Below are positions 1 through 64,000 of a stretch of 64,000 bases of DNA, piece by piece. The translations under genes and the position numbers were made by a program. The notes under the pieces are model-generated. The model did not search any database and was not told where the DNA came from. It saw only the letters and a program-made list of their open reading frames with translations. Location: contig BLSF01000010.1 in NCBI GenBank assembly GCA_012862575.1, forward strand, positions 186,001 through 250,000. The letters are read 5' to 3'. Origin of the DNA: Parietichytrium sp. I65-24A (lineage: Eukaryota > Sar > Bigyra > Thraustochytrida > Thraustochytriidae). How positions within the stretch are numbered: the first letter of the stretch is position 1; each line of letters begins with the position of its first letter.

Positions 1-617
1 GAAGGCCCACCTCCGGGGCGCGACACCACTCCAGGCTCTGACCCTCCTTCGCGCCGGTGAAACAGACGCCACTGTATGCATAACGATCCGCAATCAAAGT
101 GACGCCCTCGTTGAGCTTGTTCCGAATCATGTCCGCGGACTCCCACCTGTTGGCCGAGAAGAGCAAGTGAATAGCCTTGTCGCTCAGTTCGACTCCATTC
201 TTCAAATACGAATCAATGATCTGCCCGGTTTGTGTAGTCCTGTCAGGAAACTTGCAAAGCTCGGCCTTGATCGACCGAGCCTTGAGGGCCTCGACAAGCC
301 TCGATGTCTGCGTCGTCTTGCCGCATCTGTCCACGCCTTCGAACCTGTTCGCCGCCACATTTCCACCAATCATCATCAATCGTCAATCATCAATCGTCAA
401 TTATCCACACCAAAATCCATCGCCGGATCGCCGTATCAACCATCGCCAGCACTCATTCAGCATCAAACTTCCATTTCCATCCCTTCCACCCTTCCACATT
501 TCCGCCTCCCCACTCCCCACTCCCCACTCCTTATCCACACTCCTTATCCACAACGCGGCAACAAACTCACACTATGAACGCTCCTCGACCCTTGCTCATC
601 TCGGCATGCGCTGACAT
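1..617 (-). CDS. DTYMK: Thymidylate kinase (dTMP kinase), two exons, 3' end cut by window
   Basis: Phosphorylates dTMP to dTDP with ATP, an essential step of DNA precursor synthesis. The model joins 571-617 (exon 1) to 1-344 (exon 2) on the minus strand; the stop lies outside the window. Exon 1 starts at the ATG at 617 (a second in-frame ATG is at 599) and encodes the basic start and the beta-1 strand ending GRGAFIV. It ends at a GTGAGT donor (565-570). The acceptor CAG is at 345-347, giving a 226-bp intron. Joined, the protein reads FIVFEGVDRCGKTTQ, the family P-loop (about residues 14-28). LLFSANRWE and DRYAYSG (Asp-Arg-Tyr at about 102-104) are further family motifs. Without splicing the nearest ATG (376) gives MMIGGNVAANRFEG, which lacks beta-1, so the spliced form is preferred. 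It is divergent from eIF3g. Confidence 0.93.
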
Positions 618-1585
618 TATACGCTCCCTCACACCACACTCGCACCCTTGTCTTCTCTCTCTTTCTCCCTTTCTCTCTTTCCGAATCTCCTTCGCTCTCA
701 CAGCTCTCACCGTCGTCCTTCGCTCTCTTCGCTCTCTTTGCTCCTTGGCTCTTCCAAGGTCTCCTGCCTCGACCTTATTCTTATCCGTAGCCGTACCCTA
801 CCATATCTTGTCACATTTGAATTTTAAATTGTTTCTTGAATTTTGATAGAGAAATCAATAGTACCAATAGTTCTCTAATAGCAATATCACTGTCACGTGT
901 ACAAGTACAGATAATGGCGGCGTATACTTAGATAAGAATGATTACTTAGATAACCGAAGAAGAACAATAGAGCATTCGCGTCCAAGAAGCTTCAGGGATA
1001 AGGCTAGATGGTGTTATTATATTATTGCTTGGTTATTTGGCGTGGGTAGTGTGGAGAGGAGGAGGTGGACTCCTATCCCACAGTAGCGTTAGCTATGCCA
1101 GCCAAGAGTCTTCACGCCACAGAGCGGGGTAGAAACTGCTACGACCGGGCCAGATACAGCGCCTTAAGAGCAACTACCAAAGGCTGTAGCCACTTGAAGA
1201 AAAACCCTACCTGGGCCACTCTCCCGTCACATGGGTCCCTATGTTTGCCTTTATCTATGACTTTTGCGTCCACCTCACGTCATCTATTCACCTCTGTCAC
1301 GTTCCCATCGTCTATTTCGGGTCCGCAGAACACGGCACCTTTGCGACACACCCACCCCTCCGTTACGCGGACCAGCGTCTGACGAAGGATTGGGTGGATG
1401 GACGGAGCAGGAAGGGTGCGTAAGGCTAGCTATCAGCCCATAAGAGCGAGGGGAGTCAGGAGAGGGGATAAAGGAGCAAGTGTCCGCGCGTACCAAAAGT
1501 CACACGGTTTTGATATAAGAAGGCGCGGCGGTAAGGTTTAATAAGGCCCGCGTGTGGTGCGAGAGCAGAGGTGAAGGAGGTGGAG
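618..1585. other. Divergent upstream gap between thymidylate kinase and eIF3g
   Basis: No gene is recognised. Bases about 640-775 are CT-rich on the plus strand, so purine-rich on the thymidylate-kinase sense strand. Bases 790-1020 are AT-rich and hold one CACGTG palindrome at 894-899. A TATA-like GATATAAG at about 1510 lies some 70 bp before the eIF3g ATG and could be a core promoter element. The small open frames here look like chance frames. Confidence 0.5.
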
Positions 1586-2674
1586 ATGGATCGCATGGAT
1601 TTCGGCGGCGGCTGGGCGGATGATGACGATGTCATCGACCCAAACTATTTGCCAGAGTCGACGGTGACCGGCCCTGATGAAAAGGGGATCAAGACATACG
1701 TGTCGTACCGCCTGAACGATGGCGAGAAGCAAAAGATAATAAGGTGAGCCCAAGAGGTTTTGTGTTGTTGTTGTTGTTGTCGGTTGAGGGTACGGAAATT
1801 TTGCGAGGTGTTTATATCTTGTTTTTTTTTGGGCTAGGTGTTGCGGAGCAGTTGCTGACCAAGAGTTGTTTGTTGCGAGCGCAGAAAAGTGAAGGTAGTC
1901 ACCAAGAAAAAGAGGGTGAGCAAGAGCATCCAGGAGCGCAAGGGATGGGCAAAGTTCGGCCTGTGCAAGGACGCTGGTCCTGGCCCTGAGGAGGAAACTA
2001 CTATTGTGTCCCGTGACCTCGTTCGTATTGAAAACCCAGGTGAAGAGGCGAAGGCCGCCAAGCGCGAGGAGGAGGAGCTTCTCAAGCGTCTCAGGGAGGG
2101 CCGCGCTAAGCGCCAATTCAACAGACAGATGGAGGAGAAGCGTGCTGGCATCGAGGACCAGTTTGGCAGCTCCGAGCCTCCAAAAATGGGCGGCCTCCGC
2201 ACAGGCACCGCCCTCTCCGAGATGGCTGCTCAGGGAAGCCTCCCATCAACTGGGAAATACGTCCCGGTACACATGCGCGGCGGAGCTGGTGCTGCTGGTG
2301 CCCCAGGCGGATCCTCCCTCAGCCGCATGGACGATGCTGAACAGAATACTTTGCGTGTAACCAACATTTCTGAGGATACAAATGAAGACGACCTCAGGGA
2401 GCTCTTCGGGCAGTTTGGAAGAATACAGCGTGTTTACCTTGCAAAGGATCGCGAAACTCAGATCTCTCGCGGCTTTGCTTATATCAGTTTCCTCTCCCGC
2501 CCATCTGCAGAATCTGCAATGCAAAAGCTCAACGGCTACGGATATGACCATCTTATCCTCAAGGTGGAGTGGGCAAAACCATCCACTCGCGATGACGCAG
2601 GCTCTCAGAGCGTGATGAAGGCCGGCATTGTTAGTGGGTACGGAGGTGCTCTCCCTCAGGGCCTTGGACAATAG
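1586..2674 (+). CDS. EIF3G: Translation initiation factor eIF3 subunit g, two exons
   Basis: An RNA-binding subunit of eIF3 that acts in scanning on the 43S complex. Exon 1 is 1586-1743 and exon 2 is 1885-2674. The 141-bp intron has a GTGAGC donor and a GCAG acceptor, and the protein is 315 residues. The N-terminal part holds the eIF3g signature (KIIRKVKVVTKKK, then ERKGWAKFG) that binds eIF3i in other species. A single RRM covers about residues 207-285, with RNP2 LRVTNI and RNP1 RGFAYISF, followed by the characteristic GYGYDHLILKVEWAKPS. Animal and plant eIF3g carry a CxxC...H...C zinc knuckle between these parts. Here that stretch (about residues 104-150) is a Glu/Arg/Lys-rich helix with no cysteines. 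KYVPVHMR, the usual segment before the RRM, is kept. Identity is secure; the missing knuckle is odd. Confidence 0.96.
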
Positions 2675-4419
2675 TCTTCTTAAATTGCAAATCTATCCAT
2701 CCAACAGTATCGCATTCTCATTCCCGTGAATTCTTTTCTCCCATCTTGACGCAAGACTTTGTGCTTCTTTCCTTTGGTAGCTTGTCGCTCAGCAGAATTC
2801 ACAGGATGTTCCTGCGTTGTGAACCTTGCCTTGGCGGCAAACTCTCATTTGCAAACAGAGTTCCCCAAAAAAAAATAGAAAGACAACCTCTGATCAAAAC
2901 GAGCTTCTCTTCACCTCATAATATTTATGTTTTCGAATCAACCAGAAGACGAACTGCTTCAGCACGCCACGCGACGCCGACTTGTATGGGTGCTCAACCT
3001 AAATTCTATTCTTTGATCCAGAACCTGTTCCGCATTTTCCGCACTTAGCGATCGGCTTGGTATGACACATTAGGTTGTCAATAATAATTCTAGGATAGGT
3101 TATTGTAGATGCTATTATCAAAGTCCTAGAGCTTCTCTGTCAGGATGAAACATGAATTATGATGAAACCCCTGAAACCATAAAACCTCGTCCGGATCACG
3201 TCACATTGCACCTTCCGTTTCGTGCTTTTAGCTTCGTCGTATACTCTGAAATACTCTGGTTACTTTGGTAATCTCTAGTATTCCATGGCGTTCCACAACC
3301 GAGACTGATAGTACCTGCTAGTGATGCCTCTGGCGAGCTCTTGTCTCCCTCTTACTTCGCCATTATGGATGCTTTTTAGGACCTTGGTCCGCACACTGAA
3401 ATCCTACCTGCGCCTCATTGCTATGGTATTATGGCGCACATCTATAGGTTCAGCTTTGAATAAAGAGTCGTAGTTGACCGATAGGAGGCACTGCAGTGAG
3501 TACTAGTATCTCCGCGTCCGCGATGAAGAAATGTTTTAGCATATACTCTAGATACCTAGTGCTATCTCTGGCTCCTGAACCGGTTGCCACTGTCAGTGCT
3601 ACTCCCCATATACACATACTCTCATCGTTTCCCGTAAAACGCCCTACCCACAGCACTCCTTGTCTAACGCTTCGCTAGCAATACTACTCTTCCATCTATC
3701 CACCCTATCCAAAGCCTAGAGCCGAGCTGTGTTAGGACGCCTTGTCTAAACCAGACTATGCTATGTCATAGGGCACGATAAGCTTCCTATACGAGGTCCT
3801 AGAAGGCGTCGAAATGTTTGCGCACCTGCTACGGATAAACCTAGGAGTAGAGAAACGCAAGGAGTGTCCACCAGGGAAGAGAAAGAGAGAAGAAAAACAA
3901 AGAGTAAGCTCACAAAGAGAGAGAGAAAGAGAGAGAGAGAGTACGATATCGGCGTTTTTGCAAGGGCTGTATTTCACCGCAGTGCGCGGGGGGTACGCGG
4001 GGGGTACGCGGGGCGGCCGAACTCAGCTGGAAGAACTAGCAAGGAAGCACGGAAAAAGAAAGGAAAAAAGAAAGCGAAAAGGAGGTAGGCGAGATCGGCG
4101 CTCACTGCGGGGGGTCCGCGACCTATCGCGCTGCGGGGACACCCTGTACCGCCAGCTGTGGGGGACGACTTGCTCGCTGGCAGAGCGTTCCCGGCGCGTA
4201 GCTGTGCGCGGTCGTGCGGCAGGAGGAGCGCTGGGTGCTGGGTGTGTGAGAGAGGAGACCGGAGATTGGAGATAGGAGAGAGCAGAAAGTTCAAAGCGGA
4301 AAGTGGTTTTGTAAGAGGGCCGCTTCGGAGAACGGAGAACAGAGAACAGAGAACGGAGAAGAGAAAGCGGAGGAGTTAGTTGATAAAAAGTTGCGGAAAG
4401 CGAACGGATACACGGATAC
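2675..4419. other. Gap between eIF3g and the RING-H2 gene
   Basis: No gene is recognised. The first 350 bp are probably eIF3g 3' UTR. Bases 3060-3800 are mid-AT with no long open frame. From about 3870 to 4380 the plus strand becomes purine-rich (GA tracts, plus two copies of an 11-bp GC-rich unit ending in GGTAC at about 3984-4012). This is probably the promoter or 5' leader of the RING-H2 gene. Confidence 0.5.
3913..3942. repeat. (GA)n simple repeat
   Basis: An almost pure GA dinucleotide run on the plus strand, about 480 bp upstream of the RING-H2 start. It is one of several purine-rich tracts that lie before genes in this window. Confidence 0.85.
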
Positions 4420-5670
4420 ATGGACACACGGACAATGTCGGATTCGCATGGGAGGCACTCGCGGATCAGTAGTCAATGGCTGAGCAACGAGGAGAATAGC
4501 AATGGCGGCGCGCCGGCGGAGGAGAGAGAAGAAATTCAGAGACAGGACGCAGATAGCACGAGCGGAATGACTACGCTTAGCGATAGGAAGAAGGAGTTCA
4601 GAATTATTGCCTTTATCTTGACCCCAACGATTATCACGACGATTGTCTTTTTAGCTGTGTATTGGAAGGAGGAGTCGGGGTGCGGAGTTCCTCTCAGACT
4701 TTGGTGCCTGATGGAGGCGCTGCGGCTGCTTATGAGCATCACGCTGTCTTGGGTGCTGCAGAGAGACGTGGAGCGGTCGCTGGAGCAGATCAACTCGTTG
4801 GACCGGCTTGGTCGGTTTGTGTCTATGTTCTCGTTCTTGTGGTTTATATTGGGGCACTTTTGGCTCTTGCAAGGTGCTACTGAATGCAGCAATTCAGCTC
4901 CGCACCTTTTCCATCTCATGGTTGCGCTCATAGTCCTGCAATACACTCTAATGCTTTTGCCTCTCATTGTGCTGCTGATTCTGACGCCGTTTCTGTGTCT
5001 GTGCTTGCCGTGCCTGCTTCAGAGTTATTTCTTCCTCAACAAAACACAGGTGAGGGGGGCCACTAAGAAGGAGATCAACAAATTGCCGACATTAAAGTAT
5101 GTTCGGCAAGAATTCGCTCAGAAGGGGTATGACGAACAATGCAGCATCTGTATTGCGGATTTTGAGGAGGCAGAGACGGTCCGGGTGTTGCGCTGCAACC
5201 ACGTTTTCCACCGAGATTGTGTTGATAGCTGGCTCACGTTAAATGGCACCTGCCCAATTTGCCGAAACGAAATTTCCAAAAAGCCGGTGCGTGGTCCCTT
5301 ACCGTCGAATGCCGCAGAATCCCGCTCTTCAGCTTCTTCCCTATCCACATCGGCATCTTCCTCAAATGTCAATCTGGAGGAGGGCTCTGAAGATGGCGAG
5401 GCACCGAACTCAGGCGGTCTCGACACCCCTGCAGACGCAGCACCCACCGCGGGAGAAAGATTGACCGCCACAGGGACTCTCTGGAGGCGAATGTTCAGCT
5501 TCAGAACACTCTTCTCCCGCCGACGCGCGCAATCAACAAGGAGGCTGTCGATGGACACGAACTTGGAGATGCGTGCTGCGCAAGATAGTGTTGCGTCCCC
5601 AATACAAGTGTCAAGTGATTCGCAATGCCAGGATCAGCCATGGTCTAGGCATGCAATAAACAGTGTGTAA
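4420..5670 (+). CDS. Multi-pass membrane RING-H2 E3 ubiquitin ligase
   Basis: 416 residues, single exon. A polar N-terminus (1-60) is followed by hydrophobic segments at about 61-82, 96-113, 131-150 and a long one at 164-204. A RING-H2 finger follows at residues 241-281: CSIC, then LRCNHVFHRDC, then CPIC. The eight zinc ligands are all present in C3H2C3 order. The Ser-rich tail (about 285-416) is low complexity. This layout (membrane segments, then one RING-H2) matches membrane-anchored E3 ligases such as the plant At1g12760/At4g11680 group; the substrate is unknown. The start could also be the Met at residue 6 (4435). An AATAAA at 5686-5691, just after the stop, may be the polyadenylation signal. 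It is convergent with the giant ASH-repeat gene. Confidence 0.88.
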   Translation: MDTRTMSDSHGRHSRISSQWLSNEENSNGGAPAEEREEIQRQDADSTSGMTTLSDRKKEFRIIAFILTPTIITTIVFLAVYWKEESGCGVPLRLWCLMEALRLLMSITLSWVLQRDVERSLEQINSLDRLGRFVSMFSFLWFILGHFWLLQGATECSNSAPHLFHLMVALIVLQYTLMLLPLIVLLILTPFLCLCLPCLLQSYFFLNKTQVRGATKKEINKLPTLKYVRQEFAQKGYDEQCSICIADFEEAETVRVLRCNHVFHRDCVDSWLTLNGTCPICRNEISKKPVRGPLPSNAAESRSSASSLSTSASSSNVNLEEGSEDGEAPNSGGLDTPADAAPTAGERLTATGTLWRRMFSFRTLFSRRRAQSTRRLSMDTNLEMRAAQDSVASPIQVSSDSQCQDQPWSRHAINSV

Positions 5671-6362
5671 TCTCTGGCGTCTTGCAATAAATATCCACGC
5701 CGCCCACGCGATGATGCTTGATGCTTGATGCACGGTCCGAGAAGCTTTCTGTTGCTGTTACCTTCGCCTCTCTGCGACATGGCACTCACACAAATGCCGT
5801 CCGTTCTTGTTCATTTCTTTGTCCATGTAAATTGCTTAATTTCGCCCATCAAGATTTCAGTGTGTGCTCAGCAAGCCGCTTTGCCTGCGGACGAATCTCT
5901 CTTCAAGCCGTTGCCTACCACGAGTCGGACCATGCGTGCTCTTTTGGGAGTTGTCCTCAGGACATGTGCTTTATAATATATTACGTTTGCCTTCTCTCGC
6001 ATCGCGACTCTTGAGTTAAAAACCTGAGCTTTCACAGAGAGAAGAGAAAACTGAAGTACGTAGTGGTACACAGATTTCAAATTATATATAAATCTCGACA
6101 ATGTCTATTTTCCCTCCGAAAACGTTTTCAAACCACGGGCTCATTGTAGTTGACCAGCTTGCACCTTGGTGGGCAGCGCAGAGAGTCGACCCGCAACTTA
6201 AAACACAACCTATCCTTTTACGCTTTGACGAGTCGAACTGAGCGGAGGGAGAGCAGCATCAGTCATCTCCTGGTCGATCAAGAGCCAAGATGCATTCGAA
6301 AGAAGAGCGAACCCATGATTATATTGCTTTTTTTAAACGTCAAGAAGTGCGAAGTTTTCATC
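5671..6362. other. Convergent 3' gap
   Basis: This gap between the stop codons of the RING-H2 gene and the ASH-repeat gene should hold both 3' UTRs. I see no coding signal or RNA gene. The open frames here have no recognisable domain. Confidence 0.5.
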
Positions 6363-9300
6363 TCAGTTCAGCTGTTTTTGCAAAGACTCAATCTGGGGCT
6401 CTCGGTGAGGAATACATGATATCAGGCGCCCTAGTTGTCTTCGCCATACAGAGAGCATTTCGGCGGTTGATGCAAGGCTCTCGTTCGACAGCGCTATTCC
6501 AGAGGCGATTCCCGCATCTTCCTCGACGCCATGGGAGTCTGCATGGCCAATAAAAAGGCTTTGTGCAGCTGCGCTTGCCGTATGAACAATTCTCGTGTCC
6601 AATAACCCTGCAGACCCAAAAAGCAAGAGGGCTATGTCGTATACGGCGCGAGCAGCAACGTCTCTACTAACAAGGTACATCAATATGTCTGTCAATACCA
6701 TGAGTTCGTGCAGCGTTTGAGATAAATCCCGCGGGGAGCCTTCAATGGCACCGAGCATCCGCCCAAGCCAGGAAACCACCTGCTCCTCAAGCGCATAACG
6801 ATCATTGGAAGCAAGGGACCCTCTTTGTACGACTGCGCCAGGAGTTATGTAATGCAGCACAATATGCTTGCGCTCGTATAACGAGCCGTTGCCGTGTTGG
6901 CACGAGATGACTAGATGCCCCATCGAGTACTGGCTGGACGTTGCTCGCTGAGTGTCTTTGCCCGGGGTAGATTTCGAATTCAGGCGATCTGGATGTAGCC
7001 CCACAGTCAGCACACGAGTGTCGCCCGGCGCAATGTGGAACTTGCAAGGAGCATCAACCACGAATACTGCAGGAAGGAGTACAAGGTTTAGAATCACCTC
7101 TGCATTCTCGGTTTTGCTAGTGTTCTGCAACACCAGGCATTTCTGGTGTTTGTTCGCAGCGGGGGACAGATCCAACTCAATGACCTGCTTGGAGCGTCCA
7201 TCACCCTTTAGAGGCTGGTCTTTGCTGCTTGTAGGAGCAGAATTCGAACTTGGGGCCACAAATGATGTCGATGACATGTTGCTTTGACCAGAATCTGCGT
7301 GACTTGCCAATTCTGCCAAAGCCAACGTCCCAGTTCCTGCACTGTCCTTGTCTGCAGACACAGTCAGATTGTCCTTGGTGCGCGTTGCAAATACGCGAAG
7401 CAATGGTTGGATGACTTTTCCTTTGACCATGAAATTGACAGTATGATCTTTGATGAAATCACAGGACACTGTCACTTTGATCCCATCTTTACCTAGGGCG
7501 ATCGCCTGAGTTGGCATCACAGACAAATAAACACGTTGCTGACACGATGGCGGTATGATCGCCTTCTGTACTGGCACCGAGGAAGGCTCGAGCATAAATT
7601 GAACAGGAAGTTTCTCTGGGGCGTTGTGAGTGAAAATAAACGACAGAGGAAGTCGGGAGAGATTCTTCACGAGGAAAGAAAAGTGGCGAACACTCCATCC
7701 AAGTACCGAAGTGCCCATGTTGACCACCGCAGTCTCTGAAGAATCAGTAAGCTCTTTCCCTCCTACTGAGACCGTGAAGAAACTCTGCGCTGAAGATGAG
7801 GGCGTCAACAAACCCGTCGATGAGCCAAGAGAACTACCAAGGACGAGATCAGGCTCCGAAGCAATTGCAGCGCTGTAGGAAGACGAAGTTACCACAACGT
7901 CAAGGCTCACACGTAGCACCTTGATTGCTGTTGAGCCGGACTCCAGGAATAAGACATAGGTGGAAAACGATCCAAATCGATCGGTTGAGAAAGTAAGCAC
8001 AACGCTGTGGAAGTCGTGCGCAGACTGAAGCACGCCTCGCGACTTGGACAGTTCGAGCCACGGCCGTTCGCAGCTATCGACGACGAAAAGTTCGTATTCT
8101 ACAGCACCGTGACCGGTGTTTTCTATGTTGATTTCCCATTCCACAGGGCCACTGGCAAACTCCCGCTGACCTACATCTGCTTCGAAGCGATTGTTGGACC
8201 CAGAAATGGGCGTGCATCCCCGCAACGCAATGTTTGAGAGCTGCCTCATCTCCACAGCCGCATTCATCAGAGCTGTCGGCGTCGGAACTTTAGAGTCCGC
8301 GAATGGCTCTTGGTTATCGAGGAGGCCGAACAAGGATGAACTGCTTGACTGGGAGCTGATCGACGATGAAGCGGAGCCGAGCTCGTGATGCGCAACTGTA
8401 CCGCCCGTCAAAGACTCTATCTCCAAAAACGTCACATTCATCTGAGGGGAAAGCGGTTCAGGGTCGGGGCGAGCACCTTTATCCGACGGGGATGCTTTAC
8501 CATGAGACTCTGGGGGATAGGAGTCGAGCGACTCCTCTAGCAAATTTGGAAGGTGGTTACCACTCTTGCTTCTCGTAGGTCCTTGTGCCATCGGGGTGGC
8601 AGAGCTTGGAATTTCTTGATCCCGTATTGAGCTGTCGTGCAGAATTGACACAGAGATGCTTTCCTCCGAATTTGGCGAATGTACATCGATAACACGAATA
8701 GTACTCACGCGCTTCTTAGCCTGCGGTTTTGAGCTAGAGACAGCGTCTCCCTCGGTTTCATTGGGTAGTGTAGAAGCCAAGTCTGTCCCTGTGCTCGTAG
8801 AGCTGCTACTCGGCGAAACGACGGCGCTGCTCTCCGAGTGCCCGGGCTGCTGAGGAGCCACATACTCACACAACTTCACCGACACATAATGAGATTTCTC
8901 GGGTTCCACCGTCACCTCGCGTTCAAGGAATGACGGAATTACCTGGCGGAAGCCCTCGTCCGCCTTCTTGATTGATCCGGCCGGTTTGGAGGCCAGATTC
9001 TCCACCAATACCAGGCGATCTTGGCCGAGATCAATCGGAGTTGCTTCGAAGCGGACTGTGAGGGCGGTGCGAGTGGAAATGTTTCTCACCCAAAATCCTT
9101 CGTCCAAAGATTTTTGACTGAGCAGCACGACATCGCTTGAGAGCGGATTTGTGAGAAAAACCACCTTCGAAGAAGACAGAGCAAAGGTCTTCCCTGGCTC
9201 CAGACTTCCTTGGAGACGCATTTCATATCGCTCCCCTTGCGCTTCGACTCGTATGCTACCGACAGTCACATCTGCGAAATTCCCAATGGGCAGTCGCGCC

Positions 9301-12300
9301 CCTTGAACGGGTGTTATTGCCACACGAATGTCTTTTGACTCGTCGTGCGACAGCTTGACTTTAGATATCTCCACGTTTGAGACACGTAGCATAATGGAAA
9401 TTTCCACCAAATCGGCCCACTGATCATCAACGACTGATCTCAACTCGCACGTTGTTGGCTCACCATATGAGTTTTGCAAGGTGAACCATGCGTTACAGCT
9501 TAATTTGTCTTCTTTTGCTGGAGAAGGCACCAGCAATGGTGGCATCTGTAGTTCGGTTGGCAACTTGACCACTCTGTCAACCAACACGCCATGGATTGGC
9601 ACCCGAACCACGTCGCTGGGGTTCAAGCCGTTTTCCAGCACAAGACAACCTTCCAAGGGGTATGTAGGCTTTTGGGACTCTCCAAACTCTCCTGTGGCAG
9701 ACAGCGAGAACAACACCTCGTAAGACTCTTTGCTCGAGCTAACCTTTGCATCTACCGTGCACAAGTCTTCGTTGATACCTTCGACACGGACTTTAATCTG
9801 GTCTGCGATGCCGGGATACACGTTTTCGACGCGTACTACGTCTTGAAAAGACGAAGTGCCACGAAGCAGTTTGCCTGCATCGATTTCACTTTTAGAGAGC
9901 TTCAGCCTGTGCACGCAAAGCGGAGCAGAGAGCACGTAGAGCTGAAAGATCGCTCCGCCAGTTCTCACACCGAGGAGAATGCTCAAGGGCTTGTCTGCCC
10001 CCTGCACTTTCTCAGCTTCTCGCAAGCGAACATGAATGCTTGTGCTCTCCTCGGGCCTAAGCTCCATAACAGTAACGTTATCATCTGACCGAAAGCTCGC
10101 CTCGAAAATCTGGTCACTTGATTCATCAAACTCATCTGAAGAGCTGTTCAAGAACACGAGCTCAATGGGAAGAGAGTCGCGCGATCCGCCAGGATGCCTG
10201 AGTACTTCGCTTGTCCACTCACCTGTACGATGAATGCTCAAGTCTTCGGTGACGAAACTGACTCCAAGCTGTGCTTGGCGATATCTGATCAGACTACTGA
10301 TCCAGTTCAGAGGCGAACTCTCCGCGGGACGAAGGACCGCGTCAATATACAAGCGCTTGACGTCTTTGTTGATGGTGTTTTCCAATAGAAAGTAGGTTTT
10401 CACGAATCCCACAACGTCCGGGCAATCATCTAGAATGTGCGCACGAATTTTAAGAGTCTGCTCCGCGCCGCTCTGAATGGTACGAGTTTCCAGAGGCTCT
10501 TGATTCCCGACTTCTTCCAGACGAAAGGGAAAGCTGCTCATCTCTATAAATCGATAAGAGAGGGGCAATTTCTTCGTAAGATTCCGAATAGTGATCTCCA
10601 GATCATGTGTGTCAGAACGCTCCATCTTGCCCAAGTGAAATATCGAGTCCTTGATCTCCCAGTCGCTCACACCAACCACAGCTTTAACTTTGACTGTACA
10701 GGTGAACTCGCCCTCCATGAACACCTGAATACCACCATGAATCTCTCGCGAATTGTCACGCAGCAAAATAGGCTCCAAGAACACCCAGCACGTCAGTACT
10801 TCGTTCGGCTGCAGGCGTACCTTTTCCATGGGCTTGGTCCTCTCCAAGTCGGCGTAAACAACGACCTGGCGCTTGAGATTCGATTGCGCCGAAATCTCTA
10901 GCTCTTCTCTGTAAATGTTCTTGAGGCGCAAAGGCAGCGGCTTGATTTGGCTGTTATCACCACTTACATAGCAAGAGCCAAAGTCAAGAGCGCCAGGCTG
11001 ACCACTCAGACTGCTATCTAGATCTAAAAAGTGAATGTGCATAATGCTGTATTTTGCAATAACCGTTTTGGAAACGCTTGGTCCGCCGCTGCTCGGGCGC
11101 CCCGTTATTTTGATGGGCTGATTACGCTTCCCGCCGCGTTCTTCGTCCTGAATAAAAAGTTTCACCTTTATCGTGCCCGAACTAGACAATTCTACCTCAG
11201 TTGGTTGCTCGTCCTTGCCGACGGAAATCATGAACTGACAGGAGTTTAAAGCAAAGCGCTTACTCCGCATCACCACCTTAAGCTCTGCCTCCAGCTCTTG
11301 GCGACTTCCGAGTGCAACGATTCCAAAGTCAACCACCTTTGGCGAAATGTCAAAGTCAAAGGCGCGCTGAGCCGTTTCATGGCGAGCCATAACCGTACTT
11401 TCCTGGCTATCGCTCGTGGGGGAACTCGGCCGAGACCCACTGCTGAAGGAACCTCGGCTAAGCCATCGTTCCCGTTCCGGCGTCCAACTACTCTCCCGGC
11501 CACCCAAAACACCTTTTTTAGATGCCTTGCTGGGGGTGTTAAGACCAGCGGGTCGCGGGTGAGACTGCAAATTCAGAGGTGTTGGTTCTCGCAGTTCCTG
11601 CAGCATCCCATCGTCTGATGAAACGATCTCACTCTCGATAGATTGGGCAGCGGAGACCAACGTAGGAGATGCCGGTGCAGCAGGATATCCGCTTATCGTT
11701 GCTGATCCAGACTTCGGCTGGGGGCTTGGCGGGCTCGCTTGGGAAGGCAAATTTATCTCATTTGGCTTTTGAAACGCGGAAGGATAATGATCCACCTCAG
11801 ACATATCTCGCTGGGAGGAGGACATGATGGACACTAGCTCAGGGCCAAGCGCCACGATTGGAGACGTAGCAGGGTCAACAAGAGCCCCCGAAGGAAGAAA
11901 TGGGTCTGTTGGAGAGTCTTTAGATGTGGGCGCATCGAGAATATGCACTTCTCTAGGCTGATCAAGAGCGCCATATTTGCGCTGCCTGGATAGCTGAATA
12001 GGCACCTCAATGACGGCATCTTTGTTCTTCACCTGAAATATCTGCAACACAGCCTGGATATCCACTTGATTGGGCTGGTTACTCTGATCCGCCTCACTAA
12101 GATACGCTTGCAATTGCACGCGCGCGGTTGCTTCGGCCGGGATCTCGAGTTTGGCCCCCCCAGAAGGAAGCCCAACGAGCCTCATGCGGTCTTCTTCCAG
12201 CTTCGATGATTGCTCGTACAGAGCGTCAAGCTGAGCGCGGATCGATTTGAGCTTTTTGACCTGATTTTTCGTTTCTGCGATACGATATTTATGCTGAAGA

Positions 12301-15300
12301 TGCTCGATCTCGTCACCGACTTCGCGGGGTATTCTTGTCGAGGACGCAAAAGTCGCAAAGCGAAGTCGAAACGGCTCGATAACGCCCTTCAACTTCACTG
12401 CGAACTCTCTCTGTTTGTGATAAGTATTCCGAATAGACAGGGTCTGCACGTTACTGGAGCGCTTCTCACAAGTGAAGCTCAGCAAGGCGTTATCAACCTT
12501 GAACCTCTTCGGCCTAACAACCTTCGCCTTGATCATGATGTCCATCGAGCACGATCGATCCATAATGTTGCAAACTGTGACCTTTTCGTTTATGAGGCCA
12601 GGCATTGACGGGTAAAATTCGAATTTCACCTCCTTGGTTCCAAAAGGACGCACAATTCCAAGCGGGTTTCTCACGATGCGTAGAAACCCGGAGCTAAATG
12701 TACCAGACTTGCGGATCTTGTAAAGCAGTGGCCGCGCGCTCTCATTGTTGAGATAAAGCGTTTTCACGTAACGATGGCACGGAAGCTTGACCACGCCAAA
12801 GTTTATGTGTCGCTGAGCGAAGGACATGACTGATCTGGCTACCCTAGCCACCACCGGAATCGCGCGTCTCTCAAGCTGGATTGATTCTTTCGTCACGGCG
12901 TCCTTTTCCTTTCCTGTACGCCCCCACCTCTTAATTTGCAGGATTTTCGTTAGATCTTCATCATCAAGGTCAATCTGCTCGATCCAGATGTTCTCCATGA
13001 CCAATCGAAGCTTCCCATTGACGGACCCGGATTCCTCTTTTGACTCCTCGTCTGCGGTTGGGGAAAGATACAGGATTACACCTACCTGGGCACATTGCTG
13101 AGGAGGAAGCTCTAAGATCTCCAGAGCCTTCTCGTCTTTCAGCGCCGCTTGCAATGAGCCAATGCGGTACTCTGCTTGCTTCACAATCGCGGTTTCCTCC
13201 TTTGGCTCCATACCACTGAAATATATCTTTTGGGGCCGCTCGAATTCATCGCACAATCTGTCCCATTCTATCTTTGATTTTGCCCCTGGCGAGCCGCCAG
13301 ACGCCGGTTGCGTGCCGGTGTCATCTGCTGACGCTCCATCCCTACTGGTACCACGACCAGCATCTAGCGAAAGGTTCAGCGAGGTTCGTTTCATCGAACT
13401 ATCCTTTGATGCCATCAGTGGCGAGGAAACTTCCGATCGTTCCTCTGAGCTGGCGTAGTCGTTGCTTCCGGAGGTCTCGCGCAAATTCGATCTCCTCATC
13501 GGGGTTTTCTTCACAAGTGAGGGAGGCTGAACTCGGTCCTTGCCTTGGCGAGTCTCAAAGTCCAACTCGGACGGAAAGTCCTCGGACGTAGAACCCAGGG
13601 CGTCTTCGAGTGAGAATGAAGATCCCTTCCGAGTATTCCTAGAGTGGGATCCTCGAAGCATTCTCGGCGTCCCTTCCTGGAAACTCTCGACAGCGTTTGG
13701 AAATCCTGACTTATGAGGCATACTGGAATTAAATGAACCCGGATTGTCGCGAACAAGAGCACCGTCGAAATCTTCACTTTCGTGCCTGAGTTGGGGAGTG
13801 CCAGCCGTGCCACCAAATTCGGAGTATCCGTCGTCTCCGGACTCAGAGAGGCGATGGAGAGTCGTTGTCGGTTTTCTGTCTTGCAATGTGGATCCATCGC
13901 TCTCGCCGACGCTTGAAAAGCTCCTGGAAGCAAGGATAGCCCCATCAGGGCCGTCGCCTTCTGAGTTCATCCTCAGTTGCTGTTCGGCTAATAAGATCTC
14001 TGACTCATTGACAAGAGAACCGGTAAACATTTGCAGAGCGTTCGCTCGCAGTTCAGACACCGTATTTGGAGACACTGGGGCGCTGCCTTGGCGTGAGTAA
14101 GACGTGCTTCTGTCGCTAGTTTGCCGAGAGACGACTTCAGGAGGGCCATCCACGGGGACATCGTCCGAAGCCACGAGCTCCATGTGTGGCTTACCAAGTT
14201 GTAAATCCATGGGCTTCTTTGCTGACCCACCTTTGTTGCCTTGAGTGCGATCTGAGAGAAAACTATCGTCGAAAGATGCACTCGAAGCATTTCTCGTGAC
14301 CCAAGAGGCGCTTCGTTGTTTGGGGCTGTGTATATTTCCAGCATGGTGCAGAAATCGATCAAGAACAAAGCACTGCAAAACTTTGGTACTGGTGGAGAAA
14401 CGGAGTTTGATAGTCTTGTCCGTGATATTCTGTATCTCAAAAGAACGCATGCAAGGGCTCTGATGAACGATCTCGCCAAAGTCGATTTCTGCCAAGTTAT
14501 TCCCAACTAAGGGACGGTCTTTATTCTTCTGGCCTTGCAAAATCTCCTGCTCGAAGTGCTTCGATTTTGACACGAGCTTGTAAAAGAGCGAATGGTAGAT
14601 GATGTGCTGCGAGTCCATGTTGGACGACTTTACAATAAGGTTATTGTTGCAAGATACAGACTCGAATCGGACCACCTTTTCGTAGTTAAGATTCACCTTT
14701 CGAGCCACGAAATTAAACTTCAGTACTTTGGTTGTCCTGGCGTCCAAGTCGAAAGAATTTTCGGTTACGTTTCCACCAACGAGCTTCTCCTCTGAGCCTT
14801 CCACGAAGATGGTGATCACTTTGCTGTGCACCTTCACCTTAACCCGGGTAGGCAGATCTGACACATTTGTCACAAGCAGCGACTTGTTCTTTGGGACCCC
14901 AATATTGCAATCTCCAAAATGCAGTTCATGGGTACTTAACCTCACACCGTTCTTGCAAACTCTAGCGCTTGCAGGAATAGTCATGGATGACAAATGGATA
15001 AGAAAATCGCGCCGTCGAAGCTGGTACGCTTGCAATTTCTTTCTGTATTCGCTATCCTGAGACACCGCGATTGGCCCTGGGCGGTACAATACCGTAACAA
15101 TTTTCTCCATGCCGGGACCAAGCACCATCATCGTGACGTTTGATCGGCCGGAGCGGCGAAGAGACGTCGCATTGCCTTCCAAACTGCGCGTTTTGCTTGT
15201 TCGACGCCCAGAACTTAGTTCAGAAGCCATCACCCGCCGCATGTCCTGTTCTTCTTCTTCTTCCTCCTCCTCCTCCTCCTCCTCCTCTTCCTCGTCGTCA

Positions 15301-16844
15301 TCGTCATCATCGTCATCGTGCTCGTCCGTGTCATCTGGCATGTGGCTTTCACTGGCAGTCTCTAAGTCACCATCGTCTTCCAAGTCATCTGTGAAGGGTG
15401 CATCGTCGAATTGGCCACTTGCGTTGCTTGCAACCTCGGAGTCCGCACATGACTTTGCAGACGAGGGTATCATCACGTTGTTATCATTGTCAAATGTTAC
15501 AGACCGGCGCGTCGAGACAATCTTACCACCTCCTCCAGTTGCTGGGCCTTGAACCGCGCTGCTAATATTTTGTGCGTTGCTGTTCAAAGATATACTGCTG
15601 GCCTTTCCAGAAGGAGCAGCCGCTGCGTCTCCTTTCTCTCTCGCATTTGACGAATTTAATATTGTGAGGGGTGGTGGTGTCGTAGAGGATTGTTGTGCCT
15701 CAGTGTCTTCCTTTCTGTCTCCTGCACCGCTTTCAGGACGGCTCGCGGCAGCTGCCCCCGAAGACGGATGTGCTTTTTTATTTTCAGAGTCTTCCAATGA
15801 GGGCGAGCTTTGCGAGTATCTCTTGGGGCTGGCGTCCTCATCGAACGCGAACGACACGAAGGGGGAAGAAGAAGATAACGCGCACTCCATTTCGCGGTCA
15901 GTGGTGTTCTTGATGCGCAGGCGTTTGGAAACTAGGTTGCCAAGCAAGCAGTCGTCAAATTTCACAGCCCTCAGTTCTGATTCGTTGTCTTCCGTGTCGC
16001 GAACTAAGAATAGATGTGTGTTCTCCGGCTCTGTTGTCACGCTCGTATGCAGAGCGATACACTCATTGTTACTTGGGTTTTGCACATTTTCAACAAAAAG
16101 GTAATACTTGAAGTCGCCCACCTTCTTGGGCGTATATGAGACCCGCACGCGGACGTGCGAATAGCCTTTTACGTTGACCTTGCGAGACGCCTCGCGATAA
16201 CCAGACTCTTCCTGCACCTCCAGAGCGATAATATCCGAGTTGAGGCTCACACAGCGGAAGCCGAGGGCAATCTCGCTGCGGTTCCATACCGTAAAGTCCT
16301 TGTAATAGCTTTTTCCGGGAAGGCAATCGTAGAAAACCAGCTGGGACACATCACATTCCAAAATGCTTCGGCACACTTCGGCCCGTAGCTTAATTTTGCG
16401 GGAATACTTCTTGCCCTCCAGGAGAATCATCCCATCTATGGCCAAAAGATCATTTCGCTTGGAGTTCTCTGTGGCGACTTCTGTGCTCTTGGCTTGGACG
16501 AACAGGGTGACAATCCTGGTCCCTGGTCTAACGTCCACCTTCTTGGGCCTGGTGTGGAGCTCGTTGAACATCTCATTAAAGTCATCCTCATGTTCACTGG
16601 ACGAGCGGTCCTCCGAGCCAGAGTCATCTTCCTCTTCGCTGCCAGCCTTAAAGCGCTGGAGGTCGTCGTACTGAAGCCAATGGTCCAGTTCAATCAAGCT
16701 GGACTCCTTTCCCTTTTTCATAAACTCCACAGACACGACCACCGCTTCGGGCACTTCCAGCACAACCTCCACGCTTGAGGCCGGGCCGTCAACATACACA
16801 TGCTGCACCACCACCACGGCGCCGTCATCGCCAGCAGCTTCCAT
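6363..16844 (-). CDS. Giant ASH/MSP-repeat protein (Hydin/CEP192-like beta-sandwich repeats)
   Basis: 3,493 residues in one uninterrupted exon. The first in-frame ATG is at 16844; the open frame runs 9 codons further up but only from a TTG. I see many diverged copies of an ASH/MSP-type strand pattern (phi-x-F-G-x-phi-x-x-G, then a phi-x-phi-x-N strand) near residues 172, 297, 641, 790, 1348, 1840, 1953, 2072, 2325, 2560, 2905, 3050 and 3230. Examples are HELHFGDCNIG, HINFGVVKL, PKVVDFGIVALGS and ALDFGSCYVSG. An Asp/Glu run lies at about 505-532, Ser-rich linkers at 320-500, 870-1250 and 1680-1830, and a probable coiled coil at 1512-1550. The last 150 residues look helical. ASH proteins act at cilia, centrosomes or as trafficking scaffolds. 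Which applies here is unknown; the family call is by pattern only. Confidence 0.75.
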   Translation of the reverse strand: MEAAGDDGAVVVVQHVYVDGPASSVEVVLEVPEAVVVSVEFMKKGKESSLIELDHWLQYDDLQRFKAGSEEEDDSGSEDRSSSEHEDDFNEMFNELHTRPKKVDVRPGTRIVTLFVQAKSTEVATENSKRNDLLAIDGMILLEGKKYSRKIKLRAEVCRSILECDVSQLVFYDCLPGKSYYKDFTVWNRSEIALGFRCVSLNSDIIALEVQEESGYREASRKVNVKGYSHVRVRVSYTPKKVGDFKYYLFVENVQNPSNNECIALHTSVTTEPENTHLFLVRDTEDNESELRAVKFDDCLLGNLVSKRLRIKNTTDREMECALSSSSPFVSFAFDEDASPKRYSQSSPSLEDSENKKAHPSSGAAAASRPESGAGDRKEDTEAQQSSTTPPPLTILNSSNAREKGDAAAAPSGKASSISLNSNAQNISSAVQGPATGGGGKIVSTRRSVTFDNDNNVMIPSSAKSCADSEVASNASGQFDDAPFTDDLEDDGDLETASESHMPDDTDEHDDDDDDDDEEEEEEEEEEEEEEEQDMRRVMASELSSGRRTSKTRSLEGNATSLRRSGRSNVTMMVLGPGMEKIVTVLYRPGPIAVSQDSEYRKKLQAYQLRRRDFLIHLSSMTIPASARVCKNGVRLSTHELHFGDCNIGVPKNKSLLVTNVSDLPTRVKVKVHSKVITIFVEGSEEKLVGGNVTENSFDLDARTTKVLKFNFVARKVNLNYEKVVRFESVSCNNNLIVKSSNMDSQHIIYHSLFYKLVSKSKHFEQEILQGQKNKDRPLVGNNLAEIDFGEIVHQSPCMRSFEIQNITDKTIKLRFSTSTKVLQCFVLDRFLHHAGNIHSPKQRSASWVTRNASSASFDDSFLSDRTQGNKGGSAKKPMDLQLGKPHMELVASDDVPVDGPPEVVSRQTSDRSTSYSRQGSAPVSPNTVSELRANALQMFTGSLVNESEILLAEQQLRMNSEGDGPDGAILASRSFSSVGESDGSTLQDRKPTTTLHRLSESGDDGYSEFGGTAGTPQLRHESEDFDGALVRDNPGSFNSSMPHKSGFPNAVESFQEGTPRMLRGSHSRNTRKGSSFSLEDALGSTSEDFPSELDFETRQGKDRVQPPSLVKKTPMRRSNLRETSGSNDYASSEERSEVSSPLMASKDSSMKRTSLNLSLDAGRGTSRDGASADDTGTQPASGGSPGAKSKIEWDRLCDEFERPQKIYFSGMEPKEETAIVKQAEYRIGSLQAALKDEKALEILELPPQQCAQVGVILYLSPTADEESKEESGSVNGKLRLVMENIWIEQIDLDDEDLTKILQIKRWGRTGKEKDAVTKESIQLERRAIPVVARVARSVMSFAQRHINFGVVKLPCHRYVKTLYLNNESARPLLYKIRKSGTFSSGFLRIVRNPLGIVRPFGTKEVKFEFYPSMPGLINEKVTVCNIMDRSCSMDIMIKAKVVRPKRFKVDNALLSFTCEKRSSNVQTLSIRNTYHKQREFAVKLKGVIEPFRLRFATFASSTRIPREVGDEIEHLQHKYRIAETKNQVKKLKSIRAQLDALYEQSSKLEEDRMRLVGLPSGGAKLEIPAEATARVQLQAYLSEADQSNQPNQVDIQAVLQIFQVKNKDAVIEVPIQLSRQRKYGALDQPREVHILDAPTSKDSPTDPFLPSGALVDPATSPIVALGPELVSIMSSSQRDMSEVDHYPSAFQKPNEINLPSQASPPSPQPKSGSATISGYPAAPASPTLVSAAQSIESEIVSSDDGMLQELREPTPLNLQSHPRPAGLNTPSKASKKGVLGGRESSWTPERERWLSRGSFSSGSRPSSPTSDSQESTVMARHETAQRAFDFDISPKVVDFGIVALGSRQELEAELKVVMRSKRFALNSCQFMISVGKDEQPTEVELSSSGTIKVKLFIQDEERGGKRNQPIKITGRPSSGGPSVSKTVIAKYSIMHIHFLDLDSSLSGQPGALDFGSCYVSGDNSQIKPLPLRLKNIYREELEISAQSNLKRQVVVYADLERTKPMEKVRLQPNEVLTCWVFLEPILLRDNSREIHGGIQVFMEGEFTCTVKVKAVVGVSDWEIKDSIFHLGKMERSDTHDLEITIRNLTKKLPLSYRFIEMSSFPFRLEEVGNQEPLETRTIQSGAEQTLKIRAHILDDCPDVVGFVKTYFLLENTINKDVKRLYIDAVLRPAESSPLNWISSLIRYRQAQLGVSFVTEDLSIHRTGEWTSEVLRHPGGSRDSLPIELVFLNSSSDEFDESSDQIFEASFRSDDNVTVMELRPEESTSIHVRLREAEKVQGADKPLSILLGVRTGGAIFQLYVLSAPLCVHRLKLSKSEIDAGKLLRGTSSFQDVVRVENVYPGIADQIKVRVEGINEDLCTVDAKVSSSKESYEVLFSLSATGEFGESQKPTYPLEGCLVLENGLNPSDVVRVPIHGVLVDRVVKLPTELQMPPLLVPSPAKEDKLSCNAWFTLQNSYGEPTTCELRSVVDDQWADLVEISIMLRVSNVEISKVKLSHDESKDIRVAITPVQGARLPIGNFADVTVGSIRVEAQGERYEMRLQGSLEPGKTFALSSSKVVFLTNPLSSDVVLLSQKSLDEGFWVRNISTRTALTVRFEATPIDLGQDRLVLVENLASKPAGSIKKADEGFRQVIPSFLEREVTVEPEKSHYVSVKLCEYVAPQQPGHSESSAVVSPSSSSTSTGTDLASTLPNETEGDAVSSSKPQAKKRVSTIRVIDVHSPNSEESISVSILHDSSIRDQEIPSSATPMAQGPTRSKSGNHLPNLLEESLDSYPPESHGKASPSDKGARPDPEPLSPQMNVTFLEIESLTGGTVAHHELGSASSSISSQSSSSSLFGLLDNQEPFADSKVPTPTALMNAAVEMRQLSNIALRGCTPISGSNNRFEADVGQREFASGPVEWEINIENTGHGAVEYELFVVDSCERPWLELSKSRGVLQSAHDFHSVVLTFSTDRFGSFSTYVLFLESGSTAIKVLRVSLDVVVTSSSYSAAIASEPDLVLGSSLGSSTGLLTPSSSAQSFFTVSVGGKELTDSSETAVVNMGTSVLGWSVRHFSFLVKNLSRLPLSFIFTHNAPEKLPVQFMLEPSSVPVQKAIIPPSCQQRVYLSVMPTQAIALGKDGIKVTVSCDFIKDHTVNFMVKGKVIQPLLRVFATRTKDNLTVSADKDSAGTGTLALAELASHADSGQSNMSSTSFVAPSSNSAPTSSKDQPLKGDGRSKQVIELDLSPAANKHQKCLVLQNTSKTENAEVILNLVLLPAVFVVDAPCKFHIAPGDTRVLTVGLHPDRLNSKSTPGKDTQRATSSQYSMGHLVISCQHGNGSLYERKHIVLHYITPGAVVQRGSLASNDRYALEEQVVSWLGRMLGAIEGSPRDLSQTLHELMVLTDILMYLVSRDVAARAVYDIALLLFGSAGLLDTRIVHTASAAAQSLFIGHADSHGVEEDAGIASGIALSNESLASTAEMLSVWRRQLGRLISCIPHREPQIESLQKQLN
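15249..15330 (-). repeat. In-frame acidic codon repeat (Asp/Glu run)
   Basis: Trinucleotide repeat within the giant gene, read on the plus strand as TCC/TCT/TCG/TCA units. It encodes about 27 acidic residues with a few breaks. It is probably length-variable between strains. Confidence 0.85.
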
Positions 16845-17828
16845 CTTTTTCTGCCTCCTTGGAACAATCAATCAATCAATCAATCAATTCACTTTGCCGT
16901 TCAAACCGCACTCCAGCCTGCAAGCTAGTGAAACTTTCCCATAGACCAGCTTCGCCCCAGCTTAATATTCTCTCTAGCCCCAGGCTCCCAATGAATGTGA
17001 GCAGCTTGATTGAGCAGCGCTTTCGTCCTTTCGTCCTCTGGCCTAGAGGTGGCTTTTTTAGAGATTTGTTCTTCCTGGACCTCCGCTTTCCCCCGCGTGT
17101 GCCTGCCTACTTTGCCTGCCTTTGTCTACTTGGGCTATCTGAGCGATTCCCGGGGTCCAAGAACCGACCGCGCGGCGCCGGTTCTTCGCCAGGGAACCCG
17201 CTTCGGTCTCCGAAGCTGCAGCGACACGTTCGGCGGTTCCTGCCACACCGACGCGGGTGTGTCACTCCGTGCAATGAGTGCAATGATAGCAATGATAAGT
17301 TTAGAATTTAGCTTTTTCTTCACGGAAACTCAAACTCCGGCCCGTCACCACGTACCCTACGTCACGTTCACATACTGCAACATGCCTCTCTGAAGCCTCA
17401 CAGAGCACGTCACGGGGTACCCATAGTTACACCCACACACTCACTACCTCTCCACCATAGCTCACACGATTGGTATAGTGTCTTAGGAGAACCTTGGAGC
17501 TCACCTAGTCGAAAATTGGTCGCTATGAGTTGTCGTAGACAGTGGGTAAGGAGAGGTACTAGTGTCCTGCTGTAACAAACGTCTGGACTGTGAGAGAAGA
17601 AGTGTGGTGAGATGTGTTGAGTGCGATGGGATCATGATGTGGTGAAAGAGGTGAAAGCAAAAGAAAGAAAGAGAGGAAAGGAACGGAAAGGAAAGGAAAG
17701 GGATAACACGAGAGACGTGAGGAAAGAAGTAAAGAAGTAAAGAAGGAAAGAAGGAAAGAAGGAAAGAGGGAACGAAGAGGGAGAGAGAGACAGATAGAGA
17801 TAGAGATAGAGAGGAGGAGAAGGGCAAG
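16845..17828. other. Divergent upstream gap (giant ASH gene / PUS7-like gene)
   Basis: It holds an (AATC)n run at 16865-16888 right before the giant gene. A long purine-rich block on the plus strand (about 17640-17820) precedes the pseudouridine synthase. The frames open across it are chance frames or low-complexity products. No RNA gene was recognised. Confidence 0.5.
17640..17820 (+). repeat. Purine-rich tract with GGAAA, GTAAAGAA, GGAAAGAA and GATAGA units
   Basis: Successive short tandem units, all purine-rich on the plus strand, end about 10 bp before the ATG of the PUS7-like gene. It is probably 5' leader or core promoter sequence. Confidence 0.8.
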
Positions 17829-19463
17829 ATGGAGGGCAAGGCTCTCTCCGAAGAGTCGCTGCAAGCAGAAAAGGCGGAGGGCACAGTGGAGACTGTGGAG
17901 ACTGTGGAGACTGTGGAGGCTCCAGTGAGCGCACAAGTAGGTTCAAAACGCAAGGCGAGTGGCGAGCAAGGGAGAGAGGGCGACAACGCTGGTCGGGGGA
18001 GGAGCAGAGACAGAGACGACCCAGATGCGGAGCGGTTTGGATTGCTGAGGGAACTGTTCAACGTAGATTCGCTCCCGCACGTTCGCGACGCTTCGTTGAA
18101 TGGAGTTGGCGGGCAGCTGAAGGAGGAGGCTTCGTACTTCAACGTGGACGAGGTGCCCATCGAGGGTGAAGAATGGGAGCCAGCGCCGCCAGAAGCAGGC
18201 GACGCTAAATATTGCCTCCTTAGAATCAAACGCATCGATATGGACACGCGAATGGTGGTCAAGCGCCTCGAGAGGTGCTTGCAAGTGAACACGAAGGCCA
18301 TCTCGTACGCCGGTTTGAAAGACAGGCACGCCTGCACGTCACAAATTTTCTGCATTAATCTCTCGCCTAGTCTTCGGGAAGCCCAGTGCAAAGGAACTCG
18401 ACTTTCCGCGGACGAAATTGTGTCTCGCATCACGTCCGAGTCTAAATTCCCAAAGCTTCACCTCCATGGCAACCTGCGATTCACCAACCGCAAGCTTCTC
18501 AAAGGCAATTTGAAGGGCAACTTATTTAGAATATTAATTACCAGCCTTGCCGTACCGCTGGACGAGGCCTTTGACAGGGCGCTCAAGATAGCCCAAGACT
18601 TGACGAACAAAGGTGTTCCCAATTACTTTGGCCCTCAGCGCATGGGGTCCAACTCGAAGTCTGGCCTGGAGGGTTATCGCATGATTCTTACAGCCGAGAA
18701 ATTCCTCGAACATTACGAAAATCAGCCGCAACCACCGAAGAGACCAAGAGCTGAAGATGGCGAAGGCACGCACGCTGAGCCCACGGAGGCGGGGACTAGC
18801 ACCCAAGACGGCGAAGATGGGAAAGGCAACGCCTCTTCAGAAAGCGAGGGCCAGCGGGACACAGGCCCAACTAGAAGCAAATTCATGAAGTGGGCCAAGT
18901 CACAATCTGTCAAAATGCGTAGATACCAGAACTTTGCGGACGAGTTTAAGCTTCATGCATTTCAAAGCGGCATGTACAACCTCTTTGTGAAAGCCCGGAT
19001 CGAGACTGGGAAGTTTTCCCACGAAGTCATTGGGGATGTGTTGCGCAAAGAAACAGGAGAGTCCATGAGGTTTGTGGAAACGGAAGCAGATCTCACAACA
19101 GAGGAGGAGAGAAAGCAAGGCGTCTGCTTTTCGTGTCCACTTGTAGGCCCCAAATGGGCGACCAGGGTAGACACCGAGGCAGGACGAATTGAAAAGTCAG
19201 TGGACGACATGTTCAAAGTGAGGCCGGAGGCTTATGAAATGTACAAGCTCTCCAAAAGCAGGAGGCCGGGGCGGTTGTCAACACACAATATGGACATGAC
19301 GATAGAAAAGGTGCAATCCACTGTGGCATACATTGAGAACAGTCCAAGTGCAGGAGTTGTGCAAGCTCCTGAAAAGGACGAAGAGGCGCTCTTGTTTACG
19401 TTTCGTCTTCCCAAAGGATCATACGCTACAAGTGTTCTCAGGGAATTTATAGATAAGCCATGA
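17829..19463 (+). CDS. PUS7: TruD/PUS7-family tRNA/RNA pseudouridine synthase
   Basis: 544 residues, single exon. Isomerises specific uridines to pseudouridine in tRNA and mRNA. The TruD signature SYAGLKDRHACTSQ is at about residues 159-172, with Asp165 as the catalytic aspartate. VPNYFGPQRMG at about 263-273 is the second conserved motif, and LRFTNRKLLKGNLKGN (about 216-231) is the family's substrate-loop region. An acidic, disordered N-terminus carries three copies of an ETV tripeptide encoded by a 9-bp tandem repeat. Residues 305-355 form a charged insert in the TruD insertion domain. It is shorter than human PUS7 but keeps all core motifs. The ATG follows a purine-rich leader. It is convergent with the Rab5 gene, 334 bp away. 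Confidence 0.93.
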   Translation: MEGKALSEESLQAEKAEGTVETVETVETVEAPVSAQVGSKRKASGEQGREGDNAGRGRSRDRDDPDAERFGLLRELFNVDSLPHVRDASLNGVGGQLKEEASYFNVDEVPIEGEEWEPAPPEAGDAKYCLLRIKRIDMDTRMVVKRLERCLQVNTKAISYAGLKDRHACTSQIFCINLSPSLREAQCKGTRLSADEIVSRITSESKFPKLHLHGNLRFTNRKLLKGNLKGNLFRILITSLAVPLDEAFDRALKIAQDLTNKGVPNYFGPQRMGSNSKSGLEGYRMILTAEKFLEHYENQPQPPKRPRAEDGEGTHAEPTEAGTSTQDGEDGKGNASSESEGQRDTGPTRSKFMKWAKSQSVKMRRYQNFADEFKLHAFQSGMYNLFVKARIETGKFSHEVIGDVLRKETGESMRFVETEADLTTEEERKQGVCFSCPLVGPKWATRVDTEAGRIEKSVDDMFKVRPEAYEMYKLSKSRRPGRLSTHNMDMTIEKVQSTVAYIENSPSAGVVQAPEKDEEALLFTFRLPKGSYATSVLREFIDKP

Positions 19464-19797
19464 ATGTGGCGTTCTTTTGCTTGGTAAAACGGAGCAACGC
19501 TTACTCTTTTTGAAAAAGAAGGCTTCCCTTGTCAAGAGCATGGCGCACAAGAGCATTTTTGAGATTGGAAACGGAAAAAATGTTGCAAGAATCAGAATCA
19601 TATTTTATTGTCGCACTGTGCTCAACTTTTGCCATCTCCCTCCTTTAAAAGCAATATACAAACCGCTGCCAATGAACGAGTGTGAATATAATTGGGTCTC
19701 GTGTCTACATGAGGGCGATAGCGCACGCTGCAGTTGCGCCAAATGTGATATAAAAGTCCGGTTTGGTGACTTCCTGGACAACCTCTCGCAGAACCAC
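19464..19797. other. Convergent 3' gap (PUS7-like / Rab5-like)
   Basis: 334 bp between two stop codons, expected to hold both 3' UTRs. No coding or RNA feature was recognised. Confidence 0.5.
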
Positions 19798-20832
19798 TTA
19801 GCACGCACAGTTTTTGTCAGCACCACTTGCATCTTCTCCAATATTGATGTGATCCTCCTCCTGTGCAGGCGCTGCTCGGGGTAGTTTCTTGGCAATGGTA
19901 GCGAACAATTCCGTCACATTAAAGTTTGATTTGGCCTATTGCGAAGAAATAGGTTAGTGCATCGCTCGCAACTCGAATTGCTGAAATATCCAGTGGTGAA
20001 ACTTACCGAAGTCTCCATAAACAACAGACCGTTTTCAGCCGCGTAGTTCTGCGCCTCCTCCTCCTCTACCTCTCTCTGTGAGCTCAAATCCGCCTTGTTG
20101 CCAGCCAGGGCAATTACCATTCCAGCTGTTCCAGACTGCTGAAGCTCAGACACCCAAGACTTTGCTCGGTCGAATGATTGCTTGGAAGTGATATCAAACA
20201 CGACTATGGCAGCTTTGGCTCCTCGATAGTACTGCGAACCGGGGAAGAGGACCGCAAACGATCAAGAAGTTAAAATTAGTCTCTGTGCGGATGCGGGGCG
20301 TGCATGCAAAGTCTCCCGAACGTACCATAGGAGCAAGACTGTGATACCTCTCCTGTCCTGCAGTATCCCAGATTTCAAACTTGATGGCATTTCCTTCCAC
20401 AATTACTGACTGTAATCACCATTGCCAACGTGGCGCATGTTAGGCTCTCTATTCTGCAAAGGTCCTCTTTCCCTTCGTTTCATGGCGGAATAAGACTTAC
20501 CTGGGTCAGAAACGCAGCCCCGATGGTGCTCTCCTGGTACTCCAAAAATTGATCCCTCGCAAACCTCAATGCCACGCTGGATTTTCCGACCTGCATGCAC
20601 CATCCAAGCAACGTCAATACATCAGCGCCTTTCCAGTACATCACCAAAGCAGGACTCTTCTTTCTGGTCTCTTTCTTTCACAACTCACCGCCGTCTCTCC
20701 CAGCCTGTGAGCGGGCACAGTCAATTCGTCAGCACATCTGGTTCACAACCAAGCCATAGTGACCTGCAACATGCTATTCCGGCCCGCGTGGGCCGAGCGA
20801 GAAACTTACAAAACTAGCTTGAATTGCGACAT
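19798..20832 (-). CDS. RAB5: Rab5-family small GTPase, six exons
   Basis: An early-endosome GTPase controlling vesicle fusion. Minus-strand exons: 20810-20832, 20689-20704, 20501-20590, 20326-20409, 20007-20231 and 19798-19935. The introns are 105, 98, 91, 94 and 71 bp, all GT-AG with GTAAGT, GTGAGT or GTACG donors. The 191-residue product starts [18 protein letters not shown] (P-loop). It carries the Rab5-type effector loop QESTIGAAF, the switch [21 protein letters not shown], the base-recognition loop AGNKAD and LLFMETSAKS, and ends in KNCAC, a Cys-x-Cys geranylgeranylation site. All motifs come out in frame across every junction, so the model is well constrained. The first two exons are only 23 and 16 nt. 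Family assignment rests on YHSLAPMYYRGA and the effector loop; Rab21/22 are less likely. Confidence 0.95.
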
Positions 20833-21912
20833 TTTCCTCCCTCACTCTCTCCCTTTCCTGTGTCCTGTGGTCTGTGGTCTGTGTCTTGTGCGTGCGTTGT
20901 TATGACTTGAAAATGGTCTGCGCGCAGAGTCCTGGGCAGCGTTTACTCCTTTAATCCTTCACTCCTTCAAGCGTCTCCCCTTTGCTGTTGCTGTGCGCGT
21001 GTCTCTCTCCTTTTGTACTCCTTACTGCCCTGCTTTCTTTCTTTCTTTCTTTCTCACTCCACTGTCCCGTTCTCTCTCTCCGACTCTGCCTTTCTCATCA
21101 TTAGCAGCCAGTTACTGTTTTATAGCAGCAATGACGTCATCACCTCCCAGATCATTACGATGCATAACTCCGGGTAGCAGTAGGGTAGACTCATAGGAAA
21201 TCGTAAATACGTCGCTCTGTTCTGAAAATTATTTCTGCTCTGGTGCTATGCATGCACACAGCGCAAAGTATAGTGTGTCTGTTTTGGTGTTAGAGTTTAG
21301 ATATAGTTAGACGAGTATCTCCTATGGTAATAGTTTCTACGCAGCAAACAATCCGTTTGGATACCACTAGTGCTAAAACTTCTTTATGGCTCAGTTGTTG
21401 AAAGTGAAGGCTGGTACTGCTGGTACTCTCAGTGTCTAATACAGCATCTTCTTGCTAGAGCTAGCTAATGATATCTAATGATGCTCATGTATCGATTAGC
21501 CTTTGCAACTACTATGAAGTAAGGTCGCTGTGCTGATGTAGCACTAAGTTATTACCCGTATCTGAAACGTACCTATAGAGGATAGAACTAAGTTATGGGT
21601 ATGTGCTTGGAAGAGAGGAGTACTCAGTCAGCACTGAATAGTCATGTATCACGTATGATAAATCGTACTCTGTTGTGACGAACAGCAGCTGCCAGCATCA
21701 ACGACACTTCACGCGAGTGTCACTCAAGAAAATATGACTCACGCAAGTGAAATAGGCAGATAAATGCTCTATCTTCGATTCCAAATCTCTTGAATTTTAA
21801 GAAATTTCGCGCTGTGGCGGCGAAGAAGGTTAAAAATCGTATGTACGTGTGTGTAACTTCTTTTTAAAAGGACTGAGAGAGGTTGCGCGAGGTATTCCAT
21901 GCGGCTCACAAA
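20833..21912. other. Upstream gap of the Rab5 gene / 3' side of ARP3
   Basis: The first 300 bp are CT-rich on the plus strand (purine-rich for the Rab5 gene), with a (CTTT)n run at 21032-21055. Bases 21180-21800 are AT-rich with no long open frame. No RNA gene was recognised. Confidence 0.5.
21032..21055. repeat. (CTTT)n simple repeat
   Basis: Tetranucleotide run about 200 bp upstream of the Rab5 start, purine-rich on that gene's sense strand. Confidence 0.85.
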
Positions 21913-23327
21913 TTACAACTGCGCGCTGAACACAGGGTTGTGGCGTGCGATGCGCGGTCCCTCTTCTTCGTACTGCTTCTTCGTATGACAGACTCGGTAG
22001 AACTCCCTGCAGGAAAAAAAAACAAAACAATGTGAGCAATCAATCAACAATAAATGCAGCAAGGAGTACGGCATGAAAACTTACTGAGTGCTGGAGAGCA
22101 TGCTTCCGCCAAACCAGACAGCAAAGCGCTGCATGTGGTGGCTGATTACATTGCAATCTATCTTACTTCCCTCGGTTTGCTTGTATTTTGGGTTCTTTTG
22201 CCAGTTGGTCTCCAACCTAACATCAACGATCTTCTTAATATCGCGCTGCAGCCTCCGGCCAAAGTCTTTAAACATGGTGGATCCTCCGGAGAGAACGACA
22301 TTCTTGTAGAGGCCTCTGCGAGTATCGATCGGGCAGGAAAGGATACACTTGTCCACGACCGTCGGAAGCGACTCAGAGTATTGTGGGTTGAAGATCTCTG
22401 GGTTGAAGAAGACCTCTGGCCCAAGGAAGCGCTCGTAACCAATGTCGCAGCTCCATTTCTTCCCTGTCCGCGAATGTTGGCCGTCAAACGTCCGGAAGAA
22501 TTTTTGTGGGTCCGAGTCATATTTGCCAAACTCCTTGACAAGGTCAGGACAAGTGTAGCAGTGCCTCTCCTTGATGCTTTTAGACACAAGGAGGATGTCT
22601 TCTGGAGGGATAGGCTCCTTGCGGTCACGGAGCATACTGCTGATGAAGTTTGTAACATCGCGGCCAGCAAGCGGAATGTGCTTAATGCTGGAGCCAATCA
22701 CGTACCCATCAGCAACTGGAACAACGTGGGTCACACCGTCACCAGCGTCGATGACGGTTCCGGTGAGTGTGCGCTCCGTGACGGACTTTGAGGTCCAAGA
22801 TGCAGCCAACGCTAAGATAGCTTGGACGGCAATGTACAGGCCAGGCACGTTGAAGGTCTCGAACATGACCTCGGCTGTGTATTCGCGATTTTCTGGGGTG
22901 TTAAGAGGTGGCTCGGTGAGCAAGAAATAGTGATCCTCCGGCTCGCACTTGAGGTGCTGGAAGATGCACCGCTGCCACATTTTCTCCATGTTGTCCCAGC
23001 TGTGAAGCAACCGCGTAATTAGCTTCGTCGCACACTAAAATCGCATCTTCCAAGTTACAAATCAACTCACTTTTCGATGATACCGTGCTTGATTGGGTAG
23101 TTGATCTGATACGAGGCGGAGTGCTTTTGCGCCTCGTTTCCGACATAAAAGTCAAGATCGCCAAGCCCCTCAGTGTTACGCACAGTTCCGCGGGTCCCCG
23201 AGTCTCCCGCTGGGTTTGCAATCAAAGTCGGAATCACAAAGTTCGGTTCGCAGTTTCCTGCATACCCCATTTTGGTGTAACCCGTTCCATTGTCGATCAC
23301 CACCGCTGGTTTATCCGTAAAGCTCAT
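21913..23327 (-). CDS. ARP3: Actin-related protein 3 (Arp2/3 complex), three exons
   Basis: A subunit of the Arp2/3 complex that nucleates branched actin filaments. Minus-strand exons: 23071-23327, 22085-22999 and 21913-22006. The introns are 71 and 78 bp with GTGAGT and GTAAGT donors. The product is 421 residues, close to the usual 418. Family features include [15 protein letters not shown] (phosphate loop 1), [38 protein letters not shown] (phosphate loop 2), [17 protein letters not shown] and [20 protein letters not shown]. The last exon supplies [20 protein letters not shown] and the family ending [10 protein letters not shown]. Junction codons are restored exactly (HGIIENWDNMEK and SSTQEFYR). 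The upstream flank is rich in CT on the plus strand. Confidence 0.97.
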
Positions 23328-23731
23328 CTTGTCCTCGTAAATAGTTCACTGAGAGCAAACAAATCCCACACCCGAGTCAGACACCAATTCAACAATTCGC
23401 CAACCAACGCAATCCAACGGTGTGCGTGCACACTGCCGCGTACACACATACGCACCATCCAGGGAGAGAACCCGAAGCCACCGGAGGCGCATCCAAGCCA
23501 TCATCCCCGGCATCCCACCCGCCCCCATCCCCTCTCTCGCTCCCCACTGCATTCACGTACCTCGCGCCACTTTCACCGTTCTGGCCACCGAAAGATACCG
23601 TCGTTGGCACTAACCGACCCGGATTCGCTCCTAGCCCGCGCACGACGTCGACGTCCTCTCAAGCAGCCGCGTCTCGCTATTTGTTCGCGTCGCCGTGTGG
23701 AAGAACAAAGCTTCCCTTTCTCGCAAACCTA

Positions 23732-23887
23732 GCTCGCTCTTGCTCTCTCTCTTGCTCTTGCTCTTGCTTTTGCTCGCGCACAGTCCTTCTCTCACACGTT
23801 TACTGAGATTGTCTTTGCTCTCTCTCTATCTCTCTGTCTTTTGGGCGAAGAATGCGTGAGAGAGAGAGGGAGAGAGAGAGAGAGAGG
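23732..23887. repeat. CT-rich block followed by an opposed GA tract
   Basis: CTCTTG hexamer units (23732-23778) and a CT run (23817-23839) are followed after about 18 bp by a GA run (23857-23887). The CT and GA runs are inverted copies and could fold into a hairpin. Confidence 0.75.
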
Positions 23888-24079
23888 AGGAAAGATGGGC
23901 ACTTTAGATTAGATACACTGAAGCGCTACTAAAGCCCGTAGAGACCGGTACCAATCTGCTCTTCCCTCCTCAGATTCCGCAGATCAGGGGGAGGGAGGGG
24001 GGCTCTTACTCTGCTCTTACCCCTCTGGGTAAGCAAGATGGGTAGCTGCGCATAACTGAGACTTACCTATCTTGTACTC

Positions 24080-24101
24080 GCTTCCTTCCTTCCTTCCTTC
24101 C
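24080..24101. repeat. (CTTC)n simple repeat
   Basis: Five near-perfect tetranucleotide units in the ARP3/ATP23 gap. No further function is visible. Confidence 0.8.
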
Positions 24102-25083
24102 TGCTTCTCCGCTGCCAGATGGTGAAAAACTTAGCGGCGAGCATTAGGAAGCGCGGTACCGTTCAGTCTAAAGATTGTCATTGCAGCTGGTAAGGGGTAG
24201 TCGTAAAGCTAGGATAGGTTAGGCATGTGCCTATAGTCAGTCGTAGTGGAAGTGGGCAGTACCGAATTGGCTGCCTACTATGACAGACTAATGTTGTGTT
24301 CAAGTACCCCCCTTGCTAAGCCGGCAGTAAGGCTCTGCGCCTAAGAAGAGGTAGTGTCAATTAGCAAACAACGCAGTGAGCGAAATCGCTTCTAAAAAGT
24401 GTGTTTCTTTCATGAACAGAGGCTCGAGTGGCTCGAGCATGCTTGAGCAGTTGAGAATCAAAATTTCAGAATTCAGTTGACTGCAATTTACGGTGAATAG
24501 AAAGGAAAATTTCAAGTTCTTGATTGTCACGTCGATCGGGCGGACGAATTGCGCTAAACTTACAAAGCGATTCGAAAGCAACGCAACGATTTTGCACATT
24601 TTTTCCCCACTACACCTTGCCTACCCCCACATACTCCAATCTTTAGAGTGTTGGGGGGAAAGAGCAAGGTGGGCAAGTCCCTCCCCCCTCTTCTATTCTC
24701 TCTCTATTCTCTACAATAAACATCTGCCTCAGTCCCGTAGCCCTACCCACTCTTGTCCTTGCCGAAGGCATACGATTCATCCTAACCCTTTCCGTACCAA
24801 TCACTACCTGGTAGAAAACAAAACAACGAAGGCGTGTCTGTGACGTTGGGAGACGTGCGGAACGAGAGACTCTCGTCACCAGGAGTACTACGTTACTCCA
24901 AACAGCCGGCGTGACCCGAAAGCGGCATGTTGGAAAAGGCGACACATTGATTGGTACCTGGTACTGACATGTGAGTACGTGAGGAGAGTGAGGAGATGGA
25001 CTAGCACGACGTTGGTGGCGAGAGACGCAGAAGATGGTATGTGAACAACAGGAGGTGTAGTTGGAGACGCGAAAGTATTGGAG

Positions 25084-25829
25084 ATGGATGAAGAAAGGCA
25101 AGTTTTGCGGCGTGTAGCAGAAGCGTGAGCGGTGGTAGTGAAGTGGAGCAGCTGACGAAAGTTTGTTGGATCTTGAAACGCGGTGCGATGTGTGGGGTGT
25201 GGGTGGCGCACAGATGCGAGGACTACCTAGACGACATTTTGGAAGAAGAGAGAGTGAAGACTCTGTACGAGTCGATTCGAGCAAAGATGAACTTCAACAT
25301 TGAGTGCTGCGATTGCCGAGAGAAAGACGGGGCAGCCGCGACCTTCGCCCGAGCGTACTTTTCGGCTCCAAACCTTGAAGACACAACCTCAACGATAGAG
25401 CCTGCAATAGTGCTTTGCTCCAATTCTTTGCCCAATAAAGAGCAGATTCGCGAGGCACTAACGCACGAGATGGTTCACGCATTCGACCACTGCGTGACCA
25501 GACGCGATTTGACCGATTGTGAAGAACTTGCTTGCAGTGAAATTCGTGCCGCCCGCGAAGCCGAGTGTAGAGACAACTTTGATCGTGGGCCAGGCGAAGT
25601 TTGTCACCTTTTAGGCGTTGATCCGCTGGCTAATGAGGTTAAGGAAGGGGATCCGCTGACCAAAGCGTGCAGATGGTTTCAAAAACGGTGCGCAGTCAGG
25701 AATGCTACAAAATCCGTCGAAGCCGTGTTCCCGGGGAGGGGACAAGCCTGCGTAGCTGCGGTTATGGAGCGCTGCTTTAGTGATGTGCACCCATTTGAAG
25801 ATAATGTGAACGACTCCAAGAGAGCGTGA
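25084..25829 (+). CDS. ATP23: ATP23-type mitochondrial intermembrane-space metalloprotease, two exons
   Basis: In yeast ATP23 processes Atp6 and helps assemble the ATP synthase; the human homologue is also called XRCC6BP1. Key sequence: LTHEMVHAFDHC, a zinc-binding HExxH (His98, Glu99, His102 in the spliced model), then LACSEIRAA and a C-terminal ERCFSDVHPFE, all family hallmarks. I prefer a spliced model: exon 1 25084-25124 (MDEERQVLRRVAEA), an 89-bp intron with a GTGAGC donor, a CTGAC branch-like site and an ACAG acceptor, then exon 2 25214-25829. This gives 218 residues and a continuous helix into CEDYLDDILEEE. The unspliced alternative starts at the ATG at 25188. About ten cysteines fit an intermembrane-space protein. 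No cleavable presequence is evident. Confidence 0.9.
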
Positions 25830-26037
25830 AGTCTCTCTTTACCTTAATTAGTCTGCCTATGCTTATTCGATAACCTTGCAACTGATTGCCATAATTTAAT
25901 TTTACTGTTTGCTGATTTTAGTTTAGGCGTAAGGCTGAAAAAGATTTGGGTGCTCCATTTTGGCGGATACAAGTTGCTGGACACCAGAATCTCTTGGACA
26001 AAACAAACTTTTCTCGTGAAACCACTCATGACCTAAT

Positions 26038-27189
26038 TTATTCCTTTGAAGACTCCAACACAATCCCTTCCTTCTCTTCGATGAGTTTGACACAGCTGGT
26101 AAAGTCAGCGTCAGCACCGTATTTAGCTTCGGCAGCAGCAATTAGCTTGGACGTCATCCGGATGTAAGACTCCTCTTCGGGTGCGGATGATCCATCAAGC
26201 AGCGAGGCGGCAATGCGATTGTCTTTGGCGAAGAGACCCAGGGAAAACCCAAAATCAAACTTTCGTGTCAGCACCTGAGTTGGAATCCGTTCTTGCGTTT
26301 GAAGATTTCGCCCGGAGGAAGTATTGATCACCGCGAGGGCGACATCTGGCTCAACCCCGTATCGCTTCAATGCAACGAGCCCCTCCGCACTGAGCATAAG
26401 GGCAGAAGCGTTTAAGGAGTTGTTCACGCACTTGACGGCGTGCCCAGCACCGACAGGGCCGACATGTACAACCTTGGCTCCAACCACGTTGAGGACTTTT
26501 TCTGCACGAGCAAAGCATTCTGTGGAGTCTGCGCCTACCATGATTGTCAGCGTCGCCTTTTCGGCCCCAGACGGGCCGCCACTGACAGGGGCGTCCAAGT
26601 ATATAATATTCTTTTCTTTCAACTGCTTCGCGAGTTGTTTGGACGCCACTGGCTCGCCAGAGGTGCAATCAATGACGAACATCTCCTTGCCACCCAAATT
26701 ACTTGGGAACTGCGCCACGACCTCCTCCACTACCGCTGTAGTGGGCAAGCAGAGAAAGACAAAGTCGCACCCATTCACCGCGTCCGCAATGTTCTCGCAA
26801 CATGTGCTACTGTACCGCTGAGCGTGCGTTTTGGCGATTGCGATATTGCGGTTCCAAACAGTGAGCTTGATGCTTGGCTGCTTGGCAAGGTTTCCAGCCA
26901 TGAAACTTCCCATATTTCCGAGCCCCAAGAACGCGCACTTACACTCTGGTACGCCTTCAATGACCCGAATTGCCTTGCGCGCATCCACTGCAGTCCCGCA
27001 CTCTGCCTCGCCCACATTTGAATAACAGTACAGCACAACTAGAAGAAAGCCCACCACCCACGTCATCGTGTCGCTCGCGCCGGCCTCGCTCGCGGCCTTC
27101 CACAGCAGGTACGCGATCATGCCACCGCCCATTACATTCGGCACCGCCAGAGCTATGAACTCCTTGCACTCCTCCTGTTTGCCCGCCAT
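26038..27189 (-). CDS. Beta-hydroxyacid dehydrogenase (3-hydroxyisobutyrate dehydrogenase family) with N-terminal membrane segments
   Basis: 383 residues from the ATG at 27189 (the frame extends 3 codons up to a GTG). NAD(P)-dependent oxidation of a beta-hydroxyacid is expected. Motifs: dinucleotide-binding FLGLGNMGSFMAGN (about 87-100), substrate-binding DAPVSGGPSGAEKATLTIMV, then GAGHAVKCVNNSL with the catalytic Lys, and FDFGFSLGLFAKD near the C-terminus. The order and spacing are normal for HIBADH/GLYR-type enzymes. The first 80 residues are unusual: two hydrophobic segments (about 11-31 and 41-57) precede the Rossmann fold, where mitochondrial HIBADH has a cleavable presequence. The enzyme may therefore be membrane-tethered. 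The exact substrate cannot be told. It is convergent with ATP23, 208 bp away. Confidence 0.9.
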   Translation of the reverse strand: MAGKQEECKEFIALAVPNVMGGGMIAYLLWKAASEAGASDTMTWVVGFLLVVLYCYSNVGEAECGTAVDARKAIRVIEGVPECKCAFLGLGNMGSFMAGNLAKQPSIKLTVWNRNIAIAKTHAQRYSSTCCENIADAVNGCDFVFLCLPTTAVVEEVVAQFPSNLGGKEMFVIDCTSGEPVASKQLAKQLKEKNIIYLDAPVSGGPSGAEKATLTIMVGADSTECFARAEKVLNVVGAKVVHVGPVGAGHAVKCVNNSLNASALMLSAEGLVALKRYGVEPDVALAVINTSSGRNLQTQERIPTQVLTRKFDFGFSLGLFAKDNRIAASLLDGSSAPEEESYIRMTSKLIAAAEAKYGADADFTSCVKLIEEKEGIVLESSKE

Positions 27190-28086
27190 GTTTTCCACTG
27201 GCTTTGTTGTCCCAACACTACCAAGCCGCTGTCCTCGCCCCGGAGCTTTTACGCAGGAGCGGAAACGAATCGCTTGACTTGGGGCTTCACTGCACTGCTA
27301 ACTGCTAACTGCTAATTGCACTGCACGCAACCGCGGGAGCTGAGCTTCCAATGTGCGAGCCTTTCGCCCGTGGCTGTTTGCGCACACCACCACTCGGGCC
27401 GCTTCACTCTATCGATGGATGACGACTAATTTAGAAACCAAACAGCTCCTACTTAATGTAGAGCTACTTCCTGCCTCTCTTTACCTCTCTTTACCTCTCT
27501 TTCGCGAAGAACGTTTCTACAACCCTCACACATCCTCACACCCTCACACGCTCACTGTCAGTCACTTACTGAGCGACTACTTCTCTTGTGTTGTTCTAAG
27601 TTAGTGCAGTTAGTGCACAAAGTTGTGCCAAAAGCTATGGTCTCCACAGTCTCCACCCATGCTTGTATTACGACCGCAATGAGTGAGACAGAGTGACAGA
27701 GGCGCAAAGCGCACACTTTGACACTGCGAAACAATGCGAAACACAGTGAAATTATGACACCTGGCTTTGTGTCTTCAAAGGAGTTTTCTTTTTTTCTCTC
27801 TATTTGTCGTTTGCGTAAAAATTAAAGAAATGAGAACACGGCAAAGAGAACTAGTGTCGAAGAGCGCAAAACGAGTATAAGAGACGTGGCGCAGGGCCCA
27901 AGAGGCCATCGTTCGAGCTCAGCGGAGACTGAAAGAAGGAAGAAAAACAGAATACGAAAGGGTGGGGTTAACATGTGAATTGTTTTAGAAGAAAGAAATT
28001 TTAGACAAGCAAAGCAAATGCAAAAACTACCGACCGGCCGATCATCAAAGCATGGAGAGGAGAACGGCAGGCTATGAAGAGAGCAA
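27190..28086. other. Gap between hydrolase-like gene and dehydrogenase
   Basis: No gene is recognised. It contains repeated short motifs (TAACTGCTAACTGCTAA at about 27299-27316; TTTACCTCTC repeats at about 27480-27501). It is the probable promoter of the dehydrogenase plus the 3' UTR of the hydrolase-like gene. Confidence 0.5.
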
Positions 28087-29220
28087 TCAAGCCACAAGTG
28101 CCGCTCCCTCTGAAGACCCTGCGCAAATGGCCCCGAGGCTCTTGTTGAGCCAATCGTTGACAGCCTGCACGACTTGCTCGTGCTTGTTCTCGTGGAAGAG
28201 CGAGTATCCCGTCCCAGAAAACTCTTGCAGGCTCTTGTCAGGTATGTTCGTCCCGTTGTAAAATCGCTTGGTCTGTGCAATATTTGAAAGCTGGTCATCC
28301 TCCCCGAGAAGCACAAGAAGCGAGCCAAGTTCTAAAGCCGACTGCTTGCTCTCCAGTTCCTTGTACGCATTGAGTATCTCCGCGCCGAGACGGCACCTCA
28401 CTGGTTCGGTGTTGTTTAAAGGATCTTTGGCAAACGCGTCACGAACGGCCTCTTCGTTAGAAAGATGCTCCAGATTCAAAGGGGCCAGGGCTGGAAGGTC
28501 TGGGGTATATTTACTAGCTGTGAACATGCCTCGCGCTTGCACGCGGAACAGCAGTGTCCACTCGATATTGAGTGTTGGGGAGCTCAGCACCAGCCCCGCG
28601 AAAGCGCGTGGTCTCCTGGCCGCAGTAAGCGCCGCTACAAGTCCGCCCCACCCGTGACCCCAAAGGTAAACCGGCGATTGCGGATGTTTCTGGCACGCCC
28701 TGTCCACGAGATCCTCCACGTCGTCCACAAACTCTCCGAACCCGTCGCATGCGCCTCTATATCCGCGAAGGTCGTCGCTCTTTCCGTGCGACTGAGCATC
28801 CACGGCGTACACTGCAACCTTGCACACTTCTGCGACCTCCAACATTGCGTCCCTGTACCTCCCGGCGTGCTCATGCAGCCCGTGCACAAACACCACAACG
28901 CCGCGCACGCTGCTTTGAGCCCCGACCCTGTGCTGCCACAACATCTGACCGCGCCTACTCTCCACTGCGCACTCTTCTGCGGTCACTTCTTCTTCATGCG
29001 CCGCCAAGTGCTCGTCTGCGTCGCTCATGTTCAAGTTGACGCCCGAGTTCTCATTTCCAGCCTCGCCACGATGTTTGCCCACGACTTGGCCCACCTTGTC
29101 ACCGCCTTGTTCGCGAGCGACGCTGCCATACTCCTGCTGCAGAAGACCCGAGCGGAGTCCCTCGCCCTCACCCTCTGCGCCAGCCCCACCGCGGGCGCCG
29201 CAGCAGCAGCAGACAACCAT
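28087..29220 (-). CDS. Alpha/beta-hydrolase of monoacylglycerol-lipase type, probably catalytically inactive
   Basis: 377 residues. The fold is clear: VVVFVHGLHEHAGRYRD (oxyanion region, as in monoglyceride lipases), AVDAQSHGKSD and the strand-elbow YLWGHGWGGLVAAL. The nucleophile position of the usual GHSMGG is Gly190 (codon GGG at 28651-28653). The acid is kept (GEDDQL, Asp309). At the usual His position (family GxYH) the sequence reads SGTGYSLFHE, with Tyr339 in place and a His only four residues later (His343). Two of three triad residues therefore seem lost, which suggests a pseudoenzyme or scaffold. The N-terminus MVVCCCCG could be S-acylated and so membrane-tethered. A later Met at about residue 65 (MSDADE) is an alternative start. 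The reading frame is intact, so it is not an obvious pseudogene. Confidence 0.85.
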   Translation of the reverse strand: MVVCCCCGARGGAGAEGEGEGLRSGLLQQEYGSVAREQGGDKVGQVVGKHRGEAGNENSGVNLNMSDADEHLAAHEEEVTAEECAVESRRGQMLWQHRVGAQSSVRGVVVFVHGLHEHAGRYRDAMLEVAEVCKVAVYAVDAQSHGKSDDLRGYRGACDGFGEFVDDVEDLVDRACQKHPQSPVYLWGHGWGGLVAALTAARRPRAFAGLVLSSPTLNIEWTLLFRVQARGMFTASKYTPDLPALAPLNLEHLSNEEAVRDAFAKDPLNNTEPVRCRLGAEILNAYKELESKQSALELGSLLVLLGEDDQLSNIAQTKRFYNGTNIPDKSLQEFSGTGYSLFHENKHEQVVQAVNDWLNKSLGAICAGSSEGAALVA

Positions 29221-29282
29221 TCGCGCGAGATGACAGAGCTACGACGCTGCGCACGCTGCACACGTAGCGGACAGGAGAGAAC

Positions 29283-29315
29283 GGGAGAAGAGAGAAGAGA
29301 GAAGAGAGAAGGAGG
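29283..29315. repeat. AGAGAAG tandem run
   Basis: A purine run on the plus strand just upstream of the hydrolase-like gene. On that gene's sense strand it is CT-rich, the opposite of most leaders in this window. Confidence 0.8.
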
Positions 29316-29761
29316 GACAGGTCCCACAAAGCGAACGGCCAGCTCTCTGCGTTCCAAGCTGCTCCAAAAGTTGGCTTGGCTAAGTTTTCCAGTACGTTTG
29401 CTACTTTTGCCCTCCCAAGTCGTAGTCACCGTCGGCTCGACCCATGAAGATGAAGACGGGCACGAGGCAGCAAGAGCATCAACTAGCGTGAGGCCAGTGA
29501 AGGCCCACCCCACCGGCTTGTTCAGTAAGACAGAAGAGAAAAAAGCGATGCAAAGAGATGAAAAGAGTGAAAGAAAAGACATCTCTTAACTTTAAGCTTT
29601 TCTCTTAAAATGTCGCGAAGCTCATGGTATCATCACTGTCACCAAAGAGTCACAAACATTCCATTCGCATGCATCAGTACAAGGCGCTAGCTAGTTGCAC
29701 GACGCTCGAGTATCTCTTGCCAGTAGCGTGACGCGCCTTAAAGGCGCTTAGTGTGTCGCGT

Positions 29762-29880
29762 CGCAATGGAGATAGATGGAAATGAAGATGGAAATGAAGA
29801 TGGAGATGGAGATGGAGATGGGAATGAAGATGGACATGAAGATGGAGATGTAGGTGGAGATGTAGGTGGAGGCGGCGGCC
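29762..29880. repeat. GATGGA/GAAGATGGAAAT minisatellite
   Basis: About 20 diverged 6-bp units (GGAGAT, GGAAAT, GAAGAT, later GTAGGTGGAGAT) in one orientation. It lies between two minus-strand genes. It leaves an open low-complexity frame on both strands, which I do not regard as a gene. Confidence 0.9.
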
Positions 29881-30086
29881 GCGGGAAGAGTATCTTGCAA
29901 GAGTTGTAGGATGTAATGAAGAGCGAGTGCTTGAGTAAGGAAAAAAGGAAGGGCAGCGAGCAGCAAGTGGGACTTAAAAGGAGATGCGCGCCGCGTGGGG
30001 CGCTAGGGAGACAAAGTTGGGCATTTCAGTTTCTAAAGGCACAGGCGTTGGAAGGTTCACACAATTAGATATAGCTATGTACATGT

Positions 30087-31037
30087 TCAGACGGATGGGT
30101 GCAGACTGTTGATCGTGCGGCCGTTTGATTGCAAGGCCTCGCGAAGATATGGCTCCAAGGTTTTGCGGTCCTGAAGTCGGGCGCCTGCAGGAGAAAACCA
30201 CATAAGATCCAGCTTGCTCGGCGACTCCAAAGGCGGCTCTCTCCTCCCAGACTGCACTAGAGAAGCTATCTGCTCAACTTCGTCCTCCACAGACAGTGAA
30301 CCTAGTTCTCGCATGTCAAGCTGGCCAATGCTCTCCAAAGAGCTAAGGTCGTAGTCACGCTTGAAGCTCCTCTTTTTCTTTCCGCTGCCGTACATTTTGT
30401 TCTTCAGAGGGTCAAATACCGAAAGGGATGGCTTCCGTTGCAAGGTCTTTTCCGTCTCCAGTATTGCATTTGATACTTGCACCATCGTGAACGGAACTCT
30501 AGGTGCTTGAATCCCGAGTGGCGCTCGCTGCTCTCCATCTTGCTGCATCCGCATCATTACGTTGTTAGCAGCGTTGACAAAAGGTTCGAGCACGCCTCCA
30601 GAGGAGTGGGATGATAGAACTTTGTTCTGAGAGCCAGTTGATATAGATTGTGCGCCGTTTTGGCGAATCAGGATCTGAGCCTCCAAGGAATCGAGTTTTG
30701 CCACCTGCTGCAGTCTTGCAAAGACCAGACTTTGTAGCAACGACTCGCTGTTTGGATTGTTCAGGATCTTGCGAAGCGGGGGAGGCATGCAAGGGTCGTC
30801 GAATTTGAGCTGCAACGCTTTCAACACCTTATCCATCGCAACTGAAGATGACCTTGCCAGGCCAGTGCTGTTGCCTTGGGCGTGCAGCCCGCCCATACTT
30901 CGTAGCTCCTCTCGCGACCCAGCTTGCTCCAAAAGATACCTCAGCACAGAATCCCGTTTGCATCTTCGAAACAGCACTTGCTCCCCGGAATCATGAAGAA
31001 AGTGGTCCACCACGTCACGTCCGTACGAGGAAGCCAT
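30087..31037 (-). CDS. Unrecognised protein, 316 residues
   Basis: I do not recognise this protein. The open frame starts at TTG (31226), but the first ATG is at 31037 (MASSYGRDVVDHF). The first half is helical (VLRYLLEQAGSREELR, then LRKILNNPNSESLLQSLVF and ARLQQVAKLDSLEAQILIRQ). The middle is Ser/Gln-rich. A basic patch GSGKKKRSFKRDYD (about 240) could be a nuclear signal. The end is LDLMWFSPAGARLQDRKTLE and a polar tail. There are no membrane segments, Cys/His clusters or signal peptide. Codon use and the long clean frame support a real gene. A lineage-specific protein is the cautious reading; an extra 5' exon cannot be excluded. Confidence 0.65.
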   Translation of the reverse strand: MASSYGRDVVDHFLHDSGEQVLFRRCKRDSVLRYLLEQAGSREELRSMGGLHAQGNSTGLARSSSVAMDKVLKALQLKFDDPCMPPPLRKILNNPNSESLLQSLVFARLQQVAKLDSLEAQILIRQNGAQSISTGSQNKVLSSHSSGGVLEPFVNAANNVMMRMQQDGEQRAPLGIQAPRVPFTMVQVSNAILETEKTLQRKPSLSVFDPLKNKMYGSGKKKRSFKRDYDLSSLESIGQLDMRELGSLSVEDEVEQIASLVQSGRREPPLESPSKLDLMWFSPAGARLQDRKTLEPYLREALQSNGRTINSLHPSV

Positions 31038-32486
31038 CACGAAGAGGTTCAACCCCAATCGTTTGTTCGCTTTACCCGCAAATGGCCCCAAGCGCTCAAC
31101 TCGAAAAGTCTCTCCGCACTCCCCTCGCCTTGGCACTCTCCCCTGGATCTGGCGATCCAACCGCTGCGTCCTCGGTCGTTCCCTCGGTCGTTCCAGCGCT
31201 CCTCCTCGCTCCGTGGGAAAAGGCAATTTGCGTCTGCTGCACTCTACTTTTCACTTTTACCTCCCCTCCACGTACTTGGTGTTTTTAACCGTGCTTACTC
31301 ACGATGAAGTGTTCTGTAACATGGATCTGTTGTAGAAAGCGAGTTGCTTCTACACAACCAGCTGGATGAAAACAAGTTCCCTTCTTTACCGCTGAGCTTA
31401 GACCTGACCTCTTCACTCGAGTAGATGTGCTGTCTGACAGAGAGTGTCTCCTGCACACTATATACGAGTTATGGAGCTGTCGGCGGAGACGCTCAGTACC
31501 TCGAAATCAAGGCATCCGTCGCGGATCACGAGATGGTAAAACTAACCCATCGTTCTCGTACCCAAGCATTAAAGTAGGACACAAGTTTAAACGTTTCTGA
31601 CGCCAAGTCAATCCATCGTAACCTTCTTTCCGGCACTCTTGATTGCCTGTTTACAGAGATAGTCTTGCAATGGGCCAACTTCGACCGCCGTGAAATGGAG
31701 AAGAGTGTCTGGCATGAACCACACAAGATGGTCATTTCTTTTGGCCGTTATTGAATGGCTATTACTTACACTATATGTATCCGTTAATGTCCCAGATGAC
31801 TCTGAGTTGTGACAGATTATCTCAAACTCGAGACACACTCGCAGACACGTTTAGCTTCGAAGCAGGAAAACTCAAGAGCATTGACGTAAGGCACGTTGGG
31901 TAAGGTCGCGCACTCTCTTGTTCTCACTTGGCCGCCATCTCGCATACTTGAAAGCGTTTCTCTGACAACAGTGGAGCAATGAAACGCATCGAATGCCTCT
32001 GTCTACGGTTTCGCAGGTAAGACTCCTGAACACAAGACTACACCGTGAGTTTCACTCGTCCAAGCAGTGCTAGGAGTGAGTCGTCGGACATGATTATACA
32101 TGATTGATGATTCTGATAAGGGCTCTCAAAGTTCTTCTGAGACTGTTGGGCATGCTGATCTTCGAAGGCCCAGGCTATTAACAAAGTCAACGGGCATTGC
32201 AAGTGGGGAAAGTCTTCATGCTGGCGGCGGTGAACCCGCCAAATTATCTTTGTTTGCTCGTTATTTATAAATAGTGAAACAGTCCGCACGACTGGTTGAG
32301 CATGTTTTCGGCATTCACAGCTGCCAAAGAAAACGGCACTAAATGTAGGAGTGTGCACTGCGGTGACGGATTCAATTGTAGGGAGACTCACGCGTTCATG
32401 AAAAGACCAAAGCTATTTGCTTGCTTGTCGTGAGGTTAATCACTGTCAATCTGCGTCAGCAAAGGCAACGCGAGTCCAAAGGATCT
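31038..32486. other. Gap between unrecognised gene and cytochrome P450
   Basis: No gene is supported. The short minus-strand frames near 31526-31838 and 32038-32391 have no family resemblance, and the longer one begins at GTG. The segment presumably holds the promoter of the unrecognised gene and the P450 3' UTR. Confidence 0.45.
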
Positions 32487-34156
32487 TTAAGGTTTGTCCT
32501 GTCTGTGCTGGACGTGCAGCCTCATGCACACGTGAGCTGTGTTGAAATCAAATGGCCGCAGGCCAAATCCCGTGAAAACCGTTGTCCAGTCGTAGTCATC
32601 CGCAACTCGGACATCAAACCTTTGCAGAACGGTCGCGATCGCGGTAATTCCCTCGTACATGGCAAAGTTTCGCCCTGCGCAGTTTCGCGGCCCATCTGAA
32701 AATGGGATGAAGGACCCTCGAACGATCTTGTTCAAAAACCGATCTGGGTTGAACGTGGCTGGATCTTCCCAGTTCTTCGGGTCGCGATGAATGAAACAAG
32801 CCGGCATCCACACACGCGTAGCGCGAGGAATGATGATATTGTCCAATTGCACCTCCTTTGTGGTCTGACGTGAAACCAGCGATGCCGGAGGGCAAAGTCT
32901 CAAGGTCTCTAAGAAGACTCGCTCAGTGTACTTCAGGTCCTTGATGTCCTCCATGGTTGGGTGGCGGCCTTGCAAGACCGTGTCGATCTCTTGCGTAACC
33001 TTCTCGGCGACCTCTGGATGAAGCGCCAAAAAATACAAAGCGTGGCAGGTAGTCGGCACGGCGGTATTGAAGCCTGCGAACAATATTTCCACGAGATTGT
33101 CGCCAAGCTCTGCAGTCAAGAGCTCTACGTTTCCGTCTGCTTCTGGGTACTGCTCGACGTAGACGTCGATCATCTTCTGGAGAAGGTCTCCGCGCGGCTT
33201 GACGCCATTTTGAAGATCAATAAGACGCTTTTCGATGACTTTGCGAATGACGTCTCTAGCTTGCCAAGATTTCTCAGCCATAGCTCGATTGTCTGGTGTG
33301 TCACTTGTGAAATCGTTTTGGGTCTCAAAATCAGGAGCATATGCTCGGCGCGGCAGCTCCTCCAAAAGGTATTCAAATGAGTCTTCGATTTCGCCTGGCC
33401 CATCCTCGAAGGCCTTGATGTAGCCCAGGTCATAGTTGAAAGCCACCCTGCCCATTCCATCGAGGTGGTACACGCCAATTGCTCGCATAAAGTCGAGGTC
33501 CTCTCCGCTCTCGGCGTGCTTGTCCAGAATGCGCACGAGGCCGTCCGCGGCAACCTGCATATCACTCGACATCAGCTTGACATTATGCTTTTGGAAGCTT
33601 TTCTTCAGGACATTGCGGAGGTCCAGCCACTCTTTCCCCTCCAAGATGAAAAGAACCTTGTGTCCAAAGAATGCCGCACTGGGGGGGCGCAGTCCTGCAA
33701 GAAAGTGTTGCTATAAAATGGCAAAGTTCGTTCGGAGCAAGTAAGAACATTTGTCCGCTCTTGTCAGACACGCAATTTCCAAAACAAAGGCTGCCTCAAA
33801 ACTCTTGGACTTACCACTGACGATGTAAGGATCTTTCTCACAAAGGCTGGCTGAGTGACCATGAGCACGTGGCCCGACTCGATCGTGTCCACGTACCCAA
33901 GCCCAGTCTCAGGATTCACCCTCGAGGCCATCATATTGAGGCCAGCCACGTAGTCCTCGCTGAGGTCCACATCGCTGCCAACCAGGGGGATCTCCTCAAT
34001 ACCGTCCAAATCCACAAAGTCCATCTCGATGGCGTACGCATCTTCCGCAGCAGACCCTCCCACCGCCACAGCAGTCTCTTCCGACCCTTCCGTGGCGCCA
34101 ATTGCCGCACAAGGTTCGGCGCGCAAGTGCTGCGAAACCTTCCGAACGCGCTCCAT
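32487..34156 (-). CDS. Cytochrome P450, two exons
   Basis: A heme-thiolate monooxygenase; family number and substrate unknown. Exon 1 is 33815-34156 and exon 2 is 32487-33710, for 521 residues. The 104-bp intron has a GTAAGT donor. Only the TATAG acceptor at 33711 keeps the frame, giving SSVQHFLAGLRPPSAAFFG. A stronger-looking CTTGCAG 16 nt downstream would shift it. Motifs: I-helix LFAGFNTAVPTT (Asn329, Thr330), K-helix ETLR, FNPDRF, and the heme loop FSDGPRNCAGRNFA with Cys458 as the iron ligand. The I-helix acid is Asn rather than the usual Asp or Glu. There is no hydrophobic N-terminal anchor: the PLVG start of the catalytic domain comes at about residue 57 after an acidic, Ala-rich stretch. 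The protein may be soluble or need an unseen 5' exon. Confidence 0.92.
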
Positions 34157-34257
34157 CTATCTCAGCTTGGCTCAAGCTACCGCGTCGCAATCCGCTCCCG
34201 GCGTGCTGCTAACGTGTTCACTCTTTCCTCTTCCGTCTTTTGACTTTCGTCGCGACC

Positions 34258-34335
34258 TCACTGCCACTGCCACTGTCTCTGCCACTGTCGCTGTCACTTT
34301 CACTTTCACTGTCACTTTCACTGTCACTGTCACTT
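34258..34335. repeat. TCACTG/CCACTG hexamer minisatellite
   Basis: About 13 units of CACTGY/CACTTT on the plus strand, 100 bp upstream of the P450 start. The same unit appears upstream of the secreted lipase at 53961-53996. Confidence 0.9.
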
Positions 34336-34340
34336 CCGAA

Positions 34341-34396
34341 GGAATGAATGAGTGAATGATGGAATGAGTAATGAATTTATGTGAATGAATGATGAA
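34341..34396. repeat. (GAAT)n-type repeat
   Basis: Imperfect TGAA/GAAT tetranucleotides next to the hexamer repeat upstream of the P450. No other role is visible. Confidence 0.75.
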
Positions 34397-35075
34397 GTAG
34401 ATCAAGTTGTCAATTGTCGCGAAAAGGAGAGCACAGTACGGTTACCTATGCTACACTGTAAGAGGTGAGGACCGGACAAGATGGGGCGGGGCAGGCTGGG
34501 CAAAGGACTCAAAAAGACAAAGGAAAGGACATAGCGAGCAGTTCGTCGTTCTTGGCTCATCATCCTTGTTCCTTTGTTCCCTCCCTGACGTCCTCTCATT
34601 GCTAAGCCGTCTTATGCATTTATGTTGGAACGGGGTCACTATATTCACTTTATGCACTTCTCAACTCGTGTTCTAATACTACGATGCGATCTACTAGCAG
34701 CAGCTGCCCGCACGGTAGCATCCCGCTATATGGCACTATCCCGATCTCTTCGCTCTCTTCGCCATGTCGAACTTACCAACACCATCAACAGTAGCGAGCC
34801 TTAACCAAAGCGGTAGCCAAATAATTCCAAACGTATCGCGTCCTATAGATATCGCCATGAAACACCTGACATGCACTAGTACTAGATGGAGTTTCAGTTA
34901 GGTCATTTTCATTGAATTTTTGACATTTTTATTGTCACAGAAGTGTAGTACACGTATGCACAGTGTACGCACAGTGTACGCGCTGTTCCTCGCCAAACCT
35001 CCTTCTTTGGCCAGCCAGCAGCGAGGCTGAGAGAGGAAGAAGGAGAGAAGGAGAGAGGTAGAGATAGATAGATAG

Positions 35076-36377
35076 ATGGGAGGTGTGAAGGTCGGTGCGC
35101 TGGCGTTGGCGCTGGCGCTGGGCTCGGTCGCCAATGTTGCCACTGTCGCCGACGGAGCGAGCATGCGTTTGCAGCTGCGGGTGGAAGAGGACAGGTCAAA
35201 GCTGCTCAGCACGCTGGCGCAGCACCAAAAGCTGGTGTCTTCAGGGGAAGGAGGGGTTCTGGCGAATTTGACCTCGGTGAATGATGTCCTCAGTGCGACT
35301 CAGCTCAAAATTGGAGGGCAGCAATTCGACATGGTCTTGGACACCGGCTCGACGAATCTGTGGGTGACGAGCAGCTATTGTAACACGCCCACATGCTCCT
35401 CGCACCCTAGATACGACCCAAGCAAGTCCACGACGTTGCAAAAATCTGGCAACGCTGACGAAGTGGAGATTGAATTTGGAACGGGGCAAATCACGGGGAT
35501 CTTGATAAAAGACCAGGTGGAGCTCGGCAACATGAAGATTGACGACCAAGCATTGCTGCTTGTCCAGGAAGAGAAAGGTGTTGTATTTGATTCGAGTTTA
35601 TTCAGCGGGGTCCTGGGCTTGGGATTTAGATCCTTGTCGTTCGAAAACCAAGAGCCATTCTTTGACAGACTTTGTGCAGCGGGCCATGTTCCCAAAAACC
35701 AATTCTACTTTCTTTTGGGGAAAACTTTTGGAGACTATTTTGTAGTGGGTGAGCCAGAAGATTTTGAGCACCAGTTCAAAGGGGAGCTTCTATCGCTGCC
35801 AGTGATTGATCCGTACTATTGGACCGTTGAGCTTGACGATATTCTCTTTAACAATCAATCTGTTCTGGCGGAGGACGGAATGCGGGAAAAGGTTTGCTCC
35901 AAAACAAAGGCGGGCAAGTACCTCTGCAAAGTGGCTTTCGACAGTGGATCCACACTCAATACGGTCCCGTCCGCTCTCTACAAAAAGATCCTGCATCTCC
36001 ACACTGAAGCGCACTGTCGAACTGGCGCTCTGGCAGGGTCGCTCGCAGAAGGCGCAGAGCTTGCGTACGTAATAGGAGGCAGAAAGTTTAGCTTCGAGGC
36101 AGATGAATTCATTCACAATGTTGAAACGGACGAGTGCAGTACTGTTTTGCTGCAAAACCTAGATGTCCAGAATGAGCATGGCCCTATCGCCATTCTCGGA
36201 AGAATCTTTCTGCAAAAGTATATGACAATATTCCGTCGCGGTGATGGCGGGAAAGATGAAGGAAGTATGATTTTGCTGGCTGAGACAAATCAGGACTACT
36301 CGGCAGCGGAGCGTCCAAAGTCACTTCGCGAGTCTCTCCTGCAGCAATTTCAAACTGTTGTCGACTGGTTGGTTTAA
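35076..36377 (+). CDS. Pepsin-family (A1) aspartic protease, secretory
   Basis: 433 residues, single exon. Cleaves peptide bonds with two aspartates at acid pH. An N-terminal hydrophobic signal (about 5-26, ALALALALGSVANVATVA) is followed by a short propeptide and the catalytic domain. First active site: MVLDTGSTNLWV, Asp89. Second: VAFDSGSTLNTVP, Asp289. The C-terminal GPIAILGRIFLQKYMTIF is the usual A1 ending. Cys101, Cys107 and other Cys pairs suggest disulfides, and LANLTS is a possible N-glycosylation site. The flap reads EFGTGQITG (Phe134), where pepsins have Tyr (Tyr75 in YGTG). It is probably vacuolar or secreted. The ATG follows a GATA-rich leader. Confidence 0.93.
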   Translation: MGGVKVGALALALALGSVANVATVADGASMRLQLRVEEDRSKLLSTLAQHQKLVSSGEGGVLANLTSVNDVLSATQLKIGGQQFDMVLDTGSTNLWVTSSYCNTPTCSSHPRYDPSKSTTLQKSGNADEVEIEFGTGQITGILIKDQVELGNMKIDDQALLLVQEEKGVVFDSSLFSGVLGLGFRSLSFENQEPFFDRLCAAGHVPKNQFYFLLGKTFGDYFVVGEPEDFEHQFKGELLSLPVIDPYYWTVELDDILFNNQSVLAEDGMREKVCSKTKAGKYLCKVAFDSGSTLNTVPSALYKKILHLHTEAHCRTGALAGSLAEGAELAYVIGGRKFSFEADEFIHNVETDECSTVLLQNLDVQNEHGPIAILGRIFLQKYMTIFRRGDGGKDEGSMILLAETNQDYSAAERPKSLRESLLQQFQTVVDWLV

Positions 36378-36698
36378 CTCTTGCTAGTGATGACCATTCT
36401 CCAGAAATCAAGTGCTCGGATTGTGTCTTATATACCAAAGCAAATTATTTTCAGAGAAGGGCCCCCTCTTCTCTCTCTTTTTGTCAAGAATAGCCTTTAC
36501 ATTATTTACGCGGAACAAGAATTTGTCCAAGAACAATGTTTTGGATGCAAATAGTTTCAAGCTGACCCAAACACAAAAGCGATATCCCTTGCTTTTCTTA
36601 AAATTCAGGAAAGTACTGACAGTGAGTATGTAAATATATGTAAAGTAGGATCACACAATTGGCCATGAAAACGACGGGGCACCAACTTCGCTCGCCAG
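36378..36698. other. Convergent 3' gap
   Basis: 321 bp between the stop codons of the aspartic protease and the proline-rich protein gene. Nothing is recognised. Confidence 0.5.
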
Positions 36699-37334
36699 TT
36701 ATGCCGCCTTGTTCCAGCCGCTGCCTGACTGCTCAAATTTTTGTCGGGGGTTCCACCTCTTCTTAATGTTGAGCGTTGGCTTTGAGACGCTTTCAGGCAG
36801 TGGCGGTCTGGACGTTCCTGCAGGCTTGGCTGGGGAAAATTTGGCCGCCACTGGCGGCTTGTTGAATGTCTTGGGCGGCATGTGACCAGCTCCTCTCGAA
36901 TTTGAGGGTTTGAGCTTGCTCCGAGCATTCGCAAGGTCTTCAGTCTTCCCGTACTGCTGAGTTCCGACCTTTTTCCAGTGGGTGGCTGCGCCTACGGCCT
37001 TGACTGCAGTCACGCCTCTTCCTAGACTGCGCCTCACATTCGAAACAAACGAACCGGAGGAGCCCGATGGTGGCTGCGTCGCCCTCACATAGCTCGGTGG
37101 TGCTGGTTTCCTCTCCTGTTCGACCGGCTCTGACGACTCTCTCCTGGGAGGCATTGGCGGCGGGGGCACCGGGTCGTCGCCATACTTGTATTCAGAGCTC
37201 GCGCCAAACTGGCCCTCTTCGTCATCCTCCAAGTCCTCCACGTGGGGCGGCGCAGGCTCGTCTTGCTCCCACGAGTACCCCTCATTCTCCCACGAGTAGC
37301 CCACGTCCTCTTTCTCCTCTTCCCAGTCCGACAT
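36699..37334 (-). CDS. Unrecognised acidic, proline-rich protein, 211 residues
   Basis: I do not recognise this protein. The first ATG is at 37334; the upstream extension uses TTG. The N-terminus is acidic with a tandem repeat GYSWENEGYSWEQDE (about 12-26), where the GYSWE unit recurs. It is followed by DDPVPPPPMPPRR, a poly-proline stretch that could bind SH3, WW or profilin. The second half is basic (SNVRRSLGRGVTAVKAVGAA, THWKKVGTQQYG, ends WNPRQKFEQSGSGWNKAA). It is predicted to be disordered, with no membrane segment or zinc site. The acid-then-base design suits an adaptor or RNA/actin-binding protein, but this is a guess. It is convergent with the aspartic protease. Confidence 0.6.
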   Translation of the reverse strand: MSDWEEEKEDVGYSWENEGYSWEQDEPAPPHVEDLEDDEEGQFGASSEYKYGDDPVPPPPMPPRRESSEPVEQERKPAPPSYVRATQPPSGSSGSFVSNVRRSLGRGVTAVKAVGAATHWKKVGTQQYGKTEDLANARSKLKPSNSRGAGHMPPKTFNKPPVAAKFSPAKPAGTSRPPLPESVSKPTLNIKKRWNPRQKFEQSGSGWNKAA

Positions 37335-38803
37335 TCTCGGGAAAGCTCTCGCTAATTCTTTGGTCTCTCTCTCTCCGTCCCTCCCGTCCCGTGACAACTG
37401 TGACTGGCGACACTGGCAACACTGGCGACCGCCCTCCTTCCAAGTCCTTCAGAGTCTTCAGGGTCTGTGCTCTAGTATAGGTCATGCAGTGCGGTTCAAC
37501 CTCGCCCGTGATGTGATGCCATGAATGCCATGGGAGAGATGAGACACTCATGGATGGGATCAGTGTGTGCGACTGTTGCATTGCCTTACCGACAGGGGGT
37601 GAAAGAGACGGGATGGAATGACAGAATAGACTGAATGAATGAGAATGTGCTTGGAAGATGATGTCGCAGATTTCAATGTTCGATGAAACGCTGACTGACA
37701 TGTGGTATCATGTGATGGAAGCAAGCAAGATCAAGCAAGCAAGGGAGGCGGACTTTCTTCGACTTTGCCTCTCTCTTCATGTTCATAAATTTACAACTGG
37801 GAATGAGTGGGTGAGTGACTGAGTGAGTCTAAAGGTTATGCTAAGTTTCACGGCACTACTTCTCCCGCTGAGACTACTAGTAACTAGCTGGTCCTCCACT
37901 CCTAGCGCACAGATCTTTCTTTACAGCGCACACCCTTCGAACACTAAGGAGGGGATGGGAAGCACAACTTTACTTACAAGGGTACCAGTAGTAACTGTGA
38001 GTACACGTACCATCCGAGATCGAGGCCCAGCTAACCTAGCTGTCTCCAAGGGGGGCGCATGGGTACTGGGTTTTAGCGATGTGGTTAAGGAGGGGGGATG
38101 GAGGACGATGAGTTCTAGTGACCCATCTGTATACGCACATTGGTAAAAGCGCGTAGGACATGGTGACACGTGCCAGAGGATGTGCGATGTTGTGCGCCAT
38201 GGCCTGACAGGGTAGTCACGTGAAGCAGAAATATCTGTGAATTTTGTTTAGTTTTTGAGTCCCTGAAAACTTTGGTGGTCTCGATGATGCTTGCATTAAT
38301 AAGTCACCCCTTCTCCAAAGCCGTGAATAGATGACCGGGATAAACATTCAAATACCAAAATCCGCGCAGCGGAATAAACTCGTTCCTGACGGTTTGGTGG
38401 AAGTTCACTCTCGAGTTCGCTGGAAGGCAAAAGCAAACGAATGTGCTTTTTCACCGATTTATCTAACAAGGCGAACAAGCAAGTACGAAAATGCGCATGC
38501 CAAACGAAGAATTAGCACATGCGGCTCGAAGGACAACTTGTTGAAGAGGAAAAGTATGGCCAGAAACAATTTGCAATATTGAAAAAGCCGAATTCTTATA
38601 ACAACAGCGAATCGTCTCAATAAAACAAGTTGTAAGAACCAGAAATTGAACAGCTCAAAATCACCGCCCTCAAGTAGAGTATTCGATTCAGCGCGTCGCC
38701 TGTTCCCTTCGCCAAATATGCAAATTTGGCAAAGATCGCTTCTTGACAGTGAGCGAAAATCATACCGCAGCGGTGGTGCGACGCAATTGGCATTGTTCTC
38801 TTT
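37335..38803. other. Gap upstream of the proline-rich gene and 3' of the DUF3684 gene
   Basis: No gene is recognised. Short direct repeats (CAAGCAAG and GAATGAAT types at about 37610-37750) and AT-rich DNA. An 8-bp palindrome TACTAGTA lies at 37875-37882. No RNA gene was recognised. Confidence 0.45.
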
Positions 38804-41800
38804 TCAACGCCTCGAAAGCATCGCGTTAGTCTGCTCCAAGTGCGCGTGGAGAAGCTCGACATAGCCGGTCATGTACATCATCATCCAGTTGGCAAAACTT
38901 GCATCGTGCGCGTGAACGTGGTTGTGGGCGAGCTCGTGCGAGAATACCCCGAACCAATCAATAATCGCCGCGTTGGGTGAAATGACCACTGGTTGCGCGC
39001 CATGTTGGTTCACGATGTCCAGTCGCCAATTTGAAGACTCTGCTTGAGCGAGGAAAACAGAAAAGTTGAAGTACAGCGAGCCGCCTCTATTGAACGCGGC
39101 GGTCGTCCCATTCTCATGATAGTAGAGATGACAGACTTGGGGTGAGATCTGGAACACATCCGTCGCCAGGCGTGTCAGGAGGTGGGCAAAGGCTGTGGCC
39201 TCCTTCGCTTTACTCTGGTACACTTGAGCAACTTCTGAGTCGGAAAGCTTCCCGGATGGATCCCTCTCTATAAAGCAGTCCAAGTTTGCAATTCTGTGCG
39301 CTGTCTTGACAAGATTGTGCTCGTGCAAGTCGTCCATCACGGCCTCCATACGTTGTTGCGAGGAGGCCGCCTGCTTTATTTCTGACACCCCACCGCCTTG
39401 GCGACATTGCTTGAGCCCGTTCATCATGGCTTGCTTGCGAAAATCGCGGTCAACCATCAATGATCCCTTGTTTCCTCCGTCGTTTCCTCCCGGCCCTTCC
39501 GCAGAGCCAGCCTTCGTGGAAGAGCCAGAGTCGCTGGAACCAACTTGCTCTGGCACTTTGCCAGCTTCATGAGAGCCGCTGGAAGAATTCTGCTTCCTCA
39601 AAATTTCTTCCATCTTCTGCGCTTGATTTTTCAAATGGCTACCCCCACCAAGTGCCTTCGGAACAGCGGATGCAAGCATTTCCCGGAACGACCGATGTTT
39701 TTTGTTCATCGCCTGTTTGACCATCTCCCGCTGGAGAAGATCCTGTTTTCCGACTCTCTCCTCAAAAGGTTCCGAGCTCGGTGGTGGAGAAGGTGGCGCG
39801 GCCGGTGTCTCTTTCGAGGACCCATTTCCAGGCCCTGGCGTTTCGACAGAGGAAGAGCCTTTCTCAACGGTGGGCGTCTGCTCTGGTCCTTGGGGCGCCG
39901 CTCCTGACGATGGCTCTGGATCGCGCTGCACTGCGTCTGACACTGACACTGACTGAGCTGACTGAGCCGCTTGGGGGCCAGGAGCGGCAGGTTGAGCAGC
40001 TGGGATTGGAGCCGGGATGGGAGGAACCACAATGTTTCGCTTGATAGGGAAACCCTGCTCTCGCAAAACTTGGTCTGTACTTTGCAAGATTGTTCCCCAC
40101 AGCAACCCATCGTGGAGTGTGGGGCTTTTCAACAGGACATTTGCAAGCTCCGTTGCGCAGTCATGCAACGAAAACTCAGAAGTTACGACCAGTGCGATTT
40201 GGGGCTTGTTCACTGCAAATGCAGAACAACTTTTGGGCTTTTTAACGCCGTCCAATTCCAACACGCGGCGAATTCCTTTAGCCTGGTAAACGAAGCTCTT
40301 TCCCTCCGCAGAGATTGTCCGCATACACTCATCAATATTTTTCACAAAGTAGGACTTTCGACGGTTGAAAAGGAAAAGCTGCACTCTCTTCCGGATAAGC
40401 TTTTCCAACTTGGTTGTCTTTTCTGTGACTGACATTGGCTGTAGCGGCGTAGTTGTCACACGCACGGCCGTCGAAAGCTGTTTTGAACCTAGCTCCTGAT
40501 ACATATTTTCCAGTACGCTATCCGCAGGGCAAACCACAGGTCTGAAGATTCGTTTGTACACCTCATGATCTGCAATGTAGATATCTTTGGCTCTGCACAG
40601 AGAATAGACTTGATCTTTCTCTACACTTGCTTCCTCATCTTCTGGGAAAAAGTTTGTGTCTTCTTCTGCTTTGGCACTCGGTGGGGTTGGATCGGCGATT
40701 TCTCTCTCCTTACTCTGCATCCCGATCAAACACTGTTGACTCATGAGCTTATGCTTGCTGAATGAGGAAACGGCATTCCACTCAACCGCAATCATTCGAA
40801 GAATGTGGAAATAGCTCTCGTATCCGACGCGATCAACATACTTGACCGCGTTGCCCTTGTCTGCGATTTCCCTGGCAATTTCATCAATGCTGGGTTCTGT
40901 TCTCACCCCTACGCTTCTCAAGAACAAGTTGGCGCTCTCGGACTCAAAGCTCACATAGGGGAACAGCCCTTCGTATTTTCCCAAAGAGCTTCCCTCCGGT
41001 CGAAAAAAGATGCTTCCTGGAGTGGCGAAAAAGTATTGCGCGGGTTGGGCACTCGACTTGCCGTCAGAGACTTCACTTTTCGAGACTATCTCAATTGGTA
41101 CAAAAGCCATTTCACGCAGACTGTGCAGATTCGAGCGAGGCATGTCGGGCAGCAAGGTGGCGAGATACTCAAACACCTGAGGAGCTTTGTCGAGCGGAGG
41201 TGGGGTTTTGCGCAAGATGTCCATGATTTCAGTTGCGCCAGGGTTCTCGCGGACCTTGAGCATCTGCGCCTTTTTCATGTCGAGTTGGGAGGCATCGACC
41301 AGAGGCTTTCCCAAAACCAGTACTTTAGGATTGGTAAAGCACGACATCGGGGATTGTAAGGTGCCATCGGTGCATGGAATAAACTTTTGCTGTGATCGGG
41401 GGACGTACTTGTCTCTGTACTCGTCAAAATGTTTAATGAGATATGACAGAGCTGGCTGCTGTGTCTTCCCTGGCTTGGATGCTCGATCCAAGACTACCTG
41501 TATGTCGGGGTACTTTTTGGTTCCCAGTAGCTGCAAAAATGTAGTGGTCTTAGAAGGTGTGTCAGAAGCACAAGCATCAAAGAAATCTCTGGTAAACTTT
41601 TGAGGGGGCTCCGTCACCGATGGCTTTTCATTCTTCGCAGCTCCGTCGGAGATCTCGGAACTTGCGGCTGAGGCTGTTTCTGGGAGAGCGTTCTTATCAA
41701 GCGGCAAACCATCCTCTGAAATCGGGTACAGTACTGGGACGTCTAGTAGCGTCAAGTCCCGGTCCGGAAAGTGGAGATCGCTCGCGTAAAAAGACTTCAT

Positions 41801-44800
41801 GGTCGGAAAGCATTTTCCGTCACGGACCTCGAGGGCGGGGAGGAACTGCCCATTTCGCAATCTTGATAATTCGGCAGAGTCAAGTTTGCTTTGCATACTC
41901 GCAATGTAATTCATTATCTCGCATCTGTTCCACCCCAGAGAGCCTTTATTAAATTCCCCAAACACATACGCCAGGTCAACGTGCTGCTTGACACCAAGAT
42001 CCTTCAAAAGTGCCACAACGGCGGCGTCTTTTGCCATGCTCTTGTTCACATGGAAGGATCCGTCCTCCAAAGCCTCACAAAGAGCTACTACAGGGAGACT
42101 GGAAAACCCGCCTGTCGACTCGATACCCAAATACGTTGCGGAGGGTTCCATGAGTTCAAGCGAAGTAACGGGGATGCATTTCGTCCCACTAAGTTTGGAG
42201 AGCGTCTTAGCTTGCTCGCTGTCTGACAACTCGCGATTGGATCTTGCAAAAGCAATGACGCGCAAGCAATTTGATGCGAGCGCAAGATTTTCCAAACTTA
42301 GGGGGGTCGCCTTTTTGCATAAAACCTGGAAAGCAGATTGGGTCCACACTGTCCAGGACACTGACTTGAGCCATGATTCGTCTAATGCAATGAGCTCAAA
42401 GTCGTCAAAAGGGTCTGTGATGGCTTGGTCCAGAACTCTTTTTTCGATGAATGGATTTGATCGAAATAAAGCATCTACCTTTTCCGCCATCCCCTTTTCG
42501 CAGCTAGATTTCAGGCGTTTTGTAATGACAGATGGCACGAAACGATCTAGGCTTTTGAGTTTGACGCCATTATACACCACCAGCGAAAGCAGGTGTGGGC
42601 TCGTGTATGTTGTGGACAGATCGAGCGTGCTCAGCGAGTTGTTTGTCACTTGCTCGGCATCAATGCGAGTCACGTGTTGACAGCGAGTGCATTTTACAGG
42701 AATCCGAATGCTCTCAAAGGTGACGCTATTTGAAAATGTGGATGCAAAGCGATCAAACATGCCCTGAGCGGTTTTGGCCTGTTCTTCTTGCAAACGATTT
42801 CGCTCCTTTTTAATTGCTGCTGCACTGAGGAGCAGCTCCTTTCCACACCAGCTGCAATGGCACAAAACGTTATCCGCCTCGCTCTGTTGTCTCTGTTGTT
42901 GGGATTGACGCAGGCTGCGAATGGACTGGAACGTTTTCTCCCGTTTGACAAGCCAGTGCAGGAGGGCGACTACTTCTTCATTACTGTTTAGAGGTCGCTT
43001 AGACAGCTCGTTGGCCAGGTCGCGAACGTCAAGTTCCCGAAGATAACGCCGCGAAATAAGCTCGTCCGAAAACCGCTTACAAAGCTGATACAGGGTTTCA
43101 TTCGGAACCACATCCTTGGATTTCTTCTTACCCGCGTCAGACTCGGCTCCAGCTCCAGACGAACCCGAGCCCAGCAGGGACGCAAAAAATCCGAAAGCGG
43201 ATTTGGCTTGCTTTGAAATCTGATCGGCAGCAGATGACTCCTTTGGCTTGTCATCCTCAGGGTTACGAGGCAGGACAGCCAAGGCTACTGTGGATTTGAC
43301 AAGGTCGTAAAGCCCGGTGCTGTCCCTAGTCCTTGCCGAGGCACTGTCACGGACTCCTTGTGTGGTCCACACGGAAGGCGTGGAATCGGTGACTGAAAAA
43401 AACCCTACGCTAAGAATCTCTCCGACTTGTTCCACAGGCGTTGTTGGCTTGTTTGCAAACGTTGCCATCGTCTTGTAAACAAGCAGCTTGCTTTGCTCGT
43501 CACTGCTACCGCTATCTGCCCCGCCATCGGTAGAGTTTGAGCTCGCAAATTGCGCTGCAAGGCCACACCGGTGCTCAAATGACACACGTTTCAGAGCTCC
43601 GGTGACCCAGAGCAAAGCGCGATTCCAGGTCGCGAGCGTTACATCAGAAAAGTCCATGGCGTTCCGCTCCATAGTGGGCATAAAAGGCGCTTGGCAGTGC
43701 ACCTTTGTCCCGGTGGATTGCTGCGTAATTCCTGACCCGATAAAGAAGAATCCGCCCCTTGACGACGCGGGGGAGAAGCTTTCGAACACATCACTGCCTG
43801 AATCGCCCTCACCAGTGTAAGACTCTGTCACGTTGAACAACAGCTGTAGGCTAATCTTCTTAGGGGGGTTCTTTTTCGTGACGCGAAACATTGCCGCGGC
43901 AAAGTTGCTGTCAACCGTGACAGCAAATTCAGACTGCACACGCATCATTTCCGTCACAAGCGGCTCTTCCCTGTCGAACCTCTGCACCACATACAAGAGC
44001 GGTTCCATGTATGCCCCAACGTACTTGAACATTCCCCGCGGATCTGCAAATGCTGTCGAAGGGCTCTTACCTCGGGAAGTGGGAAGGCGAACCGGCTCAG
44101 GTTCTCCAGTGACCTTTCGGGCTACTTTGAGTGCGAGACGGTCATCGTAAAACACCTCGACAGCTTCCAACGTCGTGGTAAACGTCAAGCAGCGAGACAA
44201 GAACTCCACCATCTTATCTGGCATCGGTAGTTGAGGGAACGGGGGATCTTCTCGAACAGGCATGTCAAACACAGTCCAACCACCTTCCGAAACCATTTGA
44301 AGCAAGGCCTTCACTTCTGCAGAGTCATCCTCGCGCGCCTCTGGTATCTTTCCGTGAGTGACGAATAAAGCGTCCTTCTTCCAGTGGAAGGACAGCGCTT
44401 TGCCCGCGGACATGACTGTGGGCTCCTCGCTCACTGAAAACACACTGTAAAAACCAACCCCGAAGAATCCCACCTTGGTTTCGTCCGGATTACCGTCTGC
44501 GATGCTTTTAATACGAGCCCAATCCTGATCTCTGAATGGCTGCCCATTATTGCAGAGCCGTACTGTGGTGTACGACCTCCCAGCATCGCTCCTTCCCTGA
44601 CCTGTCGGTTTCTTCGCGGCAGAGTTTTGGGCCGGTTCGCCGTCCCAGAACCCGGTTCCCGAGAACCGAATTTGAAGCCGCGTGGCCTTGGCGTCATTGG
44701 CGTTCTGCAGCAGCTCTCTGAACAGCGTGAGCTCTGTGGAGTACCTGGCCAAGATCTTATCGATCAGTCCGCGCTGGTTCACTGTCACAGCCTCCTCGAA

Positions 44801-44833
44801 CGTGTCACCGCCCGCTTCCACCCGCGCCTTCAT
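38804..44833 (-). CDS. DUF3684-family protein with HSP90-like ATPase fold (sacsin-related) and C-terminal HExxH motif
   Basis: 2,009 residues, single exon, from the first ATG at 44833. The N-terminus carries the Bergerat ATPase fold: RELLQNANDAKAT (about 39-51), VRLCNNGQPF and VGFFGVGFYSVFSVSEEP (about 121-138). These are the N, G1 and G2 boxes seen in HSP90, sacsin and the fungal DUF3684 family. Long alpha-beta stretches follow, with a four-cysteine zinc knuckle (CHCSWCGKEL ... CTRCQ) at about 665-720. A low-complexity Pro/Ser linker covers about 1595-1810. Close to the C-terminus is FSHELAHNHVHAHD (about 1965-1978), an HExxH with downstream His, similar to fungal members. ATP-dependent chaperone-like action is expected by analogy. 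Whether the HExxH part is a working protease is unknown. Confidence 0.85.
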   Translation of the reverse strand: MKARVEAGGDTFEEAVTVNQRGLIDKILARYSTELTLFRELLQNANDAKATRLQIRFSGTGFWDGEPAQNSAAKKPTGQGRSDAGRSYTTVRLCNNGQPFRDQDWARIKSIADGNPDETKVGFFGVGFYSVFSVSEEPTVMSAGKALSFHWKKDALFVTHGKIPEAREDDSAEVKALLQMVSEGGWTVFDMPVREDPPFPQLPMPDKMVEFLSRCLTFTTTLEAVEVFYDDRLALKVARKVTGEPEPVRLPTSRGKSPSTAFADPRGMFKYVGAYMEPLLYVVQRFDREEPLVTEMMRVQSEFAVTVDSNFAAAMFRVTKKNPPKKISLQLLFNVTESYTGEGDSGSDVFESFSPASSRGGFFFIGSGITQQSTGTKVHCQAPFMPTMERNAMDFSDVTLATWNRALLWVTGALKRVSFEHRCGLAAQFASSNSTDGGADSGSSDEQSKLLVYKTMATFANKPTTPVEQVGEILSVGFFSVTDSTPSVWTTQGVRDSASARTRDSTGLYDLVKSTVALAVLPRNPEDDKPKESSAADQISKQAKSAFGFFASLLGSGSSGAGAESDAGKKKSKDVVPNETLYQLCKRFSDELISRRYLRELDVRDLANELSKRPLNSNEEVVALLHWLVKREKTFQSIRSLRQSQQQRQQSEADNVLCHCSWCGKELLLSAAAIKKERNRLQEEQAKTAQGMFDRFASTFSNSVTFESIRIPVKCTRCQHVTRIDAEQVTNNSLSTLDLSTTYTSPHLLSLVVYNGVKLKSLDRFVPSVITKRLKSSCEKGMAEKVDALFRSNPFIEKRVLDQAITDPFDDFELIALDESWLKSVSWTVWTQSAFQVLCKKATPLSLENLALASNCLRVIAFARSNRELSDSEQAKTLSKLSGTKCIPVTSLELMEPSATYLGIESTGGFSSLPVVALCEALEDGSFHVNKSMAKDAAVVALLKDLGVKQHVDLAYVFGEFNKGSLGWNRCEIMNYIASMQSKLDSAELSRLRNGQFLPALEVRDGKCFPTMKSFYASDLHFPDRDLTLLDVPVLYPISEDGLPLDKNALPETASAASSEISDGAAKNEKPSVTEPPQKFTRDFFDACASDTPSKTTTFLQLLGTKKYPDIQVVLDRASKPGKTQQPALSYLIKHFDEYRDKYVPRSQQKFIPCTDGTLQSPMSCFTNPKVLVLGKPLVDASQLDMKKAQMLKVRENPGATEIMDILRKTPPPLDKAPQVFEYLATLLPDMPRSNLHSLREMAFVPIEIVSKSEVSDGKSSAQPAQYFFATPGSIFFRPEGSSLGKYEGLFPYVSFESESANLFLRSVGVRTEPSIDEIAREIADKGNAVKYVDRVGYESYFHILRMIAVEWNAVSSFSKHKLMSQQCLIGMQSKEREIADPTPPSAKAEEDTNFFPEDEEASVEKDQVYSLCRAKDIYIADHEVYKRIFRPVVCPADSVLENMYQELGSKQLSTAVRVTTTPLQPMSVTEKTTKLEKLIRKRVQLFLFNRRKSYFVKNIDECMRTISAEGKSFVYQAKGIRRVLELDGVKKPKSCSAFAVNKPQIALVVTSEFSLHDCATELANVLLKSPTLHDGLLWGTILQSTDQVLREQGFPIKRNIVVPPIPAPIPAAQPAAPGPQAAQSAQSVSVSDAVQRDPEPSSGAAPQGPEQTPTVEKGSSSVETPGPGNGSSKETPAAPPSPPPSSEPFEERVGKQDLLQREMVKQAMNKKHRSFREMLASAVPKALGGGSHLKNQAQKMEEILRKQNSSSGSHEAGKVPEQVGSSDSGSSTKAGSAEGPGGNDGGNKGSLMVDRDFRKQAMMNGLKQCRQGGGVSEIKQAASSQQRMEAVMDDLHEHNLVKTAHRIANLDCFIERDPSGKLSDSEVAQVYQSKAKEATAFAHLLTRLATDVFQISPQVCHLYYHENGTTAAFNRGGSLYFNFSVFLAQAESSNWRLDIVNQHGAQPVVISPNAAIIDWFGVFSHELAHNHVHAHDASFANWMMMYMTGYVELLHAHLEQTNAMLSRR

Positions 44834-45146
44834 CGCGCCTTCTTCCACCACCTCACAAGATCAACGCTCGAGAATGCAACGGCCAACGCCAGCAACTGCG
44901 CACACTGTCTCCGAGCAACTGTCTCCAGCAAAAGGCCCGTCTCCCCGTCCCACGTCCCGCTTCTCCTTTCGCGGTTTCTAAAGCACACACAATGTGCCTT
45001 GGCTGAGGAGCCCACGATCCCAGTCCAAGTAAGCAGAGTGTCAGTTCGCTCTTCCACGCTCCTTCGCACTCACACCTTCTCCTCAAACCACCGCAACTGA
45101 CTGCGAGATACGACTCTGTGTGTTGTGCGACTGCTGCGACTGAGAC

Positions 45147-45188
45147 CAAAACAAACAAACAAACAAACAAACAGAGAGAGAGAGAGAC
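45147..45188. repeat. (CAAA)n followed by (GA)n
   Basis: Six CAAA units run directly into a GA dinucleotide tract, about 310 bp upstream of the DUF3684 gene. Confidence 0.9.
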
Positions 45189-46020
45189 ACTCTCTTCCAA
45201 AGTCGTTCTCTGGTTTTGCTCATTCTCACTCTTCTCACTATTCTCACAGTCAATGATCCCATGAACAAATCATACAAACATCACATCAACTCTCCGCACT
45301 TCCCAGGGAGCACTGCTAGTAGATCGAGTAGTTGCTTGGCTACACGACTCCGTGGAGCTACTAGCTAGGCAGCCGGTAGCCGAGCGTATGCTTGCGTGGC
45401 TTGCGAGAACTGAAAGAAGCGTACTTTGCTCGCCGGGAAAGGTTTGTTAGCTGGTTTGTTAGCATTGTTAGTTGTTTAGTGTAGGCTGTGCAGCATTGTG
45501 CAGCATATTGATGAATAGATTGTGGAGTTTGGAATTTTAGAGTTTAGTTTCCAAAGATAGAGAGAGACAGAGCGCGACGGAGGTTGAAGAACCGTGCTCG
45601 ACGGCGCTGCGACACAGTGAGAACCGCTTCCGCTCTCCAGAACCGCAGACCAAGCATGCTGACTCGGTTCCAAGCGGGTTCCCGCGACTTCCGCCACCTC
45701 CGCTCTCCAGAACCGCTCCGGTTCCGGTTCCCTGCACGCTAGCAGCGGCTATACATGGCTAGGCATGGCTAGGCACTCAGTCACTGACCACACTGACCTT
45801 GTCAACCAGTGGGGTAATGGTTCAAAATAACAACAGCCAACACTGCCAAGACGACAACCTCTCGCGGACATCGCAGCCATAGCCTCCCGCGCACCAACCG
45901 GCGCGACCGCTGTGGCCCACCGCAGGAGAGTAAAGAGCAGACTAGAGTTGAGTAGAGTATAGTATGCCCGCGGGTTTGGCACTTGCGTCTGGTTAACGGA
46001 GGAGGACTGCCGCCGGCGTG

Positions 46021-46124
46021 TTGTTTGGTTGTTGTTGTTGCTTTATTGCTGTTGCTTTTATTGTTGTTGCTTTTATTGTCGTTGTTGTCGTTGTTGTTGT
46101 TGTTGTTGTTGGTGGTGGTGGTGC
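46021..46124. repeat. GTT trinucleotide block with GTTGCTTTTATTG units
   Basis: A composite repeat: GTT runs interrupted by two or three copies of a 13-bp GTTGCTTTTATTG-type unit, then GGT units, upstream of the CCCH gene. Confidence 0.85.
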
Positions 46125-46251
46125 TGGGGGGAGAGAGACGGACTTGCGGCTCGAGAGTCGGGAGAACTGAGAGTGGCCGCGGGCAGGAAAGGCAGAGAAG
46201 GGTCAGAGGGACGGCGGCATAGATAGCTAGCTGGTACTTCGCTGCGCAGGC

Positions 46252-49200
46252 ATGCAGTCGGCGGCGGCGGCCGCGCAGGGGTCGCAAGGACTGGCAGGGC
46301 AACATCAGAGTCAGCAGAATCATCATTCTGGCATCTGCAAGTATTTCGCGCGCAAAGGAGGGTGCAAGTTTGGGGACAGGTGCAAGTATCGCCATTCGGT
46401 GCCCGCTGCGAGCAGTCCAAACGGCAAAGCTGGGAGTGGCGGAAATGTTGGCAGCAGCGACAGTGACATCGGAGATGGCGCGGCGCACAAGAATGAACCA
46501 TCTGCGGCGATGATCTTCGAACTGCTGGAGGAATTCCAAGGGCTACAGAAAAAGCTGCTTGAGGCCGTGCCTGAGCTGGCTGCCAAGGAGAACGCTACAA
46601 GTTCCCATGAAAGAGGCGGAACCAAGCCCAAGGCTGGCTCGAGCAGGTCATTGCAACCTCCGGAGGTGCCGCAGGCTCCAAAAGAGCGGAGGCGCAACTC
46701 TCATTCCGCAACAACAGAGGCACACCACGGCGCCACGGAAGTTGGGTCACTATTGCCCGCCCCAAAGGGCGTTGCGGATGACACCTGGGGCAAGCTTTCC
46801 CGCAGCCTACAAGGCCGAATCTTAGAAGAGTGCAGCAGGTCTTTAGACACTGCAAATCCGACTAAAGCTGAAGCGCAAGGCAATGACTGGCCAAGATCCT
46901 CTGCGGGGAAATCACTGCCGTTTTATATAAGCGAGGAAGCCTGGGAGCGGATGCCAGAGTCTCTGCGCAAAAACATTCTGGCCGAGGCAGAAAAGCAAGA
47001 GCCTATACCCTCAAGTTCTCATTCCGTGGTGGCTGCAAACGGTAATGCGAGTGAAGATTCTAAGAAACTGAACAAGGAGCACGACGTGCAAGAGTATGAA
47101 CGGCGCCTCAGCTCGAAGAGAGACCCAATCGCGAGTGTGATCCCAGCCGGGGTAAACCTACGAGTGTGGTCCAAGTTGCCCCTCGCATTACAATCAAAGA
47201 TTCGAAGGGAGGCGGGCTCGAACTCGAGCGCTGACGGATCTGACGCTTTTAGTGACGCAGCACGCTTAAGCCAGTATGAGGGAAATGGCTCTGATGGGGA
47301 GGATAAGGGATACGTGGATGATGAAGGTTTGTTCCATGTTAAGCCCAGGTTTTTGATGCGAATTCCCGGCAAGCTTCACGAATGGGCGTACTTTGCTGCA
47401 GACCCTTCCCGGAGAGAGATCGCTCTCTGTACGTCACGAGGGGTTAGGGGGGACAAGATTAATTTCTTTAGCGTTCCGGACGGGAACTACCAATTTTCGT
47501 GGAATATTAAAGCAACTGGCGAATCTGATGGTGGAGCAATGACCTATGATTTGGAGAACGGGACACTTGCTGTCGTTCTGATACAGAGGGACAAGGTTGC
47601 ATTTCTACACCGAGTGGGGCGAAGCTGGTCGCTCGGCAAGACTCAATTCGATCTGTCCCCTGGAGTCGGCATGCAAGTCGAAAGCATGAAGATTTTGAAC
47701 GGCTCTTCTTTGGGCTATCTACTGGTGGAGCTCTTTATGTCGTACGCGGAGAAAAAAGGCCTCTCGAGGTACATTTGCTTCGATGCCGATGGAAATGAGG
47801 TAGATCTTCCGTCTTGTTTTCGGGAGTTTTCGACGATTCTCCCCGTGCAGGGCACTGACAAAGTGCTACTCTTGCTCGACCGACGATTTGCCATCGCCGA
47901 AGGGCCAACTTTTGAACCAGTGTTCATTGATACTGCAAGTGTCTTTCCTTCTGCGAGTGATGTTGCATTCCCTTTTGCGAGCTCCCCAAATACTTTTGGG
48001 TTGCTCAGCACTTCAAGCGAGAAATCTGGGAGATTATCTTCGGTCAACGTTTGGATTGTACCACCAGCAAGCGCAAGAGAAAGAGAAAGCATTGAGGGGG
48101 TCTCTCTGGTGAAAAGTGTTGTTGCTGGCGGATTCCCTGCTGAGATCGAAGCCGTCGAATACCTGGCGATCGACTGTGGAAATAACATTCTGATTGCGAC
48201 AAAGGCCCCGTCATTGGCTAGCAAACCTGACAGGGACAACGCAATGTTTCGATTTGTGCCTTCACGCCAGCTATTCTTGGTCGAATCCGGAAAGATATTG
48301 GGATCGAACGTCCACGAATTGGAGAGCGACGGTGCGGATGAGTCCGGCCTAGAACCAGCACACTTTAATGATGAAGGGCAGGAGGACTCTTTTCGAGAAT
48401 ACGTGGGCAGTGCCGATTTTGCGGACGATAGCATTCAGTACCAGCAGGACGAGATGACCTTCAATTCTCACAATTATGGTGAATGGGATCTTCGTCAGAC
48501 CCTCCAGCCACCAGAAGAAGAAGCCGATGGCAGCTACTTGACGGATTTTGATGACAGCTACTTGGACCATCCGTATTCATACAGAGTGAACACGAGCATG
48601 GAAGATGGCAATGGTGGAGGAATGGACGCAAGGAGGGGGTCGCCATCCAGTTTAATATCAAGTGAGTTTGTTTCCACGACAGCAGCGAGCATGATCTCAC
48701 CGAGTTCGCAGCAGTCACCGAGCTTGCGAGGACCTCCGCCAGGGTTTCGAAGTTTGACTCCAAGCGGCACGAGCACATCGCTGGCGTCGCGATCACAATT
48801 TATGCGCGGTGCGCCACTACCTCCCAATCGTCACCAGGCACCAAGGCCCCTGAGCACCGAGTTTGGCAATTTGTTTGGTGTAATATTGAACTCGGCCGCA
48901 TCTTCTCCGGCTTATAGACATCACTCGAGCGAAGACGACACGTGGGGTCCGCTAGTCTCAGAAAACGAAGGAGGAACAGAGAATAAGGAGAGCATTGGAC
49001 CACACAATTTTTTCAACTTTTCGCCTGCGAGCCCTAATAACATCTTTAGTTCGTTCACCCCGAATCATGAACTCTTTGGGAGGCCTCACGAGGCGCACTC
49101 CAAAGGAAGACAACCCAGCACAACATCCGAAAACGATTCTGACAGTATACGGAGCATGCCAACAGCTGGGCCGCGCATGTCTCCCTCAACCCCGGTCGGA

Positions 49201-51501
49201 CCGTCCATCTTTGCGTACCAGTCTTTAGACGTGGAAGACCCCAATGGTAGCTTGACTGCCGCGGAGGATAAAAACGTTCTGGACGAGGCGGCATTTCTTG
49301 GCTCATCCCTCGTGGATGATATGAGCTTGTCTCCAGGTGGCTCCTTTCCGGGAAGCCGCCAGCCGCCAAATTCTATTTTTGGCGAGGAAAGCCATGGCCC
49401 GTTGCAGTTGCCTAGACAGTCTGCTCAAACGCCGCTGGTAGCCGAAACATCGCTTTCTTCGGGCTCTCCAGATCCGGCAAACCAGCGAACGAAGGAACAA
49501 ACCGGCCTTGGCGCCGAAAGTAGCAATTGGAGAAGAAACTCCTCGAGTAGCGCTAGCAGCGCACCTGATTTGACCAAGGCTACCCAGAAAACGTCTTCCA
49601 CGGAACCGACGTCGTACTCGTTCATGACGAAAAAGTCGAACAGTGGGATTTTATGCCAGATTTGCTCGGGCACCATCAGACCTTCTGAGAACTCAGTCAC
49701 GATGAAAGAGTGCAGTCATATCTTTCACGGTGTGTGCCTCAAGCGGTGGTTCGGATCTCATCCAAACGCATCCGATATATCTGATCCAAGCGCGTCAGAA
49801 ATGGAGGTTGTAGAGCGATGCGCTGTGTGCCACCGAGATGGTCCACAGAAGAAAGACAAACCCGCAGAGACTCCGACACCTAGGGATGGAGCGTTTTCTG
49901 TGAGCTTGCACGGAGACGTCAGAGAACGCTCACAACCGGGCGGTCACCACCACCACCACCACCACGAAACATCTGCAAGCCTCATTGACTATCTGTCTGT
50001 AAAGAAGGGGTCGAAGAAAAAGGCGTCTAGCAAACACGAAAAATTGCGAGAGGAGCCAGCTCAGAATGAGTCGCTTAAAAAGGAAGACGAGGTGGCAGAG
50101 CCCAAGGCGAAGGGAGAAGCTAACAAGTTGCTTGGCGACGAGTTGAGAAAGAGAAAGCAGTGGAAAGAGGCCCTTAATGCGTACATTGCGGCCCACGAGG
50201 AGGATCCTGCGAATTCTCAGTATCTCAGTCTCTGCGGCCATTGTGCACTGGACCAGCAACTCCTCAGCGAAGCCGAAGACTATTTCAAGCAAGCGCTTGC
50301 GTTAGATAAAGAGAACCATCGCTATATGATTGCACTTGGTCGGGCACTTCTTTTGCAAGGTGAAGCGGTCTCTGCGCTTTCCGAGTTTAAGAACGCGCTG
50401 AAGGTATACCCTCTTGCGTACGAATCATGTCAGAAAGAGAAGACGGAGGCGGAGTGGTGCTGCGATAGAATCGAACGAGCTTCGAAAGCCATCGCGAATG
50501 AGGAGTGGAAATCAGCACTTGAAGCAGCTCGGGAGGGGCTGAAAAAGGTACCTAGATGCGTTGAGCTTGGAAAAATTAAACGAACTGCAGAGGCGAAGTT
50601 GAATGTGGAGAAGCGACAAGCATTAAAGGCAGAGTTGCGTGCCTTGGCTAGGACAGAGGAGTTTGAAAAGTCTCCACTTCTCGCCAAGGGGACCACATTG
50701 TCGCTTGATCCCAACTTTGACGACGCTGAATTGCTCATAATTTATGCGTTTATCCTTTTCCGATGCGGAGCTTTCGACACCACTATAAAGCTGCTAATAT
50801 CAGCCGGTCCATTGCTCAAATTCAATGACGAAGTAGAGAGAAAGCGAACGATCGACTGCTGCATCGAGGCCATTTTACTTTTGTCTGACACTGAGACAAA
50901 GAGCCTGGAGGAGCGCATTGAGCTGATTGGGAAAGTCGAGGCACTCGCGGAAGAAATTAAAATTAAAGAACTGGCCGAGATCAAGGCCCGGCTTCTCGTT
51001 GCAGCTGCTGTAGACTTGGTTGGGCTCGGCGACGTGGTGAGAGGCGCAGCAACACTTCGCCGTGCCGTCGAGGCCGCTCCGGAGGATCGCGAGTTGATGA
51101 TTGAAGAGGTTGCTGTGAGCTATCAAATGTGTCTCACCTCTCGGATCATATTGAGTTACTCCCTCGAAATGCCACGGCCAAAGTTCAAAAAGTTACTCAG
51201 AAAGCTTGACATGGAGTCTCTCGCTTCTACTGTCTTCGGGGATGACGTAACGGAAGATGATGAGTGCAACATTTCAGACGAGAGCGGGGAAGCTGCTGGT
51301 GCGTTAAGCGGCAAAGTTGAGCCTGAGTATTGCACGCTCCTCGGCTTAGTTTTCTTGAACCCTACGTTTTGGGAGCGGGTCAACCAATGCGAAGTTGACA
51401 AGGTCACTGCGAAATGTTGTGACGATTATGCCTTCGCTACAGACTTGGAAATAGTCAAGGAGAATTTCCGTGAGGATCTCGACAAACCGGCGAACGAGTA
51501 A
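46252..51501 (+). CDS. CCCH zinc finger + RING + TPR protein with three UBM-like motifs
   Basis: 1,749 residues, single exon. In order: a CCCH finger at 29-48 (CKYFARKGGCKFGDRCKYRH, C-x8-C-x5-C-x3-H, RNA-binding type). Next come three copies of a W-x-x-phi-P/S-x-x-L-Q/R helix at about 179, 231 and 306 (such as VWSKLPLALQSKI). A region of short beta strands (about 360-680) may be a beta-propeller. A Ser/Pro-rich linker follows. A RING-like finger covers about 1135-1193 (CQIC, CSHIFHGVC, CAVC) and then a seven-histidine run lies near 1232. TPR-like repeats begin at about 1285 (LGDELRKRKQWKEALNAYIA). The combination suggests an RNA-linked ubiquitin ligase. This is inferred from domains only; no named family is recognised for the whole. 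Confidence 0.8.
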   Translation: MQSAAAAAQGSQGLAGQHQSQQNHHSGICKYFARKGGCKFGDRCKYRHSVPAASSPNGKAGSGGNVGSSDSDIGDGAAHKNEPSAAMIFELLEEFQGLQKKLLEAVPELAAKENATSSHERGGTKPKAGSSRSLQPPEVPQAPKERRRNSHSATTEAHHGATEVGSLLPAPKGVADDTWGKLSRSLQGRILEECSRSLDTANPTKAEAQGNDWPRSSAGKSLPFYISEEAWERMPESLRKNILAEAEKQEPIPSSSHSVVAANGNASEDSKKLNKEHDVQEYERRLSSKRDPIASVIPAGVNLRVWSKLPLALQSKIRREAGSNSSADGSDAFSDAARLSQYEGNGSDGEDKGYVDDEGLFHVKPRFLMRIPGKLHEWAYFAADPSRREIALCTSRGVRGDKINFFSVPDGNYQFSWNIKATGESDGGAMTYDLENGTLAVVLIQRDKVAFLHRVGRSWSLGKTQFDLSPGVGMQVESMKILNGSSLGYLLVELFMSYAEKKGLSRYICFDADGNEVDLPSCFREFSTILPVQGTDKVLLLLDRRFAIAEGPTFEPVFIDTASVFPSASDVAFPFASSPNTFGLLSTSSEKSGRLSSVNVWIVPPASARERESIEGVSLVKSVVAGGFPAEIEAVEYLAIDCGNNILIATKAPSLASKPDRDNAMFRFVPSRQLFLVESGKILGSNVHELESDGADESGLEPAHFNDEGQEDSFREYVGSADFADDSIQYQQDEMTFNSHNYGEWDLRQTLQPPEEEADGSYLTDFDDSYLDHPYSYRVNTSMEDGNGGGMDARRGSPSSLISSEFVSTTAASMISPSSQQSPSLRGPPPGFRSLTPSGTSTSLASRSQFMRGAPLPPNRHQAPRPLSTEFGNLFGVILNSAASSPAYRHHSSEDDTWGPLVSENEGGTENKESIGPHNFFNFSPASPNNIFSSFTPNHELFGRPHEAHSKGRQPSTTSENDSDSIRSMPTAGPRMSPSTPVGPSIFAYQSLDVEDPNGSLTAAEDKNVLDEAAFLGSSLVDDMSLSPGGSFPGSRQPPNSIFGEESHGPLQLPRQSAQTPLVAETSLSSGSPDPANQRTKEQTGLGAESSNWRRNSSSSASSAPDLTKATQKTSSTEPTSYSFMTKKSNSGILCQICSGTIRPSENSVTMKECSHIFHGVCLKRWFGSHPNASDISDPSASEMEVVERCAVCHRDGPQKKDKPAETPTPRDGAFSVSLHGDVRERSQPGGHHHHHHHETSASLIDYLSVKKGSKKKASSKHEKLREEPAQNESLKKEDEVAEPKAKGEANKLLGDELRKRKQWKEALNAYIAAHEEDPANSQYLSLCGHCALDQQLLSEAEDYFKQALALDKENHRYMIALGRALLLQGEAVSALSEFKNALKVYPLAYESCQKEKTEAEWCCDRIERASKAIANEEWKSALEAAREGLKKVPRCVELGKIKRTAEAKLNVEKRQALKAELRALARTEEFEKSPLLAKGTTLSLDPNFDDAELLIIYAFILFRCGAFDTTIKLLISAGPLLKFNDEVERKRTIDCCIEAILLLSDTETKSLEERIELIGKVEALAEEIKIKELAEIKARLLVAAAVDLVGLGDVVRGAATLRRAVEAAPEDRELMIEEVAVSYQMCLTSRIILSYSLEMPRPKFKKLLRKLDMESLASTVFGDDVTEDDECNISDESGEAAGALSGKVEPEYCTLLGLVFLNPTFWERVNQCEVDKVTAKCCDDYAFATDLEIVKENFREDLDKPANE

Positions 51502-51875
51502 AATAGTCATGCGAGTTTCCATGAAAAACTTGAGAGTAATTATAAAAGTGAGGTGTTTCGCGACTCTCTTTCACTTTTCCTTTGTTCTTGTTCCCTCATC
51601 CCTCACTTTACAGTTCATCAGTTTCGTTTTCCCCCAACAAGAAAAGGAATTCGAAAGCATTGGCTAGCGCTCCTGCACATCTAAAGTCTTTGCAATGGTG
51701 TTTGTACGTATGTACAATTTTAAAATCAGTATGTATGCTTATCATCAGGTCTTCACATAAATAATAAATAATAGAAAGGTTAGTTGCGTAGCTCGCCTCT
51801 CATTTCTCACCACGAAGATGGCGGAAAACGGCAAGCAAATAAATACGGGGTCACGAGGATGCGGGGTGCTCTTCT
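51502..51875. other. Convergent 3' gap
   Basis: 374 bp between the CCCH/RING gene and the secreted lipase gene. It holds AT-rich AATAAATAATAG stretches (about 51760-51775) that could serve as polyadenylation signals. Confidence 0.5.
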
Positions 51876-53795
51876 TTATTGCAACGACGCAAGCTGCTCG
51901 CGTGAAATATAGTCAATGGCTGCATTCGCTTCGAATGCCTTTTTGAAAATGTCTGCATTTTGTTTGACAACCCATCCAGCAAGATTGGCAAGCAGATTGG
52001 CCTCTTCAGAAGTGTAGTGCAGTTTGCTGGTGGGAAAATGGGGAAATTGTGCATATGGCCCACGATGTGGCAACACAGCAGGGTTTTCGCCGTGCTTTTT
52101 AGGGATTAAATGGCGCCGAATCTGAAGTGGCAGTCGTTTCTCCCACTCCTTGCATCGACCTAGATACACCCACGTGACGGCGACTTCAAAGTCAGCCGGG
52201 ATTCCCCAGTACGAATTTTCCACGGTCAAAAGCTCCTGCCGAACGACCATCCCGGTTCCCTTTTCCTGTGCTTTTTGCATCTGATCGATCAGCTCAGGGA
52301 AACGATGACGTGCAAACACTTGGTTGTGAGCAAAGTTTTCTGCGACGTTTGGATTCTCGTGGTCGATGCCAAAGAAGCATGAGAAGGCAGGGTCCACGTC
52401 TTTAGGAGAAGGGGCGCGCGTGTATGGGTTGTACGATGATTTGGGTTGCAAGGGAATCGGGGTGTGGATGAAAACAACGATTTCCTTCATCTTGCGGCGC
52501 AGGAGGCTCAGGAAACCAGTGTTCTCCACGCTGGCACCGTCGGAAAGATACACAGGCGTCGAAAAGACGGGTTCCAACGGCTTGCGAGTTACTGGGGACC
52601 AGTACTCTGCCGCCAAACCCATCACATGGTCCAACTCCTTCAACAGCGGTGAACCAGACAAGATGGAGCCTGGGGCAAAAGAGGAAGCCGCTGTGGCATT
52701 GGCAAGGGTGAACGGCTTGTGTGGCATTGGGACATTCTGCAAGACAGCAGTAAAGTTGTCCGGCCCAAGACCAAAGAATGGCGGCGGAAGAGGCTTCCCG
52801 TCCTCGCCCCTTGCGTTGCCAACGACACCTCCAAATGCATACGGCTCTACGAATCCTCCCACGGTCATATTCAAGGTCGCGCCGGAAGAAAATAGCCCGT
52901 GGGGCGTGTACCGTACGAGATGGTGCTGTGGAGAGCCGATGTAAAGAGAGTTAAACTCGATGGGCAAATAGTTGTTTGCGGTCGGGGAAAATGGCGCAGC
53001 AGCCTGTGGCCCAAGAATAGCCGCATTCAGGACACTGAAAGGTTTGTTGTCGCACCTCTCGTCTCCTTCGCATCGGAAAATGAAGCTCTGAGCGGCCGAG
53101 GCCAGCTTGGGGTTGCGCTTGAAAACATCGTCCAAGACGGCAGGGGACCAGGTAATCTGATCATTAAGGGATATTCCGGCCGGTTCGAGAAAAACCTCGG
53201 CAATCGCAGAGGGGTAGACGTCCATGGGGTGCATCCGCTCCAGAATGAGCATGCGAAGGACCACTGCAAAAAAATCTTTGTTTACAGGAGAAGCACGAGC
53301 GCTCTTGCTGTTCATCTTTTTCAGCGTTTCAGTGCTGAGGTCCTCCGGGTCCACAATCTCCCCCAAAAACTCCTCTTCCGAGAGGCCAACTTTGGACTTT
53401 TGGTAGTATGAGTACGCTGAGTTGGCCCAGCTGCCCCCGCTCACGCTGGAGAGGTACCTCGTCTTGTTTAGCACCTGCAAGTCAAGCAGTCCGCGCAAAT
53501 AGCCAAGCGTCGAAAGATACGCCCTCACCCCGCCTCCGCTCATTGCCACACCGGTTTCTGGTTTATCTTGCAAGAACGCGCTCTCAGGATACTCGCCCAA
53601 GTCCGCATCCCCCAAAATTGTTGCCACATCATCGGCTTGTCCGCCTGCAGCCCCGAGCATTAACTCCTCTTCGTCCACGTACTTTAGCTGGTTGATGTTC
53701 CACGCTCTCGCAGTCAGCGCGGAGCTCTCTGCCACATTCGCTGCGGCGATCACCATGGCCAGCGCCACTGCGCTCTTACGAGAGGCCACCACCAT
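51876..53795 (-). CDS. Secreted cPLA2/lysophospholipase-like enzyme
   Basis: 639 residues from the ATG at 53795. The open frame extends 52 codons further up, but only from TTG and without a signal. A hydrophobic start (KSAVALAMVIAAANVAESSA) looks like a signal peptide. Active-site parts: GVAMSGGGVRAYLSTLGYLR (about 82-101, oxyanion Gly-rich loop), YLSSVSGGSWANSAY with the likely nucleophile Ser119 in SxSGG, and VYLSDGASVENTG (about 416-422) with the catalytic Asp. This Ser-Asp dyad arrangement is that of the cytosolic PLA2/fungal phospholipase B superfamily. The usual GxSGG is SxSGG and DGG is DGA here. Expected action is removal of acyl chains from phospholipids or lysophospholipids outside the cell or in the vacuole. 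Confidence 0.87.
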   Translation of the reverse strand: MVVASRKSAVALAMVIAAANVAESSALTARAWNINQLKYVDEEELMLGAAGGQADDVATILGDADLGEYPESAFLQDKPETGVAMSGGGVRAYLSTLGYLRGLLDLQVLNKTRYLSSVSGGSWANSAYSYYQKSKVGLSEEEFLGEIVDPEDLSTETLKKMNSKSARASPVNKDFFAVVLRMLILERMHPMDVYPSAIAEVFLEPAGISLNDQITWSPAVLDDVFKRNPKLASAAQSFIFRCEGDERCDNKPFSVLNAAILGPQAAAPFSPTANNYLPIEFNSLYIGSPQHHLVRYTPHGLFSSGATLNMTVGGFVEPYAFGGVVGNARGEDGKPLPPPFFGLGPDNFTAVLQNVPMPHKPFTLANATAASSFAPGSILSGSPLLKELDHVMGLAAEYWSPVTRKPLEPVFSTPVYLSDGASVENTGFLSLLRRKMKEIVVFIHTPIPLQPKSSYNPYTRAPSPKDVDPAFSCFFGIDHENPNVAENFAHNQVFARHRFPELIDQMQKAQEKGTGMVVRQELLTVENSYWGIPADFEVAVTWVYLGRCKEWEKRLPLQIRRHLIPKKHGENPAVLPHRGPYAQFPHFPTSKLHYTSEEANLLANLAGWVVKQNADIFKKAFEANAAIDYISREQLASLQ

Positions 53796-53960
53796 ACTGC
53801 TCCGACTCTCCGAACCAAACCAAACCAAAGCTATTCTCGTTCGTCTCCTTCTCCCAATGTGCCTATGTGCCTTGGCTCTGATACTGTCGCGCACGAAGAG
53901 CTCTGCCCTGTCCGCTTCGTTTCCTTTCTCTACTCCGCTTCTCGGTTGCAAGTTGGGGAA

Positions 53961-53996
53961 CTGTCACTGTCGCTGTCACTGTCACTGTCACTGTCC
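53961..53996. repeat. TCACTG hexamer repeat
   Basis: Five to six units about 165 bp upstream of the secreted lipase start; the same unit as upstream of the P450. Confidence 0.9.
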
Positions 53997-54155
53997 TTTT
54001 TTTACCCCTCCCTGCAGAGAGGCGATATTGAAGGACGTCCTTCAACTTGTCCTTGAGCTCGCCGATTGCGTCTCTTTGCCTCCTCGCTCGATGTATGTCG
54101 CGGAAGGTATTTGGGCTTTGGAGAGGTCCGTGCGCGTAAGTGAGTGAGTGTGCGA

Positions 54156-54178
54156 CGTTGTTGTTGTTGTTGTTGTTG
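54156..54178. repeat. (GTT)n simple repeat
   Basis: Seven trinucleotide units in the lipase upstream gap; no other feature attached. Confidence 0.9.
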
Positions 54179-56667
54179 GAGTTGCTGGTATCGAGTACGC
54201 ACGGCCAGCGTAGAGAGAGTAGAGTGCCCTGTCGTAGAGGCCGTACGTATATCACTTCTTCTTCCCGTTGGCTGGAGAGGTTTGGACTGTGTACTAAGTA
54301 CTCTGGAAAGAGGGAAGAAGGAGAAGAAGGCTTTCTTTTCTGTCTTTGGTGAGTGTGAGTGAACTTGGGTAGAAGACGAGCTGGGGGAAGAGAGGACTGA
54401 CTATCCAATTTTCGGCGCTTTCTCTCATTTTTTTTCTTTTTTTGAAATATTAATCGAAATTATGGTTGTCTCTCGATCAATCGATGTTAGGTGAGTTGGG
54501 AGTGTTGGGAGTTTGCCACGCAATCCTCTTTCCTCCTTCCCTCACTCCTAGAATCTCATGGAGTCAAATTTCACTTTGGCTTAGGTTTTTTTAACAAGGT
54601 GGCCGCCCTTGGGAGTGGGATAGATTAAGGTGGCTTATGGTTTCGACTGTGAGTTCGTTACGTCATCTGATTCTCGTCGCTGTGACTGGGAGCAGTGAGG
54701 GAGAAGTTTCCCACCTTTTGTCTCTTACGAATGTGGAACTGGGAGCAATTTCGCCGGGATTCTACTGGGCCGTAGCGAGCCGCTATGCAACGCCTGGGGC
54801 CGGCGTCATAGCGCCGGGCAAGAGAGCTATCCGATCGTCAGCGCAAACTGCAGAAACTGTCTCAAGCTCTTGGCACTATGGCATTGTTTAGAGCGTTTTG
54901 GGACCTCCAGGAATCTCCAGGACTAGCCACGTCTAAGCTTATGAGAAACGGTATGAGAAAGGGGTCTTTGCGCGAGACAACAATTAGTGGAATATGCTGA
55001 TGATTGGGAAGCTTATACGGCGGAAGTGGAAACCTGAACGACGCAGGTCTTTCACGCAAGACGGAGGTACAAAGAGCATTCTAGGGCGAACGTGTACGCA
55101 GTAGATAGGAACTCTGGCTCAATGTCACCTCAAGCGAGCGGAAGATTCGATCAAAACTGTGAGTGTACTAGTACCGGGCTGAGCAGGACGGAGTCACAGT
55201 TAAAAATAAAGGACGCGAAGAGATGGGGGTCCACATAGTCCACACCAAGTCAGTTGAGTTCTGACTGTGAATTAGTTCTCAACTCAGCACTCAAATTGAA
55301 ATACAGATTCTCGTATTGGTACTCACAGTGTCAGTACCGGTACTGCGCCCAGATTCAGATTCACCGTTTCATTTCAATCAAAATCAATCATTCAACAATG
55401 GAAACGTCGACGTCGACGAAACTCCCGTGAAAAAAGTGGTTCGCAAAGGTAAGCAAACCATGAATCCATCACTGGTGTACTGAGTATTAGCGCACAAAGA
55501 AGCCGCGCAACATTGCGCAACGTGCGTTGTCTCGTTGTCTCCTTCACTCACTCACTCACGGAACGCTGGGAGCGTTGGGAATGCTGGGATCGCTCCCATT
55601 TCTCATCGTTCTCATAGTTCTCATTCTCGCATCTTCTCGCAATCGATCGAAACGACACGCATCGATGCGCCACGTTTCGGGCGACGAAAGTGACGGAAGT
55701 ACCATACGTGCATGCTTAGTTTCGTCCTAATGCTGTCTTCATGAACGCTAACAACAATATCTAACCGCCAAAACCCGAGCTGCGAACAAGAGAATGCTCG
55801 TCGCACCTGGAGTCTCGTTCCAGGCCAGGAGAAATGGGAGCCTGGAATACCTATCTCCACAGCATCGCGTGATGAACTGTGATTGCGAGTCCTGAATTTC
55901 TGAACTTCCGAGTTCTGGAACAAGCCACATACGCCCGCACACGTGTGCCCAGTACACCACTGTAGTGCACACACGTCAGAGCGCTTGCCTGAATTGGTGT
56001 GGCTCCCTGGACCCCTGCAACCCATGCTCTGAACTTGTGGTCGCCCACGTTGGTGCACATTTTGAAAATTTGAAACTTGAAGGCTCTGCAAATCAATGCC
56101 GTGTAGATGTTGAATAGGTCGCTCTAATTTAATTTTTCTAAGTTCTGATTTCATGGGTATGGTTTTTGTTTCAAAATACATCCTGAATTTCAAATCTGCA
56201 GATTTGGCTGGTGTGAGCAGCTCAAGTCATGGAAGAGCATGAGAAGTGGACACCGAGGGATCAGGAGAGATTTAGCTCCGGATTTTGTTCTGAGAGAACA
56301 AATGAGCTCAGCACGCAGGCTTGGTTTGGATTAATTATTATTTTTTTGTGACACATGGAGAAGGATTGGCGAAATTGAACGTGAAAACAAACTCTTCAAT
56401 TTGAAGGGACTCAAAAGGCAGCGCGAAGGAGAGCTTCGTGTCTTCGCCAGCCATGATACAGTATTCACAGTCAGAATGAGTGCGCGGCTTTCGGATCAAG
56501 TCCGACGCTGTCGAGAAACAACTTCAACCTTTACTAGGCTATGCGCTACGTAGATGCAGGGCGAATTATAGCTCGCGCAAGATTGCCATTGGAGCGTCAC
56601 TCATTCCGAGCGCCTTGCAGCTTCGCGCAGTTGCAGCCATTTCGGGCAATCGTCTTAGCTGCAACTC

Positions 56668-57852
56668 TCAGGCAGTGGTGTCGACAAAAAGGGTCCTCAA
56701 CGAATTCCACAATGCGCCAAGGACGAATATCGCGATCACGTAGTAGACAGTGTTGTTTGAATCCTGTTGCTCATTCGAGTCGCTGGCACAAGTTTTGTCT
56801 GCATGTGTCGGGGCGCCCTCTGACATCATACTCTTTAGTTCTCGTTGGACATCCGGATCCGTGAGGTCCAAATTGAACTTCTCCTTCGCTTCCTTGATCA
56901 TTTCTGGGGTTGGTTTTGAAAAGTCCTTGGACCTCACGATCTTTTGAGAGTCTATTTTCGCCCGTGATGTTTCGATAACGCGGTCGATTTCGGCTGCTTC
57001 CTGATCCCTTCCCTGTCGCTTGAAAGAGTGCGACATGTCCTTGTAGAACTCAATTTGCTTTTCTAGCTCTTTGGAAGAAACCTGCTCCCCGACAGCTGCA
57101 TTTTCAGAAGATGAGCCAATCTGAGCGCCAGGCTCCACGAGTTCCCCCCTTTCAAACATTCCTGTAAATGTGGTCTTATCCAGCTCACGCTGTTTCTTCT
57201 TCACTTCCAGCAACTCCTCGAAGCGAGTCCGGATTGTCCGGTCGGACGGGTTTAAGCGCACTGCTTGCTTCAAGTCCTTCAGGGCCTGTTCAAATTCCGC
57301 AGCCCCGCACGAGACGGGGAGAGTGCGCGCTTGCGCTCTTCGGAAAAGCGCCTTGGCGTTCTTTGAGTCCAATTCCAGTGCATGATCGCAAGCTGAAATA
57401 CAATGAGCCCAATTTTCCAGCTTGATATGACAAGCAGCAATATTGTTCAGACACGTGACGACAAGATTGACAACCTCGGGATCATCGAGCCCTTCCTTCC
57501 GGAAGGAGAGGTGCTCGTCCTTGACTCCTTTTTTCTTCCAATCCGTCTCAGTGGTGGCAATATACCAAAAGCAACCAATGCTGCGCTCATATTTGTCATT
57601 AGCCACGTACACGTCCCCGGTCTTGAACGCCGCATTTCCCTCCTCCTTTAGCTTCCCGGCAATTTCCAGTCGGTCCCGCATCTCCTGCAACTCTCGCGCG
57701 CTTTGAACTTGTTCATCCACGCACTGAAACAACGTGTTCTGCAGGAAAGTGGGCTGGCGCTCGAACAGCCTGCGGTCCTGCTTCACCTGCTGCGACTTGA
57801 TCGCCGCCGCTTGTTGCATAAGCTCGTTGAACTCCGGGCTCATGTTCTCCAT
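56668..57852 (-). CDS. Tail-anchored TPR co-chaperone
   Basis: 394 residues from the ATG at 57852 (a GTG lies two codons up). The TPR domain (about 65-215) reads GNAAFKTGDVYVANDKYER, then LNNIAACHIKLENWAHCI and NAKALFRRAQART. The Lys/Asn/Asn/Lys/Arg positions match the carboxylate clamp that grips the EEVD tail of Hsp90/Hsp70 in FKBP- and AIP-type co-chaperones. No FKBP domain is present. A charged linker (220-355) follows. The C-terminal hydrophobic segment VYYVIAIFVLGALWNSLRTL is a tail anchor for ER or mitochondrial outer membrane insertion. It likely brings chaperones to a membrane. It is divergent from the enoyl-CoA hydratase gene. Confidence 0.85.
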   Translation of the reverse strand: MENMSPEFNELMQQAAAIKSQQVKQDRRLFERQPTFLQNTLFQCVDEQVQSARELQEMRDRLEIAGKLKEEGNAAFKTGDVYVANDKYERSIGCFWYIATTETDWKKKGVKDEHLSFRKEGLDDPEVVNLVVTCLNNIAACHIKLENWAHCISACDHALELDSKNAKALFRRAQARTLPVSCGAAEFEQALKDLKQAVRLNPSDRTIRTRFEELLEVKKKQRELDKTTFTGMFERGELVEPGAQIGSSSENAAVGEQVSSKELEKQIEFYKDMSHSFKRQGRDQEAAEIDRVIETSRAKIDSQKIVRSKDFSKPTPEMIKEAKEKFNLDLTDPDVQRELKSMMSEGAPTHADKTCASDSNEQQDSNNTVYYVIAIFVLGALWNSLRTLFVDTTA

Positions 57853-58527
57853 CTCCACCGCTTACTTTGCCCCACCGTTCGTTCGACTCCAACCCAACTT
57901 CCTGACTGCCAAGTTCCGCGCCTCGCATCCGTGGCCCTCTCGGCACAAACAAACACACAGCACACACAGCACACACACCTATCCTCTGTCAAAATACGCC
58001 GCGTATGTCTCGCGTACACTTGTCCCAACTTTACCTCGGAACTTGGAAGTGTCAGTCGTCAACGGCTACTCCTAGGTAATACTTGGCCTCAACCCCCCAC
58101 AAGCTAAAAACGGTCTACAAGTACTCCTAAATCGCAACTACTAGCTATCCTAGCTATCCCCTGAATAGCTGCTCATAATAGTTCGGGTACTGACCGTCAG
58201 TACTCGAGTAGAGTACCCACTAGCAGCTAATAGACACCAATGGTAGATTTATTATAGAGTCTCCTGCTACTAAGAATACACAGGGATAGCTAGAGAGAGG
58301 CTCCATACACTCTTCTTAGTGTACCTACTGTACTACCAGAATTTCGTCTTGGAAGTATTCAAGTTTCGATCATCGATCAAGATCAAGTTGTTGTACGAGT
58401 TGTTCGTGTTGATATGTGTTGATGTCCATTCGAGAGATAGAGCGCAGTGGGACGGACATTGCGACAATTGCGACAATTGCGAGAAAAGGAGCGAAAGAGA
58501 CAAAGAGACAAAGAGACAAAGGCCGCG
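57853..58527. other. Divergent upstream gap (TPR co-chaperone / enoyl-CoA hydratase)
   Basis: It contains CACACAG units (about 57954-57975), an AT-richer stretch and an 8-bp tandem AGACAAAG leader (58497-58520) before the hydratase ATG. No gene is recognised. Confidence 0.5.
58497..58520 (+). repeat. AGACAAAG tandem repeat, three units
   Basis: An 8-bp unit repeated three times, ending 8 bp before the enoyl-CoA hydratase start codon. It is another purine-rich leader. Confidence 0.85.
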
Positions 58528-59642
58528 ATGTTGTCTTCGTCGCGGAAGAGCCTGGCAAGGCTGGTCGTCTCGGAGCGCCACGCGTACAGGTGCAAGTACA
58601 GGTACACATACAGATACCGAAACGCACACAGACACAGGTGCCTGAGCGACGCGGCCTCGAGCCGTGGGGCTGGAGACACCAGCCTGGAGGTGCAGAACGG
58701 TGTGGCGCTGCTCAAGCTGAATAGACCGTCGCGGATGAATGCGCTGAGCACAGACATGGGCGAACGCATCAAGTCGCTTGCGGGAGAGCTGCGAGAAATG
58801 GACGCCAGAGCGCTGGTGGTGTTCGGGTCCGGCGAAAAGGCGTTCAGCACGGGAAGGGATTTGAAGGACAGTAAAAATCATGATGCGGAGGCTGCTGCCG
58901 CTTATATGCGCCTTGCCAGAGATTCTGTCTTGGCCATGCGCGCATTGCCCATTCCAACTGTGGCTGCGGTGAACGGGTTTGCGTTTGGGTGGGGCATGGA
59001 GCTGGCTCTGGCGTGCGACTTGAGAGTGATGGCACGTGAAGCCGTCTTGTGCTTCCCAGAAACCGGATTGGGAATGTAAGTTCCAGCTTGTGTTGGTTTG
59101 TGGCAAAAAGACCGATGGACGAGAGCTCACTTTCAGGTAATGATTTGATTGTCTTCTCGCTTCATTGGCAAACCATAGTTTCCGTAAGTATTTTGATGGA
59201 TTGGATGGATGCCTTTTCTGTGGATCCGCTGCTTAACTAACTCGGAGACTTGCTTGTGTTTTTTCTCCTTTCTGCAGCTGGAGCGATGGGAACAGTTCTC
59301 CTGCCTAGAATCGTCGGGCCCGCAGTAGCCAAGGACTTGATCTTCACCAGCCGGCGCTTTTCGGGAGGTGAGGCCAAGGAGCTAGGTGTAGCGAACCGGG
59401 TTGCCGACACCAATGTCGAATGTGTGGAGATGGGCATCGATCTCGCACTTCAGATTGCTAAAAACGCCCCGCTAGGTTTAAAAGGCGCAAAGTGCGTCAT
59501 TGACGAAGGATTGGATCTCGACTTTAACGCTCACTGTGCTTTGTCCGACAAACACCGCTTCCCGCTCAACGATACGGAAGATTTCAAGGAAGCCCTCCAA
59601 GCATTCGCCGAGGGCAGAAAGCCAAAGTTTGTTGGCCGCTGA
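58528..59642 (+). CDS. Mitochondrial enoyl-CoA hydratase/isomerase (crotonase family), three exons with a 5-nt microexon
   Basis: Hydrates enoyl-CoA in beta-oxidation or amino-acid breakdown. Exons: 58528-59075, 59179-59183 (five bases, TTTCC) and 59278-59642, total 305 residues. Introns of 103 and 94 bp have GTAAGT donors and TAG/CAG acceptors. Without the microexon the two long exons are out of frame. With it the junction reads ETGLGIFPGAMGTVLLPR, the crotonase active-site loop. The N-terminus (about 1-45) is basic and rich in Arg/Tyr/His, with a YRYTYRYR stretch encoded by a short DNA repeat, and fits a mitochondrial presequence. The oxyanion segment is GEKAFSTGRDLKD. Catalytic Glu candidates are in GMELALACD and FPETGLG. 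The C-terminus AFAEGRKPKFVGR is typical. Substrate range (ECH, AUH-like) is undecided. Confidence 0.93.
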
Positions 59643-60093
59643 CTGCTGACCACAGGCCGCAAAAATATTACCAATCCATCCTCGTAGCTAACTCCCACAA
59701 ACCCGTCCACTTTCCTCTCGCGATACCTATGAAAACGCAGCGTCCCGCTTCCACGGTCGGCGACCCAGAAATTCCTCCTGCCATGGGCATGAGATTGACC
59801 ATGACGAGCTAACACCATGCTACCCGATATACTAAATGTAGCCGTTTCAGTACGCCAACCCACTTTGGCATAAGGCGACCGCGACAAATGGCTCGGGAGC
59901 TCGCTGCTCGCAACGAAGGAGCATCAATCGCGCATCAGCTGTATTGCGCAGTAGGCTTGCGCATTTGTTTCGCGCTCATGTGCTCGTTCTCGCCGTCGTG
60001 ATCTGACGTGCGAAGTGCACAAGTGCACAAGAGCGAGCCACGTGCTCAAGAAAGTTTCGAAGCAGCCACTTCTCTGGACCCCCGCGTGCTCCG
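59643..60093. other. Gap between hydratase and ADD-finger gene
   Basis: 451 bp holding the hydratase 3' UTR and the presumed promoter of the next gene. No other feature is recognised. Confidence 0.5.
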
Positions 60094-62445
60094 ATGAGCG
60101 AACTGGACGCCGCCGCGCGGCTGATGGGGATTTCAACCGACGCCGCCCGAGCAACGTTCGCTGGAAAGACAAGACGCAAAGGAGCGTTAGGCGCCAGGGT
60201 CGAGGTCTCATCTGGCTCACGACCAAGGAGAGAAGGCGGGCTCGTGAGCAAAACGCGGTCATTGCCAGCGCATGCCGCCCGGTTTCAGAGACGCGGAGAG
60301 CTTGAGCCCATCGAGGCGCGGGCCTCCAGAGAGATCAGGGAGGAGCAGCATACTTGTGAGGGAGAAAGCGCGTTCTCGCAGATGCTCAATCGCGAGGCAG
60401 CGGAACGATGCGTGTTGCGGGAGGCGCTCATGACGCGCGTTCGGACTTTGGTGCGGAAAATGGAAGGCCGCGATAGTCGCTCGGACCCCCGCGAGAGCGA
60501 GGGCGCAAAGAAGACTGGCAGGGTGGATTTCCAAGAGCTAGTACAAGCGCTGGATTCGCTCAGGGACGCCACGACTAGTGCGGTGATGGCAGTTCAAAGG
60601 TGGGCGAACGGATTTGTTGACCCGACGCAATATGTGTTTCACGCCAAGGGACAGGACCCCGTGGATGTGTTGCTGGTGGTGGACGGCGGCCTGGACTTTC
60701 TCGAGTTGAGGCCGGAAGTCATGCGCTTGCTGAGGGTAAAGTCTGGCAACGACAGTCTTCGAATGGTAGGAAATCCACTTGGACTACTCGGAACCACCCC
60801 TTCTGGCCTCGAGCAGAGCGCCTTGGAGGTTGTTGAAGAGCACAAGCGCGTGTTTGGGGACCTTCCGCAGCGACGATGCACTTGGTGTGGAAATGTCCCT
60901 CCTGTGCCCGAGCAAGGTGGACAGGAGTTGGTGAGTTGCACTGACAATTATTGTGATAGGAGCAAGTACTGCAGGTATTGCGTGCAGGCAAATTGCGGCG
61001 GGAAACAGGCATACAACCTGATTAAGGTCGAGAAATCCTGGTCCTGCTTTCGTTGCGTCGCCGCAAAGCTTCGAGAACGCGAAGGGCTGCGCGCAATGGA
61101 AAGAGAGAAGACATTGCGTTCGGTGTCGCGCCAGAGGGAAAAGGAACAACTCGAGCTCGAGAGACGTAAGCAGCTATCTGCTCAGCTCCCTCGGAATGTT
61201 GAGCGCCGCAAGAAGGCGTTTCAATTTCTAAAGAAAAGGGCCGCGAAGGCAAGAAAACATCTGACAAAATCTGCCAGGTCAAAAGCAGAGCTTCTCGGCT
61301 TCGTTCTCAAGGCTGAAAGAGTGGTGCAGATGCAAAGACAAGCCAGGGAGGATTTGTGCGGGTTGGCTTCCCAGGCACAAATTCAGCTTGACCAAGACTG
61401 CCTTGCGGCCGAGCTGTGCCAGAAACACAGCGTGTCGGTGGAGGCGTCCGAGGATGGTTCCGACAAAACCTCAGTCGACAACCAAGAGACTGGCAAGGTA
61501 GAACAAAGCGATGAGACGGCTTCTCGCCCCACTGTTGAATCAGGAAATGAGTCTGGTGTGATTGACAACCAGGCGACCGCACAAAGAGAGCAAAAATCAG
61601 TGAGAGAGCTTGCTGCTCATACTCTTAATCCGCAGTCGTCATCATTGGACCTCTTTGAAGTGGAAGAATCGAAGCATTCGGAGACGAACAACCAAGAAAA
61701 AGTCTCACAAGTCGTGCGGGTCGAAGAAGAGTGGCTCCAATTTGGAAAACCTGTTCATATCAGATTTGCTCTCAAAGTATTGTACAATGAGATTTGCCTC
61801 GTAAAAGTCGACTCCACGGCAAGAAATGTAGAGATTGTAGAAGTGAAGGCTTATATTCCTAGCAAAAGGAAACAAATTAGCCGGGTACTCCTGCACAAAT
61901 CCCAAGTCAAAAATGCTGTCCGCCAAAGCGACCTCAAGTATATTCTTCGTCAAAAAGCCGTCGACGAGTTTCAAGCAGATGCAAGAAAGGTTCTTTTGGA
62001 AAGGTCTGAAGCTGCCCGCCACCTTCTGGAGCACAATCGCGAGCAGTACCAGCTTCGAGAGGCTCTAAAGTCCTTGGCGGCTCATCACATGGGACACCAG
62101 GAGCAGCAGGTGCTTGCGCGAAATGCACTTTGCTCCAGAGGAAGATATCTCACTGACCACTTCGCAAGTCAAGTGGAGTTTCGACGACAGTTTAGGGTAC
62201 TTGCGCGTCGAGTTGCAAAGCAGCAAGCGTTACAAGCTCAAGTGTCAGGGGAGCTTTCTAAGCTTGCGAAACAGGCTCAAGCTCATCAAGAACTTCAACG
62301 AGTTATCATTTTAGAACTAACAGGCAAGGCGCAGCACACCAAGGTGCATCTGTTCAATCAAGCAAGATGCAGGTCTCAGTTGATCTCTCTCGCCGAGAAA
62401 GCGAAGGCGCGTTTGCAGACCGAACAACCAGGACCTCCCAAGTAA
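60094..62445 (+). CDS. ADD/PHD-like zinc-finger protein with long coiled coils
   Basis: 783 residues, single exon. A basic N-terminus and a helical region (about 80-250) lead to a cysteine cluster at 262-321: CTWC, SCTDNYCDRSKYCRYC, NCGG, then SWSCFRC. The spacing C-x2-C, C-x4-C-x5-C-x2-C, then W-x-C-x2-C resembles the PHD half of the ADD domain of ATRX/DNMT3, which reads histone H3 tails. The remaining 460 residues are Lys/Arg/Gln/Glu-rich helices with likely coiled coils (330-400, 630-780). There are no helicase or methyltransferase motifs. A chromatin reader or scaffold is inferred. No named family is recognised. The stop lies only 67 bp from that of the neighbouring kinase. Confidence 0.75.
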   Translation: MSELDAAARLMGISTDAARATFAGKTRRKGALGARVEVSSGSRPRREGGLVSKTRSLPAHAARFQRRGELEPIEARASREIREEQHTCEGESAFSQMLNREAAERCVLREALMTRVRTLVRKMEGRDSRSDPRESEGAKKTGRVDFQELVQALDSLRDATTSAVMAVQRWANGFVDPTQYVFHAKGQDPVDVLLVVDGGLDFLELRPEVMRLLRVKSGNDSLRMVGNPLGLLGTTPSGLEQSALEVVEEHKRVFGDLPQRRCTWCGNVPPVPEQGGQELVSCTDNYCDRSKYCRYCVQANCGGKQAYNLIKVEKSWSCFRCVAAKLREREGLRAMEREKTLRSVSRQREKEQLELERRKQLSAQLPRNVERRKKAFQFLKKRAAKARKHLTKSARSKAELLGFVLKAERVVQMQRQAREDLCGLASQAQIQLDQDCLAAELCQKHSVSVEASEDGSDKTSVDNQETGKVEQSDETASRPTVESGNESGVIDNQATAQREQKSVRELAAHTLNPQSSSLDLFEVEESKHSETNNQEKVSQVVRVEEEWLQFGKPVHIRFALKVLYNEICLVKVDSTARNVEIVEVKAYIPSKRKQISRVLLHKSQVKNAVRQSDLKYILRQKAVDEFQADARKVLLERSEAARHLLEHNREQYQLREALKSLAAHHMGHQEQQVLARNALCSRGRYLTDHFASQVEFRRQFRVLARRVAKQQALQAQVSGELSKLAKQAQAHQELQRVIILELTGKAQHTKVHLFNQARCRSQLISLAEKAKARLQTEQPGPPK

Positions 62446-62512
62446 AGGTTCACGGGATGATAAATAATGTATAAATATGGCTTTTCGAAATGTTTTAAAC
62501 TATGAGACGTAC

Positions 62513-63748
62513 TTACACCCGAGGTTGGCCGATCTGGTCCACTCCAGCTTTTCCCGGAAAGTGATCTTCCAAGAACGCTGCAAGCTGATCCACAAAGTAT
62601 TGGCCCATGTGTGCCGGCATGTGCGTAATCAAGTACGGAACAAACCAAATCCAACGACCGGCCCCTCCTTGTTTGTACTCTTCCCAGACCATCTCCACCG
62701 AGGGGCTCCGATCTCCTAGAAGAGTCGAAAGGCGGTTGTAGTACGTGTCGCATACAAGGTCCTTTTCCCAAGCCCTTCGATCTTCCGGCCGAGTATTGGA
62801 GATGAGGTACTGGCCCAGATCCTGTGGTCCTGACCCGATGCCCACCATCTCAAAATCCAGCAGCTTGACATCTCCGTTCTTGAGAACGAAAAGATTGTTT
62901 GGGTAAAAATCCCCGTGCACCAATGTCCACTCGCCACTATAGTAGGTGGCCCAATCAATTTTGGCGATGGAAGCGTCTATGCATGCTACGAGATGCTCTG
63001 GAAGACGCACATTTGTCCATTTAGTCACTTTCTCAGCAAGCAGGTCTTTAGGGGCCTTGCGCTCGCTGGAGGAGTTGAGGTTGTTGTCCAGGAGCTTTTC
63101 GTGGATCTCTGCCCAGGCCCCCTTTACCATATTTTGCGCATCGGTCCAAGCTTTGTCGGCTTCGTCCGATCGATCTCCGAACCAGGCACGTCCGCGAAGA
63201 AAGCTCCACTCGTTCCTCACGTAGTCGTCCATCCAAAACCCAGCGTGCAGAGTTGCCGCGATTTCGAAGGATTTGTTCACCAATTCTTTCTCGTACTCGA
63301 CCGAGTACACGAACCCTTCAGGCCGCTTGCCTTCCCACGCCGCGGGGTGATGGTCCGCCATCATCGAGCCCATGTTGGAACCTTCAAGTTTCTCCATTAG
63401 CAGGAGCTTCTGCCCCGTGGCAAAGTCGCCTTCGGCATAGAACACTTCCGGCAGGCTCTCTTTGAGCTTTTTGGCAGCTTCAAGCTCTTCCACGTGATCC
63501 CCTTTCAAACAATTGAAGAACATTGGTTCGCGCACGAGCCCCAGCCACTTGGACGTCGCTAGCCTTCTCTCATTGTCCCCGGAGAAGGTCTTGATGATCC
63601 TTCGCTTCTCTTGCCCGTCCTCGTGCTTGGTGATGAGGGTCAGGATGTCCCCAGTGTACCCGCCTGACGCGCCGCTGGAATCTTCCACTTGCGCCGACAC
63701 GCAGTCCTTCTCTCCCACCGTCTCGCGAACCCACTCCGCGTCAAACAT
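62513..63748 (-). CDS. APH/CHK-type small-molecule kinase-like protein
   Basis: 411 residues from the ATG at 63748 (the frame extends upstream only from GTG). The fold is that of the aminoglycoside phosphotransferase, choline kinase and ecdysteroid-kinase-like group. A likely ATP lysine lies in RRIIKTFS (Lys53). The catalytic loop is LVHGDFYPNNLFV with Asp280 and Asn285, and the metal-binding segment is VKLLDFEMVGIGSGPQD with Asp298. The region GFVYSVEYEKELV and the Trp-rich HAGFWMDDYVRNEWSFLRGR resemble CHK members. The substrate (choline, sterol or other alcohol) cannot be told. The gene is convergent with the ADD-finger gene. An 8-bp tandem repeat lies directly upstream. Confidence 0.85.
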   Translation of the reverse strand: MFDAEWVRETVGEKDCVSAQVEDSSGASGGYTGDILTLITKHEDGQEKRRIIKTFSGDNERRLATSKWLGLVREPMFFNCLKGDHVEELEAAKKLKESLPEVFYAEGDFATGQKLLLMEKLEGSNMGSMMADHHPAAWEGKRPEGFVYSVEYEKELVNKSFEIAATLHAGFWMDDYVRNEWSFLRGRAWFGDRSDEADKAWTDAQNMVKGAWAEIHEKLLDNNLNSSSERKAPKDLLAEKVTKWTNVRLPEHLVACIDASIAKIDWATYYSGEWTLVHGDFYPNNLFVLKNGDVKLLDFEMVGIGSGPQDLGQYLISNTRPEDRRAWEKDLVCDTYYNRLSTLLGDRSPSVEMVWEEYKQGGAGRWIWFVPYLITHMPAHMGQYFVDQLAAFLEDHFPGKAGVDQIGQPRV

Positions 63749-63783
63749 GGCTGCTCTTCTACCTCCTGCTCTGCCACGACCTC

Positions 63784-63836
63784 CACTCTTCCACTCTTCC
63801 ACTCTGCCACTCTGCCACTCTACCACTCTACCACTT
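63784..63836 (-). repeat. TCTNCCAC 8-bp tandem repeat
   Basis: Six units on the plus strand, TCTTCCAC x2, TCTGCCAC x2 and TCTACCAC x2. They start about 36 bp upstream of the kinase ATG and are purine-rich on its sense strand. Confidence 0.9.
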
Positions 63837-64000
63837 CAAACTACTAGCTAGAGGTGTACTCGAGTACCAAAGAAGTATGGTATGTCACGGGTGTCACGGG
63901 ACTCGAAATCAAAGCTCTTTCTTTCCCTCTCTCTTCCTCCGTGTCTCCTTGTCTCAGCAAATCTTTGTGATGAGTGTGATGAGCTCAATTTGGACCACTA

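Follow-up and report, generated by a model that had tools for sequence, protein, structure and literature searches.

A putative five-nucleotide exon in the active-site loop of a crotonase gene

A crotonase gene with two predicted, closely spaced introns

Within the 64,000-nucleotide stretch of DNA analysed here (the window), a gene of the crotonase family is interrupted by a 202-nt interval that appears to hold two introns separated by five coding bases. Splicing is inferred from the sequence. The predicted features are:

58528–59642, plus strand: crotonase gene, whole coding region in three exons
58528–59075, plus strand: exon 1, coding part; putative start at the first ATG in the open frame; ends ...GGATTGGGAAT
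59076–59178, plus strand: intron 1, 103 nt, GTAAGT...CATAG
59179–59183, plus strand: candidate microexon TTTCC, 5 nt; AT+T TTC C+CT = Ile-Phe-Pro
59184–59277, plus strand: intron 2, 94 nt, GTAAGT...TTTCTGCAG, acceptor CTGCAG
59278–59642, plus strand: exon 3, CT GGA GCG ATG GGA ... to the TGA stop

A preliminary description of this DNA held that the two long exons are incompatible in frame if joined directly, that ATAG/TTTCC/GTAAGT lies between them, and that including TTTCC yields the peptide GLGIFPGAMGT. All three points hold up. Exon 1 ends GGA TTG GGA AT at 59075, two bases into an Ile codon, and joining 59075 straight to 59278 brings a stop after 10 codons; if intron 1 is retained, the read-through meets TAA immediately. 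The five bases lie at exactly the coordinates described, and when we enumerated internal exons of the form AG-N(0–119)-GT/GC that leave at least 30 nt on each side, TTTCC was the sole 5-nt candidate in the interval. The predicted peptide is supported by the frame, the splice signals, this uniqueness, the Pfam score and a gapless loop. Two marks of an ultra-short coding microexon (1–15 nt) are found here: a canonical acceptor and donor (CATAG/TTTCC/GTAAGT, 59174–59189), and necessity for the frame or a conserved motif, as seen in the direct-join stop and the loop alignment.

With TTTCC included, the product has 305 residues, about 50 of them N-terminal to the crotonase domain. Residues 55–304 match Pfam ECH_1 (PF00378) over profile positions 2–250 of 251 at 165.5 bits, exceeding the curated cut-off of 27 over the whole domain. 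The name enoyl-CoA hydratase, given earlier, stands at the level of the crotonase family and not at that of a named equivalog: the best such match scores 204.9 bits where the cut-off is 363 (NF005802), and none of the best 25 of 72 NCBIfam matches attains its own cut-off.

In the alignments the five bases fall in a loop whose length is mostly kept. The product matched 217 solved sequences, best among them 3kqf and 5jbw, with the AUH entry 1hzd matching too; none of the three printed alignments (3kqf, 5jbw and 5jbx) has an indel across the loop. GMELALACD and PETGLG of exon 1 align with GTELSLACD and TETTLA of 3kqf, an alignment in which the two conserved glutamates of the hydratase subgroup are present. 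These crotonase-type glutamates, both in exon 1 (GMELAL, PETGLG), we take to be the catalytic pair. Loop length is kept in 46 of 48 aligned relatives (40 bacterial loci and eight paralogues in the same genome), with the bacterial rows not independent of one another, 38 of the 40 being identical across the 20 residues shown; the exceptions are L064, which has a one-residue deletion, and L008, whose row is in the wrong frame. The eight best-scoring PF00378 matches in the genome contain no internal stop, two of them covering just 202–216 of 251 positions. The search for relatives found no related eukaryote with the gene; the 40 loci are bacterial by their titles, and a single viral-contig locus matches residues 87–159 only.

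We hold with high confidence that this is a crotonase gene with two GT-AG spliceosomal introns separated by five bases, in which TTTCC would supply pieces of the Ile-Phe-Pro codons in the loop after the second glutamate. This structure is favoured because both donors are GTAAGT, as are 28 of 39 donors in our intron sample, because the intron lengths of 103 and 94 nt lie near the sample median of 96, and because exons of the same kind appear in two other genes, L015 (11 nt) and L070 (3 nt). The poor branch and pyrimidine context of intron 1 counts against it.

The interval offers one competing internal exon, 59126–59136 (CTCACTTTCAG, donor GTAATG), which would give GLGISLSAGAMGT. Its length fits modulo 3, it brings no stop, and the crotonase match remains good, yet the ECH_1 score falls to 155.1 bits from the 165.5 reached with TTTCC. 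Moreover, the loop gains two residues and loses its proline, the acceptor context is purine-rich (GACGAGAG), and GTAATG is the donor of none of the 39 hand-called introns. We judge the use of this exon very improbable.

Two further features of the interval were considered. TTTCAG/GTAATG (window 59131–59142, donor at 59137) is a possible zero-length recursive splice site within intron 1; it could serve as such but is superfluous to the structure. An introner-like origin was rejected, the 202-nt interval having matched itself alone in the genome in a search that skips very common words.

Chance occurrence of the five-base exon

The splice signals and peptide of TTTCC seldom coincide by chance. 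When the 202-nt interval was shuffled 20,000 times with its dinucleotides preserved, AG-N5-GT of any kind arose in 6,799 shuffles, and with an I/L/M/V-x-P peptide and any donor in 990. Adding a strong donor (GTRAGT or GTACGT, a set picked after this genome's donors were seen) reduced the count to 58, and strong donor and peptide together to 11. A second run of 20,000 with the stricter peptide I-x-P gave 6,895 for any AG-N5-GT, 72 with the donor, 810 with the peptide and five with both. AG-N5-GT by itself, or with the peptide only, is unremarkable; its combination with a GTAAGT donor is remarkable.

These counts bear on whether the gene is instead broken, as a pseudogene or through an assembly error, with the microexon a chance match in one 202-nt intron. 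The ease with which AG-N5-GT arises, alone or with a fitting peptide beside any donor, would allow such a match, but the 11 shuffles that also carry a strong donor argue against it. Each long exon keeps an open frame and matches the family up to its end, the interval divides into two introns of normal length, and independent microexon cases occur elsewhere in the genome. A broken gene has, in our estimate, a very slim chance of being correct.

We also scanned both strands of the window for AG-N(1–15)-GT flanked on either side by a strong donor (33 on the plus strand, 43 on the minus), limiting introns to 60–200 nt with long open frames on either side. Three distinct candidates emerged: TTTCC, one in a 3,502-codon open reading frame and one in a P450 gene. 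The second lies where the reading frame is intact, and for the third an ordinary intron accounts for the gap. The cytochrome P450 gene (window 32490–34000, minus strand) reads by eye as having an ordinary intron, whose donor lies near 33814 and whose removal links ...KILTSSV to QHFLAGLRPPS.

Introns of the host genome

The host genome (42.5 Mb in 172 contigs, with G+C of about 50–54% in the window) looks intron-poor. For kinesin, 53 of 71 motor matches span profile positions 36–314, and most listed PF00378, PF00501 and PF00270 matches cover most of the profile within one open frame; candidates were scored best first (14 of 45 for PF00501, 37 of 76 for PF00270), which biases this view toward uninterrupted genes. 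One open frame of 4,460 codons with three AMP-binding domains (G000:C7:20561–29278) may encode a non-ribosomal peptide synthetase. The profile search of the genome gave no match to PF07977 (FabA-family), a result that does not in itself establish absence.

Intron properties come from a hand-read sample, not a census, of 36 gaps and 39 introns in split genes of PF00378, PF00071, PF00118, PF00227, PF00225 and PF00270. Junctions were called by eye against known family motifs, and the three microexon genes were checked against solved structures. Outside the sample stand matches with internal stops (for example PF00501 on C49, C85 and C35, TCP-1 on C55, kinesin on C86, and Ras on C22 and C11), splits in one open frame (for example kinesin on C12, C53 and C56, proteasome on C8 and C17, and Ras on C113 and C133), the split Ras gene on C10 in the window, the P450 intron, and L011 (one open frame), L084 and L085.

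Two kinesin genes call for comment. L072 was left uncounted as unresolvable by eye: it splits after GKTFTM (G000:C3:724880–725160) with seven profile positions unmatched at the junction, which may hold a short exon. L073, whose second intron has no assigned acceptor, contains a 29-nt exon (G000:C77:77499–77527, locus 140–168) in the motor domain, directly following GAGKTY; this exon is short without being ultra-short.

The 39 introns, including both from the window gene, range from 65 to 351 nt. Apart from the 28 GTAAGT donors there are four each of GTGAGT and GTACGT and three others once each, and the acceptors are CAG (27) or TAG (12). In 15 of 35 cases the donor is preceded by an exonic G, which suggests that splice information is mostly intronic. 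Such an arrangement would cost a tiny exon little.

Candidate ultra-short exons elsewhere in the genome

Exons of at most 15 nt were found in three of the 36 hand-read gaps, or two of 35 once the given case in the window is set aside; the families were not selected for microexons, and the sample is small, hand-read and incomplete. The two further candidates are:

G000:C5:86294–86304 (locus 795–805): 11-nt exon GGCTGATTCCG of L015, a crotonase paralogue; flanking introns of 159 and 100 nt
G000:C68:43534–43536 (locus 1035–1037): 3-nt exon TGT (Cys) of L070, CCT-epsilon; flanking introns of 127 and 87 nt

The spliced L015 protein, which may resemble ECHDC1, reads TKLGLIPGWGGGSRL, and its frame is lost without the 11-nt exon. 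Its loop is gapless in the three printed alignments (3kqf, 5z7r and 5jbw). Shuffling recovered donor and peptide together in none of 20,000 trials, and the peptide alone in 24.

For L070, inclusion of TGT aligns residues 2–530 with 6–534 of the CCT-epsilon chain 5uyz without an indel, and TGT supplies the cysteine of NLVICQWGF (NLAICQWGF in 5uyz). Without TGT the protein is one residue short and its frame is intact, so the case hinges on the cysteine match. AG-N3-GT with a strong donor and a Cys codon arose in five of 20,000 shuffles; with the Cys codon and any donor, in 626.

The two crotonase microexons split the same loop. Its codons read TTG GGA AT/T TTC C/CT GGA in the window gene and TTG G/GG CTG ATT CCG/GGT in L015, so that the two microexons are offset by 4 nt at their left edges and by 2 nt at their right. 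By eye, the two genes are distant paralogues; in L013, a further paralogue, an ordinary intron interrupts this loop a few codons downstream. The paired microexons could reflect either sliding of old introns or separate gain.

Proposed order of intron removal

How might a spliceosome handle an exon of five bases? We suggest that TTTCC is constitutive and too small to accommodate acceptor and donor complexes together, in which case the two introns would be removed in turn. Each, at about 100 nt, could be recognised across its own short length, that is, by intron definition. Intron 2, on the strength of its better branch motif and pyrimidine tract, would probably go first. Its removal would join TTTCC to the long exon, after which intron 1 would be spliced through its own weaker acceptor.

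Branch motifs weakly point to such an order. Intron 2 has a CTRAY branch-like motif 38 nt before its acceptor, whereas intron 1 has none 12–70 nt from the acceptor, only the looser YTNAY at 50, 31 and 15; the pyrimidine content of the tract is 88% in intron 2 and 53% in intron 1. The same pattern recurs in all three microexon genes, with CTRAY missing upstream and present downstream, which is what suggests downstream-first removal. Specifically, the motif occurs 12–70 nt before the acceptor in 26 of 33 ordinary introns, in none of the three introns upstream of a microexon and in all three downstream. A random draw of three from the 36 ordinary and upstream introns would lack CTRAY entirely in 120 of 7140 cases (about 0.017). 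This comparison is post hoc, with three microexons as its basis, and it weakens when the looser YTNAY is used (33 of 33 ordinary, two of three upstream, three of three downstream). Mean pyrimidine content before the acceptor, at 0.59 for ordinary, 0.61 for upstream and 0.63 for downstream introns, does not support the order overall, and in L015 and L070 the poorer tract is the downstream one.

The weak branch context of intron 1 also bears on whether TTTCC is optional. Skipping would produce a frameshifted mRNA and could lower expression through nonsense-mediated decay, a use compatible with the two-intron structure. Skipping and retention of intron 1 each give an early stop, and intron 1 lacks CTRAY, as optional use might predict. 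Early stops are, however, expected of any frame-breaking exon, and regulated use is without support; we think it unlikely.

Relation to known microexon systems

Ultra-short coding exons are well documented in plants. A study of land plants and green algae (Yu et al. 2022, PMC8831610) reported 2,398 microexons of 1–15 nt from ten plant species, 105–454 per species and in 0.6–2.6% of expressed genes. Many of these are unannotated and they often lie within conserved motifs, and 1-nt exons in APC11 and VPS55 were confirmed by RNA-seq and sequencing of RT-PCR products (PMC8831610). Set beside these, and beside the apparent 3-nt exon in the genome studied here, the preliminary description's view of five bases as the lower limit of spliceosomes was too strong. 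The literature searched, which left most subscription-journal papers outside, yielded no paper joining microexons with enoyl-CoA hydratase. Likewise, no protist survey of ultra-short exons was evident from the titles and the starts of abstracts on microexons and protists; in Creolimax, exons of 3–15 nt have been searched for (PMC4739763).

Gene finders readily overlook exons of this size, and annotated proteins of this genome could consequently carry false frameshifts or lack active-site residues. Should the density seen in the sample extend to the whole genome, the organism would offer a simple system for studying how spliceosomes handle exons too small for both splice-site complexes, free of animal neural regulators. 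A broader proposal, which we regard as possible but doubtful, is that constitutive exons of 3–11 nt occur here at a per-intron density well above that of plants and animals, enabled by almost wholly intronic donors (GTAAGT) and by a fixed downstream-first order set by weak upstream branch sites, and that two distant crotonase paralogues acquired their differently bounded microexons in the same loop either independently or through intron sliding.

Among crotonases (PF00378), which the window gene's product matches at full length, the gene would stand apart through a loop interrupted by two introns with five bases between them. Its candidate microexon resembles those of plants, which are also ultra-short, inside conserved motifs, often essential for the frame and bounded by GT-AG sites, with lengths down to 1 nt and GTRAGT donors at the VPS55 1-nt exon (PMC8831610). 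They differ in being known from RNA-seq, those of the host genome coming from sequence alone, and neither crotonases nor CCT figure among the top motifs listed in section 8 of that source. With three of 36 sampled gaps holding such an exon in a host that looks intron-poor, the density per intron may be high.

Animal microexons offer a parallel for the order of removal. The majority of SRRM4-dependent microexons are reported to follow a downstream-first order (58% strongly so), and weak upstream acceptors and a steric argument have been invoked (PMC10250204); in C. elegans, shorter flanking introns relieve the dependence of microexons on PRP-40 (PMC8378409). TTTCC would share with the SRRM4 class the weak upstream acceptor and the proposed steric conflict solved by removing the downstream intron first (PMC10250204). 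Unlike TTTCC, which is 5 nt long and frame-essential, SRRM4 neural microexons are regulated and by definition measure up to 51 nt, the downstream-first ones having a median of 17 nt (PMC10250204), and in humans about 80% of microexons have a length divisible by 3 (PMC8831610). Nor does the last 40 nt of intron 1 contain TGC, the DNA form of the UGC found near upstream acceptors in the SRRM4 type. Ultra-short coding exons are an established class, to which TTTCC would add a crotonase case in a genome whose density of such exons per intron may be unusual.
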